Shown: one piece after another, positions 1-64,000 of the stretch | How the letters are laid out: each line of letters opens with the position of its first letter | How positions within the stretch are numbered: position 1 is the first letter of the stretch | NCBI GenBank assembly: GCA_001687465.1 | Contig: LVLI01000150.1 | Coordinates: forward strand, 55,308 to 119,307 | Source: Halocafeteria seosinensis | Taxonomy: Eukaryota; Sar; Bigyra; Bicosoecida | Direction: 5' to 3' | Length of the DNA: 64,000 nucleotides | Notes under the pieces: generated by a model | What the model saw: only the letters and a program-made list of their open reading frames with translations | Told to the model about the DNA's origin: nothing | Databases searched by the model: none | Made by a program: the position numbers and the translations under genes

Positions 1-181
1 TAAAGTTGTGTTTCAAAAATGTCGGCTTATTACCAAATTTCGGTTTCTTCTTTTTCTGACTCAGCACCCGCCCTTGATCCGAAATCCAATATCCATCAAT
101 ATACTCCTCAGAATTCATTCGTACCGGCGTCCAGTTTTCCACGTTTTCATGGTTTTCCAACATGTGATTACGACCCCACAT
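1..181 (-). CDS. NUMOD4-type HNH endonuclease, N-terminal part (cut by window edge)
   Basis: The minus strand is open from an ATG at 179-181 to the window edge, giving the first 60 residues. They contain the NUMOD4 pattern: E-x-W-T-P-V, then a tyrosine-rich stretch leading to ISDQGRVLS, matching the family form W-x-P-I...Y-x-V/I-S-x-x-G-R-V. In phages and large DNA viruses this DNA-binding motif sits upstream of an HNH nuclease domain and marks free-standing homing endonucleases; the nuclease part would lie outside the window. A second ATG six codons in is an alternative start. An A-rich element shared with other genes of this block lies directly upstream (183-199). The virus-like assignment of the block rests partly on this gene. 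Confidence 0.6.
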   Translation of the reverse strand, partial: MWGRNHMLENHENVENWTPVRMNSEEYIDGYWISDQGRVLSQKKKKPKFGNKPTFLKHNF

Positions 182-182
182 G

Positions 183-199
183 TTCAATCATTTTTGTGC
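183..199 (-). promoter_or_regulatory. A-rich upstream element, copy 1
   Basis: Read on the minus strand this is CACAAAAATGATTGAA, ending just before the ATG at 181. Similar elements stand before the starts at 2504, 3402 and 4462. The repeated placement suggests a viral promoter element; the resemblance to the AAAATTGA early motif of mimiviruses is only approximate. Confidence 0.4.
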
Positions 200-208
200 T
201 TTAGCCAA

Positions 209-1036
209 TCATCCCAACTTAAAGAATTGACGTGGATTCGCACCTTTAGGTTTTTCGGGAACGGTTTGCTTTGCCTCTTTGGCTCGTTGTTTCATGGATT
301 CCTTTGGTTTTGCCTTCGTATTCGTTTTTACTTTAAATCCCAACCGCTCTATTTGGTTGCTTCCTCGTCTGTTGATAATCGGTTGTTGCGACTTTGGTTG
401 TTCCGGCTGTGGCTGCAACATTTCCGGTGGAAGCATATCAGCGTATGGAATGGGATATTCCGGTTCATAATAAGAAGGCTGTGCATCGGGTTTTAGTTTT
501 GGCTCTTGAACTTGTTGAACCGGTTGTTGCTGTTCTCCTGAATCATCAAATTGAACTTGTTTGCGGGGTTTTTGTTCGGGTTCTGGCTGTGGTTGTGGTT
601 GTGATTGCTCTGCCTGACTTTTTCCCTTTTTCTGTTCCTCTGCCTTTTTTCGCTTCGCTTCAATCATTCTTGCCACAGCCTTCTTTTTCTTTTCCGACAT
701 TGGCTTCTTTTGCTTAAACAATCCATTATCAATCGGTTTGTCAAATTGTTTGGGTTCGGTTGGTTCAGCAGTTGGCTGTGTTGGTGGCTGTTGTACCGGT
801 TGGCTTTGTACCGACTGTGTTGGCTGACTTTCTATCTGACTGTCTTTGCTTTGACTTTTAGATTGCCGAATCAGACTGTTCAATTCTTTTAGCGACATGA
901 CCACCGATTTATCGTTAGATGGTTTGGATTGGGGTGGATTTTTGACTTGTTGGGCTTCCGGTTCTTCGTTGTTCGTTTCGACCTCTTGGTATTGTTCTAA
1001 ATATTTACTTAACTCGTCCAAATCTATTTCACTCAT
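209..1036 (-). CDS. Proline/glutamine-rich low-complexity protein
   Basis: This is a 275-residue intronless frame with a clear ATG. After an acidic N terminus (about residues 1-30) it is dominated by P, Q, E and K, with stretches of Q-P and S-Q repeats at about residues 60-100 and 145-215, and a basic C-terminal third. No fold or motif is recognisable, and it is probably largely disordered. It lies between the partial NUMOD4 gene and the lipase gene, all on the same strand. Such proteins occur as virion or scaffold components in large DNA viruses, but that role is a guess here. The coding call rests on the long open frame and its place in a compact same-strand array. Confidence 0.7.
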   Translation of the reverse strand: MSEIDLDELSKYLEQYQEVETNNEEPEAQQVKNPPQSKPSNDKSVVMSLKELNSLIRQSKSQSKDSQIESQPTQSVQSQPVQQPPTQPTAEPTEPKQFDKPIDNGLFKQKKPMSEKKKKAVARMIEAKRKKAEEQKKGKSQAEQSQPQPQPEPEQKPRKQVQFDDSGEQQQPVQQVQEPKLKPDAQPSYYEPEYPIPYADMLPPEMLQPQPEQPKSQQPIINRRGSNQIERLGFKVKTNTKAKPKESMKQRAKEAKQTVPEKPKGANPRQFFKLG

Positions 1037-1095
1037 CGTATATGTTGTCGTAAAATGTTGATACGTCTATCGTATCCATAGACGTAACGTTTCCA

Positions 1096-1833
1096 TTACT
1101 GTTCCAAGATGTCTAAGAAGGTACCCATAGTATGATTTGCCACCAAATTGTCACTGTTCAATGGCAATGTTTTTGTTTTGAAACGGGAGAAAGCGTTGCC
1201 AAGTGATACCGGATCCAATCGCCGACGCCATATGACTGTTTTGTTTCGCAATTCTGAATCGGTGAAAGACTGTCCAATGTTGGCAAGATTGATAGCGGGA
1301 TTGATGAGATGGAGTCGGTCAATCTGGCGAATCTCTTTACCGGCCATTAATGCACTGAAACCTCCAAGGCTATGCCCTATGACATTAATCCGATTTGGGT
1401 TGGTTTCCCGAATTGCACGTTTCAAAACAGGCATGTCTTTTTTAACCCTGCTGTTTTGATTGGTATGGCTAATCAACTCTAAATCCGATCCGACATCTTG
1501 AACATTGCTTGTGCCACGGATGGCCAACCACAACACACCATCTTGAAGGTACGTAGCCACATTGTCACTTGATAAATTTTGAAGATATTGATACCCGAAG
1601 ACTGTGGCTCGGCGTTCTGATTTGGGTCGGTACGATTGGTTCTGCATAACAAATCCAACTTTCTCCGATTGCGTTAGTTCGGGGACTTCATCTTGTCCTG
1701 TGGCTCGTTCAAACGTTTGAATGGATTTCTTACCGATTGCTCCAAGCGTTTGCATTTCATTTGTGTTTTTGATCCCGTTCAACAAAGTCTTGCCGGTTTC
1801 TTTTACCAATTTGCCCAGAAATTTCTTACTCAT
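1096..1833 (-). CDS. Class 3 lipase (alpha/beta hydrolase)
   Basis: A 245-residue intronless protein. The nucleophile elbow is unmistakable: NVIGHSLGG at about residues 150-158, with serine in G-H-S-L-G. Upstream are VLWLAIRGTS (about residues 100-110), the oxyanion strand typical of class 3 lipases, and a DVGSDLEL segment that follows it in the family. The Asp after LHLINPA and a late histidine (ANHTMG) could complete the triad. No signal peptide is visible; the N-terminal 60 residues are lysine-rich and of unknown fold. Class 3 lipases hydrolyse acylglycerols or phospholipids. In viruses such enzymes are proposed to act on host membranes, but nothing in the sequence tests this. Confidence 0.85.
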   Translation of the reverse strand: MSKKFLGKLVKETGKTLLNGIKNTNEMQTLGAIGKKSIQTFERATGQDEVPELTQSEKVGFVMQNQSYRPKSERRATVFGYQYLQNLSSDNVATYLQDGVLWLAIRGTSNVQDVGSDLELISHTNQNSRVKKDMPVLKRAIRETNPNRINVIGHSLGGFSALMAGKEIRQIDRLHLINPAINLANIGQSFTDSELRNKTVIWRRRLDPVSLGNAFSRFKTKTLPLNSDNLVANHTMGTFLDILEQ

Positions 1834-1845
1834 ATAGTTTATGGG

Positions 1846-2136
1846 TTATTCCTCGGATACTTCCGCCTTCTCTTCGTCGGCATCCTCGGTTTGCGATCCC
1901 TGATCCTTTTTTTCTTCGGGAGCAACCGGTTGGCTATTCCGGTGGGTTTTAATATTCATTGTTCCTTCCTTGCAGTTACAGTTAGACGCCATGTCATCGG
2001 TGCGACTAAACAACTTGTAGAGAGCGGGTGCGATAGAAATAGATCCGACACTTCCAACTATAATCACAGCAATTGTCCAAGGTTCGAGCATATACCAAAG
2101 TGAAAGAATTTTCTTCAGAGTTGATCGGCCATCCAT
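1846..2136 (-). CDS. Small single-pass membrane protein
   Basis: A 96-residue frame with one hydrophobic segment (about residues 17-42, PWTIAVIIVGSVGSISIAP) followed by a short cysteine-containing stretch (NCNC) and a strongly acidic C terminus rich in E, K and D. The start shown overlaps the end of the next gene upstream by 22 bp; a second ATG 15 codons in (2091) would remove the overlap. A membrane anchor with a cytosolic acidic tail is visible; the function is not. It lies 12 bp from the lipase gene on the same strand. Confidence 0.65.
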   Translation of the reverse strand: MDGRSTLKKILSLWYMLEPWTIAVIIVGSVGSISIAPALYKLFSRTDDMASNCNCKEGTMNIKTHRNSQPVAPEEKKDQGSQTEDADEEKAEVSEE

Positions 2137-2504
2137 CTGGCTTGACTGTCATAATGTTTCATGGCAATTATTTGTTTGTCCGGATAGCGAACATACGCAA
2201 TTTTTATCATATTATCTGGAATACAAGCCCAAATGGTTTGTAACGAGTCTAATCCATATTCCCGAACCGCCCACTTGATATCTGCATCCGTTTTCAACAT
2301 GTCCATACTCATATCACCATTTTCAGATTCATGTAACAGGAAATGGCGGTAATGATCAAATAATTCACTCTTTTTGTCCGCATCAGCAATAAAAACATGT
2401 TTAAGTGCTCTATAGAGGTGAATGAGTATGTATTTTGTTTTTCCGTCTTTATCCAAATGGAAAAAATGGGACGATTCTATTTTATCACAGGGAATGGATG
2501 TCAT
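2115..2504 (-). CDS. Uncharacterised 129-residue protein
   Basis: An intronless frame with an ATG preceded at 9 bp by the A-rich upstream element (2514-2538). Composition is that of a folded soluble protein with regular hydrophobic spacing, including an ILIHLYRALKHVF segment and a C-terminal QARWMADQL. I recognise no family. Neighbours on both sides overlap it or lie close on the same strand, as expected in a compact viral gene array. Confidence 0.65.
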   Translation of the reverse strand: MTSIPCDKIESSHFFHLDKDGKTKYILIHLYRALKHVFIADADKKSELFDHYRHFLLHESENGDMSMDMLKTDADIKWAVREYGLDSLQTIWACIPDNMIKIAYVRYPDKQIIAMKHYDSQARWMADQL

Positions 2505-2513
2505 GGTGGTTAT

Positions 2514-2538
2514 GTCAAAGTGTTCATCATTTTTGTGG
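2514..2538 (-). promoter_or_regulatory. A-rich upstream element, copy 2
   Basis: On the minus strand this reads CCACAAAAATGATG followed by AACACTTTGAC, 9 bp before the ATG at 2504. It matches the element at 3411-3435 over its full 25 bp with only a few changes, including the ACTTTGAC tail next to the start codon. Similarity in sequence and spacing suggests a shared promoter. Confidence 0.5.
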
Positions 2539-2544
2539 GATGGG

Positions 2545-2697
2545 TCAAATGATTAGCATGTGCAACAATTGATTGACAATAAGAGAGAGAAATAATAGAA
2601 CTTGAATCCGTTCATTTACCTCTTTGGGTAATTGTACTATCACGCCAAACAGTACAAAAAGACCAAACATGTTACACGTTGAACATAAATCAATCAT
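2545..2697 (-). CDS. Very small hydrophobic protein (50 residues)
   Basis: A 50-codon frame begins with ATGA overlapping the stop of the upstream gene: ATG at 2695-2697, upstream TGA at 2694-2696. It encodes two hydrophobic stretches, about residues 11-22 (FGLFVLFGVIVQ) and 31-50 (IQVLLFLSLIVNQLL), so it could be a membrane hairpin. The four-base overlap and same-strand packing favour a real gene, but its shortness leaves doubt. The upstream A-rich element also overlaps this start. Confidence 0.4.
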   Translation of the reverse strand: MIDLCSTCNMFGLFVLFGVIVQLPKEVNERIQVLLFLSLIVNQLLHMLII

Positions 2698-3098
2698 TTT
2701 TTGTGGGGTGGATGATTCCAATCATAAAGAAAATCATATTGATTCACGTCTCCCAAGACATGAGAATGTGTCTCGTCAATGTCAAATTGTGTCGTTCGTA
2801 TTCCGGCTCTATTTCGTGTAATGAACAATGGCAATCTTGGACTTAATAACTTAATCCGAGCACCATTTCCGTCCAAGGTTGTTTCAAAGGCATTGCCATC
2901 TAAACGAATTGGATTATCCACAATATATTGCCTTTGGTCAAACCGAAGTGTCATGCCCATATTGGGAATTAAATGATTGACTGCGCCTTGTATTTGTGTT
3001 GTATCGTCTGTTCCATTAAAGTCTCTGACATATAAAACACTGCGTGGCTCACTCTGTGCTCTGGATCGTCCAAACAGTTGGCCGATAAATGACAACAT
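2694..3098 (-). CDS. Beta-helix (pectate-lyase-like) N-terminal domain protein
   Basis: A 134-residue protein. Residues 23-45 follow the pattern at the start of parallel beta-helix proteins of the pectate lyase/GH28 class and phage tail spikes: VRDFNGTDDTTQIQGAVNHL, where the G-x-x-D-D-T segment precedes a short helix. It then continues with repeated short strands (LDGNGARIKL). The protein ends long before a full beta-helix could form, so it is either a short adaptor with only the capping motif or a truncated spike. In viruses these domains bind or cleave surface polysaccharide. No active-site residues can be assigned. Confidence 0.55.
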   Translation of the reverse strand: MLSFIGQLFGRSRAQSEPRSVLYVRDFNGTDDTTQIQGAVNHLIPNMGMTLRFDQRQYIVDNPIRLDGNAFETTLDGNGARIKLLSPRLPLFITRNRAGIRTTQFDIDETHSHVLGDVNQYDFLYDWNHPPHKK

Positions 3099-3138
3099 CT
3101 CTATACTCCAATAATAGAGAATCTGTTTTAACCGGTTT

Positions 3139-3402
3139 TTATCGTCGGTTATTTTTACATTTCTTGGACAAACGGTGAGTGTAAATACTGGATTTGCTCA
3201 CCAGTGTGCCACACAACTTACAAGGGACTTGGTTCTTTTGGATTTCTTCGGCATATCGGCATTTGAACGTTTTGATGTGGTCATGCATACTTTTACGTTT
3301 GAGTGTTGCTCCACAACGGTCACAATTGACTATTTCTTCGCCCGACTCGCCTGAAGTGATAATACTGTTCTTGTAAAAAATGTTCCCACTTTGATCGGAC
3401 AT
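3139..3402 (-). CDS. Small protein with two C2HC zinc-finger motifs
   Basis: An 87-residue protein with two similar motifs: CDRCGATLKRKSMHDHIKTF-x-C at about residues 27-48 and CKLCGTLVSKSSIYTHRLSK-x-C at about 60-81. Each has C-x2-C, then H, then C spacing, so each can bind one zinc ion. The linker and C terminus are lysine/arginine-rich, suggesting nucleic-acid binding. The start is preceded at 8 bp by the A-rich element at 3411-3435. Small zinc-finger proteins of this kind are frequent in large DNA viruses; no orthologue can be named. Confidence 0.75.
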   Translation of the reverse strand: MSDQSGNIFYKNSIITSGESGEEIVNCDRCGATLKRKSMHDHIKTFKCRYAEEIQKNQVPCKLCGTLVSKSSIYTHRLSKKCKNNRR

Positions 3403-3410
3403 AGCGGTTT

Positions 3411-3435
3411 GTCAAAGTCCATTCATTTTTTGTGG
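3411..3435 (-). promoter_or_regulatory. A-rich upstream element, copy 3
   Basis: Minus strand: CCACAAAAAATGAATGGACT followed by TTGAC, ending 8 bp before the ATG at 3402. It is near-identical to copy 2 at 2514-2538 and shares its first half with the element before the start at 4462 (4480-4493). Confidence 0.5.
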
Positions 3436-3440
3436 CTCAG

Positions 3441-3851
3441 TTAAAATTTGGGTTTAATGAATTTGTTGCGTTTGATCCGAAACGTCTTTAATTTCCGTGC
3501 GTTGTGGATTTCCGAACAACCCAATACCATTCCAGTCCGAATGTACGGAAGTTCATTGCGTTCCAATTTTATGATTTGGGCATGAATTTTTCCAAGGACA
3601 ATAGTGACAAGACATACATAAATGGGATCATCTATTGCTTTTTCAGCCAATCTATCTAGCGATGGATGATTTATGGTATAGGTGCTCTCGTCCAATGATT
3701 TGTACATAAAGACATCCGTCTCGCAGGGGGGAAAATACAGTACTTCAAAACAGGTATGGCTGTCCAGTAGTTTTTGTTCGGTGTTCGCCACCAGCCAATG
3801 CACGGCATCATATAATACTTGATCTTGTTGATAACTGTTTAAAAAATCCAT
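3441..3851 (-). CDS. Uncharacterised 136-residue protein
   Basis: The frame is open further upstream to 3968, but that part lies inside the tRNA-Asn gene, so the ATG at 3849-3851 (MDFLNSYQQDQ) is taken as the start. The protein looks folded and soluble, with a hydrophobic VCLVTIVLGKIHAQI helix at about residues 80-95 and a basic C terminus ending in KPKF. No known family is recognised. The start is preceded by ATTGG-TATAGAG, which resembles the sequence before the start at 3098 and may be a second promoter type. Confidence 0.6.
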   Translation of the reverse strand: MDFLNSYQQDQVLYDAVHWLVANTEQKLLDSHTCFEVLYFPPCETDVFMYKSLDESTYTINHPSLDRLAEKAIDDPIYVCLVTIVLGKIHAQIIKLERNELPYIRTGMVLGCSEIHNARKLKTFRIKRNKFIKPKF

Positions 3852-3901
3852 CCTTTCTCTATACCAATGATATAAAGAAATGGTTCTAAGTAACAAAGTC
3901 A

Positions 3902-3974
3902 CGATTCCACAGAGATTCGAACTCTGATCCTTCAGATTAACAGTCTGACGCTCTACCAATTGAGCCATGGAATC
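3902..3974 (-). tRNA. tRNA-Asn (GUU)
   Basis: A complete 73-nt cloverleaf on the minus strand. The acceptor stem is GATTCCA paired with TGGAATC, with G as discriminator. The D arm contains GCTCAATTGGTAGAGC. The anticodon stem CAGA/TCTG encloses CTGTTAA, giving anticodon GTT. The T arm is AGAGTTCGAATCTCT. There is no intron and no encoded CCA. It lies in the gap between two virus-like genes; tRNA genes are common cargo of large DNA viruses and also common insertion points, so origin is open. Confidence 0.93.
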
Positions 3975-3994
3975 AGTGGGAATAGATCGTTTGC

Positions 3995-4462
3995 CTATTC
4001 ATCGTCATCCACAAGATATATACTATCCTCATCGGAATCGCTAATTTCATCTGGACTGGGGTAAGAAGATAGTTCATTGAAGGATAACTCATTAAAGAGA
4101 TACTGTAGTTTCTTACACAACCAGCCATTCTTCTCCACTTCACTCTCTTCAAGTTTTTGTTTTAGCCATTTCAGATAGTCGGGGGCTTTCTGCATGACCT
4201 TCCGCATAGACTTGCCCTCGTACAACCCGAAAGGCAACCTTTGATCGGCCTTGCCAAAAATCATTTGCAGTTCTTTCATAAAGAGGGTTGAACCAAACTC
4301 TTCTTCTTTATTTTCCGTCAGTAATTTCCACACATAAGCGGGTTTGGTCTTACAGATGTGGCCAATCGTTTCGCCCTTGTACTGGCCGAAGTTGAATGTA
4401 TGGTTGAAGATATCCTGATCCGTGGTTTTGCTTTGACTCTTTTGTTGTGGCTGGTTGGACAT
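3995..4462 (-). CDS. ExoX-C/DUF3820-like protein with two repeated motifs
   Basis: A 155-residue protein carrying two copies of the same motif: FNFGQYKGETIGHICKTKPA-YVWKLL (about residues 22-47) and LPFGLYEGKSMRKVMQKAPD-YLKWL (about 75-100). The pattern F-G-x-Y-K/E-G-x-(x)n-P-x-Y-x-x-W-L is that of the exonuclease-X C-terminal-like/DUF3820 domain, found beside nucleases and alone in phages and giant viruses. No DEDD exonuclease core is present, so this is likely a DNA-associated accessory protein. The C terminus is a very acidic tail (DSDEDSIYLVDDDE). The A-rich element lies 17 bp upstream at 4480-4493. Confidence 0.65.
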   Translation of the reverse strand: MSNQPQQKSQSKTTDQDIFNHTFNFGQYKGETIGHICKTKPAYVWKLLTENKEEEFGSTLFMKELQMIFGKADQRLPFGLYEGKSMRKVMQKAPDYLKWLKQKLEESEVEKNGWLCKKLQYLFNELSFNELSSYPSPDEISDSDEDSIYLVDDDE

Positions 4463-4479
4463 GATTACCTATAACCACC

Positions 4480-4493
4480 TCCATTCATTTTTT
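4480..4493 (-). promoter_or_regulatory. A-rich upstream element, copy 4 (partial)
   Basis: Minus strand AAAAAATGAATGGA, identical to the first half of the element at 3411-3435, 17 bp before the ATG at 4462. The ACTTTGAC tail is not kept here. Confidence 0.35.
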
Positions 4494-4550
4494 TCTATTC
4501 GGTTTTTTGCGAAAACATTGTCTTAAAATAATTCGTTCTAGATAGTCATA

Positions 4551-5372
4551 ATGACCACCACCGTACCAACCGTACCCGATTGTCGTCAATTGAAACGGTA
4601 TAGTGACATTCAATTGCTGTATCTAAGTCAAATTTATATACACGAACGTTTCCTAAACAGAAAGAAACTCATCCGATGGTTAAAAATGACCTATTATATC
4701 TACAAACACCGTAGCCATTTGTTCTATTTGTCTTATGGTATTTATGAACTCGCTCTGATCACCGGATTTTACTATGGATCAACTGAGATCATGCAATATG
4801 CGTATAACGTATGTCCTCCAAGATGTTCCCCGCTCGATTGTTTTGATTGTCGGGAAAATTGCACACATTTCTTATCCAAATGTATTAGCGACCTGCCGAC
4901 CATTCAACTCAGTTCAGACCAATTTCTACATGCTCTACATTTTTTAGAGGATTATTCTCCTTTTTCCCTTGATTTCTATATCACAATATTCAGTCGAACC
5001 GGCTCATCCCCTGATGTCATTCCATCCAATCTAACCTTTTACTACATGATCTTTTTGGCTCATTTAAAGTACTATGATCTGGCTGTTGTTGTCCGATTTT
5101 ATGAACTGTATCCTGACATCCGGAACATGTTGCGGAAACAACCGATGTGGCAGGGGGCACAGTCCCATCAAATACCTAGAGGATGTATAATCAATGACAA
5201 ATATTTAAAAATTGACTATACACAATTGAAACAGGGACAATTTGATTGTGTGGTTTGCTGGGAATCAGAGTATCCTCGGCGAGAGGTATGTTCCAACAAT
5301 GAGGAACATTGTGTCTGTGATCAGTGTTTGGATCAAATAGTACAATTGTATTGTCCTCTCTGTAATCAATAG
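4551..5372 (+). CDS. C-terminal RING-type finger protein
   Basis: A 273-residue intronless protein, the only plus-strand gene of the virus-like block. The C-terminal 45 residues form a RING-like zinc site: CVVC at about 230, C-S-N-N-E-E-H-C in the middle, C-x2-C (CDQC), and a final CPLC three residues from the end. Position at the extreme C terminus and spacing resemble viral RING E3 ubiquitin ligases. The first 200 residues are tyrosine- and leucine-rich with helical repeats and a small cysteine cluster (CPPRCSPLDCFDCRENC). A role in host protein ubiquitination is inferred from the finger only. Confidence 0.7.
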   Translation: MTTTVPTVPDCRQLKRYSDIQLLYLSQIYIHERFLNRKKLIRWLKMTYYIYKHRSHLFYLSYGIYELALITGFYYGSTEIMQYAYNVCPPRCSPLDCFDCRENCTHFLSKCISDLPTIQLSSDQFLHALHFLEDYSPFSLDFYITIFSRTGSSPDVIPSNLTFYYMIFLAHLKYYDLAVVVRFYELYPDIRNMLRKQPMWQGAQSHQIPRGCIINDKYLKIDYTQLKQGQFDCVVCWESEYPRREVCSNNEEHCVCDQCLDQIVQLYCPLCNQ

Positions 5373-5374
5373 AG

Positions 5375-5686
5375 TTAAGTCGTGGCGGGAATCAAAAATG
5401 CTTCTATTTTACTATGCACCGTTTTACTTGAGCCGAGATTACCGTTGTCATTTATTTCAGTGATAAAGTCAATATTTTGTGTGGTGTTGGTTAAAATGGT
5501 AAAAGAATAATACATAGTCAAATCATTCTCTGATCCAATAATATGGGTGGTCGGGTTTATTCTTGAGGCATCGCTGTTGTTGTTAAATGATTCCGCTACA
5601 GGGGCAAAAACATCTCCAACATCATCTGTTGCTTTATGAATGACAAATATATTACCGCCGGTATTCACATAATCCGACCAAACCAA
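5375..5686 (-). pseudogene. 5'-truncated beta-rich protein at the edge of the virus-like block
   Basis: This frame encodes about 100 residues of a beta-strand-rich protein (alternating hydrophobic and polar residues, many N, T, D), ending SKIEAFLIPATT. It has no ATG at its natural beginning: an in-frame stop lies about 9 bases before the first codon shown, and the next methionine is in the middle. The 3-bp spacing to the RING gene shows it belongs to the block. The simplest reading is a gene cut through at its 5' end where the inserted DNA stops. The chain resembles trimeric fibre or capsid-decoration proteins in style, but no family can be named. Confidence 0.5.
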
Positions 5687-5714
5687 TAGAATTCAATTCC
5701 CTGTTCTCTGTGCA

Positions 5715-6157
5715 AACCATCTTCAACCACCTGTATCCACTCAAATGAATCACTTCCCCTTATCTTGTGCGTTCACGTATTCACTTTGCTTCAGTGATTT
5801 ATATGATGATTCGACATATAACCAACCCTGTTTATAAGTAAACCAAACTTGGGGCAAGGTTCACTTCGGGCTCAGGAAGATCCTTCAGTTCACACGACCA
5901 CCCTCTATAAACACTCAAATAATTCACTTCCCCTTATCTCACCCATTTACGCATTACCTTCGCTTCAGTGATTTATATGATGATTCAATACATAACCAGC
6001 CCTGTTCATGGATAGAGGAAACTTGGGGCAAGGTTCACGACGGTATCAGAAAGATCCTCCAGTTCAAACGACTACCCCTATGCACCCAAATAAATCAATC
6101 TTTTCCGTTATGCTAAGCCAAAATATAATCACTGTGCTTCAGTGATTATCATGATTC
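5715..6157. repeat. 174-bp tandem repeat, about 2.5 copies
   Basis: Three landmarks recur at a constant 174-bp interval: CACTTCCCCTTATC at 5751 and 5925, TTGGGGCAAGGTTCAC at about 5850 and 6023, and CTTCAGTGATT at about 5790, 5964 and 6138. Copies differ by scattered substitutions, so the duplication is not recent. The array begins right after the truncated gene at the edge of the virus-like block. It has no coding potential. Confidence 0.8.
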
Positions 6158-6599
6158 CTTGGGATCTTATCATAGACTTCGCAAATAGGACGGGGACGAC
6201 TGCCAAAGAAAAGAACTTAGCCGGACAACAGGTTGGCATTCAGGGGACTGTGAAGGGAAACAAAAACACCTCCATCAGGACATGTTCTCCGGTCTATACA
6301 CACCTTTTTCAATCCAAACAAAAATAGAAAACCACAACATCTGAATCAGAAACATTCACTTATAAACTCTGTTGTCTTTCTTTCAGTACAATCGCTGAAT
6401 GAAATCAGTAGAACGTAGCCAAGCAAATACGTAGTGACTCGTACTTTTCAAATCAGACGAACTCAACTAATCTAGCCAGTACGATTGAAGTTATACCGTC
6501 GGAACTTCACAAGTCAACTTGACACCGTCGCTAGGCACGTAGGCATGGCTATTTCGTTTGTCGAACCCCCGTGAGACACGGTCGTGTAGGGGTCAATTT
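6158..6599. other. Gap without recognisable genes
   Basis: About 440 bp between the 174-bp repeat and the next repeat. Only short frames occur and none shows family signal or codon bias. A promoter or degenerate repeat cannot be excluded. Confidence 0.4.
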
Positions 6600-6800
6600 G
6601 TGGAATTCGGGTGAGGTTCTCTAGTGGGTATATCGTCGGGTTTGGCGGTCGGGTTCGGTTGAGTGAGGAATCACTTTGCGTATTTCGTCTGACTATTTCG
6701 TCGGATTTTGCGGTCGTATAGCGGTATTTTGGTGAAACAGATAGGTGACGTTGTAGGGGGTATATCGTCGGGTTTTGCGGTCGGGTGAATCCGATTGGTT
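6600..6800. repeat. GGGTATATCGTCGGGTTT repeat, period about 132 bp
   Basis: The segment GGGTATATCGTCGGGTTT followed by G/T-GCGGTCGGGT occurs at about 6625 and again at about 6757. A more diverged version (TTTCGTCGGATTTTGCGGTC) lies between them at about 6702. The repeat is GT-rich and directly precedes a MAP kinase relic; it may have broken that gene. Confidence 0.6.
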
Positions 6801-6848
6801 CTTCCATCTGGTGTTATATAGGAATCTACTCTATTGACTACTCTCCTT

Positions 6849-6971
6849 GAGCCTGTTTGTAGAGAATCCTTCAACTTTCAATTCGAAGAAAAATTATCCC
6901 GTGACGTGCCTCAACTGCGTGGCAGGGAGCTCATATTCGAGGAAATGCAGAGTATGGCAAATGCTAGTTGA
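6849..6971 (+). pseudogene. MAP kinase C-terminal relic
   Basis: A short frame ending with TGA at 6969-6971 encodes the C-terminal tail that follows the kinase domain of MAP kinases: SFNFQFEEKL, then VPQLRGRELIFEEMQSM. This corresponds to the F-x-F-x-x-E...L-x-x-L-I-F-E-E-M tail of ERK-type kinases and to the end of the two intact kinases downstream (PFNFEFE... and PFNFDFE...). No kinase core is found upstream; that space is filled by repeats. It is therefore the remains of a third tandem copy whose 5' part was lost or displaced, or the last exon of a gene interrupted by repeat expansion or the nearby insertion. Confidence 0.7.
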
Positions 6972-8028
6972 TAGAGCTAAGACCTGGTGTCGTAGGCGAA
7001 TGGCTAAGTTACCCAGAGCAATATACGCAATGCCACAGCTGCAAGTGTTCCCTCACGGCGCATGTCAGCAAGGCTGCAGGAACAGCGGACCCGTCGCTGC
7101 TTAACACGGGCGCATACCGCTCCTCGTTAAGAGGATGCGGTCAACTTCCCGGCCGGTGGGCTATCTGTCACATTTGTGTGTGTGCTACAAATTGTAGCAA
7201 CTTTAGCACTCACCTGCAACGAGAAGTATGCCTCTTAGGCACTCGTACTTCCGCAAGAGTCTATTTACAATGTAGCACAGGGTCTGAGGTTGCGTATCCA
7301 ATGATAACTCTCAAGGTAGTCAAATTGTGATGCTGGAATACCTCCGCATCCCGTGCAGCCAGATCGTCGAGTCATCGACTGTACATGTACGAGAGGTAAC
7401 TCCGACCAACCACTTACAGTAGTACAAAGTATAGCCGAGTACACACATTAACGGTATCCCTTCTTGATAGCTATGCTCCCACAGTACACTACCGTCGTAT
7501 GAAACACGAAGATATCTATCAACACACATGTACAAGATGTAGGGAGCAACGACATCGAAGCACCGTGTCAGTTGGACGAGGTGTGAAGCCAGGGGTAGAA
7601 CGGGGCTTCATATGACACGTGAGGTACCAATCGTACCAATCCTGCCTACACAGTGAGGAAAGTTAAGAAGCAGATTACCGAAGCGACCTGAATCTCCAAA
7701 AAGAGTTATATTCACATATTGCGCGCCTTGGGGGAGGAGTATCCTCGGCGATAGAGGCGTCCCTGGAGCTCTTAGTTGTGGATGCGATTTGGATCCACAG
7801 TGCCCACCCTATTTACGCAGCTAATTTACTTTTCCATAAGAGCAACAGCGCTATTATTATCATAGGGGTGCTTTGAAGGATTTCTTGACGCCATTGAGTC
7901 CCGTACTACTGCTCTGTGCGGGCTCATATAGCGTTGAACAGAGGTAGAGCGTCTGGCGCCTTGGTCTTGTCCCGCCGGTGAACCCGCTGTTCGTGCGAAA
8001 AAGTGGTCAACGAATCGTTTGAGAAACA
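6972..8028. other. Intergenic region upstream of the MAP kinase pair
   Basis: About 1.05 kb without a convincing gene. It contains the hairpin-plus-TG repeat described separately (7092-7184). Short frames here show no family signal. The proximal part presumably holds the promoter of the first kinase. Confidence 0.5.
7092..7184. repeat. Dispersed hairpin + TG repeat, left copy
   Basis: This segment and 63855-63955 share CGTCGCTGCTTA, GGGCG-ATACCGCTCCTCGTT, GATGCGGTC, and CTATCTGTCACATTTGTGTG or its close variant. In this copy ACCGC-T-CCTC-GTTAA-GAGG-AT-GCGGT (7116-7141) can fold into a hairpin. The TG tract is short here. A mobile or subtelomeric repeat family is likely. Confidence 0.7.
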
Positions 8029-9367
8029 ATGACAACCCAAAACCGCGGAGGAGGAGAACGAGAAGGGCACCGAGGATACCGTCAGCATACACTTGTAGGA
8101 CATGTATTTGAGGTTCGGAATAGGTATACGGACCTTGAACCGTTTGGCCGGGGAGCATATGGGCTGGTGGCCAAAGCTCAAGATCTCGTGAGTAATTGCT
8201 CGAGCTAATTGACGCACCCAATGGTGCACACGGAACACTCTTTTCATGGATTGCAGATTACCGGGAGAAACGTTGCCATCAAGAAGATCGAAAATATATT
8301 TCGGGACAATATCGACGGTAAGGGTTTCGCATGCAGGATACCGTAAGGCTTTGAATGAATTGCTGCTCTGTGTCCGCAGCTAAACGAACTCTACGAGAGG
8401 TGAAGCTACTACGACATTTGGGGGCACATGGAAATGTAACTGAACTCATCGACATTATGACAGAGCCTCCGGAGTCGCAGAACTTCCGGACGTTGTATAT
8501 TGTTACTCAGTGCTACGAGACTGACCTAGAACGGATCATCAATTCGGGGCAGCGACTTTCGGAGCGACATTTCTCATATTTCGTGTATCAGTTGCTCAGG
8601 GCACTGAAGTATATCCATTCGGCTAACGTGCTTCATAGGGACTTGAAGCCGTCGAACTTACTTGTCAACTCTAACTGTGACTTGGCCATTTGCGACTTTG
8701 GTTTGGCGCGAGGCATAAGTCTCGACATCGGAGAACTAACAGAAGATGTTGTCACTTTGTGGTACAGAGCCCCAGAGGTTCTGTGTGGACAAGGAGACTA
8801 TGACTCAAAGGTAGACTTGTGGAGTGTCGGCTGCATTCTGGGAGAGTTCGTTACGCGCGAGGCACTGATGAAGGGCAATGCCCCAGCTCACCAACTCCAG
8901 CTTATCGTCGCTGCTGTTGGGAAACCAAGTCAGAACGACTTAGCCGAAGTCTGCACTGATGGGGCTGCTCGAATCATCAACAATATGCCAGAATTTCAGA
9001 GGCCAGGTACGTATTCAAGTATACGAACTCATCTTTTGCGGCATTACTGTTTTCACACCGGTATTTTCCAGCCTGGCGCCAACATATTAACACGAATGCG
9101 AGTCCCGAACTTAGAGACTTGCTGGAAAGGCTTCTTGTTTTTAATCCCAGGAAAAGGTTGGACATTGAGGGCGCCCTCTCTCATCCTTTTTTTGCACACT
9201 TGCGAAATCCAGCTGCTGAGCCGCTCTGCGAGGAACCATTCAATTTTGAGTTCGAACGTGACTATCCACAGGAAATGCCTCGGCAGCTAATTCAAGAGTA
9301 TATTTACAATGAAATGCTAGACATTGAAGAACGTCACCGAATGCAGACGTTGGGAGGCCGAGGGTAG
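8029..9367 (+). CDS. MAP kinase-like protein kinase 1 (TED activation motif)
   Basis: Exons 8029-8187, 8257-8317, 8380-9006 and 9072-9367 give 380 residues. Glycine loop FGRGAYG (39-45), VAIKK lysine at 62, HRDLKPSN (159-166), DFG (179-181) and APE are all present, so it should be an active kinase. The CMGC/MAPK subclass is shown by SNLLVNSNCDLAICDFGLAR and by the C-terminal tail (PFNFEFE...). The activation lip reads L-TED-VVTLWYRAPE: the T-x-Y dual phosphorylation site is TED, with aspartate replacing tyrosine, and TLWYR resembles CDKs rather than the TRWYR of ERKs. Its exon 2 (61 nt) and exon 3 (627 nt) match those of the next gene exactly, showing tandem duplication. Confidence 0.92.
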
Positions 9368-10360
9368 CGATAGATCGACGAGTCCATGCAGATAGATCGA
9401 CGAGTCCATGGAGGGACTCTTAACCACATAGCGGCAGTACCAGGGGTATGCTTGATACTACCGTAGTTGTAGTTGGGTATTACGAAGTGAATCCTTTAAT
9501 TACTGCAATGAATGCGCATCACGTCGCGAAGATGCCGAGCCGCTTCCTCGATCGCATGTTGTGGCGTTCATATATACGCAGCTGTGTGTTCGCAGCAGAT
9601 CCCTCCCGTAGTAACGCGAAGTGACTAAATGCACACTCTCTGCTGGTTGATGTGGACAACTCTTTGGTGATATATTCCCCGTGTAGCGTTTTGTTTGTGG
9701 CATGTTGAAGTGAAAAACCTTTGGGACTTGGTACCTTCTTGAAGCCGCTTGGCGTTTCGACAACCCTCTGCCGAGAGCAGAGTGTTGGTGGTATGAATGG
9801 GGTGTCACTGTACCCCCAGGGGTTGTCGGTCATGCGTCCTCTGGCGAAGCCTTCCCACATCTCAGGAACACTTGTTCAGTTTGCATACCCGTTCCGGGTT
9901 TTCATTGAGTACAAACGCTAACACATTGAAGAAATATTGCACTAGCTGCATTGGGAGTATACACTGCCGTCATCTACCTCTGTAATTCGCGTGTTCTTGT
10001 TGGCGCGGTAACTGTTGTCGTCGCGGGTTCCTCCACCCGGGCCGGGCGCGGCAGCGGTGAGTTCTCAGGTGAAACCACAGCTATAACAGCGCCTACAACA
10101 GCCCAAAGCGGATTGAAAATTATGAGCTAAAATACAAGAACAAATTATACGACAGCTAAGGATAAAAGTGTCGTATGTGGTCCTGGCAAAAACACGATAT
10201 TTGGATTTGCATAATTCGGTTGGTAACTTGGAAGAAATTTTTTTTGTCTTCCCTTTTTTGGACCAAAATCGAGCACATTACAGGCCCTCTCTCCGTTTGG
10301 CAACCCAATCACATCAAGTAGGACTGCCAGATTCTCGAATCGTCTTATTTACTCGTTCAT
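9368..10360. other. Intergenic region between the two MAP kinase genes
   Basis: About 1 kb without a supported gene. Just after the first kinase stop, the 20-bp unit GATAGATCGACGAGTCCATG occurs twice in tandem (about 9369-9409). The rest contains only short frames. The promoter of the second kinase should lie in its last part. Confidence 0.5.
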
Positions 10361-11788
10361 ATGTCGGCGGTTTTACAAAGCAAAAAGGGAGAACAGCTTA
10401 TGCCTGAGGAAGGCGACCACCCCAGCCCTTCCTGGGTGAACAGCACCGCCGCACACCATTACGCAGAACAAAAAGCAAGACCAACGAAGGAAGGATACCG
10501 GAATCATACTCTTCGAAAGCAAACATTCACTGTACGGAATCGTTACGTAGACTTGAAGCTTACAGGGAAGGGTTCTTATGGTTTCGTTGCTTTGGCCCGT
10601 GACTTGGTAAGGTTGCGCGCTTCAAGTGGTGGTACGGCTATTCTGTCGAGAAAGCTATTTTGAATCCTTGCAGTATCGCGATAAGGTTGTAGCCATTAAG
10701 AAGATCAAGAATATGTTTGCGGATGACATTGATGGTATGTCTTCCCCGAGATTCTCTATGCCAGTTCTCGTGACCGCGCTAACTACCGGTACGATTTGAG
10801 AATGGGTTTTGCAGCTAAGAGAACGTTGCGAGAAGTAAAAATACTGAAACACATCGGAAAGCATGAAAATATTGTTGGGTTGCTGGATATCATGACAGGA
10901 CCGCCCGAGTGCGACAACTTTGAAGATCTATATTTGGTCATGGAACACTATGAGAGCGACCTGGGACCGATTATTGCTTCAGAACAACCCATTACAGAAC
11001 GCCATTGCCAGCGTTTCATTTACCAGGTGCTTAAGGCCTTGAAGTATATGCATTCCGCCAAAATCCTACACAGGGACTTGAAGCCAGGCAACATTCTTGT
11101 AAATGGTGACTGTCGGCTTGCCCTATGCGATTTTGGCTTGTCACGAGGTGTGAATTCGGAATTAAGTGATCTCACCGAGGATGTCATAACCCTCTGGTAT
11201 CGGCCCCCAGAGTTGTTATGCGGTATGACATCATACGATGAAAAAGTTGATATGTGGAGTCTTGGATGCACCCTTGGTGAACTTGTCTTCAGGAGACCTC
11301 TATTCCCGGGCAAGACCCGGGTCCACCAGCTACAGCTTATAGTCTCATCTCTTGGGATGCCCGACGAGCAAACTATTACCAGAGCATGCGGTCCCGATGG
11401 AGCACGAGTGCTTTACAACATGGAGTTATTCACTACACCAGGTATGTTATTCTGTTAAGCAAGGGAGGGTGTTTGCGTGGGAGTATACACATCGGTTATG
11501 TTCGACATTGCAGAGTGGTTCCAGTACATTGATGACCACTGTTCCATAGAGCTGGCAGACTTCTTGAAAAGGTTGCTAAGATTTGATCCTCGAGAACGTA
11601 TGAGTGTAGAAGAAGCACTCGGTCACTCGTTTATGCAAACAGAGGCTTCAGCAAGTGCTCGTTCATCGGAGCCGTTTTGCGCCGTTCCTTTTAATTTCGA
11701 CTTCGAAAACGGTTACCCCCGTGGACTCCCCAAAGAAGTCATTCAAAACCACATTTTAATGGAAATCCAAGATTTTGAACCTTACTGA
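10361..11788 (+). CDS. MAP kinase-like protein kinase 2 (TED activation motif)
   Basis: Exons 10361-10606, 10674-10734, 10815-11441 and 11514-11788 give 402 residues. It is a paralogue of the preceding gene with a longer N terminus (about 50 residues, disordered). GKGSYG (69-74), VAIKK lysine 91, HRDLKPGN (188-195), DFG (208-210) and the activation lip TED (223-225) followed by VITLWYRPPE are present. PPE replaces APE and PGN replaces PSN, conservative changes. The C-terminal MAPK tail is intact (PFNFDFE). Intron positions and phases equal those of kinase 1. As in kinase 1, only the threonine of the T-x-Y motif can be phosphorylated. Confidence 0.92.
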
Positions 11789-11907
11789 GAAGTATCCAGT
11801 AACAGTTCAGTAATGCACATTGTTGTATCCCGTTGACTGTACATAGCGCACATGTAGCTGCTTTGAATTTGGTACCGACGATATAATCCCTTTCTCATAA
11901 CCCCCTG

Positions 11908-13881
11908 TTACTTTGCTTTGCCTTTCCCCTTAATGTTGTAGCTTGCAAGGCGAGATTTCTTGACGGACCCTTGGCTATGCGAACGGCTCTTGCCCTCGTT
12001 TCCATTGTTCAGTTTACCATTATGATGAGTCTTCCGTTTTTTATTCTTATTTGGGAGCTGCGCTCCAGAAGCGCTAGAATCTTCAACAGGTGCATCTGCG
12101 CTCTTCTTAACCTTCTTCCGTTCCCGTTTCTCCTTCCGTTTTTGCTTCTTCAGGTTATCGGCCTCCGCTTCTTGCTGCTGTTGCTCCTTCTCCAAGCGGG
12201 ACCGTAGCTGCTGCAATTTGTTCCTCTTCAACTTGCTAGGAACGCTCCACTCACTATCTCGGTATGGAGCTAACTTCTTCAGGCTAACAAACTGATTTAG
12301 GTCCTTCTCTTTGGCCCCGAGTATATCGTCGGCCGTTAGACCCCAGCTATTCGGAGCGACTTCTCTATATTTGAATCGCGGACCACTGTTTGGTAAATGG
12401 GTGGAGTTGGCAAGCTCCTCATGTACCTGCTTTGCTTGCTCGATTGCCTTCCGGGCTTCATCCTTCTCCAGAAGTTTAGAAGAATCATCGGAATGCGACT
12501 CTTCTCCCGCTTCTGCCCTAGAATCATTCATACCTTCTTCTTTTCCGTCCATTGCAAGAGTTTCATCGAGGCGTTCTGGCTCCTCCTCAAGATCCAACTC
12601 CGCATCTGCCTCGTCGTAGTATGACTCATCAAATATGGCTTCCATTGCTTTATCCCATTTCGTCGAATCAAAGTCCCCATCAAAGTCTATGCCGTAGTCG
12701 CGAAGCTTCTTTTCCAGTTCCTTCTCTGTCATATTGCTGCCGGCGACTTCTATCATCTGCTTCAGGTACTTCCGAAGCTCTTCTTCTTTGAGTGCTTTCA
12801 ACTGGCGCATTCGTTCTTTCTCCTCTTTCTCTTTCTCTTCTTTTCTTAATTTTTTATTCTCTCTTTGACGAGCTCTCTTAGGCTCTTCCCGTCTCATGCT
12901 ACCAGGAACATGCCTCGCGTTGCTTTGGATTTGGGCGCCTTCCTGCTCTTCGAAACGGAAGTTACACTTAGCCTCGTATGCTTCCGCCTGGTCGACGGCT
13001 TCTTCATCCTCTTCTATATCCGCTGCCAATTTTTCAATGGTCTCTGGATCATCCTGAGCTTCCTGTTTCCATTTTTGCTGAACGAGGAAATCATGCAGAA
13101 ACGCCTCTCCCTCGTCTTTAGGTTTCTCTTGCATGAATTGCAGAGCGGCTTTCGTCCCCTCGGTTCCAAGTTCTTCTAATTCACCAGCCGAGTTTGCTTT
13201 CAGAAATTGGTAAGGATCAGTTGAATTATCGATCTTACGTTTCTTTTCCAGTATGTCCTCTCCGTCTTCGGCTTTAGTATTCGCAATTTGCTCCGAAGCC
13301 GTCTTTAGGAATTCATTGCGTAGTTCTGCCTGCTCCTCATTGTATACTTTAGCGGACTCGTCACGACCAGGGATCTTCTCGTTGTCATCCTCGTCATCAC
13401 TATCAAAGGCATCTGTAGTGCCTTTTCTCTCGGCGTCGAGAATCTGCTGTCTCACAACATCACGAGCAGTTTGAGCTTTCTGGTTCCTTGGTCTATCCGC
13501 GTTTTCCCCCGATGCCTGTCCTGTCGATTGAAGTAGTTCATCATCTCTGAAGAACTTCGTCGATGAATCGTACACTTTGGGATCTTTGTTACGTATCATT
13601 TCGATCATACCCATCACTTTGGCGTTCACAGACGGCGGGATCTCGCCTTCATCCTCTTCTTCGCTGGAGCTTGATTCCTCTTCATGGTCGTCCTCACTTG
13701 CATCTATCAGCAATCCTGCTTCTCTCGCCTTGGCTAGCTCCTGTCGTCGTTTCCGTTCGTGATATTCCTCTGCAAAATCTCGATTGATTTGTAGTCCGTC
13801 CTGCTCTTGGGCCTGTTCCTCATCTTCCTCCAAGGGAAGCGGGGTTTTCTCCTTCCCTTTTTTATTACCCTCTCCTCCCAT
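11908..13881 (-). CDS. KRI1: KRI1, ribosome biogenesis factor
   Basis: A single-exon 657-residue protein. The N-terminal region has NRDFAEEYHERKRRQEL-type KRI1 sequence, then a long acidic stretch (SSSSEEEDEGE). KDPKVYDSSTKFF corresponds to the conserved KDPAIYD...KFF segment. The C-terminal KRI1 domain is clear: FKYREVAPNSWGLTADDIL followed by LNQFVSLKKLAPYR (about residues 525-570), then a lysine-rich nuclear tail. KRI1 works with KRR1 in the nucleolus in 40S subunit assembly. Start is the ATG at 13879-13881, the first in frame. Convergent with MAP kinase 2 at 119 bp. Confidence 0.93.
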   Translation of the reverse strand: MGGEGNKKGKEKTPLPLEEDEEQAQEQDGLQINRDFAEEYHERKRRQELAKAREAGLLIDASEDDHEEESSSSEEEDEGEIPPSVNAKVMGMIEMIRNKDPKVYDSSTKFFRDDELLQSTGQASGENADRPRNQKAQTARDVVRQQILDAERKGTTDAFDSDDEDDNEKIPGRDESAKVYNEEQAELRNEFLKTASEQIANTKAEDGEDILEKKRKIDNSTDPYQFLKANSAGELEELGTEGTKAALQFMQEKPKDEGEAFLHDFLVQQKWKQEAQDDPETIEKLAADIEEDEEAVDQAEAYEAKCNFRFEEQEGAQIQSNARHVPGSMRREEPKRARQRENKKLRKEEKEKEEKERMRQLKALKEEELRKYLKQMIEVAGSNMTEKELEKKLRDYGIDFDGDFDSTKWDKAMEAIFDESYYDEADAELDLEEEPERLDETLAMDGKEEGMNDSRAEAGEESHSDDSSKLLEKDEARKAIEQAKQVHEELANSTHLPNSGPRFKYREVAPNSWGLTADDILGAKEKDLNQFVSLKKLAPYRDSEWSVPSKLKRNKLQQLRSRLEKEQQQQEAEADNLKKQKRKEKRERKKVKKSADAPVEDSSASGAQLPNKNKKRKTHHNGKLNNGNEGKSRSHSQGSVKKSRLASYNIKGKGKAK

Positions 13882-14328
13882 GTCTCGAACGCTTCGCGAT
13901 AAGAACAAGGGAGACGCATATATGTGCGATACACACGCCCTGTGCTTTTACCTATGGGGTGGTATTTGCTGCTGCTGGCTTCAACCTTCGAGTCACTTCA
14001 AGGCTTTGAGGGATTTGGCCTTCTATACGCTGCGACAACCAATTCAAGTTATCCTCAATCTTCATTCAAACCTTTGGTACATCCACTCCTGACGATGTCT
14101 GTTCTATCCGCTACCTCTGGCACGCTATGGGCAGAAGTCTAAATCGAACAAATGTTTGCTGTCTATATGGAATGCTTCTGGTGGTTCGTATCTGGGATCC
14201 TGCCCCGTATGCGCATCATACAGGATTTGTTTAACGTATATTTGTTATCTACATGCTGTAAGTTGTTTAACGCATGTCGTAGCTGTATTGGGTTTAATTC
14301 GACCAAGTAGTGAAAAGAGTGTGCCACA
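13882..14328. other. Bidirectional intergenic region KRI1 / PUR-RRM gene
   Basis: About 450 bp between divergent genes. It should hold both promoters. No further gene or repeat is visible. Confidence 0.5.
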
Positions 14329-15119
14329 ATGCCGCGTGGTGGAGGAGAGATTGAAATCAGCTCCAAGCATATCAGCATCGAGCATAAGAAGATCTTTTTC
14401 AATTTGAGGGAGAACGAGCATGGGCGCTTCCTTAAGGTACAGCAACCTCTAAGTAGTGTGCGCAGTGGTGCTGCTGCCACTGCCGTTGTGCATAACGACT
14501 CCATTCGCTGGTATGCAGATTGCAGAAGTAGTCGGACGTAACAGATCTACCATTATCGTCCCACAGACAGGTTGGAGTGTGAGTTAAGAAGTTGGAAATC
14601 TTTGGGTTCTCGTCAGTGCCCCAGACAAACTACGTTCTTGCAGGAGTTCCGAGATACCTTACAGTCATTCATCGACGAAGTCGGCGTCCCTGAAGAGAAC
14701 CCAGCAGAAGCAGATCGTGAGAACCCGTCGATACCACAGCTTTTCGTAGACAATGTAAGCGACAGTGCCCGTCAAACGAGTTGTTCTTCACGGATGGCTT
14801 ATGTGCGCTTTCCTGCATGACAGCTCCCATGGGAAGTAGATGATGACTTATTAAGAGCTTACTTTGAGCAATGCGGCAAGGTGGAGTCTTGCCAAATTCA
14901 ACGGTTTGCAAATGGCCAAAGCAAAGGGAATGCTGTAGTGCGATTTAGCGATTCGCTTTCAGCTGGGAAGGCGATACGTAAGTGCTACACTTCCAGTATA
15001 TCTATTGAAAAAATGCTCCGGTTTCAATTTGATACTCTGCTACAGGTGAGCTTAATAATACTGATGTCAACGGGAGATATATAAAGGTTCACGTAGACAA
15101 ATTCGCCAGTGAATCATAG
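14329..15119 (+). CDS. PUR-domain + RRM fusion protein
   Basis: Exons 14329-14436, 14519-14578, 14644-14754, 14824-14977 and 15046-15119 give 168 residues. Residues 1-75 form one PUR repeat as in Pur-alpha: ISSKHISIEHKKIFFNL, GRFLKIAEV, STIIVPQTGWSEFRDTLQSF. A short linker leads to an RRM: RNP2-like LFVDNLPWEV (about 91-100), FEQCGKVESCQI, RNP1-like KGNAVVRF (about 127-134), and a final NGRYIKVHVDKF. Both folds bind single-stranded nucleic acid. Pur-alpha proteins normally have three PUR repeats and no RRM, so this compact one-PUR/one-RRM layout is unusual. All splice joins restore both domains in frame, which supports the model. Confidence 0.8.
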
Positions 15120-15216
15120 GCTCAAAATTATGCGGAAAAGATACTAACAGTTGTCTACAAACATATAAATGTTCTACAGTGTATTGGTCTTAAATCCGCT
15201 TTCAAGATAGCAGCTC

Positions 15217-16998
15217 CTATTCCTTCTTCTCTGATTCCTCTTCCTTTTCGCCTGATCCTTCCATAGATCGTACGTAGAATTCATCGATCAATTTCTTGGG
15301 AATCTTCTTCAGCAACTGAGGTCCAAGGACACGGAGTAATGACCATGCCTTGTCCAAAGAGTCGATAACTGTACGCTTCTCATACGTCCCTTGAGTGACG
15401 AATTCAGATTCGAATTTGTGTGTGAAAGTCAAAAACTTCTTCTGGTCATCAGTCAGTGCTTCGGCACCGACGACAGCCTTCATCGCTTCAGCGTCTTTAC
15501 CGGCGGCATATGCGGCGTACATCTGATTTGACACAGCATTGTGGTCGTGTCTAGTCATCCCTTTACCAATGGCACTCTTCATAAGTCGTGATAGTGAGGG
15601 GAGCACGTTGATCGGAGGGTACACCTTCTGGTTGTACAGCTGTCTGTCGACGTAAATTTGTCCCTCAGTAATATACCCTGTAAGATCTGGAATTGGATGA
15701 GTAATATCGTCATTAGGCATTGACAAAATAGGAAGCTGTGTAATGCTACCCTTGCTGCCTGCTACTCGTCCTGCTCGTTCATACAGCGTTGCCAAGTCTG
15801 TATACATGTAACCTGGGTAACTCCGACGCCCAGGCACCTCTTCACGAGCGGCTGATACCTCTCGCAACGCGTCGGCATACGAACTCATATCCGTCAAAAT
15901 AACTAAGACGTGCATGTCTCGCTCGTAAGCTAGATACTCGGCCGTGGTCAATGCAAGACGAGGCGTAATGATACGCTCAATTGTTGGGTCATCTGCAGTA
16001 TTAATGAATAACGCAGTACGCTGCATTGCACCGCTCTTCTCGAAATCTTCCTTGAAAAATCTTGCAGTCTCCATGTTAACACCCATGGCACCAAACACGA
16101 TGGCAAAATTGTCGCCGCCAGACGGTTCCTCTCCTGATTGGGCTTTGCTGGCACTCTCTACTAGACCCGCCTGACGACAGATCTGGGCACCAATTTCGTT
16201 GTGTGGCAAACCAGCGGCCGAAAAGAGCGGAATTTTTTGTCCACGAGCAATCGAGTTCATGACGTCGATGGCTGAAATACCGGTTTCAATCATTTCTTGA
16301 GGATAGACACGTGCATACGGGTTGATCGGCTTCCCGTTGATATCTAGAAACTTTTCAGCCAAGACAGGAGGACCGCCGTCCTTAGGTTTACCACTGCCAT
16401 CGAAAGTTCGACCCAACATGTCTTCTGAGATGGGCATTTTGTACACATCGCCAGAGAATTCAACGTGAGTATGAGTGTTGTCTACTCCATCCGTTCCTTC
16501 GAAAACTTGGACAATTGCTCGTGAGCCTGAAATCTCAAGTACCTGGCCCTTTCGCTGTTCTCCATTTCTCAATCTCAAGCTGACAATCTCCGAATATTTG
16601 GGACCCTGAAAGCGACAACAAAAACAGGGGATGGAGTATAGAGTGAACAGTATAGCCGGAGAACAAGAACACTTGGCGAACTACGTCCGCAGGCTCCATG
16701 CCCAAGTCCGACCTACCTTTACGTGATCCAGAATGACCAACGGACCATTCACACCCTTGATCGTATTATAATCTGTATATCAAAGAGACAACATGATTTA
16801 TGCATGTGGAATTCGTAGGTGTGTAGTACCGAGGAGAAAAGCCACAAGAGCCGCCACTAGACTCCACACCCTCAGATCAATCGACATACCAAGTCTAGGT
16901 TCTAGATTATAATCTCTCATGGCTGCCTGGATCGTTGGGTCGTTCATGATATCTGGAGAGCTGCCCGCGGCAGCACCTTTGTTGTTTTTCTTGGTCAT
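15217..16998 (-). CDS. ATP6V1B: V-type ATPase subunit B
   Basis: Exons 16998-16890, 16772-16717 and 16605-15217 give 517 residues, usual for the family. Landmarks: [11 protein letters not shown] and [12 protein letters not shown] near the N terminus, [13 protein letters not shown] in the beta-barrel, [37 protein letters not shown], and [13 protein letters not shown] in the nucleotide-binding fold. Subunit B is the regulatory partner of catalytic subunit A in the V1 head, acidifying vacuoles and endomembranes. The first ATG used begins MTKKNNKG; the frame is open further upstream but those residues show no similarity. Convergent with the PUR-RRM gene at 97 bp. Confidence 0.96.
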
Positions 16999-17831
16999 TT
17001 TGCTCTGAAAAGTACCCTTTTTGTATTTTTCCAACAGGGGGAACTTGCGGGGGAGGCCAGTCGTGTGTTTCTCGCTTGCCAGGGGACTGGAAAGGAGGGA
17101 CGGACAAACCACGTGCTCAGGAGCCTCTGCGCACACACACAATCAAGTGCTAGGCAAATCGCCGTCAAAGTGGATCAACCGAGATTAAACTATGCGGTCA
17201 ACCCTCATGAAACTTGCTGCTCTCAAAAAAATGCCTCTCTCTTGGAGGAGAAGATCGGCACAAGGATGGTGCGGAAAGTATGGAGATTCGCGGGTTGAAG
17301 AATTCTGCTCACGCCCGAACTTAAAAATGATGTGGCACGTATAAAGCGACTTCTCATTGTAGTTTATTGAGTGACTTGAATTTAATCGCTAGACTACCAA
17401 AGCGCGCTACAACAGAATCAGGTTGGGTTCCAGAACCAGAGAATCCGTATCGGTACGAATCATCGTTTGGATATTTTCGCATCTTAACATAGCGACAACA
17501 GAGTATAAATCATTATAATGTGTTTGACATGAAGCTAGAAGAAAACTTTTGTATCGGCCACTAAAGTCACTCTGCTAGCTTTTACCTGCCGGATTCCTGG
17601 AACTCCTTCACAAGCTGAAAATCAGGGCCGTCATTATAGCTAACTTACTAGGTATTTATGGGAACTAGTCAACTCGATTTGTGCGTCAAGAAAGCGAGAA
17701 ATGTATCGCTGAACGCATCTAAAGCTGCAACGGAGAACTGTTGTGCAGGTGCCGTCAATAATCGGTACAACCTGAACTGGAGCACGGCTGTGCTGATGCA
17801 CTACCAATGGATGTCTAGTTAGTCGTACACG
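16999..17831. other. Intergenic region, V-ATPase B / p101-like gene
   Basis: About 830 bp between divergently transcribed genes. Frames on either strand are short and lack family signal. Presumably promoter and 5' UTR sequence for both genes. Confidence 0.5.
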
Positions 17832-20800
17832 ATGGCTTCGTCTTCCTCTGTTCCCAAGCCTTTGGGTACTAAGGCCTCCTCGTTTGCTGGCCAGAGAGTG
17901 ATAAAGTCTATAGGGTCCACCTACTACACACTCCCAGCCGAGAACGGGCCTGTCTATGTGGAGGAATTCGAGCAACTGCTAGGCTCTAAAGCTTCGTTGG
18001 CATCCGGCGAGAATGGTAGCGAACCACCGAAACCCGCAAGAAGTGTCTCGTTTGGTTCCGGTCATGATCCTGTGGCTCAATCGCGCCGACGGTCATCGTC
18101 AGCCATGCTATCAGAGGAAGATGAAAACCTGTTGGCGGCTGTTTTCCGAGAACGAGCCAGTATGTCACCTTCGGAAGCAACACATGCGTAAGTTTATGTG
18201 TATATTCTATCGTGTTCTCCCGTTCTAGCCTCAAACGCTTTGATGTGAGCAGATGGAGACTCTTAACCCAGCCGGCTGTGGCAACGTACTTCATGAACTG
18301 TGCAATGGAGGAGTTATGTAACTCTCACATACGGAAGACCTATCAGCATCGCAACATTAGCAATCTACCGGTAATTAATGCGAAAAGTATTCTAAACACA
18401 ATTTGGTGGTGTTGTTTAAACCGCAGATTCAACATTACGCCGCGATTTGTCCAAGCAGTGACCGACTGGGCTACTGTGTCTTCCAATCCTGCGTCTGACA
18501 TCGGTCTGGCTGATGAGTCGTACTTATGCGCATTTCTGTACAGAACTGCCTGTGTACGACCGCATGAGATATCCGACATGCGAGACAGGATGGATACTGT
18601 AAGCAATGACATCATGGACACTGCGCTGAATCACTTTCTCCTAACGGATAACTCTAACCAGCTAGTGCTTCAAGCTCCCCTGGATTCTCTGAACGTGGAT
18701 CCCACGATCCATCACACTGCTGATCCGAAGGGTATTTCACCTAAAAACAGAAGGATGAGCGGCAGTAAGTCTCTCGGTGATACGACCGTGGGGGCAAGCT
18801 TTCAGGCGACCGTTTTTGTGGAGGGATTCTCTCCTGAAGTTTGGATATGTTTCCTTCGCCGCGTCAACAAAGACAATGTGCAATTGCGTTGTTTAGACAA
18901 CTTGCGGAGTCTGTTGGTCCGAGTACCTTTTTTTTTGGAGAGGCATGTGCACTTAGGACACTCTGTTAGCCGCTATGGTCTTTTTGCCATTGGCGATATT
19001 CTTTCAGCTCTTGAATGTCCCTATCCGCATAAGCTCCTCTCGTGCTTACCTGCTGTTCATGAGATCGTTTATTCTTGTGATTCCTCGGCGATAAGAGAAC
19101 GTGCGATCACAGCGTCCATTTCACTTAGCGTTGAGGCTAGCTGTCCAGGGTTCAATGCTGCTTTCCGTTGGATTTGTGAGCACCCAGCGTTTTGGTCTCC
19201 GGATCTAGTGTCACTCGCCGGTACATTTGTCCACACATCCTATAATGGAGAGTATGCTGAACGTCTTTGCCGACGGTTAAATGAACTTTGCTTGAATCAT
19301 AATCCTGTAGAGTCTCAGCGACGCATCGAGACCGAACGAGAAGTATTGTTTCTGCATTGTAAGAATGATCAAGCTGTGTCCACCCGACGGCGCATGTGGA
19401 ATGCTGACGATTGTAAGCTGGATACATTCGCCAAGCAGTGGTTTAACATTTGTGTACGGTTAATTTCTTCCCCGTTGAAGCTCTACCTTGGGAAGTCACG
19501 CAGCACAATAGCCGCTAAGCTTGATGCTGTGAAGGGTTCCGCTGAAGCAAGCTTGTCAAAGTTAGGGGAGTATCTTGACATGCAATTCCATCGGCACAAC
19601 TTTTCAGCCCTGGATGCGTTTTCATTCATAACATACCGGTGGGTACACTTTGCAGTGGCAATCCTGTGTAGCCATCCGTTGGTGAAGAGTATAAGTGGAT
19701 ATACGCAAGGCTCCTTACACGAAGTTCTACCGACGTATATTACAGATCCGCTCATAGCCTCAGCCCTCCCCCAGCTTGGGGCGACAATGTTTGATCCTAA
19801 CGCGGAAAACGAAAAGATCGAAAAGGATGAACGCCTTGACCTCTCGGAGGAATTCATACTGCATTGTAGAAAAAAGCGCCAGGAGCTTGCTCAAATGCTG
19901 TTCGAAGAGATAGAAGTCGCCTGCAATAGCCAATGGACGGGCTCCAGTGACTGCAGTGACGGTTCTGGAATGCTAAATATTCCTATTCCCTTTCGTTTTG
20001 CTGGATGTCATTTGCAACCATTTGTGGAAGCACCTTCGCTCGATCAAATTCGAAGCAGTCGGCTTGCCGCGGACGACACACATGAAGTAAATCAACATTG
20101 TTGCCGTCTTCCCTTGGATGTGTCAATGAGCAGTTCCTTTACTTCCCATCGACCCCTCAATGTTCCGCTTGTTTCGCTCTACCGAGGTCGTCTGGACGTC
20201 GAGTGGCCCTTAAGCCCCTTCACGGACAGGTCATCCTTTCATCCGGGCCTATTTGTTAATGAACTTATTCGCACAGGCAATGATCTTCTAAACCTTGTTG
20301 AAGAAGATGACTTGGCGAGCCTAAAGATAATGCTGTTTGGGGATGACAGTTGCAAGGCTGAAGCCATCTGCTCTCTGCTGAACGCGTGTTTCCGTTATCC
20401 CCAAACCTTTTCTCGAATCTCCATCCGTCTTTACTCCATCCCCAGCCCCGAACCTGCAAAACGTTCCGCCCTGGATGAGTATTTAGCGTGGAATGACCCA
20501 GTATATCGGCGCCAGGTGTTCGGTGCGTTTCGAGATGTAGGAAGTGTGTTGCCCACGGTGGACCCTGCATTAGGCTCTGCTTCCGCGCATCCCCAAAATT
20601 TAAATAATGTGGGTGAGTGCAATGAAAATCCTAATGTTGCGGAAGCTCATGGAGTGGAGCACTATATACGATCGGGAAATTCCATCATCCCGCTGGCTGT
20701 GTGGCAGGTGGAGCTTTGGTACGAATTGGACGAAGCGCCCGTTTTCAATAGTCGCTCCGAAAGGGTCAACTCTCTACGAGCATCAACGGATGGGGGCCCA

Positions 20801-21700
20801 GAGTCTCCCGCCCGCCATCCAGACCTAGTAGTCCCTATGACGATTTCCGTTGAACTCGGTTTAAATTGTAACATTGAACTGGTTAAACAAGAAGACGGAG
20901 CCATGCCCAGTTTGACAGAGGTTATCACGTCGAAATCGTTCCGCACCGATGGAGGTTTGGGAACTCCTCGTGTTACCCTCGAGTTTGTGTCCTGTAACCC
21001 GTACGGCGTATCGTCACCTCGGCGCTCCTATTTTGTGGGCCAGTCGAAATTCACCCAGATCAAACTGGTCAACGTACCTAGCGTAGAAGATATGAATGCC
21101 AAGGGGATCCGCAAGCTTTCTGAAGGGATTCCTGGTCAATCTGAACGCTCCTCTCGCTCGATTAACTGTATTGCGGAGGATGAATCGCGCGGCGCCGTGA
21201 AGGAGAAATGGTCTTGGCCTGCTGATGAACATACCGAGCCCTCGCAATTTAGCTTGGACTTGCGTACGTTACCAGTAGATAACTTTACGGAAGTAAGTTG
21301 GCTTTGTGTGACTCAAATCCGCCTGTATAGCGAAATCATGAGTAGTATTTGATTGTCCAGCAATCGTTCAATGGGAAGGATGACCCTCAAGACACAATCG
21401 AGGACATCACAGACTTTATCCGGGATAATGCGAGTTATGAAAAGATATGCATGTTAGACATTAATCGCGACAATAATGACAGCTCTGCTAGCGTCTTCCC
21501 GCTTAGCATTATAATCGATGGAAAGGTTTTCAAGGGCCCGTTTTCCCGGATCAGGTAAGTTGAGATATGGTAAAAATAAATAAGAGATGCCCCGGAAAAG
21601 CCTCGGATGCTTTACTGGATGCAGGGTGTCGCCTTTTCGGATGTTCCGAGGAAACAACAAGAATGGGCTTCTTACACTACCCATTCATCACTACGCGTAG
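17832..21700 (+). CDS. PI3K class IB adaptor (p101/PIK3R5)-like protein
   Basis: Exons 17832-18187, 18229-21292, 21361-21554 and 21625-21700 give 1,229 residues. Most of the chain is alpha-helical without obvious motif, but the C-terminal 450 residues follow the p101/p84 pattern in order: LKIMLFGDDS...SIRLYSIPSP (cf. VVFGSDR...QFFYVPV), EYLAWNDPVYRRQV (cf. YLGMLDPWYERNV), WQVELWYE (cf. YQTELTF), an ELG segment, VTLEFVS...GQSKFTQIKLVN, a strand pair NDSSASVFPLSIIIDGKVF, and an extreme C terminus LLTLPIHHYA (cf. LLCLPIMTF). In animals p101 tethers the p110-gamma lipid kinase to G-beta-gamma. No catalytic subunit lies in this window. Alignment is from memory; sequence identity is low. Confidence 0.6.
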
Positions 21701-21763
21701 GGAGTGGTAAGTAAACCATACTCCTTCGAAGCACCGGCGCACCAGTACCCTGTAGAACAGAAT

Positions 21764-22321
21764 TTAGCGAGAAAAGTATACCTTTTTTTGAAGATGTAAT
21801 ATACTCTTACCTTGGTCATTCTGCCAAATCTTCCATCCTAGCTCTTCGACTTTAGGTTTCCAATAGCGGACACGCGCGTTGATAAACCAGTTGGTGATTT
21901 GGTCTTCCCGAACCCCGGTTTCTGCCGCTAATTCCTTCTTTTCCGTGTCTGTAGGGTACGGGTACTTTAACTTGCTCTCTAAGAATTGTTTTAGTCGAAC
22001 CCTCGCAGGCTTCGGAAGATTCTCCCTCTTCTTGGGCTGAGTAACTGGTAAATTGTCCGATCGCGTAGTCGAGGACAACGACTGCAGGTGCTTTTGTAAC
22101 GTTGCTAGCGACTGTTTGATGGTTTCTGATTCCTTCGATAAAATTTTGATTTCGTTGCTATCGGAAAGTTGACGCAGGTGCTGAGTCATGTCATGGACAC
22201 TCTTCACACACTCTTCTATTTTGAGGAGACAGCTTTGGTCTTTAGTGGACAGAGGTTTTTTATGGATTTCATCGCACAGGGTTCTCAGTTCACTATACCA
22301 AGATGATTTAAAGTCACCCAT
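21764..22321 (-). CDS. TALE homeodomain protein 1
   Basis: A 185-residue protein from the first in-frame ATG (22319-22321); an upstream exon is possible because the frame stays open to 22480. Residues 1-85 are coiled-coil-like helices. The homeodomain spans about 101-162 with the three-residue TALE insertion (KYPYPTDTEKKELA) and helix 3 ITNWFINARVRYWKP. KNOX, MEIS and BELL proteins share this fold; which class this is cannot be decided by eye. The last 15 residues are uncertain: splicing at a GTAAGAG donor to a CTACAG acceptor would give another C terminus ending at 21691, inside the end of the p101-like gene. Divergent from homeodomain gene 2. Confidence 0.8.
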   Translation of the reverse strand: MGDFKSSWYSELRTLCDEIHKKPLSTKDQSCLLKIEECVKSVHDMTQHLRQLSDSNEIKILSKESETIKQSLATLQKHLQSLSSTTRSDNLPVTQPKKRENLPKPARVRLKQFLESKLKYPYPTDTEKKELAAETGVREDQITNWFINARVRYWKPKVEELGWKIWQNDQGKSILHLQKKVYFSR

Positions 22322-22677
22322 GATATGCTCTTCCAACACGTTACTTATCTTGGAATTTACTGTCTTTTTACTTGACAAGTTCACTAGTGTTCTGGGGTGT
22401 GCTCTCCGTGACAATGTTTGGAGTTTGAGTGACGCAATGACGCCCCGTTCAGCGTTGACAACTGCCGGTTGAAGATTCAATATACACTCGTGTCAATCAA
22501 TACGTCTTCGACAGTTTAGTTACACTAAAAAGATAGGAATGATCTTATGACCTTTGCTCTGATTGCGATGTTCTTCTGCCCCCTTTCGAAACCCTAAAGT
22601 TTCCTTGAAACAAGTTACTAATTTGAGTTGAGAATCGTGTGAGAGAACAAACAACTACCAAGTGGCTCCAACATAGT
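22322..22677. promoter_or_regulatory. Shared 5' region of the divergent homeodomain pair
   Basis: The 356 bp between the two start codons must contain both promoters and 5' UTRs. Part of it (22322-22480) is open in the frame of homeodomain gene 1 and could be coding if an upstream exon exists. No specific factor site is claimed. Confidence 0.4.
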
Positions 22678-23279
22678 ATGGAGGAGCAAAGTGAAGCCCT
22701 AACAAGTTATTTTGTAATGAAAAATGTGTTGCTGCAACAGCTAAAGGAGCTTGATGCCTTACAGCAATATCTTCCCAATCGACTTCAGCAGGCAGGCAGG
22801 AATCGTCCAACCGGGGATCCAGACATTGTTGCACTAACTAAGGAGAATGCCGGTGAGCTCTCATATGAGAGTACAAAAGTGTTGATGACGTGGTTTATGG
22901 AGCATATACATAGTCCTTATCCCACGGTAGAAGAAAAAGAAGAACTTGCACGACAAACAGGTAAGGCATCCAGAAGTGTGATGAGCAATGTTTACAAATG
23001 TACATCCAAGTTCTATCGCAGAGCTTTCAAGGTTGCAAGTTCGAAACTGGTTCACTAATATGCGGAAACGCCATTGGACTCCTGTTGTTAAGAAGGGTCG
23101 AGAGCCTCGTTCCGAATTCGAGGTACGTAAAAAACTAGCTATATGAAGACAAGATATTTTAAAACATACGCGCTTTATTATCAATATTCGGATAAAAGCA
23201 GCAAGTCATCTACGACGAGAACATCGCAAACGGAACTACTCGGGACAATGTGGTTGCTGAACAAGAGTATGAATTTTAG
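22678..23279 (+). CDS. TALE homeodomain protein 2
   Basis: Exons 22678-22960, 23022-23122 and 23202-23279 give 153 residues. The N-terminal half is helical. The TALE homeodomain is at about 57-118: WFMEHIHSPYPTVEEKEELA with the PYP loop at 80-82, then ELSRLQVRNWFTNMRKRHW in helix 3. Splicing at 22961 and 23021 is required to join helix 2 to helix 3 and does so exactly in frame. The chain ends 35 residues after the homeodomain. It is convergent with DPH6, and their coding ends overlap by 44 bp. Together with homeodomain gene 1 it forms a head-to-head TALE pair. Confidence 0.8.
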
Positions 23280-25521
23280 CCACAATGTCATCATCTTCAA
23301 ACTCACCTGGGAATACTACCATCTGTTGGGCACTAGTGTTGTTGAAGGCTCTTGCAAGAATCTTTGAGGTGTAAGCACCGCGTGACAACTTGTCGTACAA
23401 GCGAGAATTAACGAACATCTTGGTCAATCCTAAGGAAACCCAGTGAGCCAGTGTAGAGGAGCACTGCTCACTCAAGAATTGTGAAAGATTGTCACCAATG
23501 TTGCGGTCCGACACTACCTCAGCATTCTGAGAAGACGTTGCAGAGATAGTGAAGGAAAATGATCCAAACCATGGTCCAGTGGTGAGATATGCGACCACAT
23601 GTAATTTCTTGAACCAAGCTTCAATACTTTGAATGGATACCTCATGGACTGACTCCAAGGCAATGCATTCAAACTCAACTAATGCGTCCCTTGGAAGCTT
23701 CTCCACACCAACCACTTGAGAGGTCAACGGAAATACTGGGTGCGTTGCCTCGTCAACATCTGAAAGGAACTTGCGTCCCCTCTCTGATACGGGCAAACAA
23801 TCGCCGACCATTTCGCTAATCGATTTGACACTGCTATCTCTCAGTCGCCTAACTCTACTTTGCGATATGTAGACCAAGCATTGTATGCTCTTCGAAACCT
23901 TGCTGTTCCTTACGTATAAAATCCTCTTTAAGTTTCTCCAGGCTTGTTCTATTTCCTCTCTCACACTACCGCAAGCCAAGACCATGCTGTCTGGAATCAA
24001 GCCTATTGTACCAGCGACCATCAAGACATCATACATACTGTTGACTTGTGCATATGGTCCAATGCTAACAGGGGCCCAAGAAGAAATGCTCTTAACATGA
24101 AGCACTTTTCGTTCACTATGAAATGCACACATGATATCCGCCGAAACATGGCGCATGATACCCAAAGGTTGGGAGACTTCGATACATGCTCGACTTGGAG
24201 GCTGATAGGAAGGGAATTCTCGAACATACACCCCGTTCACGGCACCAAAGTAGTCCATCGAACCCAAATATAGATTAACGAAGCAAACATTCTCAAGAGT
24301 CATCCCCTCAGCAAGCAAATGCTGCCGGATCTGGGAGACTACTTCTTTCATTTCGTCGGCAGGACCTTCCGCGTCGGTAGATCCGTAAAACGGGCCAAGT
24401 CGGACAAACTGATATCTTGAGGAAGACAGCGGATTTCTCTCCGTTTCTTGCGGTGTTACCAACGAGTAGCAAGAGGAGTCATGCTCCGTCATGCTACTGG
24501 GCGGGGGATTAGAAGAGTCACTTTGCCGACGCGGACAAACTTGGGATAAAAGTGCACGATAAGGTTCCAATTCCTCTTCAGTTTTATCTTGCAACTTGAA
24601 CTGCTTGATGCGGAGGTGAGCAACAGGTGCAAACGGATCCATGTTATTCTGTTGTTCAATGGATTGCTCTTCACTGTATCAAAAGTAGGAGCCATACCGT
24701 AAAGATCATTTTATTTCAAAGCCCATTGGTTTTGTGTTAGTACTTACATAACTATTTTTTTCTTAAAAATTGGTGCATCAAGTGTGAGAGTTTCATATTC
24801 CCCGCCTTCTCCACAAACGTTCAGTTCGAATCGATCGTGCTGCGTCAATTACAGCACGACTACCTGAATCTTCAAAGTAGCATCTCACCCAGATGAGTCC
24901 ACATACCAGCTCCAAAAATTGCGATTGTAGTTCTCCCAAGGTTTTCCCCAGAAATGATACTTTTAGACCCATACTGGCCACCTTCACGAGAATGGACTGC
25001 ATTCCATCTTGCACCATGTCGTTGAGAAGGCTCTGTTGTTCCCGTTGCCAAAGGAAAGCAAGCGAAATGAGGCCTAACCTTTCGCATACGTTTTCCACTC
25101 GGCAGCGCTGATAGTTACTGAGAATGGCTCCACATGACACTGCACTGACTTCCGGATAGGCACGGAGCACATCCCGGAGCAGCCAATAGAGATCCTCCAC
25201 CTCATCGCGTTGCGTCGTTTCATCCGGTGGTTCCTCTTGCGGTACTCGATCGTGCATATACTCTACCGAGGTTTTGATAGCTTCTCCTCGTGTCCTACGT
25301 CTAACAAGGGGCAGTCCTAAACACTCGGCGATGGCTGGAACCAGCCCAGCTCCCACAGTCTGGAAGCACTGACTGTCTAGTTCCTCCTGGTTATCGTCCG
25401 AAGGGTACGGTTCCAAGTTGGCAAGTGCTACGATTTCATGTCCTCGACGTGCACATTCGACTAGATTATAGCAACTGTCTTTCCCACCACTGAGTAGTCC
25501 CACCACTTTGTACGAAGCCAT
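23236..25521 (-). CDS. DPH6: Diphthine-ammonia ligase with C-terminal RidA domains
   Basis: Exons 25521-24907, 24839-24748 and 24673-23236 give 714 residues. The N-terminal ATP-pyrophosphatase domain has the PP-loop LLSGGKDSC (about 9-17), and the diagnostic [10 protein letters not shown] is restored by joining exon 1 to exon 2. Two RidA/YjgF-like domains follow, one with [16 protein letters not shown]-like sequence, the other beginning [15 protein letters not shown]. This layout equals yeast Dph6. The enzyme amidates diphthine on elongation factor 2, the last step of diphthamide synthesis, in the cytosol. Divergent from the RRG7-like gene at 80 bp. Confidence 0.93.
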
Positions 25522-25601
25522 GATATGCAGCTCGGTCGACCGATTGTATTGTTACTATACCATGATAATGGAGACCAAACAAAACCACATCAGACGAAAG
25601 C

Positions 25602-26477
25602 ATGTTTCCTGCGGTTCGACGTACGATAACGAGAAGATCAACAAACCATGATAGTATTTATGGGTGGTGGTATTCACCCTACGACCTCCTACAGAGCCCC
25701 TTCGGTCACGGTGGCTTCAGCTACGCCAGTACCACAGGGGTATCTGCTAAGGCCGTCCATAAAAAGCTGTATGGACAAAAACACCGGACGACATTGTCGA
25801 AAACTAAGCAAACTCAAAAGCAGCCAATAGCGAAGAAGCCAGCCTCGATGGCGTCTTCTGTCAAAAGGAAGTCATCCTCCAAGAGCTCAGGTAGCACTAT
25901 GACGACTACACAGAAAGGAGATATTCTAGAGCAGCGCGTTCTTAGGATACTCAAAAACGAAGGAAGGTCGAATATTAAGAATAAACTCTTCCTCAAAGAT
26001 GCTAATGGGAATCGATCTGAAATTGACCTTTGTTACGGGAGACTGTTCAAAACATACGTCGAATGCAAAAACTATTCGGGAAGACCTGTGCCACTTCACG
26101 ACGTTGCCAAGTTCAAAGAAGTATTACAGTTGAATAATATTCCCCTTTCTCGGGGTATATTTGTGACCACTTCGACGTATTCCCCGCGGGCGACAACTGT
26201 TGGCGTAAAGACCGTCGACGGAAAACAGCTCAAAGAGTGGGAAACCATCTCTCGCAGAAGAGCTAGACAGAGAGCGATTCGATACGCAGTATGTACCATC
26301 GCCGCTATTGCGACATTTTCTATACATCAGGCTCCTTTCCTGATTGAAGTATTCGCTCTCGAGAAGACGACAATTGGCTCTTACTGGCTGACGCTGCATG
26401 AGAGCTGTTTACAGTATTGGGAAACGCTCAAGAACCAACTCCCACACATTAAAACGCCTAAACGGACGGATAAATGA
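25602..26477 (+). CDS. RRG7-like mitochondrial protein with Mrr-type nuclease fold
   Basis: A single-exon 291-residue protein. The first 90 residues are basic and serine-rich (MFPAVRRTITRRST), like a mitochondrial presequence. Residues about 105-215 show the PD-(D/E)xK core: GDILEQRVLRIL helix, NRSEIDLCYG with the catalytic-type Asp, and TYVECKNYSG with the E-x-K pair, followed by a strand GIFVTTSTYS. This matches the Mrr_cat fold and the fungal family of yeast Rrg7 (required for respiratory growth). A hydrophobic segment AVCTIAAIATFSI (about 230-242) and an amphipathic C terminus suggest membrane association. Whether it cuts DNA is unknown. Naming as RRG7 is tentative. Confidence 0.65.
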   Translation: MFPAVRRTITRRSTNHDSIYGWWYSPYDLLQSPFGHGGFSYASTTGVSAKAVHKKLYGQKHRTTLSKTKQTQKQPIAKKPASMASSVKRKSSSKSSGSTMTTTQKGDILEQRVLRILKNEGRSNIKNKLFLKDANGNRSEIDLCYGRLFKTYVECKNYSGRPVPLHDVAKFKEVLQLNNIPLSRGIFVTTSTYSPRATTVGVKTVDGKQLKEWETISRRRARQRAIRYAVCTIAAIATFSIHQAPFLIEVFALEKTTIGSYWLTLHESCLQYWETLKNQLPHIKTPKRTDK

Positions 26478-26481
26478 AGTG

Positions 26482-28126
26482 CTATAGGCCGTCTGGGATG
26501 CCTTGTAAAAACAGCGTTGCACCAGCGGCTTTGCACGATTTGAGAATGCGGCACTTGTGAGGGACTTCTGTTGGAACAAGACGGTCGATATGATGTCCAA
26601 TGCCTAAGTTTCCATGCTCATTCCAGCCCCATGCTAGAAGACGGTTCATTGACGTCACTGCATATGCATTGCCTTGGAACCACAATGATCTGAGGTGGTG
26701 TTACACATGAACGAGCAAAGATGGCTCACCTATGATGCAGTGTTCTGAACCGCTTGACAATTTTGTAATATGCTCAGAATCTTTGAGCTCTATCTCTATA
26801 TCTACAGGATGCTTAGCTTCTCCTTTAAAGCCTGTAAGGTGGTAGACAGCCCATGAGAGTCAAGGAAACGATAAAGGCACTCCACCAGTGGAAACTAACC
26901 CAGTTGGCCATGAAAAGATTTTCCCCATCCAAGAAGGGATCCTTCGGTCAAAACTATAGCATGATGCCATCCGGTCGCTAGCTGTGATACATTCTTCAGC
27001 TTTGAGTCATCGTCGAGAAGGACGGATGCCGGTAGTGCGAAGCGTGCGGTATCAGTGTGCCCGAGCTGGCCGCCGTTATTCTTCCCCCATGTGATGACTT
27101 CTCCGTTTGAAGTGAGACAAAGCGAGTGATGCCATCCACATAGAACAGTTTGGATCTTATACGGTGGGTCCACTAGTCCACCCAACTCCACTTTCAATGG
27201 CGTAGTGCATCTCTGGGATCACGGTTGTTTCTTCGAAATACTAAGCTTAATATTCCCAAGTATGAGTTCATCAGACTTACTGTTTGATTTCCTTCTATTT
27301 TTTGACCAAGTTGAAGAAATCTGTTATTTCCACAAGCGAAGATCTCCTCGTTATTGACGAGGAACAATGAGTGGCTAAACCCGCCACAGAAATCGGTCAC
27401 TTTGTGGTCGTTACCAATAGGTAGTTCAACCTCTGTCGGAGTGGGTACGACTCTTTCAGAGAATCCGATTCCTAGCTGTCCATGTTTGTTGGATCCCCAA
27501 CCGAAGAGTTTTCCCTCTGCAGTTCTTGCGAAACTGTGCTCCCAACCGCAGCTTATGGAGGTGACCTGTGATTCCGTACAGCATGTCGGTGCAGAGAGGT
27601 CAAGCGTGTAGATCTGTAATAGTGTAGCAAACCTTTTCCGGGAAAGGTATCCTTTTGGGAATTGGAATATATTCTTCTCCCTCCGTTGCATTTTCGTTGT
27701 CTAGTAGTTGTTGCTCCGTGTTCTGTCCACATCCCCACAGTTCATGGTCATGGACGACAACTGGGGAAAACGAGGGTACACTGCGGCTCTCCGGAAAGAG
27801 GAAGGCAGCATGGGTTCAACTTACAAAGTGTATGCACCCCACTTGTGGCTAAAGCATCAGCGTGCCGAACCTGCATGAGGGTACTCGTTGTAACCCAAAT
27901 CTACACTTCCAGCTACTAGACTTTCACCGTACCGGTTCCAAGAGTTGTTGGAATTCTGCGTAATCCTCAAAGTCCCCTACACCAAGACAACCAGTTCCAC
28001 CTGTGTAACCAAAAGTGTATGTGATGCTTATATCCCATCTTGTTGGTGGCAGACAGGTATCCACTTACCTGAACCCACTGAATACCAGGAGCTGCTGGTA
28101 CCTGAGACTGCGGCTTCCGATGACAT
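26482..28126 (-). CDS. RCC1-repeat protein (SERGEF/ATS1-like)
   Basis: Eight exons: 28126-28069, 28000-27933, 27870-27825, 27760-27633, 27565-27281, 27212-26900, 26831-26730 and 26672-26482, giving 396 residues. RCC1 blades are visible: VGSGGTGCLGVGD, HTLFVVHDHELWGCGQN, CGWEHSFARTAEGKLFGWG, HGQLGIG, CGWHHSLCLTSNGEVITWG, GWHHAIVLTEGSLLGWG, and WGWNEHGNLGIG near the C terminus. Length matches a lone seven-blade propeller. The final WGWNEHG motif recalls SERGEF and yeast ATS1 more than nuclear RCC1. Every intron interrupts a blade and each join restores the repeat. The last acceptor (TTCCAAG) is not canonical in context and least certain. Confidence 0.85.
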
Positions 28127-28639
28127 ATATGACTTATCTCGGGTAGTCTACGCATCTAGTATAAGTGATTATTGATTTGAAATACCAAAATTAAGGTCGA
28201 CAATACATATGAGCTGTAAAGTAGCCTGTAATACACAGTACCCAGTGTACGTTCACAGAAACTTCAACTTCCATGCTCGCGTAAACGCTGTGTACACTGT
28301 GTGTGCGAATGACGACATCTATCCTGCATTGTTTCCGTAAGTGTGTAGCCACTGCAGCTAGTGGCTGGATATTTGATGCCCACAGGTCCCGTCGGAAACA
28401 CTGTCGTTGTGACTCGCTACTGTGGAGCGAAACTATGAGGTTTCAACATACCTATAGATTGCAACACAGGAAAATAGGTGAGCATCTTAGCGCCACGAAT
28501 TGGAGTGCGATCCTTATCACGACATGGTAATAATAGGTGGTAAGGGAGCTCCAATTCAGGAGCTTACGGGTAATGCCAGAGTCATTCCCTCACAACAAAT
28601 CGAGCATCATCACCGGGATATGCAGGAGCTTTGTCAGAT
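28127..28639. other. Intergenic region upstream of the RCC1 gene
   Basis: About 510 bp between the RCC1 start and the 3' end of the GT13 gene, which points the same way. No gene or repeat is seen. It should include the RCC1 promoter and the GT13 terminator. Confidence 0.45.
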
Positions 28640-30620
28640 TCATACGTTCGCACCTCGGATATTCCTCTTGAAGAGATCCTTTCCGTGATGATGGTTACCA
28701 TTAATACCTACATGCGTGTCATCGCCTCGTAACGCAGCTTCCTCCTCCTCCGGTTCAGCCAGAGGGCTGTACACCTGTGGTGGTTCTGCTGTAGCGAACA
28801 AGTGAGGCTCTAGTGAGCTCAGCGAAGCCTTCTTGAAGTCAGCGTCGCGGAATATAACGACATCGGCTGGCTGAAGTTTAGATACGTATTCCGCCAAAGT
28901 ATTCAATAAAAATACTTTCGAGTTCCTTTTCCAGTAACTTACTGTGACGCCATTGCGCGAGGAGCGTTGAGGCTCATGCCAAATGCCAAAAACTCCAGCG
29001 ATGGGCTTGAATTCAGTATTTGGCGTCAAGCGAGAACGATAAAAGAGCTTCACTGTCTCGTCTGAAACTTCTTCTAGTTCGTCGAGAGATCGAACCATCC
29101 GTGCTGCTTTTATCTGCTCCTCCCACTGCCGCTCGAAGCCGGGATTGATCATATTCACCATAGAGGTGATGCCTTCCCCGGAGAACCAACTAAAGTTGAT
29201 GTCATCCGCCATCGACACATACTTAAAATATAGTTTGTGCGTCTTACTATCCATAAAAGATCCTTTGATACCTGCGTGATAGTCACGGGGAACTTCTGGA
29301 TGCAATACATCCCTCCCTTTGTGTGTATCTAATGTACGAAGCCAATGGTCCCAGTGCTTTGTGGGCCACCTAGAGCGGAGCTCGCGCTCCCAGATACTTC
29401 GGGGAAGGAGCCATCCTAGGCCTGGGAAATAGTCAGTCCGTCGGAGCCCCTGAATATTACGTACTTGGTTCCGGAAACCATTATCGTTCCACGCAGAGGC
29501 TAGCCATAGAGTTGGATCAATATCTAAAACAGGAGCTGCAGCGTGGAAGTACTCATAGAAATCCGGCGAGTATAGCATATCGTCCTCAACAACAACTACA
29601 CCAGGAGAATCAGTAAATTTCGATTCTAATGCATAAGAAATTGCATAAAAGTAGCCTGAAGCAATTCGGAGAGCTAGCCGACTTTCTTTCCTGTTAGACC
29701 CCATTTTCATCAATCTATCCTCTTTGTCCACTTCTGCTGTAGACCTCACGTGAACGTGATAGGGGACATTCAGGTCTGTTACCACTTTCTCCGTGTCCGG
29801 ATGAACTCCGTCTATCACAACGACAATCCTACTAGGGTCCATCCCTTTCGTTCCCAGTAGCGAAAGTAGAGAGCGGTGAAGCAAGTTAGCTCTGTTACAT
29901 GCCAAAACTAAGACAGGGAATTTTCCCCCAGTTTCTACGAACTCGGTCAGTGATGTGGAACTTGCCGTGGGGCGGTGAGGCTGTGAAATGGGCGGGACAG
30001 TCTCCAAGCTCCTTCTCACAGAAGACTTCATCTCATCCTCTCGATCCGCTGGAATCGTTGCATATTGTACGTGTCGCTGGACAAAGCGTTGAGGAGACTT
30101 CCTCGAGTCTTGTGAGGTGGTATCTCTCCGTGTCGGAGGCTCCGGTGGACGGGGTCTGGGTTCTTGTCTATCAGCAGGATTAGATGAAGATTCGCCCTGA
30201 GGCGGTTGTACGGTCTGCAACTTAGTCGTCACATCTTTGCTGACGTCTCCTTTCCAAGGGTCTTCCGTCTCTGAGGGGGGCACTCTCTTAAGCGTCCGCG
30301 ATGCCTGTTGATTACTATCTGTGGAGTCCTCAGGTACACTTGAGTCCACTTCTCGCTTGTCCTCTCCACGTATTCCAGGAAAGTGGGGGGTCAACGGATG
30401 ATTGCGGGTGCTATCTTTCGGGCTGCATTCGGCAGGTTGCATGCCGGGTGAACGACATGCTCTCTACGCTTGAGTCAGCTTACCTTTTGGTTCCAACTGA
30501 TCCTATCATCAGATACAGATGCAGTACCACAAGTGTGCCAATGAGCCCGACAAAAAGCAGCGGGATCAGTTTAGTCCATGAGCTTTTCTGTTTTCCCTGA
30601 AATTTGACAGAGCTAGCCAT
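28640..30620 (-). CDS. GT13-family N-acetylglucosaminyltransferase (GnT-I/POMGnT1-like)
   Basis: Exons 30620-30484 and 30422-28640 give 639 residues. Exon 1 encodes a short cytosolic tail and a signal anchor (LIPLLFVGLIGTLVVLHLYL), as in type II Golgi enzymes. A disordered stem of about 150 residues follows. The catalytic domain begins FPVLVLACNRANLLHRSL, with the metal-binding EDD motif VVVEDDMLYSPDFYEYF, then LASAWNDNG, FPGLGWLLPRSIW and a W-D-H-W segment, all GT13 hallmarks. GnT-I starts complex N-glycan synthesis in the Golgi by adding GlcNAc to Man5; POMGnT1 acts on O-mannose. The two cannot be told apart here. A C-terminal extension past the catalytic domain is unassigned. Confidence 0.88.
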
Positions 30621-31085
30621 CCTTCTAGATCAATACTAATTATTTCTAGGTTCTATTTCCCGGGGCGGCAGTATCTGGACCCTCCGTCCTTCCTCTAAGT
30701 GGTTGTATGTATCGGCGTTACCATACGCACACGGTACTCTGGGGGGAATATACCTCTCTGCCTATACTCTTGCTCTGCAGCTCGTTTGACTCCGCCTATT
30801 GCACACACACCATGCAAAGAGCTAGGTGTGTACTGAGCGGTCAAACCACGTGGGCTGGCGCCACTCTCCCCCTGTGGTCTCACAGCTCTATGCACGCTGT
30901 GACGAGTCGGGGCACAGCATATCTACCCACCAATATGGGGTACCCAGTCGCTAACAAACAACTCCTCTGCGCAAGGTTGGTCTATCGTGTATCTTGCTCA
31001 ATTGACCCAACAGGGTAAGGTGCCATGTTGTGAACTGGTTTGTTAAGACGCTGTGTTTGATGATTTAGCAGACAGATTATGGACA
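30621..31085. other. Bidirectional intergenic region
   Basis: About 465 bp between the divergent GT13 gene and a coiled-coil protein gene. No gene is supported. A possible 5' exon of the next gene may end near 31015 (GGTAAG) with an acceptor at about 31068, but its coding content is unclear. Confidence 0.4.
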
Positions 31086-31583
31086 ATGGAGAACACATCA
31101 ACATCTAATAGTGAATATTGTTCTGTCGTGCAAGAAGCACGGCAGAACCTGGAGGCCTTGCATAGGCAACAAGTACAAGGTTGGGCCGAGACCGCCCCGT
31201 TCCGATACAGATACGAACAGTCTCATGGGTCACATACGGACTCCAAACAGGATTTTGATACTAGTGAGCAGACTGATGCATTCTCACAGGATGACGAGGA
31301 TTTTGGTTTTGGAGATGATGAACAGGCGGCAAAAAAACACTCGACTTCCAAGAGGTTGCAAGACACTATAGAACCTGATAGTGAGAGCGAGGAGGAGGAA
31401 GAGGAACTTCCTGATGATACTAAAGTTTTAAAGGAGATGGTGCAAGAATTGAAGGAGACGAATGAAAGAATAATGGGGCAAAATCTCGCGCTCTTGAAAG
31501 ACGTGCAGGATATGCAAACTACAATCACTGACCTGCGGGCCGAGAAAGCAGTAATGGCAGACAAAATTCAAGCAAGCAAATAA
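31086..31583 (+). CDS. Acidic coiled-coil protein of unknown function
   Basis: A 165-residue frame starting MENTSTSNSEY. The middle (about 65-120) is disordered and highly acidic, with DDEDFGFGDDEQ and SESEEEEEE. The last 55 residues are a predicted coiled coil (VLKEMVQELKETNERIM, LLKDVQDMQTTITDL). No family is recognised. The acidic run and heptad pattern are unlikely by chance, so I take it as a real gene. The true first exon may lie upstream. Confidence 0.6.
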   Translation: MENTSTSNSEYCSVVQEARQNLEALHRQQVQGWAETAPFRYRYEQSHGSHTDSKQDFDTSEQTDAFSQDDEDFGFGDDEQAAKKHSTSKRLQDTIEPDSESEEEEEELPDDTKVLKEMVQELKETNERIMGQNLALLKDVQDMQTTITDLRAEKAVMADKIQASK

Positions 31584-32181
31584 ATTTGAGTTATCGAGTG
31601 AGCTTCAAGTTAAAAATTTATCATTCTCAGAGGGAGAGCAACATTAACATTCCCATTGCTGCAAACACAGGAATTGTTTGGTAGGTGGGAGATCAGGAAC
31701 CCCCCCCCCCTCAGCTTCCAAACTCTGCTGCGCGAATTTGCTACTGGTTACGTGAGGGGAGCAGGAGAGGCATACCAGTACCGGGATGATGATTCGCTCG
31801 GAAATACCGTATGTTGCAGGAAGATTTTGGTAGTCTCTCAGGATTATACAGCAAGTTGTCAGCGACGAGAATGAACATTGAACATGGATATAATCTACCC
31901 CTTACCCCTATCTCTGTGGACGTAGATGTATCGTGCAGGTTCCTATTCATTGGCTTTCTTTTATAAATTACACTTGTCTGCAGTTTAACGCGACTCGAAT
32001 GATTCAGAATGAAATTCATTTGTGAAGTTAAACACAGGTGAGCAAGAAATGACTCATCCCGAGGTGCATGCAGCGTTAATATGCGATATTGGTCAACAAT
32101 TGGTGTTGGTTTGGGAACGAGCGCTGTCCGATTATTCCCATCTAGAACACTGGCGGTGCATAGGTGGGTTTGAGTGATAGC
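31584..32181. other. Intergenic region
   Basis: About 600 bp with a run of ten or more C at about 31699-31710 and otherwise no visible structure. It precedes NAXE and should hold its promoter. Confidence 0.45.
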
Positions 32182-33392
32182 ATGTATTATATGCGCAAAG
32201 CGTCGAGATCAGCCATTGGAAGAAACTTACGCTTGTTCTGCGCACTGAATCGTGGCTACACAGCCTGTAGTGTTTCACTTCCTGCGGGAAAAACGACATT
32301 TTCGGCACTTCCACTGCGCAGATCTGCAGATAGCAGTGTGAGGACAATGGCGACGATGGCTTCCTCTCACAAATATCTTTCACAGGGTGAAGCTCAGGTG
32401 AGTAGAGAGTGGCCACCAGGAATTGTCCTGAGGTTACCCAAGAATCATCCGCATATTGTCTTAACCGTAATTTTTCCGCCGAAATGCAGAAATTAGACGC
32501 TGAACTAATGTCTTCTCCAGGATTCAGCGTGGACCAACTGATGGAACTTGCTGGCCTATCTGTCGCGTCGGCCACCTACAAGGTCGTGCCTCCAACTGAA
32601 TACCCGCGGGTACTGGTAGTTGCTGGTCCAGGAAACAATGGAGGTGATGCGCTGGTCGCCGCTCGACACCTTAAGCATTTTGGGTACCGGTATGTGGACT
32701 TGACCCTAAGGGGCCGTCACATTCGTGGTCACTGAAGCCTTACCACTGCCAAACAGACCTGAAGTGTATTATCCCAAGCCGGCTAAGAAAGAAGAGACGC
32801 AACGCTTGTTTGAAAATCTTATTGCCCAACTGAACCAGCTCGATATACATGTCCATCGCGAAGCTAGTACGTAAGAAGAGCGAGGTTTTGCGCTTTCAAC
32901 TGATGAAATCGTGGCGTTGCAGATGAATTCCCGTCAGCACAGTTTATCGATGAACACAGGGATCTAATTCTCGACGGAATTTTTGGCTTCGGCTTCACGG
33001 GAGAGGTACGACCCCCGTTTGACGTCATATGCGATAGGCTAAATCAATCAGAAGAGCCCATTGTTAGTATCGATATCCCAAGCGGGTGGAACATCGAAGA
33101 AGGGGACGTGTCTGGAAGGGGCCTTCGTTCATCCCTCTTGGTCTCTTTGACTTGTCCGAAAAAGAATGCCGAGTTTTTCGAGAAAGATATCGATGATAAA
33201 TCTAAACCCGCTGCCCAACATTGGTTAGGAGGACGTTTCTTGCCCCCGTAAGTCTTTTCGTAGTTCACATTAAGAAACTTGAAGGTTGGAGCCGCTTCTG
33301 TTTATGCTACATGCAGGAAGCTAGCTGAAGAGTACGGAATTAACTGGCTACCTCCTTATCCTGAGACTGAGCAGGTGGTTAGACTAAAATAG
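32182..33392 (+). CDS. NAXE: NAD(P)H-hydrate epimerase
   Basis: Exons 32182-32397, 32490-32689, 32757-32866, 32923-33247 and 33317-33392 give 308 residues. The YjeF-N domain is clear: [34 protein letters not shown] (phosphate/nucleotide loop), [12 protein letters not shown] across the second intron, [29 protein letters not shown], and the C terminus [10 protein letters not shown]. It repairs damaged NAD(P)H by epimerising the R- and S-hydrates. The N-terminal 65 residues are rich in R, S and A without acids, consistent with an organelle presequence; a second start at [11 protein letters not shown] would give a cytosolic form. Convergent with V-ATPase H at 75 bp. Confidence 0.92.
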
Positions 33393-33467
33393 AGAAAACA
33401 GGTGGATTCTGCCAGCTACACAAAATACATATTATATAGATACGTGGAACCATAGTGTCACATTGCT

Positions 33468-35570
33468 CTACAATGCAGATCCAGACACACGCCTCCGGGA
33501 GGCTGAGCCTCCTTCTTCTGGGCCCACAAATTGCCACTTTTGAACCATAAGTTTTGATAGAGTTAATAGAGCTTGCTGACGCAGTTCCGGGTCATCTTTG
33601 TTCAAGAGGCCCATAATGGTGTCTTTCACTCCAAGCCCACTCAGCACTCTGCAAAGATTCAAAATAACGAGCGAAGTAAACAAACCTGTAGTTCGTAAAA
33701 ATATTGCGGCTACGTCTTACGTTTTACCCTGTGGATGAAATACTGCGAATTGTCCAATGTCATGACAAGCAATGATAACGGTGTCCTTGTCAGCGCTTGG
33801 AGAACGTAGTAGCTCGTGAAGCCTTCTCACTAAGTCAAAATCGTCATATTCGAAATAAATGTAATTTTCTCTCCAAAATTCGGGACGGTGGAGAATACCC
33901 CAGGAAAAACTTCCTTTGTACAGTTCCGCTTTGTATTTGTCTATGGAAGCCAGCTTTTCTTTGTTTGCTTGAAGTGTTTCTCGAAGCCATTCAGCATCTC
34001 TATTCTGTTCAATGAATTCAAACACTAGCATATTCAGATCCTACATACCCAAGCTGCAAAGCATACAGTGACTTACAAGTTCTTCGTCGTCGAACTTTTC
34101 ACTAGCATGGATATGCTCAACTACTTTAGGAAGCTGAGTGTCCCACACTCGCGGAAGGGGCTCCACGAATTCCGTACTATTTGCTTCGTAACGATCACGG
34201 GAGAAAGAATGAATAAGGTTCTGCAAACGAGTGGGGGAAGTGACTTCACAACCTGCAATATACCCTCCGTAACGAGTTAGCTTACAGTCACCGTGCCAAT
34301 GGCCATCCGCAGAATCTTCATTGGGACTCCTGTTACTTTGCACACCAAGCAAAGATCGTACACGGTGTCATGACGATACATGACGTATCTGGCTTTCCGC
34401 TCAAACGAAAGTACCCATAAGCAAAAGGCTACCTGCAGTCAATGCGTGCGAGTGAGATCGGCGTTAACTCCATCAAGATGAGATTTTCTACAGAACTTAC
34501 TTCATAAACGAACTGCATATTCTTGTTCTGAAGGAGCGGTGGTAAGACTTGGATCACATTTGAATTGATGAGTAGTGACCGCGCAGTTGCATTCTTCACC
34601 AAGACCTGTAACTTCAAAGAGTTGCATAAGCAAAAGGTCATTGAAGAATGGTGATACAGCCCTTCTTACCGATAGGGAAGACACAGCGGATTCGGCTTCA
34701 CGGTACGGACCAAAACTCGACGCCTTTCCGTGTTCTTTGATGTTTTCGACGATCCAGTTCAGGAGGGCATGTGTTTCCGACTCGTAGCTATCATCATTGA
34801 CTAGCAACAGAGCGGCAACACGACTGCCTTTCCGAATAATATACGCATCTTCAGAATTCTTAATAAGACTTATAATTGTCTTCAGCGGAAAGTGGCCTTG
34901 TTCGTCCACGAAAGCAAGAGCCGGGTTGCTCATTCGCGAATCTTGGGCGATAGTTGCTTCCGACGGACAATCTGCGGAGCGCGACGATGGATTGGGAATC
35001 TACTTGACCTATGACCGCACAACATTACACCTGACATACCATCTAACACTGTTTCCAATACTGTGAGAAGATATCTCACTACTGTAGAGTCGCGAATATG
35101 CTTTAGAGCTTTTACCAAAGATTTGGCCGATTTCAGAGAGTCCTGAACGAATGTGTACAACCACCCTACATACAGCATATATCAGTCAAGTACCCTGATT
35201 TTCAGTTCACATACTTTGTCTGCGTAAGCAAGGAACTCGGTAAAAAGGTTGATGTTGTTGGTGCTTTCCCCTCCTTGTGAGCTTTGGTCACTGTCTCCGT
35301 AAGATTCCACCAGGCCCTCAAGGCGTTTGCGGTCCTCGTTCGAGAGGAAAACATCTCCAGATTTTGTCCCAGCCCTGTGCATTTCAAGGAGTAATTCCAA
35401 TCGTGAAAACAGAAACACACATTCCCAGAATGTTCAACCTGGCGCAACTGGCAAAGGTGTACTTACTTGGTGAATCTGGACCATTCAATGCGGCGGCCTT
35501 GCTCCAAGACCTCCTGGACAGAGGGAAATGTAGACATTTTCGTGCCCTTTTCTTGTAGACGTCTAGCCAT
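33468..35570 (-). CDS. ATP6V1H: V-type ATPase subunit H
   Basis: Nine exons: 35570-35467, 35374-35215, 35142-35040, 34971-34670, 34605-34501, 34432-34286, 34220-34077, 34040-33721 and 33648-33468, giving 521 residues. The armadillo-type chain is recognised by KYKAELYKGSFSWGILHR, PEFWRENYIYF, HDIGQFAVFHPQGKT and the ending ALLTLSKLMVQKWQFVG, all matching the C-terminal half of subunit H. FCLWVLSFERKARYV matches the middle part. Subunit H couples or silences V1 on Vo. The intron at 34041-34076 would be only 36 nt, the shortest in this window, so that junction is the least certain. Confidence 0.9.
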
Positions 35571-36189
35571 TCAAACCTTTAGAAGGCAAACAATACGTAG
35601 AGTACTTGATAATCAGCACTCCATCCCATTTATCTATCTTTCAGACGGTCCATATCTCTTCTGTTTCCTCCGCTGCTGCTGCTGGCAGAACACACGAGGA
35701 AAGAAAGCCGACAATCTTTTCTGGTACAGTCCAGGATCCGGATTTCGGTCCGGATTTCCCGGAATCATTTCCGGGACCTCTGGCTTGTGAAGTTCGGCCT
35801 CATTTTTGATTCGGGGTGGTTTACGAGCGGTATAGCGGTATTCACAACAAGCGAGACGGTTTTCCTCTCCCTACTGCTTCGCACTTTCTGCTATTGTGGG
35901 CGTGAGCCAAGTGGACCCTGAAACTACTCTGGTCGTTGTTCCAGCCGTGTGCGACTGGTTTCAAACATCCTCAGTGAAGTCGTGCTATTGAGAGTAGTCT
36001 GGATCTTACTGAGCGGACAGAGGACATCTCCCTTGTACCCACGCAAACAGAGGACAGATCGATCGTGTTTCTTGTGAAGAGTAACGCTGCGACCGCCCTA
36101 CCAACATCCTGGGGCACAAGCGGTGTGTACGACACCGTATCTCGTGAAACAAACAACTGAGACAATCCACGCTAGCACACTGTACCAAT
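35571..36189. other. Bidirectional intergenic region, V-ATPase H / P2X-A
   Basis: About 620 bp between divergent genes. Around 35735-35775 there are two direct CCGGATTT copies and a hairpin CCCGGAA-TCAT-TTCCGGG. No gene is supported. Confidence 0.5.
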
Positions 36190-38054
36190 ATGAGTTCGGG
36201 AGGGAACAATTGGGATCTAGATGAGATCTTCGCCTTCAAGACTCCGCGACTGGTTCGCATCCGCGACCGTCGCCTGGGGATCATGAACTTCGTCTTTGGA
36301 ACAGCTATCTTCGCGTATATTGTTGGGTAGGTTCATTTCATCTCACCACCGTTGGAATGGTTTCATGTGTGCCTGAGGCGCTAACGAGCTGTTGCGGCTC
36401 GCAGATACTTGGTGGTTTGGAGACAAGGCTACAAGGAAGAAGCTCCACTCCTAGGGTTCCGGAGACTCACGTTGCAGCAACCATCCGCGGATCTGATGAG
36501 GTACGATGACGAACTACCGTACTGCGGTGTCAATGGAACCTACAAAGCAGATGTCGACAACCCTGTTGAGGCCCCACAAGCTCCTTGCCAGTACTTAGAC
36601 CAATTTGGGGCCCAGTACCCGCGGAAGCAGTCAGATGCTATATTCCTCTCTACAAGGATCACAAATGAGCGTTATAGACGGAACGCTTCAGCGTCTTGCA
36701 TAAACATGACGCATTCCGATTGTCAATACGAAAAGATTGCTGAGGCAACATTCTATGTGGCTGATCCAGAGTTTTAGTATGTCTTCATCTCCCAATGTCA
36801 AGTGGGCAAGTGGGCAGTAGTTATGTATGATAGTTATGGTTTCTTTGCCTGCAGTACTTTTTTCATAGATCACAGTTTAATCGTCCCTGACTTTGAGTGG
36901 TCTGCCAGTGCTTGGCAACTCGACGGTAGAATGTTGGTAAGAGCCTGTATTAGTTTTAAGTGCCTGGTCTGCTGTATTTGCCCCGTATTTGTATTTGATT
37001 CCCTCTCAGGACGTAAACGATAATGAAGTCGATCCCTGTAAACCATACCAACAAATTGGAAAGAATTGTCCCGATTTCATTAAGGTTGGGGTTCCGAATA
37101 CTTATGATATTTTCCCCTTGGCGACGTTGTTGGAGGCTGCAGGAGTCAGCAGCCTTGACTCTGCCGGCGGTGATCTTGGTAAGATCCAAACTGAGACTCA
37201 CCGATATGCCGGTATAGTCTTACTTCTTGAGGTAAATTACGACAACTACTATACATACCATCCCTCAAACATTCGGTATGTACTTCCCACGTTAAATGAG
37301 GGCGTTTCGAATGGCATTGAGAAATTTGTCGACTGCAGATTCACGTTCCGAGTACATAGCATCCAAAACACCGAGTTTAAAGTTGAGCAGCCGCTAAATG
37401 CTCCGGGTTCCCGCGAGGACGAGCGTCTAGTATATGACAGGCATGGGATACAGATTGTCGTTCAACAGAGTGGGTCTATTGGTCGGTTCAACTTTGCGCA
37501 GCTGCTTACGGTACTGGTAACGTCTCTCGGTTTGCTTGCCGTTTCTAGCACGCTTGTCAACTTTACTGCTTTCAGCCTCTTGCCAATGCGATACATCTAC
37601 CGCCAGTATCGCCAAGTTGATAGTGTCGATTTTTCCGATATCCAACATTTACCGCAGACTCAAATAAAGCGCTTTAAGCATGAAGATTTGTTGAATCCTC
37701 GTCCTAGGGTATTTGCAGACACCAGCGAAGATGCATCCTCCTTGCTTGCCGGAGGAGCAGATCCGCTGTCCAACAAGATTTCGCGGGAGAAGCAGCGGGA
37801 GAGCGGTGCTGATAACTTTCCCCATTTGTGGGACGAAGCTCTAAATGACGAGAGGTCTGTCAGTACAAATTCGAAAAATTTTGGGAGCAAGTAAGTCTGA
37901 TATAAATGATTGATTCCCTTCATTTCGTTAAGTAGGATTTTCCACTCTGTACTTCAGGAGTTCCCACCGTCGTGACAGTGGAGCCGGTCATATTAGTATC
38001 CCCAATCGTCATAAACGAAAGGGTCGAGGAGAATCAAAGGAAGAGTATGTATAG
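36190..38054 (+). CDS. P2X-like ATP-gated channel A
   Basis: Exons 36190-36326, 36405-36776, 36855-36936, 37010-37275, 37339-37890 and 37958-38054 give 501 residues. P2X topology is clear: N-terminal FKTPRLVRIRDRRLG (the conserved T-P-R/K site), TM1 ending YIVGYLVVWRQGYKEE, a cysteine-bearing ectodomain, an SNIR segment matching the N-F-R ATP-site motif, DRHGIQIVVQQSGSIGRFNF before TM2, TM2 LTVLVTSLGLLAVSSTLVNF, then Y-x-x-x-R at the membrane exit. The KxK motif of animal receptors after TM1 is not evident (GFRRLTL). A long cytosolic tail (about 145 residues) carries RFKHEDLLNPRPRVFADT, shared by all three copies. Ligand gating by ATP is inferred. Confidence 0.82.
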
Positions 38055-38719
38055 CACATGATTGATTCATACTAAGCTGTGACGATTTGTAGTGTCACGA
38101 TCTTTCAAAACAGGCCGCTGTTATCAGGAGCGACAGATGGCAACCGAACGAAATCAACCTACGATTCCACTTGAACAGCCTTGCGTGACAAACAATTTGC
38201 TATCGATGCTAATGTTCGTCACTGGATGTGAGAAAACCAAACCATATTATTGCTTGCACGTAATTTCGTTTTTGGTTCTCAAGAGTGTGTGCCGTTGACT
38301 CAGCGAGAGCGGATTTCACGGAAGCGCAATGGATGTCCGCAGAGCGTTCTTCACCGTTGCTTGCAAGCTCCGTGATACATCACGTACTCCACGCTTTCAA
38401 ATTATGCGTCGATGAGTGGTATAGTGCCATGCATATGGTTTATGATTCCGAGTCTAACCCACGCCGAGGTGCGACCATCCTCCAGCATTGCGACTGGTAG
38501 AAACTTATTCGGGGAGATGGATAGCACTCAGTTGGGGTGGTCTGAACACCAAATTTGCGGTGGAGAGCAGAGTTTGGTATCACTTGGTCAATTCAGGGTC
38601 CTCTGTTTTATGTGTGAGTCTCTGATGCGTTCGTCTGTTCTTCGTCGCATGCGAGTCAATTCTTTCTTGCTTCGCACTCTATTTCAGCACACTACGGCTA
38701 ACAGAATCCCCGAGAGAAA
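38055..38719. other. Intergenic region P2X-A / P2X-B
   Basis: About 665 bp. A further 3' exon of P2X-A (for example after an acceptor near 38093) is possible but not convincing. No other gene is seen. Sequence shortly before the P2X-B start (TTGCTTCGCACTCTATTTC) resembles CTGCTTCGCACTTTCTGC before P2X-A. Confidence 0.4.
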
Positions 38720-40591
38720 ATGAGCTCCGGAGGTAACAATTGGGATCTCGATGAGATCTTCTCGTTTAAAACACCGCGGTTCGTCCGTATCCGTGACCGG
38801 CGGCTTGGGATAATGAACTGGTTGTTCAGCGCGGGCATTTTTGCTTACATCGTAGGGTACGTCGGTATGATGCGCCCCATCTGCTGATGATCTGTTATGA
38901 GGTGATCGCCTTGCTATCTTTTCCAGATATCTGGTGCTCTGGCAGCAAGGATTCAACGAGAAAGGCGATGCTATTGGCGTAAGCCGGCCGACGTTGCGGG
39001 AGCCCTCCGATGATTTAACGAGGAACCCTGGTGAATTGGTCTACTGCGGTGAAGGGAACTACACGGCGGATGTAAAGAATGCTGTCCAGGCCCCCCGAAG
39101 AGAATGCCAGTACTTGGACATGTTCAGTGCTCAGTACCCTCGTCAACAGACGGATGCAATTTTTCTATCTACTCGGATTGCACATGAATTGTATGAGAGA
39201 AACTCTTCGGTGGAGTGCCATAATATGACCAATCCAAGTCCACAATGTCGATTCCAAAAAACAGCAGAGACGACGTTTTACGTCGCTGAACCGGAATGGT
39301 AGTACGTTTGCTTCATTGCAGCGGATGTAACATGCCTAACTTCCGTTTTTATACCAGGTGCTTCCCATTTTATATGCCTGCAGTACACTTCTTATTGATC
39401 ACAGTGTGATTGTACCGGATTTTGAATGGTCCGCGACTGGTTGGGGGCTTCATGGGAGGCTTTTGGTACGTCTACCTAGACACGGTGCATTGCTAATCCT
39501 TGAACCTCGTGACGGTTGTGTTGCCTATACAGGACACCCAAGGGAATGTTGTAGATCCTTGTCGTGCGTATGGGAAGCGTGGCGTGGCGTGTCCGGATTA
39601 TATTCATATTGGGAAGCCTAATGAGTATGACGTAATGCCAATGATGACTCTCTTGGAAGCCGCCGGTATAGACAGCCTGGATTCTGCTGCCGGAGATGTC
39701 GGTGTTATTCAGACGGAGACTTTAAGAGTCTCAGGAATGGCATTACTTGTCGAAGTCGCTTACGACAACTTCTTCACGTATAATCCAGACAACGTTCGGT
39801 AAGTCCCCATCTTTAAGCTAGTCTTCATTATCCATACGAACTCGGGCTCCCGAATTATTCTCAGGTACACATTGAAAGCGCATAAGATTCAAAACACCGA
39901 ATTTAAAATCGAGCAACCACTTAGCTCTTTTGCTAGAGGATCAGCGGAGAAATTGGTGTACAACAGGCATGGTATCCAAGTGGTTGTTCGACAGACCGGA
40001 AAGATTGGAAGGTTCAATTTCGCCCAGCTTCTTACGGTTCTGGTGACTTCTCTCGGACTTATCGCCGTTTCAGCCTCCATTGTTAATTTTACCGCCTTCT
40101 CTTTGCTTCCGATGCGTTACATCTACCGGCAATACAGGGAAGTTAAAAGCGTTGACTACTCGGATATACGGGACATTCCGGAGAGTCAAATAAACCGCTT
40201 CAAGAGGGAAGACTTGTTAAATCCTAAGCCGAAAGTTTTTGCTGATACATCCGAAGGAGATTCGGCTCTCCTAGCTGGAGGCACGAGTCCTAAGTCTGCT
40301 CAGGTGAATCGAAAGGCCCCTAAGGAAAGTGGGGAGGACCATCTTCCTTACGAGCCGGTGGAGACAACGATGGACGGTCCCAGAACCTCCATAGAGGGTC
40401 CGCTATCGAGAGTGAACCCCTTGAGCAAGGTTCAGTAAGTAGCATATTCTATTTAACTTCTGTCAAACACCTTGAATCAGACGGATTACGGTTTGTTTTA
40501 CAGACATGCTAGTGATGGCAGCGGGGGTAATGCTGAGGTGCCGACCCTGAGAGATCGCGTCGCTGAAATCGAAATGCAAGAGAGGAAGTAA
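38720..40591 (+). CDS. P2X-like ATP-gated channel B
   Basis: Exons 38720-38856, 38927-39301, 39384-39465, 39533-39798, 39865-40434 and 40504-40591 give 505 residues. Exon 1 (137 nt), exon 3 (82 nt) and exon 4 (266 nt) are the same length as in P2X-A, so the two are a recent tandem pair by structure. Features: FKTPRFVRIRDRRLG, TM1 to YLVLWQQGFNEK, ectodomain cysteines at matching places, DNVRYTLKAHKIQNTEFKIE, NRHGIQVVVRQTGKIGRFNF, TM2 LTVLVTSLGLIAVSASIVNF and the tail motif RFKREDLLNPKPKVFADT. The tail ends with a short helix (LRDRVAEIEMQERK) not found in copy C. Same role expected as copy A. Confidence 0.82.
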
Positions 40592-41002
40592 TCACGTACC
40601 AACGTAATGTAGAGAACAATGGTGAATTGGGTGTGATATGGAATGATAAATGTACTAACTTAGATCTTTTCTCTTTTCTCTTTACTAGTGCACCACTAGA
40701 GGCGTCACGATACAAGCTACACCGGCATACTTCGCTGGTGTTTCGACTCTCCCTTTGTTACAAGACGACGACCATGTCGTTGTTATGATAAGTTTTCCCG
40801 TTCTGCGATCAGTTCGCGATTATACTCCCCAAGCAACCACGTTTTGTATTTCATCCAAGATGCCGACAAATTTGTGCACTTGTAGTACTGACTACCTGTT
40901 GGGGTGCGGGAAAACGGGCGCTGCTGCACCAGCGCATTCATTTTCCACGCTTGGCTTTGTTAGCCCTATCCGTCGTCATGAATATACACTTCAAGACGTA
41001 AG
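40592..41002. other. Intergenic region P2X-B / P2X-C
   Basis: About 410 bp with no gene supported; presumably 3' UTR of B and promoter of C. Confidence 0.45.
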
Positions 41003-42680
41003 ATGAAGACTTCGTGGGATCTGGACGATATTTTTGCGTTCAAGACTCCCCGCTATGTACGAATACGGGACAAGCGACTGGGGTTGATGAACCTGGCCTT
41101 CATGGTCGGGATTTTCGGGTATATTGTGGGGTATTTGGTAATATCGCAACAGGGTTATAAGCAACGAGGAGATGTGATTGGGGTGACTCGACTGCAACTG
41201 CGTGCACCAGGACCGGACATAATGCCTGAATTGGATGAGATGGAATACTGTGGAAATGGCACATATAAAGCGGACGTCCCGGATAGCATTGAATTTGCTA
41301 AAGCGCCCTGTCAATTCTTGGACCAGTTTGATGCACAATACCCGAGAAAACAAGCCAACGCTATCTTCTTGTCTACGAGGATTACGTACCAGGCATCTCA
41401 GCGTAATAGAAGTGAGATCTGTGCGAACATGTCCTTGGCAAGTTGCGCTTACAAAGAGTTTGCCCACCAAGACTTCTATGTAGCAGGTACGTGGCGCTTC
41501 GGCGTCTAATGGACGAACACATGGGGAAAGCAGCTCACCATAATCAACGTCCCGTGGGCATCCACAGATCCCGAATTTTATACACTCTTCATCGACCATA
41601 GCATGTCGGTGCCTTCGCTGGATGTTTCGAAATCGGCCATTCAGCTTGGGGGGAGGCTGTTGGTGCGTACTCTTATTGTTTTACAAGAGTTCATTTGATA
41701 ACTGAAATTACATGAGGCAACGTATTCAGGGAACCGACGGGAAGCGTTTAGACCCCTGCAAACCGTATACTGAGGCTAACCGACCTTGTCCATCATTCAT
41801 CAATCTAGGTCAGTCGGGAGCCAAAGATATTGTTCCTATTGCAGCATTGCTGGAAGCCGGCGGTGTCAACAGCCTAGATGATGTAGCCGGGACGACGGAA
41901 GATTTGGTCGGAGAAACTAAGAGGTTTGCCGGGCTTATCCTTCTTGTCCAGATTGACTATGATAACTATTACACTTATAATCCGGAAAACATAAGGTAGG
42001 GGTCCACCCGTATTCGGCACTATCTGAGGACTTCAAAGAGAAGTACACCGCTCTCTTGTTACTGCAGGTATACTTATACGGTAACGCAGGTATCTAATCA
42101 AGAATTCAAAATTGAACAGCTCGTGAACAACCAAAATGATGCGCACGAATCACGACTAATATACGATCGACATGGAGTACAAATCGTAATGCTACAGACA
42201 GGATCAATAGGAAGTTTCAGCTTTGCGCAGTTGCTAATTGTTCTGGTCACTTCGCTTGGTCTACTGGCTGTGGCTCAAAGTTTAGTTAACACTCTTGCAT
42301 TTAATATAATGCCTATGAAATGGGTCTATCGGCAGTATCAGACGGTGAACTCAGTTGATTTTTCGGATATAGAAGGTCTGCCTAAGTCCCAGCTTAACAG
42401 ATTCAAAACAGAGGATTTGCTGAATCCTCATCCGAGGATATTTTCAGACGCTCGGCAAGGAGGAGAAATCTTGGCAGGAGGGACAGGACCGCCAGCCTAC
42501 ACGGTCAACAAACATGGGCAAACAGAGAGTGGAGAGGACCTTCCAGACTGGAGTGAGACCACGCGCGCAAAGAACGGACCGATCCAGAGAGAAAGACGCA
42601 ATCCTGTCAGTCAGTACGGGAACGATACCGATGCTCGCCGAGTTGAACTTACCGAGGGAAGCGTGGTGTCGGGTATTTGA
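41003..42680 (+). CDS. P2X-like ATP-gated channel C
   Basis: Exons 41003-41486, 41568-41662, 41730-41995 and 42068-42680 give 485 residues. It is the most diverged copy: KTPRYVRIRDKRLG, TM1 to YLVISQQGYKQ, ENIRYTYTVTQ, DRHGVQIVMLQTGSIGSFSF, TM2 LIVLVTSLGLLAVAQSLVN, and the tail RFKTEDLLNPHPRIFSD. The intron after TM1 present in A and B is missing, and the next intron sits four codons earlier (before D-P-E-F-Y) than in A and B. The ectodomain also carries N-x-T/S sequons (GNGT, NRS, NMS). Loss and displacement of introns suggests C is the older branch or was partly retroposed. Confidence 0.82.
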
Positions 42681-43051
42681 AACATTAGTCGTACAACACC
42701 CGTTTACAGCCGGGTATCTCAGCGCCAGAGTCGTAAGGGTGGTTCCCGCTCAGTCGCGAATTACAAATTGTGAGACATCTTGAAGCAACTTCCTACTGGT
42801 AGCTGATCGTTCATAGCGCTACGATGTCTACTTTCAAAATCTGTTCCCACAACTCACAATATACAGCAGTCTGTGCATTTGACATGGACACGGGTGTGGC
42901 CTCGTCCTTGTCAGGGGACTCCTTGAACCTTGTTGTGAACTTCGCACTCTAGACGTATGTATACATTATGAGCCTCATATACGAGCTGGTTGTTGATCTG
43001 ATGGTGTCAATTGCGCAAGGATGCGTCGTGCTGTAAACTTACCGAATCATA
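42681..43051. other. Intergenic region P2X-C / RNase III gene
   Basis: About 370 bp without a supported gene. A short upstream exon of the next gene could lie at its end (ATG at 43021, donor GTAAAC). Confidence 0.4.
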
Positions 43052-45217
43052 ATGCGTCCCTCTGTGCAGCAGTACGCTCGGAAAGTCTCCCGTCCTGACC
43101 GAGACCGATACGAATGGATTGGAGACGCCTTACTCGGCGAGACACTATGCCGCGTCGTGCTCATCTTGAGGAGATATCTGCCGATCTACGGCGTGGATTC
43201 GTTGATAACACCGTATCAACGTCTACAGGACTTCATTTCGGAAGCAATGACGAACAAGAACTTGAGTGAAGCACTGAGATGGGTAATGCAACAGGAAGAA
43301 AAACCAGTAGTGGGAAATGAAGACAAATTATCCATGAATAGTGTGCTGAATCGTGGAAAACCCTCTTCGAAATGGGTTCAAGAATTGAAAACAAGAGAAT
43401 TACCTCCGTTGGCGACTATAGTCCCTGACACAGTTGTGGATTCCCAGTCGAAGTCCACGATAAAGGCTGCTGGGGATCTTCTGGAATCGTATGTTGGTTG
43501 GCTCATGACCATGCCCACCAAACGCAGGAGGAAATCCAGCATACCAACGCTTAGTGAAAGACTACACACAATCGATTTGATTTTGGCTGCTATCATTCAG
43601 GCCCAACTGATGTCAGTGTATGCCGAAGACGACGAGGTATCAGGTAACTACTTTGGTTACGATGGGGCCATGCGAAATGACTCTCAGAGGAATCAATTTG
43701 ATGTGCTAGAAATGGGTTCGAGTTCTGGCTCAGAGAGTGAAACAGAGCAGAAAGAAGAAGCATCTTCTGATAGTTCCAGCAATGACTCGAGCTCATCGTT
43801 CATTGCACTAGAACCTGACACAAAGGAGACTGTGAGATTAAGTATCTCAGTGCGTGCTTCCGATACTCGCAAACAGCTCGTTGAGTTGCTTACTCAGATT
43901 GACAGGGAATCTTCGACCATCGGCACCATCTACTACTACGTGGGAAGGCAAGTTCTGAGGTGTAGGGTCTCATGCGCCGTCTGGCTATCGTATTATCAAA
44001 ACCCCCCCTCGGTATTGACTAGAAAGCGTCAGAGAACGAGTGTCGGTACCGTAGCAAAAGAAAGTGTACGGCGACTAAGTAACGAAGCCAGAGAGTACTC
44101 ACTTTCTCTGAATACGGAAATCCGAGGTGCCGACCTCTATTTGCAAAGTCTAGGTGCGGCACTGGTGGCTGTCCTTGATGGATCCGCGGATTCTCTAGGT
44201 GATTCGAACATTTTGGGCTACTTGCTCGCGCATGCGGATTCTAAGCCGCTCAACTGCTATGATGTTAAACCATTGTCACCTTGTTTTGCGATGCATAAAC
44301 AAGTTGATGGAAACGTTTTTTCTCTGTCTTCCCTTGACAGACTCTCAACTACGCTACCGTTGCTATATGATACGATCGTGAAGCCGTTTGAAAACGCAAT
44401 TTGTGGAGAGGAACGCTACCAGCGAGAACTACAGAGGAAGGCACAGCGAACCCCACTAAAACTATCCGAATTTGAGAGACATATCCAGCGCCTGACACAA
44501 GAGTTGCCGTTTCGACGTTTGGATAACTCACACAAGTCTCTCATTAAGTCTTCAATTGAAAGATACCCAGCTTATGTTTTCGCCCTGGAATCTATTTGCT
44601 CCGGCTTACGGTCTGGGAAACGTATGGAGGAATACATGGATGCAGTGAATGATGAAGAACCGTCTCCATGTTCTGATGAGTCTTCTGACTATCTCTTAGG
44701 CTGCTTTCCGTTCGTATCTTTTGAGAAGATTCTATGTTTGGAACAAGAGGGAGAAGAACTGTGGAGTAACTTGCAAGTTCGCGGGTTGAGCAGCTATCGA
44801 GCTTACGTTGATTGTTCAACAGAACGTGATAGCATGGTATACTCGCAAAACGCCTTTGTTCCCGGTCTTGAAACTCGCGCTTTCTCCGCTCTCCGGGAAA
44901 CGATGAAGGAAGTAAGTACTTCCGAAAGAAGCAAACTGCTGGAGAAGTTCGGCGAACGTCAAGAAGTTTCTGCACAAGCTTGCGCTGTTTTCTTCGATAT
45001 GGGAATCCACCGGAAGCTTGCCCATGCAATTTCAGACTATTATGGACTTAAATCTTCAAGCCTCACTATTCCTAGTACCGGGGAAGAAGAGGCCATCGAA
45101 GATGCGGTCGTAATTTCGGCTGTTTACCATCCTGACAGTTTCGATGGTTCCTCTGATGAAGGAGAAAATATCCATCGTTTATACTTTAAGGTTACTCAAA
45201 GCGAGGAGAAATCTTGA
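43052..45217 (+). CDS. Stand-alone RNase III-domain protein
   Basis: A 721-residue intronless frame. Residues 19-31 (DRYEWIGDALLGE) match the RNase III signature E-x-x-G-D-A-x-L, with both acidic catalytic positions kept; residues about 139-150 (AAGDLLESYVGWL) match the second signature with D and E, completing the four metal ligands. The usual first helix (A-L-T-H-x-S) is missing or lies in an unrecognised upstream exon. No helicase, PAZ, second RNase III or dsRNA-binding domain is recognisable. Residues 225-265 are an acidic serine-rich linker, and the C-terminal 450 residues, mostly helical, match nothing I know. It could process dsRNA, rRNA or small RNA precursors; this is inferred from the catalytic motif. 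Confidence 0.65.
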   Translation: MRPSVQQYARKVSRPDRDRYEWIGDALLGETLCRVVLILRRYLPIYGVDSLITPYQRLQDFISEAMTNKNLSEALRWVMQQEEKPVVGNEDKLSMNSVLNRGKPSSKWVQELKTRELPPLATIVPDTVVDSQSKSTIKAAGDLLESYVGWLMTMPTKRRRKSSIPTLSERLHTIDLILAAIIQAQLMSVYAEDDEVSGNYFGYDGAMRNDSQRNQFDVLEMGSSSGSESETEQKEEASSDSSSNDSSSSFIALEPDTKETVRLSISVRASDTRKQLVELLTQIDRESSTIGTIYYYVGRQVLRCRVSCAVWLSYYQNPPSVLTRKRQRTSVGTVAKESVRRLSNEAREYSLSLNTEIRGADLYLQSLGAALVAVLDGSADSLGDSNILGYLLAHADSKPLNCYDVKPLSPCFAMHKQVDGNVFSLSSLDRLSTTLPLLYDTIVKPFENAICGEERYQRELQRKAQRTPLKLSEFERHIQRLTQELPFRRLDNSHKSLIKSSIERYPAYVFALESICSGLRSGKRMEEYMDAVNDEEPSPCSDESSDYLLGCFPFVSFEKILCLEQEGEELWSNLQVRGLSSYRAYVDCSTERDSMVYSQNAFVPGLETRAFSALRETMKEVSTSERSKLLEKFGERQEVSAQACAVFFDMGIHRKLAHAISDYYGLKSSSLTIPSTGEEEAIEDAVVISAVYHPDSFDGSSDEGENIHRLYFKVTQSEEKS

Positions 45218-46457
45218 ATAGGGATGCTTGCGATTCAGCTAAGCATTGTATTGGATGCACTTAGTCTGCCAATGTCGTATATGCTGCGTGCACGCTGGTA
45301 TCTGTGGTATCTCTATAGGCCTCACGGACCTTGATCACTAAACTAGTTACTTGTCGCTGCATCGATGAGAGGTGACAGACAAGACTTGCGAGCGAAAACA
45401 AGTGAACACAGCGGGTATTTGCTCTCTAATCGAATCAATGCTCTACGGGAGGACTTTCAACTTCTGGCGATGAGGACGCTAGCGAGTGGCTATCCATTAG
45501 TGAAACCACTCAATAAAGCGGAAGCACAGTTGGAACCAATTGACTTCCTCGCAGAGAATCCGTCGTCAGAAAACCTCTGAGGCAATTGAGGTTCCTTTTG
45601 AAAGGAACGGTACAATGCAGTGCATGCTCTTACATAGACATGAAGAACCGACTCAGATTCTACTGCTGTTGTTTTGTTAGTTGTGCATCAGCGTCTCGTT
45701 GTACCCGCGGGTCTAGGCACAGTTGCTCAAACCTATACAATCCTTTGGAAATCGATTAAATATGACAATATACATGAACCTAATGACTGATTTGGAATTT
45801 TCGAACAGAACTCTTTGATTCCACTTCCAGTCACAGATACGAGATACCGCTTGGCGTTTCGTCACGAATCGTCAGTTCTTGCTAAGACGTCAATCTTTAC
45901 TTGGGGTAGATCCGACTCCTATTGCAAGCCATCCACAGGCTCACAAGTGTGCTTTGACGGGTTGACTGTGTGCGAGCCACAAGGTACGATAACTATTCAT
46001 GAGCTTGCGTTTATCCTTCTGGACATCATGTTAATTGGTCTGAACAAACAACGTAGTTCACGGGCAGAGATGCCCAGGGGCAGCTCCATGGACCGAAACG
46101 ACAAAAAGAGACAGGGTCCGCCGAGCAGGGTGCTCTAGGGGGAGACCTTGGAGTCTTGGTCTTGGTTAATGCTTGGAGGGTTGGGGCTCGGTTTATTGCT
46201 TGCTGTTGAGGCTGTATAGGGGTAATCTAAAGCATAAACCCGTACAAGGGAATGAATTGGTATCCGCTGACGTCTGCCTATCGCTGGGCTCATCAATGGT
46301 GGCCCAAGTGGACTGTAAAGCCTGTGTAGTTGCGCTTCCATCACACTAGTGTATAATTAATTGATTGTATGTATGCCATTTGATGCAGGGTTTGAAATAT
46401 CAGGACTGAAGAATTGTTAGCTTCTCTCAGCACTCGAATACGAAAACCTAAGCTACA
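45218..46457. other. 1.2-kb gap with one possible small gene
   Basis: Apart from the small frame at 45365-45580, nothing convincing is seen. A frame at 45815-46138 has mixed composition and no family signal. The last part contains the S13 promoter. Confidence 0.4.
45365..45580 (+). CDS. Possible small protein, 71 residues
   Basis: An ATG-started frame encoding a mixed-charge chain with helical periodicity (RINALREDFQLLAMRTLA) and a C-terminal LEPIDFLAENPSSENL. The composition is protein-like, without low complexity, but no family is recognised and length alone is weak support. Confidence 0.35.
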   Translation: MRGDRQDLRAKTSEHSGYLLSNRINALREDFQLLAMRTLASGYPLVKPLNKAEAQLEPIDFLAENPSSENL

Positions 46458-47104
46458 ATGGGACGTATGCACTCGAATGGGTAAGTCTAAATGGTCTGCT
46501 TGTGAAGAATGCTGTACTTGTCTCTGCTTTGAGATGTTACCTCTGGACAAACGACTGTAGTAGCGCCATCTGCTACGCGTTATGTCTGTGTTTCTTTCTT
46601 CCTAGCAAGAGTACAACAGAAGATTCGGGTTTAATTGCACGTTTCTCTCTAATGTACTAATGGCACTGCAGAAAGGGTATCGCGCAGTCGGCGCTCCCTT
46701 ACAAGAGAACGCCACCGAGCTGGCTGAAGATCACCACTGAAGAAGTCGAGGACCAAGTATGCAAACTTGCTAGAAAGGGTTTGACGCCTTCCCAGATTGG
46801 TGTCATTCTTCGTGATTCCCACGGAATCGGACAAGTGAAGTCAATCACCGGTAACAAAGTGCTCCGTGTATTGAAGAAACACGGACTTGCCCCTGAATTG
46901 CCGGAGGATCTATACTTCTTGATTAAGAAGGCAGTGAACGTGCGGAAGCATTTGGAAAGGAACCGCAAAGATAAGGACTCTAAGTTCCGTTTGATTCTCA
47001 TCGAAAGCAGAATCCACAGATTCGCCAGATATTACAAGCGAACCCGTCAGTTGCCGCCTAACTGGAAATACGATGCCTCTACTGCATCCACTCTTGTGGC
47101 TTAA
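46458..47104 (+). CDS. RPS13: 40S ribosomal protein S13 (uS15)
   Basis: Exon 1 (46458-46480) encodes MGRMHSNG and exon 2 (46672-47104) continues [19 protein letters not shown], giving 151 residues, exactly the usual length. [39 protein letters not shown] and the final [13 protein letters not shown] are the family landmarks. The single 191-nt intron after eight codons is the longest in the window and has a branch-point-like TACTAAT close to its acceptor, a layout common for ribosomal protein genes. No snoRNA boxes are seen in it. Confidence 0.97.
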
Positions 47105-47448
47105 ATTGTTTATTTGTTAGTGTATAAAACACTTGCTATTATAAGCTTCACTGTTGGATATTGTTGTGGAAGCCAGTAAATATACCCGTCGCACATCGAA
47201 TTTGTCCAGAGCCCTCGTATATTCTTACGAATTTCGTTTATGCTTAAGTCTATCAGGAACACGTTCACGAACTCATTGAGTAGGTTTCTTTGATCGACGG
47301 GTCAATCCCATAGCGAACAACATAGTAATTACAATGAGGGCTCTCCTTTCAACAGCAAGTTCGTACAACAACACAACTATTGTGCCCTGTAGTAAGGGGA
47401 AAGGAGATATACTTGCATGTTTTATGTAAAATAAAAAATAATTACGGT
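47105..47448. other. 3' intergenic region S13 / SmD3
   Basis: About 345 bp between convergent genes; AT-rich, with no gene. Presumably two 3' UTRs and terminators. Confidence 0.5.
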
Positions 47449-48197
47449 TTAGACGTACCAATGAGGGACTGTTGCCCCGCGACCTCTTCCCACACCGCTT
47501 TGCTGCTGTTGCTGTCCTTGCGATGGCGGTTGATGTTGGGAAGGAGGCTGCTGTTGCTGTTGTTGCATATAACTCTGCTGTGGAGGCAAGGGCTGTTGGA
47601 AGGAGCCATAGCCGCCACCATAACTCGTTGCGCTTTGCTGTTGTCCGTATCCTCCTCCGCCTGTGGCCGAAGGTGCCGGTGGAGCCCGTCCAGGTGGTCC
47701 TCTGCCTTGGGGAGGTAGTGCCCCCCGTCCTCGTCCACGCATATTTCGTGCAGCCTCCACAGTCCTCTTTTGTACTGCATTACCAAGGGCGAACAGATAG
47801 CATAGACCCCCTCGGTGAACTTAAGCAATCATCCCTTCACACACGTACCTTTGGCAGCAATAGCCTGTTGTCTTCCTCTGCCCAATCCTCCAGCCACCAC
47901 TACACCTTTCTTCCGTAGTTCCACTCGCTTGAACATAGGTGAATACCTTAATATATCCGGGAAAATTACGTAGCGTATCATGCTCCCTCTTAGACACACT
48001 TGTGCCATATGATATTGCCGTCCCTGGTCATCTGTGGCTAGCACTTGCACTAATTTCATATTGAAATTGTCCTTGGTTACGTCACAATATCCACGATATG
48101 TCCATCCTGCTCGTGTTTCTACAGTTAATATTAAGCCTTCCCCTTCGTGCAATAGCACGATAGGGATCCCAATCATACGTTGGCCAGTTACAGCCAT
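47449..48197 (-). CDS. SNRPD3: Small nuclear ribonucleoprotein SmD3 with long Q/G/P-rich tail
   Basis: Exons 48197-47849 and 47774-47449 give 224 residues. Sm1 and Sm2 motifs are complete: IPIVLLHEGEGLILTVETRA with GWTYRGYCDVTKDNFNMKL, then VCLRGSMIRYVIFPDIL and the basic segment typical of SmD3. SmD3 is a core ring member of U1, U2, U4 and U5 snRNPs. Other SmD3 proteins have about 120-140 residues; here exon 2 adds RGRGRG and then about 90 residues rich in Q, G, P, S and Y (prion-like), ending HWYV. The intron separates the Sm fold from the tail precisely. Confidence 0.92.
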
Positions 48198-48923
48198 CTT
48201 GAAAAGTATATATATAGATATCTATCTTGCCGTCAAATTTGGTATCTATACATCAAAGTTGGCTCCAAAGGCTTTACGAGGTGTCCTATTGACAATACAG
48301 AGACTACCGCAGGCTTATGCGAACAAAAATTTGTGGCGATGATCAAACCAAACAGCACACTCTAAAGTGTGAATACAGAATGTGCGTACCGTGTCTTGCC
48401 AAGTTGCGGAATAGGATCCTCTATTGCACGTGTCACACGACGTATACCATACAAAGTGTCAATTATTTGAAACCAGTACATCCATTGAAGGACGAGAACT
48501 CGTTTGCAACGTGTTTACATTCAAGATAAGAAGTGGGTGGTTCGTGACACTCCTGAACCTGCACAATTCCTGTCCACTCTTTGAAGTGAATACTGCGGTG
48601 CGTATTCTATCTAGCTTTCTTGCCAAAGTTAACTCCCCTTACCTATTTACCTACCGTGTAGACCATCTGAATGACAGGATACGCGTTTGAGTAGCGAAAG
48701 CAGTCAGCGTAGCCATTCAACTTGACTACAGCAATGACTGAGTCTCGATGAGAGGAATACCTTCGTGTAGAATATTCTCCAATGGGTGTACGCCGTTCGA
48801 CAAACCGTTAATTCTAGGTATACTAGATCACTGAGGGTTTGTTCCTTAGTCCTGCTTCTCGTAACAATACAGCGTCGCAAAACTACGATCCAACGATGAC
48901 ACGGGACTCCCGCGCTGTAACCG
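48198..48923. other. Intergenic region SmD3 / TRM6
   Basis: About 725 bp between the SmD3 start and the TRM6 stop (both minus strand). No gene or repeat is supported; the part next to SmD3 has a TATATATAGATAT stretch about 10-30 bp upstream of its ATG. Confidence 0.45.
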
Positions 48924-50939
48924 TTAACTAACTCCATTCACTTCCTTGCTTTGGGACAAGCAGTATTCATTTACCACCGCGTTGCCAGTGAGAATGAACC
49001 CAGATGATCCATCGAGGAGCATTTCAGGATGTGTCCGTTGATCCAGTACTTGGTATTTTCGGGTCCATGGTTGGAGAATAGACAGATTGGTTGCCATCCT
49101 CAATTTTTGTAGAGTTCCGTAGCACTCCTGTAGTGGGTATAGTTCTGTATTGTACACTACAAAGGGTCGAGAGGGTTTCAAAAAGCGGAAGCTCCCGAGT
49201 AGAGTTTGCAGAGGATTGAAATCGGAGACGATAACGAGACTGTCCAGGCCCTCTTTCAGATAACCCCTCACGTGATCTCGGCTGGGCCGCTGCTGACGCT
49301 TGGCTACACGTTGCCAATAGAGGACCGCTCGCTGCCGAGAGTTCAAGTTCGACAGGGATCTGCGCCGATCTAGCCGAATCAGTGGCCCAATAGTGCTTGC
49401 TTTCGGCTTGAGAGGAGGCATGATCTTAGGATTAATCCCCAGTTGTTGCGCTACAGGGTGGTAGTTATCAGCTAGAGCACTCACTACGATACCAGGCGTG
49501 CCATAAAAATACTTTCCACACTTTTCGTCGTTCTCATCCAAGGCCTTATCCTTTTCAAACGCGTACTCCTTGTGCTCGTCAGCAACCACGCGATACGCGT
49601 ATTCCTCCGCCTCGTCAACGCTGGTCAGGGGAGCAGCAAAGTCCCATATTAGTTCTCCATTGAAATCAAAGTGAGACGTTGTCTTCGTAGAATCGTTCCC
49701 CTCTTGTTGGGCTGCAGAGTCCGTAGACTGACCACTCTCGCCCTTTTCCCCTTGTTCTTCATTTCCTTCCGGGAACAATGTGGAGACAGGTACGGCTACC
49801 AAAAATTGATAAAGATCTTCACAGATCCCATCATCTTCTCGCAAAGCGCTCTGCTGATGTGGAAGCAGTGTAGAGGAGTATTCCAGCTTTTGCCGCTTAG
49901 TTGAATCAACTAGAGATGATCGCATGAATCTCTGCTCGAGATTGAATCGGTTGATCAACTGTTGAGGTATGCCTCCTTTCATATACGGCGCTATCAGTTT
50001 TCCTCTACAGCCCATTCGTTCACTCACAGCACCAATCGCCAGGCCAGTAGTATCTACTACACACACTGTCGAGCCTGCAGTTGCGTTGGAATGGCTAACA
50101 ATTTGGGCCAGCGAATCATTGCGCAGGTTTCTGCAGTAAACCAAGTACAGCATAAATGGTACACCATTCGAAACAATGCACAACTTACAGAGTCCTGGAA
50201 TTTCCTTTAGATTGTACAACTTGTAGGATTGAACGCGACGTCGCTTTCTCTACCCTGAATCTCCTTGTGTACTTCTTAATCTTTTCACGCAACCACTTTT
50301 CTCGGGAGTAAACTGTTTTCTGGCGAAACGTAGAGCTCCCGTCTTTTAGAGCACGAACGATTGCTTCAGGTTTCGCCCCTTGCTCTCTGAGGTCCATGAT
50401 TTTTTCCTGTGTGACTGTTTGAGAATCATTAGTGTCGAGCAATTCTCGGTTGTCGACGCCTTCTGTGTCACTTTCCAACTCTGTGAAGCAAAGCGACAGG
50501 TTGGTAAATTTCTCTTCCATACACGCTCAAGAGATTCATTCCTTCGTATCTCACCTTCATTCGAAATATCAGGCAACAATGGTTCATCGACCTGTACAGG
50601 TGTCGTAGCGGATGGCGTCTGTAATTCAAACACAGCGCCATACGGAGCTCCCACGATAGGTGCCAAGTTAATTTTCGTTTTAAAGAGCCGAATTTGTCTG
50701 TACACCAGGATACCACAGGCCCTAAAATGCATCCAACAAGACAAACTTAATATCCGGACAAAGCGAACTTACTCGCCCCGTGTGGCAGGAGCAAAACACA
50801 GAAACCCGTGGCTCGTTTCGAGGACCACTTGCTCATCAGGCTGCACCCTCTCTTCCCAGGGAGTAGCGACACCTCCTGAAGGCGCTGCCCCTCCTTCCGA
50901 GGGGACCGCAGAAGACGCGGATGAGTTATCGGACGACAT
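48924..50939 (-). CDS. TRM6: tRNA m1A58 methyltransferase non-catalytic subunit
   Basis: Exons 50939-50773, 50721-50555, 50480-50189 and 50130-48924 give 610 residues. TRM6/Gcd10 hallmarks: VGAPYGAVFEL early, then the module EKIMDLREQGAKPEAIV, STFRQKTVYSREKWLREKI and KKYTRRF; VVDTTGLAIGAVSERMG in the degenerate methyltransferase fold; and the C terminus PFVVYNTELYPLQECY with TRKYQVLDQRTHPEML. TRM6 has lost SAM binding and supports the catalytic TRM61 in methylating A58 of tRNA, including initiator tRNA. TRM61 is not in this window. Each splice join restores the family alignment. Confidence 0.92.
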
Positions 50940-51950
50940 AGTGACTTCCTGTCTCGCCTTGATAACAAGACATGCAAACACAAGGGTCTGTTGTGACAAG
51001 GATCGATTCCGCCGCAAGAGGGCAGTAGTCCGGCGGAATTTTTGATACCAGAACAGTTGTCATATGTGTGTATTGATATTGCTCCTACCATTGTCGTATG
51101 CAGATGGTTCGCTTTACCAACAAAGCTCTAATAAGCAGTTCCCAAGTTATAACCGCTCTACAACAGGTTCGACTGAGTTGTTGTAGGCGACGCAGTCACA
51201 ACATTGGAAGTTCTAAACCCGCCGTAACCCCGCAATACACTTGATCACCGACGTCGCTGCCATGAACTCCAGATACAGAAGCAAAAATTTGAAGGACACC
51301 ATTGACTACATTGTAAATGCTCTCAATACACTCTCTGATGTAGCTACAATGTAGGGCACGTAACGTGTTGTACGGGTATGTACTTCAAACCGGGTTACGG
51401 TTACAGGACGCGCAACCAACATGATTGATTCCTTGTTAACAATGAAAGACGGGGGAAAGAACCACAGGATAGCTACCCATTCTGCGGACGGTTCATGAAG
51501 CTTCCCCGACTACTCCGTTACGTAGTATGCCCTATTACCAGCTTAGGAGGGTCGTTGTCATCCACAGTATCAATCATACAGTGTAGAAGAAGGGGTTCAG
51601 CAGGAACTGTTATCCAAACGTCCTTTGGTTTGGCGCATCGACCAAAGTGAATAGGACGATTAGAAGGAGGCAACGTTTTTCTGCAGCATTCGTGGCGTTA
51701 GTCGAAACAATTGACCAATAGTTTCTCAGGGGCCTGCGTAAGGTTGTACCAGTTGTAGGCTACTTGTAGCAAGAATTAGGAAGGGCAATAGTGATCCAAA
51801 CAATCAAAAGTTGGACTTCTTCGATGAGGTACTCTTTCACCATCGATTGAGTTGTTCCAGTATTATGGATAGTTAAACCCATTCTCGCCAACTTTTTCAT
51901 GAGATGACATCGTAATACCTTGTGTGCAACAACTGTAGAATGTGAGAAAC
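50940..51950. other. Bidirectional intergenic region TRM6 / USP
   Basis: About 1 kb between divergent genes. Frames here are short or antisense-like and show no family signal. One of the larger gaps of the window, with no visible repeats. Confidence 0.45.
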
Positions 51951-54645
51951 ATGAAATCGGTAACTGGTAAACAGGAAGTTCGCCGTGATGGCAGGCGTCA
52001 TTCATTCGGAAGCAGTACCACGGGGAAGTTTTCGATCGCGCATTCTTCCTCAAGGAGGCGGCATTCCTTGACAGATCCTTTGATAAGTGATAATCTTTCA
52101 GAGAATCTTCACATAAGTAGTTCAGGAGCGTCTGCGTCCGGAGGTAGTTCCCCACCGGTAACAACAGCGTGGACAAGTAGTGAAGATGGTGTCGAACAAG
52201 GTACAAGGAGAGCTCGAGTTCCCTCACCAACTTCAGCATCCCTCAGCACGGCCCCTGCCACCCCGAAACACCCCGAAGACACTGCTTCTGACTCGATGGA
52301 GGAGCGTAAGATTGTTATTGTTGCTACGCCCTCTGACCGGCAGACGAATCAGTCGCGGCAAGCTACCACGACCCCGGTTACATCTGCCTCCGATGTTGAG
52401 CCAGACGAAGAACCAGAGAGCGCCAACGAATTTCATAACAAAAACCTTTATGATACAGTATTTAGCAACTTTGATACACCAATGATCGCCAATAACGACA
52501 GGACTTGGAATGTGGAATACAATGAAAGTGCACTCCCTCGGAGTTTTATTAGCAGCAGGCACAGAGTGTCTGGTACGTATAAGGCATTGTATACATGGCT
52601 CAAACGAAGTTTACAGCATTGTGTGGGAAAATTGCAGGTTTACAAAACTTGGGAAATAGCTGTTTCTTCAATTCAACCGTGCAGAACTTGCTGAACACGG
52701 AGCTACTGGCGAGCTACTTCCAAGAAGATCGACACTTCTTGCCTAACAAGAAACCTCAAGGTAAATTAACATCCGCGTTGCATCAGATGTTTCTGCAGTC
52801 TCGTAGTAGTGGAAGTGTTTCTCCCCGTAATCTATTCTCGGAAATATGTCGTTTTGCTCCTCGTTTCCAAGGCCGCGCACAACAAGGTATGCCAATGCCA
52901 GCATATAGATGAGTCACGGAACATTCACTGTTGTATACCCATCCCCCGCAGATGCTCACGAACTGCTTCGGTTTCTCCTAGATGGCATTCATGAAGAAAC
53001 CTTAAAGGAGAAGAGGGAGGACAAAAAATTCGAACGTTCCGCAAATGATCTACCAGATGAGTCGGAGCCAATGGAACCCACGGCGTCGGCGAACGACTCT
53101 TCTGACGACTCGAGCAACTCCGCAGATCCACACTCGTACAACGAGGAACCCGAGTTACGTTCGGAGAGTACACCGCAAGCGACAACCTCAGATGTCTCCG
53201 ATTCTTTCTATGGATCCCACAATAGAAGGACGTCCTTTATTGAGCGGATTTTTGCCGGGAAGCTATGCAACATTATTACCTGTCATCAATGTCTGGAGTC
53301 TTCCGTCACGATGGACCCCTGTTTCGACTTATCTGTGCCACTCTCACACGATCCGCAAGGCGCTAAGGAGAATGGAAAGAAAAAACCGTCGGGGTATGTT
53401 CCGGACGACGTCAAGCAGTCTATTAGACAGATTACGATACACCCAAAAAAGGAAGCTAAGAGCCGTAAGAGTAACGCTCAGACGGGACAAAAGATGAAGA
53501 ATGCTGAAATGGCTCGTCTGAAAGCCTCACAAAATAAATTTGGGACTCCGAAAAAGAATCCGAATAAGGAGGCGAAAAAAGAGAGCTTAACTAAAAGGAA
53601 AATTGTGGATAGGCTTCGGATGTCTGGCAACGCACGATTTCTGGAAGAGAACGGACTTCTGCATACCGACCCCCAAAAAGCGGCAAAAGAATTTTCACGC
53701 GCAGAGCTTTTAAGGCTGTTGGAACAGTGTCAAACTGGAAGCAAGCGTAGCGACTCAGAGGAACAGCTTAGTGCTCAGGAGGATACAACAACAGCAGCTG
53801 CTACAGGAAGCTCGGAAAGCTGGGACAGGGACCCTCCGGAACCGGAGAGTTCCAACCCATCGATGTATCAGGTCTGGAATGCTGTGATCCTTCGACATAG
53901 CTTGATCGCTCCACTACCATGTGCTATAAGTGGACGGTCCCCGCCCTCGCCGTGGCCTCCTTTACGAGAACTAAATCAGTCACAATTCGTAAGAGAAGGA
54001 ATTACTGTTGAGACGGACCCTCCTTACACATTTACTTCTGGTACTTTGGAAGCGTGTTTGGCACTCTTCAGTGAGCCAGAATTGCTGTCTGCTGAAAAAG
54101 GAAACGGTTACAGGTGTGAAAAATGTGGCCACGTACGGAAGCGCGAACTTGATAATATGATACGAGAGTCGTCTTCAAATGAGTTAGAAAGACTCAAGGA
54201 AGAATACTGGGAGATTGATCGTAAAGAGGGAGTCTTGCACGACGCGACGAAACGAATGCTTCTGTGTAGTCCTCCGCCCGTATTGACAATACATTTGAAA
54301 CGCTTCCGTCCAACCCGCAGCGGATTCACCAAGGATAACAGCCCTGTTAGCTTCCCTCTTAGCTTAGATATGTCACCTTTCTGTGTTAGCAGCAACCCGC
54401 CAGAGGTGTCAGAGAAAGAAGCGCTGGCGTTGCTGCAGCGTGACCAGTTGCAGCAGCCGGTTAAATATGAATTACAAGGTCTAGTTGTGCATAGTGGCGG
54501 AATGAAAGGAGGCCATTACGTAGCATATATCAGGACAGAAAACCAGTGGTACTATCTGTCAGACACAACGGTGCGACGTGTTACGCAGCAGGATGCTCTT
54601 AAAGCGCAGCCATACCTCCTGTTCTACCAGCGGGTAAGAAACTGA
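51951..54645 (+). CDS. Ubiquitin-specific protease (USP16/45-like)
   Basis: Exons 51951-52572, 52638-52886 and 52952-54645 give 854 residues. About 205 disordered serine-rich residues precede the catalytic domain. The Cys box is GLQNLGNSCFFNSTVQNL, followed by QQDAHELLRFLLD; zinc-binding C-x2-C pairs (CHQC and CEKC) are present; the His box is VVHSGGMKGGHYVAYI, and YYLSDTTVRRV follows. The finger region holds a lysine-rich insert of about 150 residues. The RHLKRF-type strand TIHLKRF is present. Unlike USP16/45, no ZnF-UBP domain is seen. A second acceptor at 52616 would keep the frame and add seven residues. Convergent with the BK-like gene at only 11 bp. Confidence 0.9.
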
Positions 54646-54656
54646 ATCGATGGCAT

Positions 54657-57600
54657 CTAGGAATTGTCGGGTCTAAGCACGTACAGCAAGTCGTCTTTCG
54701 CCACTATTGTATCCGGTCGGGGATTAGTGTAGACATAGCTGAGTAACTGGTCAGAGTTGCGGAATGTTCGGGGAATCGGCTTCTCTTTCAATAATTCAGC
54801 CAAGTCTGGTCTGTTGAGGAGGGGATACTTAGATCCACTCTCCCCTGTAAGGTTTCTATCAAATGGAGACACCTGGCGATACAATCCAAGACATAGTAAA
54901 TCGTGCTCTCGAAGCAAAACTTCGAATATTTCGGCATAGGATTTATCAGGATGATTTTCAGCGGACTTAGTCGATTCTTGATGCTCTCTAGAGCGTGTAA
55001 ATCTTAGCACATGGTGATTACCATGGGGGGATCTTTGCAGGGCATCGTTGGCATTCTTTCTCAATAGATCCTTCCACGGCATCTCCCTAGTAGAATGATA
55101 TTCAAGATTGTGCAACACATCTCGTACATGTAAAACCATTAATTTCTGTTTTCGGCTGGCCCGTACCAACCGCTTCATTAAAGAAACTGCGTGAATGTTG
55201 AAATACTGCTCTGAAAGTAGAGCATCCAAAGTCGTTCCACTAAATGCTCGTCCACTTGCAAACGATGGAGCAGCAAATATATCCTCCTGGGTCTTTCTCA
55301 AACGCTTTCGCTTTTGTTTCAGATTTAGGACTGGTCTTTCGAGTAAAGTGACATCCTGATCAGTCGGGTAGTGGTCTTTTGGAAGAGTTGGGTAGGTTCC
55401 AGTCCGCTCTTTGCTTTCAGCGATGTGGTAAGATGGCACGATTTCGTTTTCCCCTGCATGTCCAGAAAACGGCGGAGTTTGCGGTACGGAAGAAGCCAGA
55501 CGGGAGCGTTGGCGCAACCCATTATTCAAATGTACTTCATCTTCGTGGCTCCCCTCGTGTCTGACATATTTCGAAGCGTCACCGGTCGACATGGCCCGTC
55601 TTCTAAGTGTATTACCAGAAAGGATTCTTATAGGGGCTTCGAGCTGCATTCGGTCGACAGATGCATCATGCCACTTACACCGCAGAGAATTCAGCTTCAA
55701 TCTATCAAAAAGATTCCTGCTTTGCTCATATGAAAAGCTGTACTCCTCAAGGAGCCTGTATCTTTTTGTATGATCTTCCCAAACCAAATTCTTTGCAATA
55801 AAACTGGACGTGTTTGCTGCTACCGCTGACGCAGCAACCTTCCGAGGATGTGGGGCACCTTCCGATCCCTTGACCGTATCATCTTCCGAACTTGTGTCGG
55901 TCTCCATAGCTTCCTCAGCAATATTCGCCTCGTGGGCCTGAGCCAGTTCGCTGCCAAGCTCTTTCTTTTGCGCGCTGTGATCAGCTTGTTTCAAATCAAG
56001 AAGGTTAGATGCATCCCGCTGATCTTCCTTATCTTGGCTATATTCAGAACCGTTCGAGCTCTCCTCAAAGCTATCGAGTCGCGAATTCGCACGACTAGCA
56101 AAACGCTTTCGGAAATAGTCAGTGTGTTTTTTCGACTGGACCTTTGCACTTTGCTGCGTTTCGCTGAGCCTGCGACGTGCTGCTTGCACCTTACGGCAAA
56201 GGTTTTCTACAAATCTAGCGACACGTTCCCCTGATTCAGCAAGGTCAGTTCCCATCGGTCTCAAGTACGACGCATTGGCACCTTGTATGAGCTCCGTTAC
56301 AATATGAAGTGAGGGGTTTAGTTTATGCACTAAGCAAGCAACGGAAATAGCATCGATATCATGGTTAAGAGTAGACGTATTCTGGGCTGCTGACCCACCG
56401 GATCCAGCCAACTCTCCGCCTGACGATTGGCCTTGAGACTTTTGGCCGCCAAATGTCGTGCGGCGAGTGGTCAATACTGTGCAAGCTTTAGCGGTAAGAA
56501 CTCCAGCCTCTACCAAGTCTTCCATTTCTAGCGGACTCCCGTCGAGCCACTCTACATCGGAGAGCCACGCAGATGTTTGTCCATGCATGTGATCCAAAAG
56601 CTTTTTATCCGGACGAAGATCTGTGGGACACAAAATCACGACCTTAAAACTTATTTCAGGAATATGCCCGTCCGCTTGGTTCAATGAAACGAATGGGGAC
56701 CGAGTAATTGACCTCAATGCTCTTAACAAAAGACCGATGTTCTCATTGGCGCCGCAAATGAGAATGTGGTCGGAGTATTTGGAGCTCTTGAGTTTCGATG
56801 CACTTCTATCGGAGAAGACGGTAAGGGTTTCTAGCTCTTGAGGAATTCGTGCCGTGGAAGAAGCCCTCTCACTTTGAGTTTCCGCGGAATTACTTCGCAG
56901 AAGATCGCGAGGTATACTTGTCTGGGCCGGACCAGCGATCCGAGAGGAATATACAGGCGCAGGCCCCGTTCGATCAAGTATGTTTTCAGCCGGCGCTAGC
57001 CGGCTGAAAGGGACTGGGGGTATTTCACTCGCTCCAATGTGACCCCACATGTTTCGCAGAGAAGGTCGCGTAGTACGCAGCCCTTTTCTTGGTATTCCGT
57101 TGCTGGAAAGGTGCGCAGCTTGAGATACAGTTCGGTCGTATAGTGGATGAGGCTGACTCCTACTCGATGGTTCCGGTACCGACAATTCTTGCAGACGCCT
57201 TGAATTTTGTTTAACTAGTTCTCCTGCTCTCCATCTTCGAAGTAAATCGTGGGGCCATGGATATGTGTTATCATACTCAGCACTGGCAACAGAATGTGCC
57301 ACGAGAGGTGGTACTTCTCTCTGCTCATAGTACCGCGCGCTTGCTAGGATCTGATGATCCCGATGTTCAGCCTCGCTCCAAGATAGCTCTGCATCTTCCT
57401 TGTCAGAGCGCTTCATCCTCTCTTCCACCATTTCTGCGGAGACCTGCTGAAAATGTGCTCCCCGAAGTTTAACATATCTACTTCCGAGTTGTTTCTCGAC
57501 TAGATCCACTACTTCATCGTCGAATGCCAAGATGTATAAACTGACAACATTTCCTTGTTCCAAGAGCAAATTTGATGGGAAAAGAACAACTTCAGCATTC

Positions 57601-59825
57601 ATATACGCCTCCGCAGCAGACGGAACATCATGTACTGAGGACCTTCTTTTGAATTTCTCCGGTTGTCGGCAATGCAGTTTCGCCCCTATAAGCAAAACAG
57701 CGTATCTTAGGTACAACCACCTAGCGGCGGCTGCAAACGACCGTCCCTCAAGTCCAGTGTTTAACGGGATTTCATATAATTCTTGGGAGAAACCTTCTTG
57801 GTACTCCTGTTCACCAACGTCCGGCATTTTCATAGTTAGACGCGGTGGAACAGGTAGTACGGGAGGCATTTCATCAGGTAAACGTGGAGTTGAACGGGGA
57901 TTAATATTAAACGTTTTCCCTCCACCATCTACCTGATAACTGGAATCAGCATTCCTAACCACATGATACGGCAGTCTCACCTCTTCTGCAGCATATGTAG
58001 GAGGAATATACAGACCCTTCCTCGATCTGATTCTCTTGGTCCTATACCATATACTTTGAAAGTGCTGACGAACACGAGCCACCATCGTTCTCCAGGTCCA
58101 GTTCGATTCCTTCTCAGTCGTACGTCGCCCTTGATGCACCATATTTGTCAACAGCGTCGGTAGTCCAGGTATCACGAGCCCTATTCCGACTAGAGTCATC
58201 GATAAGTTTGCGACGCTGATACTCGTATCTCCAGCTCCCCAGCCACTAAGACCCAGTAGGTGCTGTCGAGCCCGGTGTCTCCTTAGCTGGGCATAAACTC
58301 GAATCTCAGGGCTATACCGCTTTACGGCGAGACACGATGCAACAACTTCAGCATCAGCGGACACTGGATCCATATCAATAGCCCGATGAGCAAGTACAAT
58401 GCATGTCGAGGCTGCATACGTTCCCGCACGGTCCAAATCCGCTTCAGACTGTGGGTTCCCTCGAATGTACGTCACCTGATCTCCGAACCGATGCTCATCC
58501 AAGATTGACCGAAGCTCGCCTTCAACTTTTTGGGGGGCAAGAACGACCACATGTGGTATTGCTATTGGGTCTCTTGAAGGATGAATTAATTGGGCAAGAA
58601 ACGCCCGCAATCTAGCTGGGTTGACATCCCCACACAAGAGCACATGCGGATGGCGAAGGCTCCCTTTGAAGGATTTCCGGTCACTCGAGTCTACCCACAG
58701 TTTGATAACCTGCAACACAACGAGTAGTGCGGACTTGGAGAGGGGCATGTAAAGTTCTTGTTGGACAGCGTACCTGGGCTAAGATAATCGGAATTGAGGT
58801 GACAGCGACGAACACGACGATGACCAGAAATATAAATGTAAACACAGATTGTACCGGCGCCATGGGTCTACCCACTACCACCGAAGTCATATAGTATAGA
58901 GCTTCATGGAATGGTACTAGTTCCCCTTCTTCTATCGTCTCGAAAGCCTGCAGCAAAACCCCTTCGAGTAGATAAAACATTGCATTCTTACCAGAGTGCA
59001 CATGGACAGACATACCTGATAGAAGCCTGAAGCTACGAGTATAATCGAGAAAACAGTGACACCAAGATAGATGATTTGCTGTTTCAGAGAAAAGGAGGTG
59101 GCCAGCCTCGCTAACCGTATCAAACGTATTGCTCGGAAAACGCGGAACACCTGAATTGCCCGTCTAACGTTTTCCGATCCTACCGATATCCCTCCGATTA
59201 ACTGCTCCAAGAGTAGCCCAATAAACACTGGAGCAATCGTAATGAAGTCGATGAAACTCCGGGAGGTTAGGAAGAAATCCAGTCGATCCGAGGCCAAATA
59301 AAATCGGAAGAAGAAATCAAACAGGAAACAAGTGGCTAAAATGATTTCAACAATGAATTCCCACGTAGGTACTGGAGCTCCTCTGCGCGGGGCACCACAT
59401 TCCAACGATACTTATTAGTGGACGAACGGCAGAAACAGAACTACGTACAATTCGCGATAGGAGGCCACAATGTAGATCAAGAACGATATCATGGAGAGAA
59501 TCGCTTGCACAACGTCCATCCACAAGCCGATATTGGTGTGCACATAAATGTACGCGGAGAGCTGCTGTCGAATCGACACTTGCTGCTGCTGCTGAGGTGT
59601 CGCTGCCAGTTTGCCTGAGAACAACTGCTGAGGTCTCGGTGTCTCTTTGCGACACAAGCGCACCGAGTGAATACCGACGATGACGCTCAGGTAGAGCCCC
59701 ACGAGACAGCTCACGAGAACGAGCAAATCGGCAGCTGCCTGGCCTACATCGGTCTGATCCAGGAACCTCTTATAGCCGTGGTACAGGCCCTGGACAGCCC
59801 CATCAAAGGCCCCCTCCCCCTCCAT
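54657..59825 (-). CDS. Slo/BK-type channel with non-canonical selectivity filter
   Basis: Exons 59825-59449, 59382-59016, 58947-58774 and 58709-54657 give 1,656 residues. Order: S0 (LLVLVSCLVGLYLSVIVG), S1, S2-S3 with FLFDFFFRFYLASDRLDFF, S4 with VFRVFRAIRLIRLARLA (regular arginines, so probably voltage-sensing), S5, pore, S6, then two RCK domains. RCK1 begins PHVLLCGDVNPARLRAFLAQ and contains RGNPQSEADLDRAG, as in BK; RCK2 begins HILICGANENIGLLLRAL. The C terminus AEIFEVLLREHDLLCLGLYR matches BK. The pore reads ALYYMTSVVVGRPMAPVQSV: where BK has STVGYGD it has SVVVGRP. Whether it conducts K+ is therefore doubtful. Long disordered inserts lie within RCK2. Confidence 0.88.
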
Positions 59826-59970
59826 GATGAGCAAATGCCTCTTCCGAAAAGGGTTGTTTTACAGCCGTCGTTCAATACATGAGAGGTATATCTATATGGG
59901 TGAATACATTAAACTGATTGGGCGATGACACCTGGTATTTTGACAATACAATCAGCAGAGACAGACTGAG

Positions 59971-60610
59971 ATGGCGAATTTGTTGGCGTGGCCCCTGCGT
60001 AAAGCAGCTGTATGTATCATACATTCGAAGAATGCCATTCTTCCTTCAATTATTGCCACTATTGAGCCTGCAGACACTGCCTCTCATTGGGCTGGGATTG
60101 GGAGCGGCAGGGGCCTATTATGGAGCGTATGATCTATCCTACAAAGCTGCCTACACCGTGCTCTATCCTGTGATATACAAGCAAGGAAAGAAGACGGCAG
60201 ATGACCAAGCGCACAATCAGAAAGCCAAGCGCTATGGGTTCCTCACAGGAATGGCTACTGGCTTGGGATTTGTCTCCATAAGGGAGCTATTTTTTCTACC
60301 GCATATGCCTCCGGCACCACAGCTTCCAGTGGAAGATCAATCGCTTCAATTAACAACGAAGGTACAGAATGCATGGACCATGGCACGTCACACTATCAAG
60401 CACTACCCCTATAAATTTAGGGCGATCAACGTCTTTGCCGCGGGAACTTTGGCCGGCCTTGCACATTTAGTCGGTGAACAATATTACATCTCCTCCCACG
60501 ACGCTGCATCAACCGCGAACGATACCACCAAAAACCAGAATACTCAGCCGAGCAATGAAAGCACAAGCGAAGGGAACACCGGCTCCAAATCGTCCAATGG
60601 ACATCCGTAA
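59971..60610 (+). CDS. Small membrane-associated protein of unknown function
   Basis: Exons 59971-60009 and 60074-60610 give 191 residues. The spliced N terminus is MANLLAWPLRKAATLPLIGL, continuing into a glycine/alanine-rich hydrophobic segment with AAGAYYGAYDLSYKAAY. A second hydrophobic stretch (GFLTGMATGLGFVSIREL) lies at about 70-90 and a third weaker one near 150 (INVFAAGTLAGLAHL). The C terminus is a disordered N/T/S tail. No family is recognised; a mitochondrial or plastid membrane protein is possible from the N terminus. Convergent with the SLX4-like gene at 84 bp. Confidence 0.65.
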
Positions 60611-60694
60611 ACAACAGAGTACTGGCCGTTGGAATGACTTGTCGGAATAAGCACTTACGATGTTTCTCAACAACGACTAATTCAGCAGCCCGGC

Positions 60695-63145
60695 TCAACG
60701 CTTCCGCTGCCATTTGTGAGCAGCGGTGACTCCTTCATTTCTTAAGAAATCAATGATTTGATCCCGTGGACAGTTTATGCCATCTTCTTTGGCCACTTCG
60801 ACTACTTCTGTGACATCTACAGCTTCAAAGGCTAGCATCCTGTCGTATAGATCGTTTCGCCGCTTGATGCAATTGCGTAACGCCGAGTAAGTGTCGTCGG
60901 TAATTGCGGATTTGAATCCGTTCCGTTTCTTCCTGCCGTAAGCGTCTGCTAATGCGTCATCTGAGCTAGGGAGCGGTGCGCGGGAAGAAGCAGCTGCACG
61001 GCTTCTCTTTGTCGACGTGGAGGATTGGGACTTGTTCCCCGAAGCTGAAGCGTGTCCGTTCCTGCGCCACTCTAGCCACTCTTTTCGAAAGTCAGATGAA
61101 TGCAATATCTGTGCCCTGTTAGTTTGGAGATAATTCCAAATTTCTTCTAATTGTTCGATCATCTTTTCTCGACTGCGCGCCACGAGACCGTATTCTGTTA
61201 CAAGCTGTTTCAGCTCCACGTAGCTGTATCTTGTGGGGTCATCGTAGGGTGGACCCTTATCTGTGTGTGCCACCGCCGTCTCACTTCGATCTGGGGATTT
61301 CGTCTTATAACGTTCGACATCACTACTAGAACTGGATTGCTGGAAGTCCTGGTTCAAATCCCTGCTTGTCGATGCACTGGACGCAAATACACCACCTCGC
61401 CAAAACGAAGATGGCCCTGCGGGCGGTTCCAGTGAATCAGAAAGTTGAGGCTCAGTGTCCTCCTCACCTCTTGCGCTGGTAAAACTCCCCGATGATTCCG
61501 GAGATTGGTTTTCTTCTTCCGCGTTGTCAGAATAGATCGAAATCACGCTATTTTTATCTTCGTTAGCCTCTTTACTCTCTTCCTCCTTGTTCCACTCGCC
61601 GAGTATGTCTTCCTCCTCTTCTTCCTCCTGCTCTTCCCCTTCGTTTACTGCAACATCACTAGGTTGTGTGAACATTCCTACAAGGCGATGGATATCTCCT
61701 TGACTTTGCGATATTGATTGCGATGATCCGGCCTCAGAAGCTGTTGCCGTGTTTTTTCCTTCTATGTGCTTGTTCCCAGCTCCTTCATGTCCCTCGTATG
61801 AAGATTCGGAGTCCGAAGAAGAACTATATGTGCGCTTGGTCTCTTGATTGGAACCCCGCCCACCTCCTGGAACAACATCAGTTGTTAGTTCGTCAATGTT
61901 ATGCTCTCCTACATCCCATTCCGACTGGGTCCCTTGGATAGCTACATCATCTTCCTCACGTGGCGATTTGGAGATGCCTCTATGGCGATCGACTTTGGGC
62001 TTGCTTCCTGACTCCGACGACTTGTTAGCAGCTTTACCAGTGATCTCCCATAGGGAACGATGCGTTGTTGCTTCCTCCTGATTAAACCGCGAACTAGGGA
62101 TATTCAGATTTCCTCTGTCGGGTTTGGCTGGCGAGGCCATCGGCTTCCAAGCTTTGCGAGACCCCTCATCGTTGCTTTCTTTCATCTCTCGCAGCAGCTC
62201 GCGTCGTTTCTCTTGCAACGAGCTGATCAAAGCGTCTAGTTCCTTAAGTTCTTTTTGTTTATCACGTTCATCCTTCTTTGTATCGCCGCCGAGAGGCTCA
62301 TCATCTTCAGTATGTTCGGTGTCTGTCGAAGCAGCCGCCCCTCTTTTCGAAGCATGCGGCAATGGTTTATCTGCATATCTGGAACCTGTAGCGGGGGATC
62401 TGCTAGATCTTCGGGGACTGCTGCGAGTCCTCATGGGGCTACCCCTATTAACGTTACTCTCGGTTGTTGTATACGCTTCGTTATCATCGTCGCTGTTGTT
62501 GCTCTCGAATGAGGCAAACGTTTCGGCGTATTCCACATGAATGTCTGTTGCTCCGACAAGCACATCATGTCCTTGCTGTAAAACATACGAGCGTTTTGGA
62601 ATCAGGTCCGCCTCTCCTCTCTTGGTCCCATTCGATGAACCTAAATCCATAATGCGTAGTTTAGGTGTGCTCTTGCTGTCATCCAGGAAAATTTTGGCAT
62701 GCGTGCTTGAGAGCTCTACATCATTTCCCAGAACTAAGCGTGGTAAAGGTAAGACTCGAGACCTTCCAATTGTAATACCAGCTTTATGCCCGTATAAGAC
62801 GTAGCTAATTCCAAACTTCTTACTCCTCTGCTCTGTATGCTGTACTTGGAGAGTAACTCTGGCTGCTACTAAGCGGTCCGTCGGTTTGTTTCTGCGTGGT
62901 CTTGGGTTGGCGGAGGGCTTTTGTCCGTCTGTGTTGCACACGGCATCCTTGTCGACCCACCATTTCCTAGTTCCAGAATCGCTGTGAGAGGCTCGACTGC
63001 TGGTGCATTCCCTGGTCGATGAAGTGGTGGCAGACGCTGCAGAAGAGGGTGTCGGTTCATCCATGACAATAGCAACATCATTATCTTCCTCTCCTGTGTC
63101 GTCGTCGTCAAGATCAAGAACTATCGTGTCTGCGTTGTTGTTCAT
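60695..63145 (-). CDS. SLX4: FHA domain-SLX4 fusion protein
   Basis: A single-exon 816-residue protein from the first in-frame ATG (63143-63145). Residues about 95-208 form an FHA domain with all phosphothreonine-pocket residues: GITIGRS, ELSSTHAKI, MDLGSSNGT. A long acidic serine-rich linker follows. The C-terminal 170 residues match SLX4: the SAP-like ELKQLVTEYGLVARSREKMI-EQLEEIW helix pair, and the SLX1-binding domain CIKRRNDLYDRMLAFEAVDV...GINCPRDQIIDFLRNEGVTA. SLX4 scaffolds structure-specific nucleases for Holliday-junction and crosslink repair. No UBZ or BTB domain is seen; the FHA domain may replace them for recruitment to phosphorylated partners. Confidence 0.75.
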   Translation of the reverse strand: MNNNADTIVLDLDDDDTGEEDNDVAIVMDEPTPSSAASATTSSTRECTSSRASHSDSGTRKWWVDKDAVCNTDGQKPSANPRPRRNKPTDRLVAARVTLQVQHTEQRSKKFGISYVLYGHKAGITIGRSRVLPLPRLVLGNDVELSSTHAKIFLDDSKSTPKLRIMDLGSSNGTKRGEADLIPKRSYVLQQGHDVLVGATDIHVEYAETFASFESNNSDDDNEAYTTTESNVNRGSPMRTRSSPRRSSRSPATGSRYADKPLPHASKRGAAASTDTEHTEDDEPLGGDTKKDERDKQKELKELDALISSLQEKRRELLREMKESNDEGSRKAWKPMASPAKPDRGNLNIPSSRFNQEEATTHRSLWEITGKAANKSSESGSKPKVDRHRGISKSPREEDDVAIQGTQSEWDVGEHNIDELTTDVVPGGGRGSNQETKRTYSSSSDSESSYEGHEGAGNKHIEGKNTATASEAGSSQSISQSQGDIHRLVGMFTQPSDVAVNEGEEQEEEEEEDILGEWNKEEESKEANEDKNSVISIYSDNAEEENQSPESSGSFTSARGEEDTEPQLSDSLEPPAGPSSFWRGGVFASSASTSRDLNQDFQQSSSSSDVERYKTKSPDRSETAVAHTDKGPPYDDPTRYSYVELKQLVTEYGLVARSREKMIEQLEEIWNYLQTNRAQILHSSDFRKEWLEWRRNGHASASGNKSQSSTSTKRSRAAASSRAPLPSSDDALADAYGRKKRNGFKSAITDDTYSALRNCIKRRNDLYDRMLAFEAVDVTEVVEVAKEDGINCPRDQIIDFLRNEGVTAAHKWQRKR

Positions 63146-63854
63146 AGTGTCTCTCACTCCCTGTTACAATACCTGTGCTATTTAAATAAATACGCATATG
63201 CTTCCAACAGCAAGGTCAAATTTGCCACTATGACTATAAATGGTAGTGTTCCCCTCCCCACCTGTCATTCACCAACGGCATTCAGCTACTAAACAGCAAG
63301 CCTTGAACTGTGCTGTGTAATTCAAATTACCCCCCAGCGCAATTTGGCGCGAAGTTCACAACTCCATAGGAAGTTCAGTTTCATTGCTGATAAAAGCGTA
63401 CATTTTTCATTGCTGATGCGAATCGTAATCAATGAAAAAAAGGGAGTAAACAGAAATGCAATGAGGGGGTATTTTATATGGGACGGGAGAATGGCTGTGT
63501 CATTGTCCACTTTGGTCTTTGGAATTCTCGTACCTTGCTTGTCAAGGACGAGCTATCTGTAAAAATGCCAGTACTTGAGTTATATCATGAGAACACAGTA
63601 CCAACGATTCAACTACCGGTAGTCACCAAGTACTGAAGTATCGAAGGGTTAGGAGCCGTAATAGCACGCAGCCTGCTTGCAGAAGTCAGCTAATATGCGT
63701 ACATCAAGACTATTGCCAATTTGTTGGCAAATTCCACCTTGCCGTTTGCTACTAAGACGGAAATTGTATCCCTAATCTCATATTGAAGACTGCTCGTGAC
63801 CGCATTTCTGACGACAATTTGAGCTGGTTAGTGTGCCAGTGTTCAGTACGGGCA
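63146..63854. other. Intergenic region at the right end
   Basis: About 710 bp upstream of the SLX4-like gene, up to the hairpin repeat. A plus-strand frame at 63344-63562 lacks any family signal. The proximal part (63150-63240) is AT-rich and probably promoter. Confidence 0.45.
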
Positions 63855-63940
63855 CGTCGCTGCTTAGACGGGCGAATACCGCTCCTCGTTGTCGTTAAGA
63901 CGATGCGGTCTTCTTTCCGACCGGGGGTTTATCTGTCACA

Positions 63941-63955
<15 letters not shown>
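63855..63955. repeat. Dispersed hairpin + TG repeat, right copy
   Basis: Second copy of the element at 7092-7184. The outer stem ACCGC/GCGGT is identical, while the inner stem differs: TCGT pairs with ACGA here instead of CCTC with GAGG. The TG tract that follows is much longer. Confidence 0.7.
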
Positions 63956-63997
<42 letters not shown>

Positions 63998-63998
63998 N
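63942..63998. repeat. (TG)n microsatellite at the window end
   Basis: About 28 uninterrupted TG dinucleotides, ending with an ambiguous base near the last position. It directly extends the hairpin repeat and probably marks an assembly break. Confidence 0.95.
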
Positions 63999-64000
63999 TC

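Follow-up and report, generated by a model that had tools for sequence, protein, structure and literature searches.

The window analysed here, a stretch of 64,000 nucleotides of the Halocafeteria seosinensis genome (C103:55308-119307, a window coordinate being the C103 coordinate minus 55307), opens with a block of small genes that differs from the DNA following it, which raises the question of what this block is: a viral insertion, a member of a new lineage or a product of chimeric assembly. The assembly searched is eukaryotic (30.6 Mb in 605 contigs), and the V-ATPase B gene and other genes of the window identify the host DNA as eukaryotic. Near the contig end, we noticed a perfect TG dinucleotide run of 27.5 copies (window 63943-63997). 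Between window positions 1 and 5372 its genes are tightly packed, lack introns and, with a single exception, lie on the minus strand, and the GC content of the block is 40.5%, against 47.4% in the remaining window; this is beneath the minimum of the host 1-kb windows (43.5%, standard deviation 1.8%). The original prediction had described this organisation and the AT-richness, and had proposed an endogenous viral element, a proposal that our analysis supports: very probably, an endogenous Polinton/Polinton-like virus (PLV) family is present in multiple copies in the nuclear genome, and the block forms part of one of them, an 11.5-kb non-autonomous element with internal deletions that is most likely a recombinant of two elements unless the assembler joined them.

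The limits of the block had to be redrawn. Predicted to span window positions 1-5690 and to be joined to a chromosome arm, it is instead an element inside a host contig, with host DNA and host genes on both sides. In C103:1-56000, host genes could be read up to ~50.6 kb and are followed by a compact run of small genes, and comparison of nine ends placed the termini of the whole element at C103:50665-62149 (11,485 bp), away from the contig end. Its right part (6,842 bp, window 1-6842), delimited by termini, inverted repeats and copies, lies in the window, and another 4,643 bp, on the left, precede the window. Two stretches, C103:50.7-51.1 kb and window 6504-6788, form inverted terminal repeats with 90% identity across 285 bp. 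The complete right repeat (window 6504-6842) is 95% identical to the end of a sister element on contig C147 and ~90% identical to the left repeat, and its outer end reads 5'-AGTAG inwards, the outer terminus in most of the nine compared ends. Further inside, 174-bp tandem repeats (window 5738-6155) are also present beside the integrase end of the C147 element.

The genes kept in the window are on the minus strand unless stated otherwise. The window cuts a NUMOD4-HNH homing-type endonuclease, of which it holds the N-terminal part (window 1-181; 225 aa in full, C103:54811-55488; Pfam NUMOD4 1.7e-6, PHROG HNH 1.9e-21). It is followed by a Q/P-rich protein of 275 aa, conserved in sister elements and with no function assigned (209-1036; 80% aa identity to the C147 copy, dN/dS 0.09), by a lipase-like alpha/beta-hydrolase of 245 aa with sixteen matches in the same genome (1096-1833; Pfam Hydrolase_4 2.2e-5 and Lipase_3 6e-4, both under the curated cut-offs; dN/dS 0.10), by a small 96-aa protein whose N-terminal region looks hydrophobic by eye (1846-2136; 85% aa identity on C147, dN/dS 0.19), by a 129-aa protein with no function assigned (2115-2504; 91% aa identity on C147, dN/dS 0.16), by a 134-aa ORF without counterpart or DNA match in the compared copies (2694-3098) and by an 87-aa zinc-finger protein, weakly matched by Pfam CEP104_ZnF (2.9e-5) and conserved on C147 (3139-3402). 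A conserved protein of ~136 aa comes next (3441-3851), with its start inferred from the C147 copy; the 175-aa ORF listed at 3441-3968 was rejected in that form, as its start falls inside a tRNA gene, and was shortened accordingly. This tRNA-Asn (GTT; 3901-3975, ARAGORN) is also present in the C147 copy (L029:4699-4772, 92% identical); a DNA search of the genome, which a diverged host tRNA-Asn could escape, gave no match beyond the two element copies. A 155-aa protein with two ExoX-like_C repeats (3995-4462; Pfam 6.3e-12) has copies genome-wide. The only plus-strand gene (4551-5372) encodes a 273-aa protein, 93% identical to its C147 copy and with five matches in the same genome, whose RING-like character is read from a C-terminal cysteine pattern, Pfam giving no match. 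The run ends with the C-terminal remnant of a fibre-like gene (5375-5689; ~430 aa when intact), which matches C538:4889-5204 at 85% and C147 at 70% DNA identity; the intact fibre-like copies carry Phage_T7_tail (Pfam 5.6e-8). The protein families and the tRNA named in the original prediction are thus all recovered, with the RING assignment standing as a cysteine pattern and not as a family match.

The remaining genes of the window are all open, and sister copies of element genes reach 83-93% aa identity in the same genome. dN/dS lies at 0.09-0.29 in seven of the eight measurable genes and at 0.41, at low divergence, in the RING-like gene. Judging from these frames and ratios, the window genes are undamaged and purifying selection acts on most of them, the selection measured being that of the lineage and not that of the window copy.

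The nature of the element becomes clear from its fuller relatives. The C147 copy runs from a left end at ~1.1 kb to a repeat block ending at 27.8 kb (~26.7 kb), and carries, one after another, genes for an FkbM-type methyltransferase, small proteins, a penton candidate, VLTF3 (3.7e-9), an ATPase, a GIY-YIG-like protein (recognised by eye), a 556-aa protein, the capsid, an endonuclease, the lipase-to-RING run as in the window, T7-tail-type fibres, PolB and an rve integrase (Pfam 1.2e-9, above cut-off, with a weak chromodomain match). The ATPase has a weak Pox_A32 match (0.0073, under cut-off), a Walker A motif conserved in 12 copies and a position near the capsid gene, on which basis the sister copies are predicted to encode an A32-like packaging ATPase. 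The PolB candidate (1,376 aa) contains the motifs YYDCSNLYG, NNSVFGKT and TDTDS, with an EndoVII-like region as its only Pfam match, and seems to be of the protein-primed type, an assignment made by motifs and not by family match. An AlphaFold model of the capsid, built from ten family members (pTM 0.65, pLDDT 62), was compared with double jelly-roll capsids and gave Z scores of 20-23 with PBCV-1, 17 with Sputnik, 16 with mavirus and 15 with PRD1, so that the major capsid protein of the sister copies is predicted to adopt this fold; searching the PDB by sequence, with the capsid profile and PolB as queries, returned nothing informative. The penton (minor capsid) candidate (267 aa) adjoins VLTF3 and has a poor structure model (pLDDT 31.5). 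A maturation cysteine protease found no match among the proteins scanned, several of which are without assignment. The capsid, ATPase, VLTF3, PolB and integrase of the sister copies place the endogenous viral element in the Polinton/PLV kind.

Capsid matches occur at some 16 places in the genome, from 77% down to ~31% identity to the reference copy, which indicates that several lineages share it. Divergent PLV-like copies, with capsids 31-47% identical to those of the window family, were observed on C55, C88, C367, C429, C440, C46 and C2 (L041-L047, L059-L064). Scans of IMG/VR with the lipase, RING-like protein and PolB, and with the ATPase and the capsid each as single sequence and as profile, gave no confirmed relative, single-protein scans reaching only close relatives. 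We also observed that C147:1-45550 (L028-L032) holds two family copies, inverted on one 45.5-kb contig; the second is truncated, and the two meet near 27.8 kb within a PolB gene that is itself truncated, by a real rearrangement or an assembly effect.

DNA comparison with C147 and C538 located a first junction at C103:54532-54565, where the penton gene is joined to the capsid gene and ~5.7 kb are gone; residues 1-102 of the capsid remain at C103:54534-54839, just upstream of the window. At the second junction (window 5689-5738), the end of the fibre gene is joined to the 174-bp repeats of the right end, and ~10.8 kb are missing relative to C147: the rest of the fibre gene, a second fibre gene, PolB and the integrase. 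The window copy has no capsid, ATPase, polymerase or integrase gene of its own and keeps the 102 capsid residues and the fibre remnant. The original prediction had reported no capsid, ATPase or polymerase gene, which is right for the window, the capsid remnant lying upstream of it, and had considered a new lineage devoid of them. The two deletions explain this absence and, since the missing genes sit in sister copies, the comparison identifies the window copy as an internally deleted, non-autonomous Polinton/PLV element rather than a new capsid-less lineage. Different stretches of the element have different closest relatives (one C147 copy at 87% in one of them, the other copy at 81% in another part), so that the family is mosaic.

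From its gene set, the ancestor would have used protein priming at its inverted ends for replication, and an rve integrase would have inserted it with a 6-bp target duplication, as also suggested by a mini-element on C75. This element (2,504 bp, C75:116470-118973; L065, L066) has AGTAG ends, both of the type found at the right end of the window copy, and is bordered on both sides by CAAGAC, a perfect 6-bp target-site duplication; it is presumably a miniature non-autonomous derivative, and its related ends and duplication support Polinton-type integration of the family. In the window copy, one deletion took the morphogenesis block and another the fibre-polymerase-integrase block and, because both were lost, the deleted copy would be able to move only in trans, with proteins from intact relatives. 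The lipase may have a role in entry, as suggested for PLV lipases (PMC4642659).

Compared with known systems, the family resembles Polintons/Mavericks in its protein-primed-type PolB, rve integrase and inverted terminal repeats, and in the 6-bp duplication on the related C75 mini-element, rve integrases typically giving target duplications of this length (PMC12220804). Unlike them, the window copy has no polymerase, integrase or target duplication, and no maturation protease was recognised in the scanned family proteins. PLVs are without this protease (PMC4642659) and share with the family capsid, ATPase, lipase, GIY-YIG and HNH genes (PMC4642659, PMC10120064), although the family described here carries an rve integrase, which a single member of the first set of PLVs possessed (Yutin et al. 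2015, PMC4642659), and the window copy is reduced to 11.5 kb; endogenous PLVs of 15-30 kb, some with distinct GC, are common in protist genomes (Bellas et al. 2023, PMC10120064). Cryptophyte PLVs (PMC12220804) likewise combine tRNA genes, HNH endonucleases, lineage-specific expansion and 6-bp duplications with an rve integrase, their tRNAs being His, Leu or Arg whereas ours is Asn. OmPLV of Oxyrrhis marina (PMC12721341) is similarly an endogenous PLV, of ~25 kb, with fragmented copies in low-GC regions, but differs in carrying Y-rec and a fusion of helicase and PolB. Lipase, HNH/NUMOD4, tRNA cargo and fragmentation are therefore already known in such elements, of which the window copy is a clear but ordinary example.

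The two ends of the window copy belong to different subtypes, and the 6-bp sequences beside them, CCCGAC at the left and CTCCTT at the right, do not form a target-site duplication. Besides the window copy, both ends of one element were seen only for C75, other copies being known from one end, and it is possible that left and right ends of the family normally differ in subtype. At the right boundary, window 6842 is a precise element terminus, and the host flank begins with a 42-codon 3' remnant of a host gene (window 6843-6968, plus strand). From exactly 6843, this flank and C483 are 99% identical for 224 bp; on C483 the reading frame interrupted in the window stays open, the unbroken gene having other sequence at the position of the join. 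A by-eye reading of this gene as a protein kinase was not confirmed by Pfam. The left flank is unique, with no second copy and no empty site found in the genome, and does not contain the missing part of the gene, so the flanks do not make up one interrupted locus. We additionally observed a ~140-bp host repeat at window 7045-7184 (C103:62352-62491), with ~40 copies of 97-99% identity; one copy lies 1 kb outside the C147 element, and many copies stand at contig ends, so that the repeat probably breaks the assembly.

Because the end subtypes differ, no target duplication is present and the flanks do not represent one locus, the window copy is probably either the product of recombination between two insertions or a join that the assembler made through an element, both of which fit. 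The chimera considered in the original prediction survives as the suggestion that halves of two insertions were brought together, by recombination or mis-assembly. We tentatively propose a genuine recombinant, in which two host loci were brought together by exchange between PLVs whose ends differ in subtype, with the elements serving as points of chromosome rearrangement in a compact protist genome and the 11.5-kb and 2.5-kb deleted derivatives having been moved in trans by autonomous relatives. That the family is real but its 11.5-kb arrangement an artefact, the assembler having joined the two halves through shared sequence, appears rather unlikely: the same end and flank data would agree with it, as would the odd head-to-head pair on C147, but both internal junctions are deletions when set against copies of no more than ~70-87% identity, something an assembler is unlikely to produce, the composition of the host DNA is even on either side, and the remnants of truncated genes appear biological.

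It is improbable that the element is a functional satellite, with lipase, RING, endonuclease and tRNA kept for a benefit to element or host, for example against other viruses; although the open genes, the dN/dS values well under 1 and the existence of the 2.5-kb mini-element would suit such a role, the selection measured belongs to the whole lineage, and a further copy sharing these deletions was not observed. That the element is an integrated fragment of a giant virus (Nucleocytoviricota) is highly improbable. Giant viruses too have VLTF3 and an A32-like ATPase and provide the closest structural matches to the capsid, but the element does not exceed ~27 kb and has inverted terminal repeats, a PolB with an EndoVII-like region and an rve integrase; a relative shows a 6-bp duplication, and the copies read contain no excess of giant-virus genes.

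The internally deleted Polinton/PLV copy removes a possible claim of a new capsid-less viral lineage and shows an endogenous PLV decaying to non-autonomous forms with ends and cargo kept, in a genome where this decayed copy occurs beside more complete ones and where several capsid lineages have diverged (31-77% identity to the reference copy). If the recombination is true, it would be a case of PLV elements rearranging host chromosomes.
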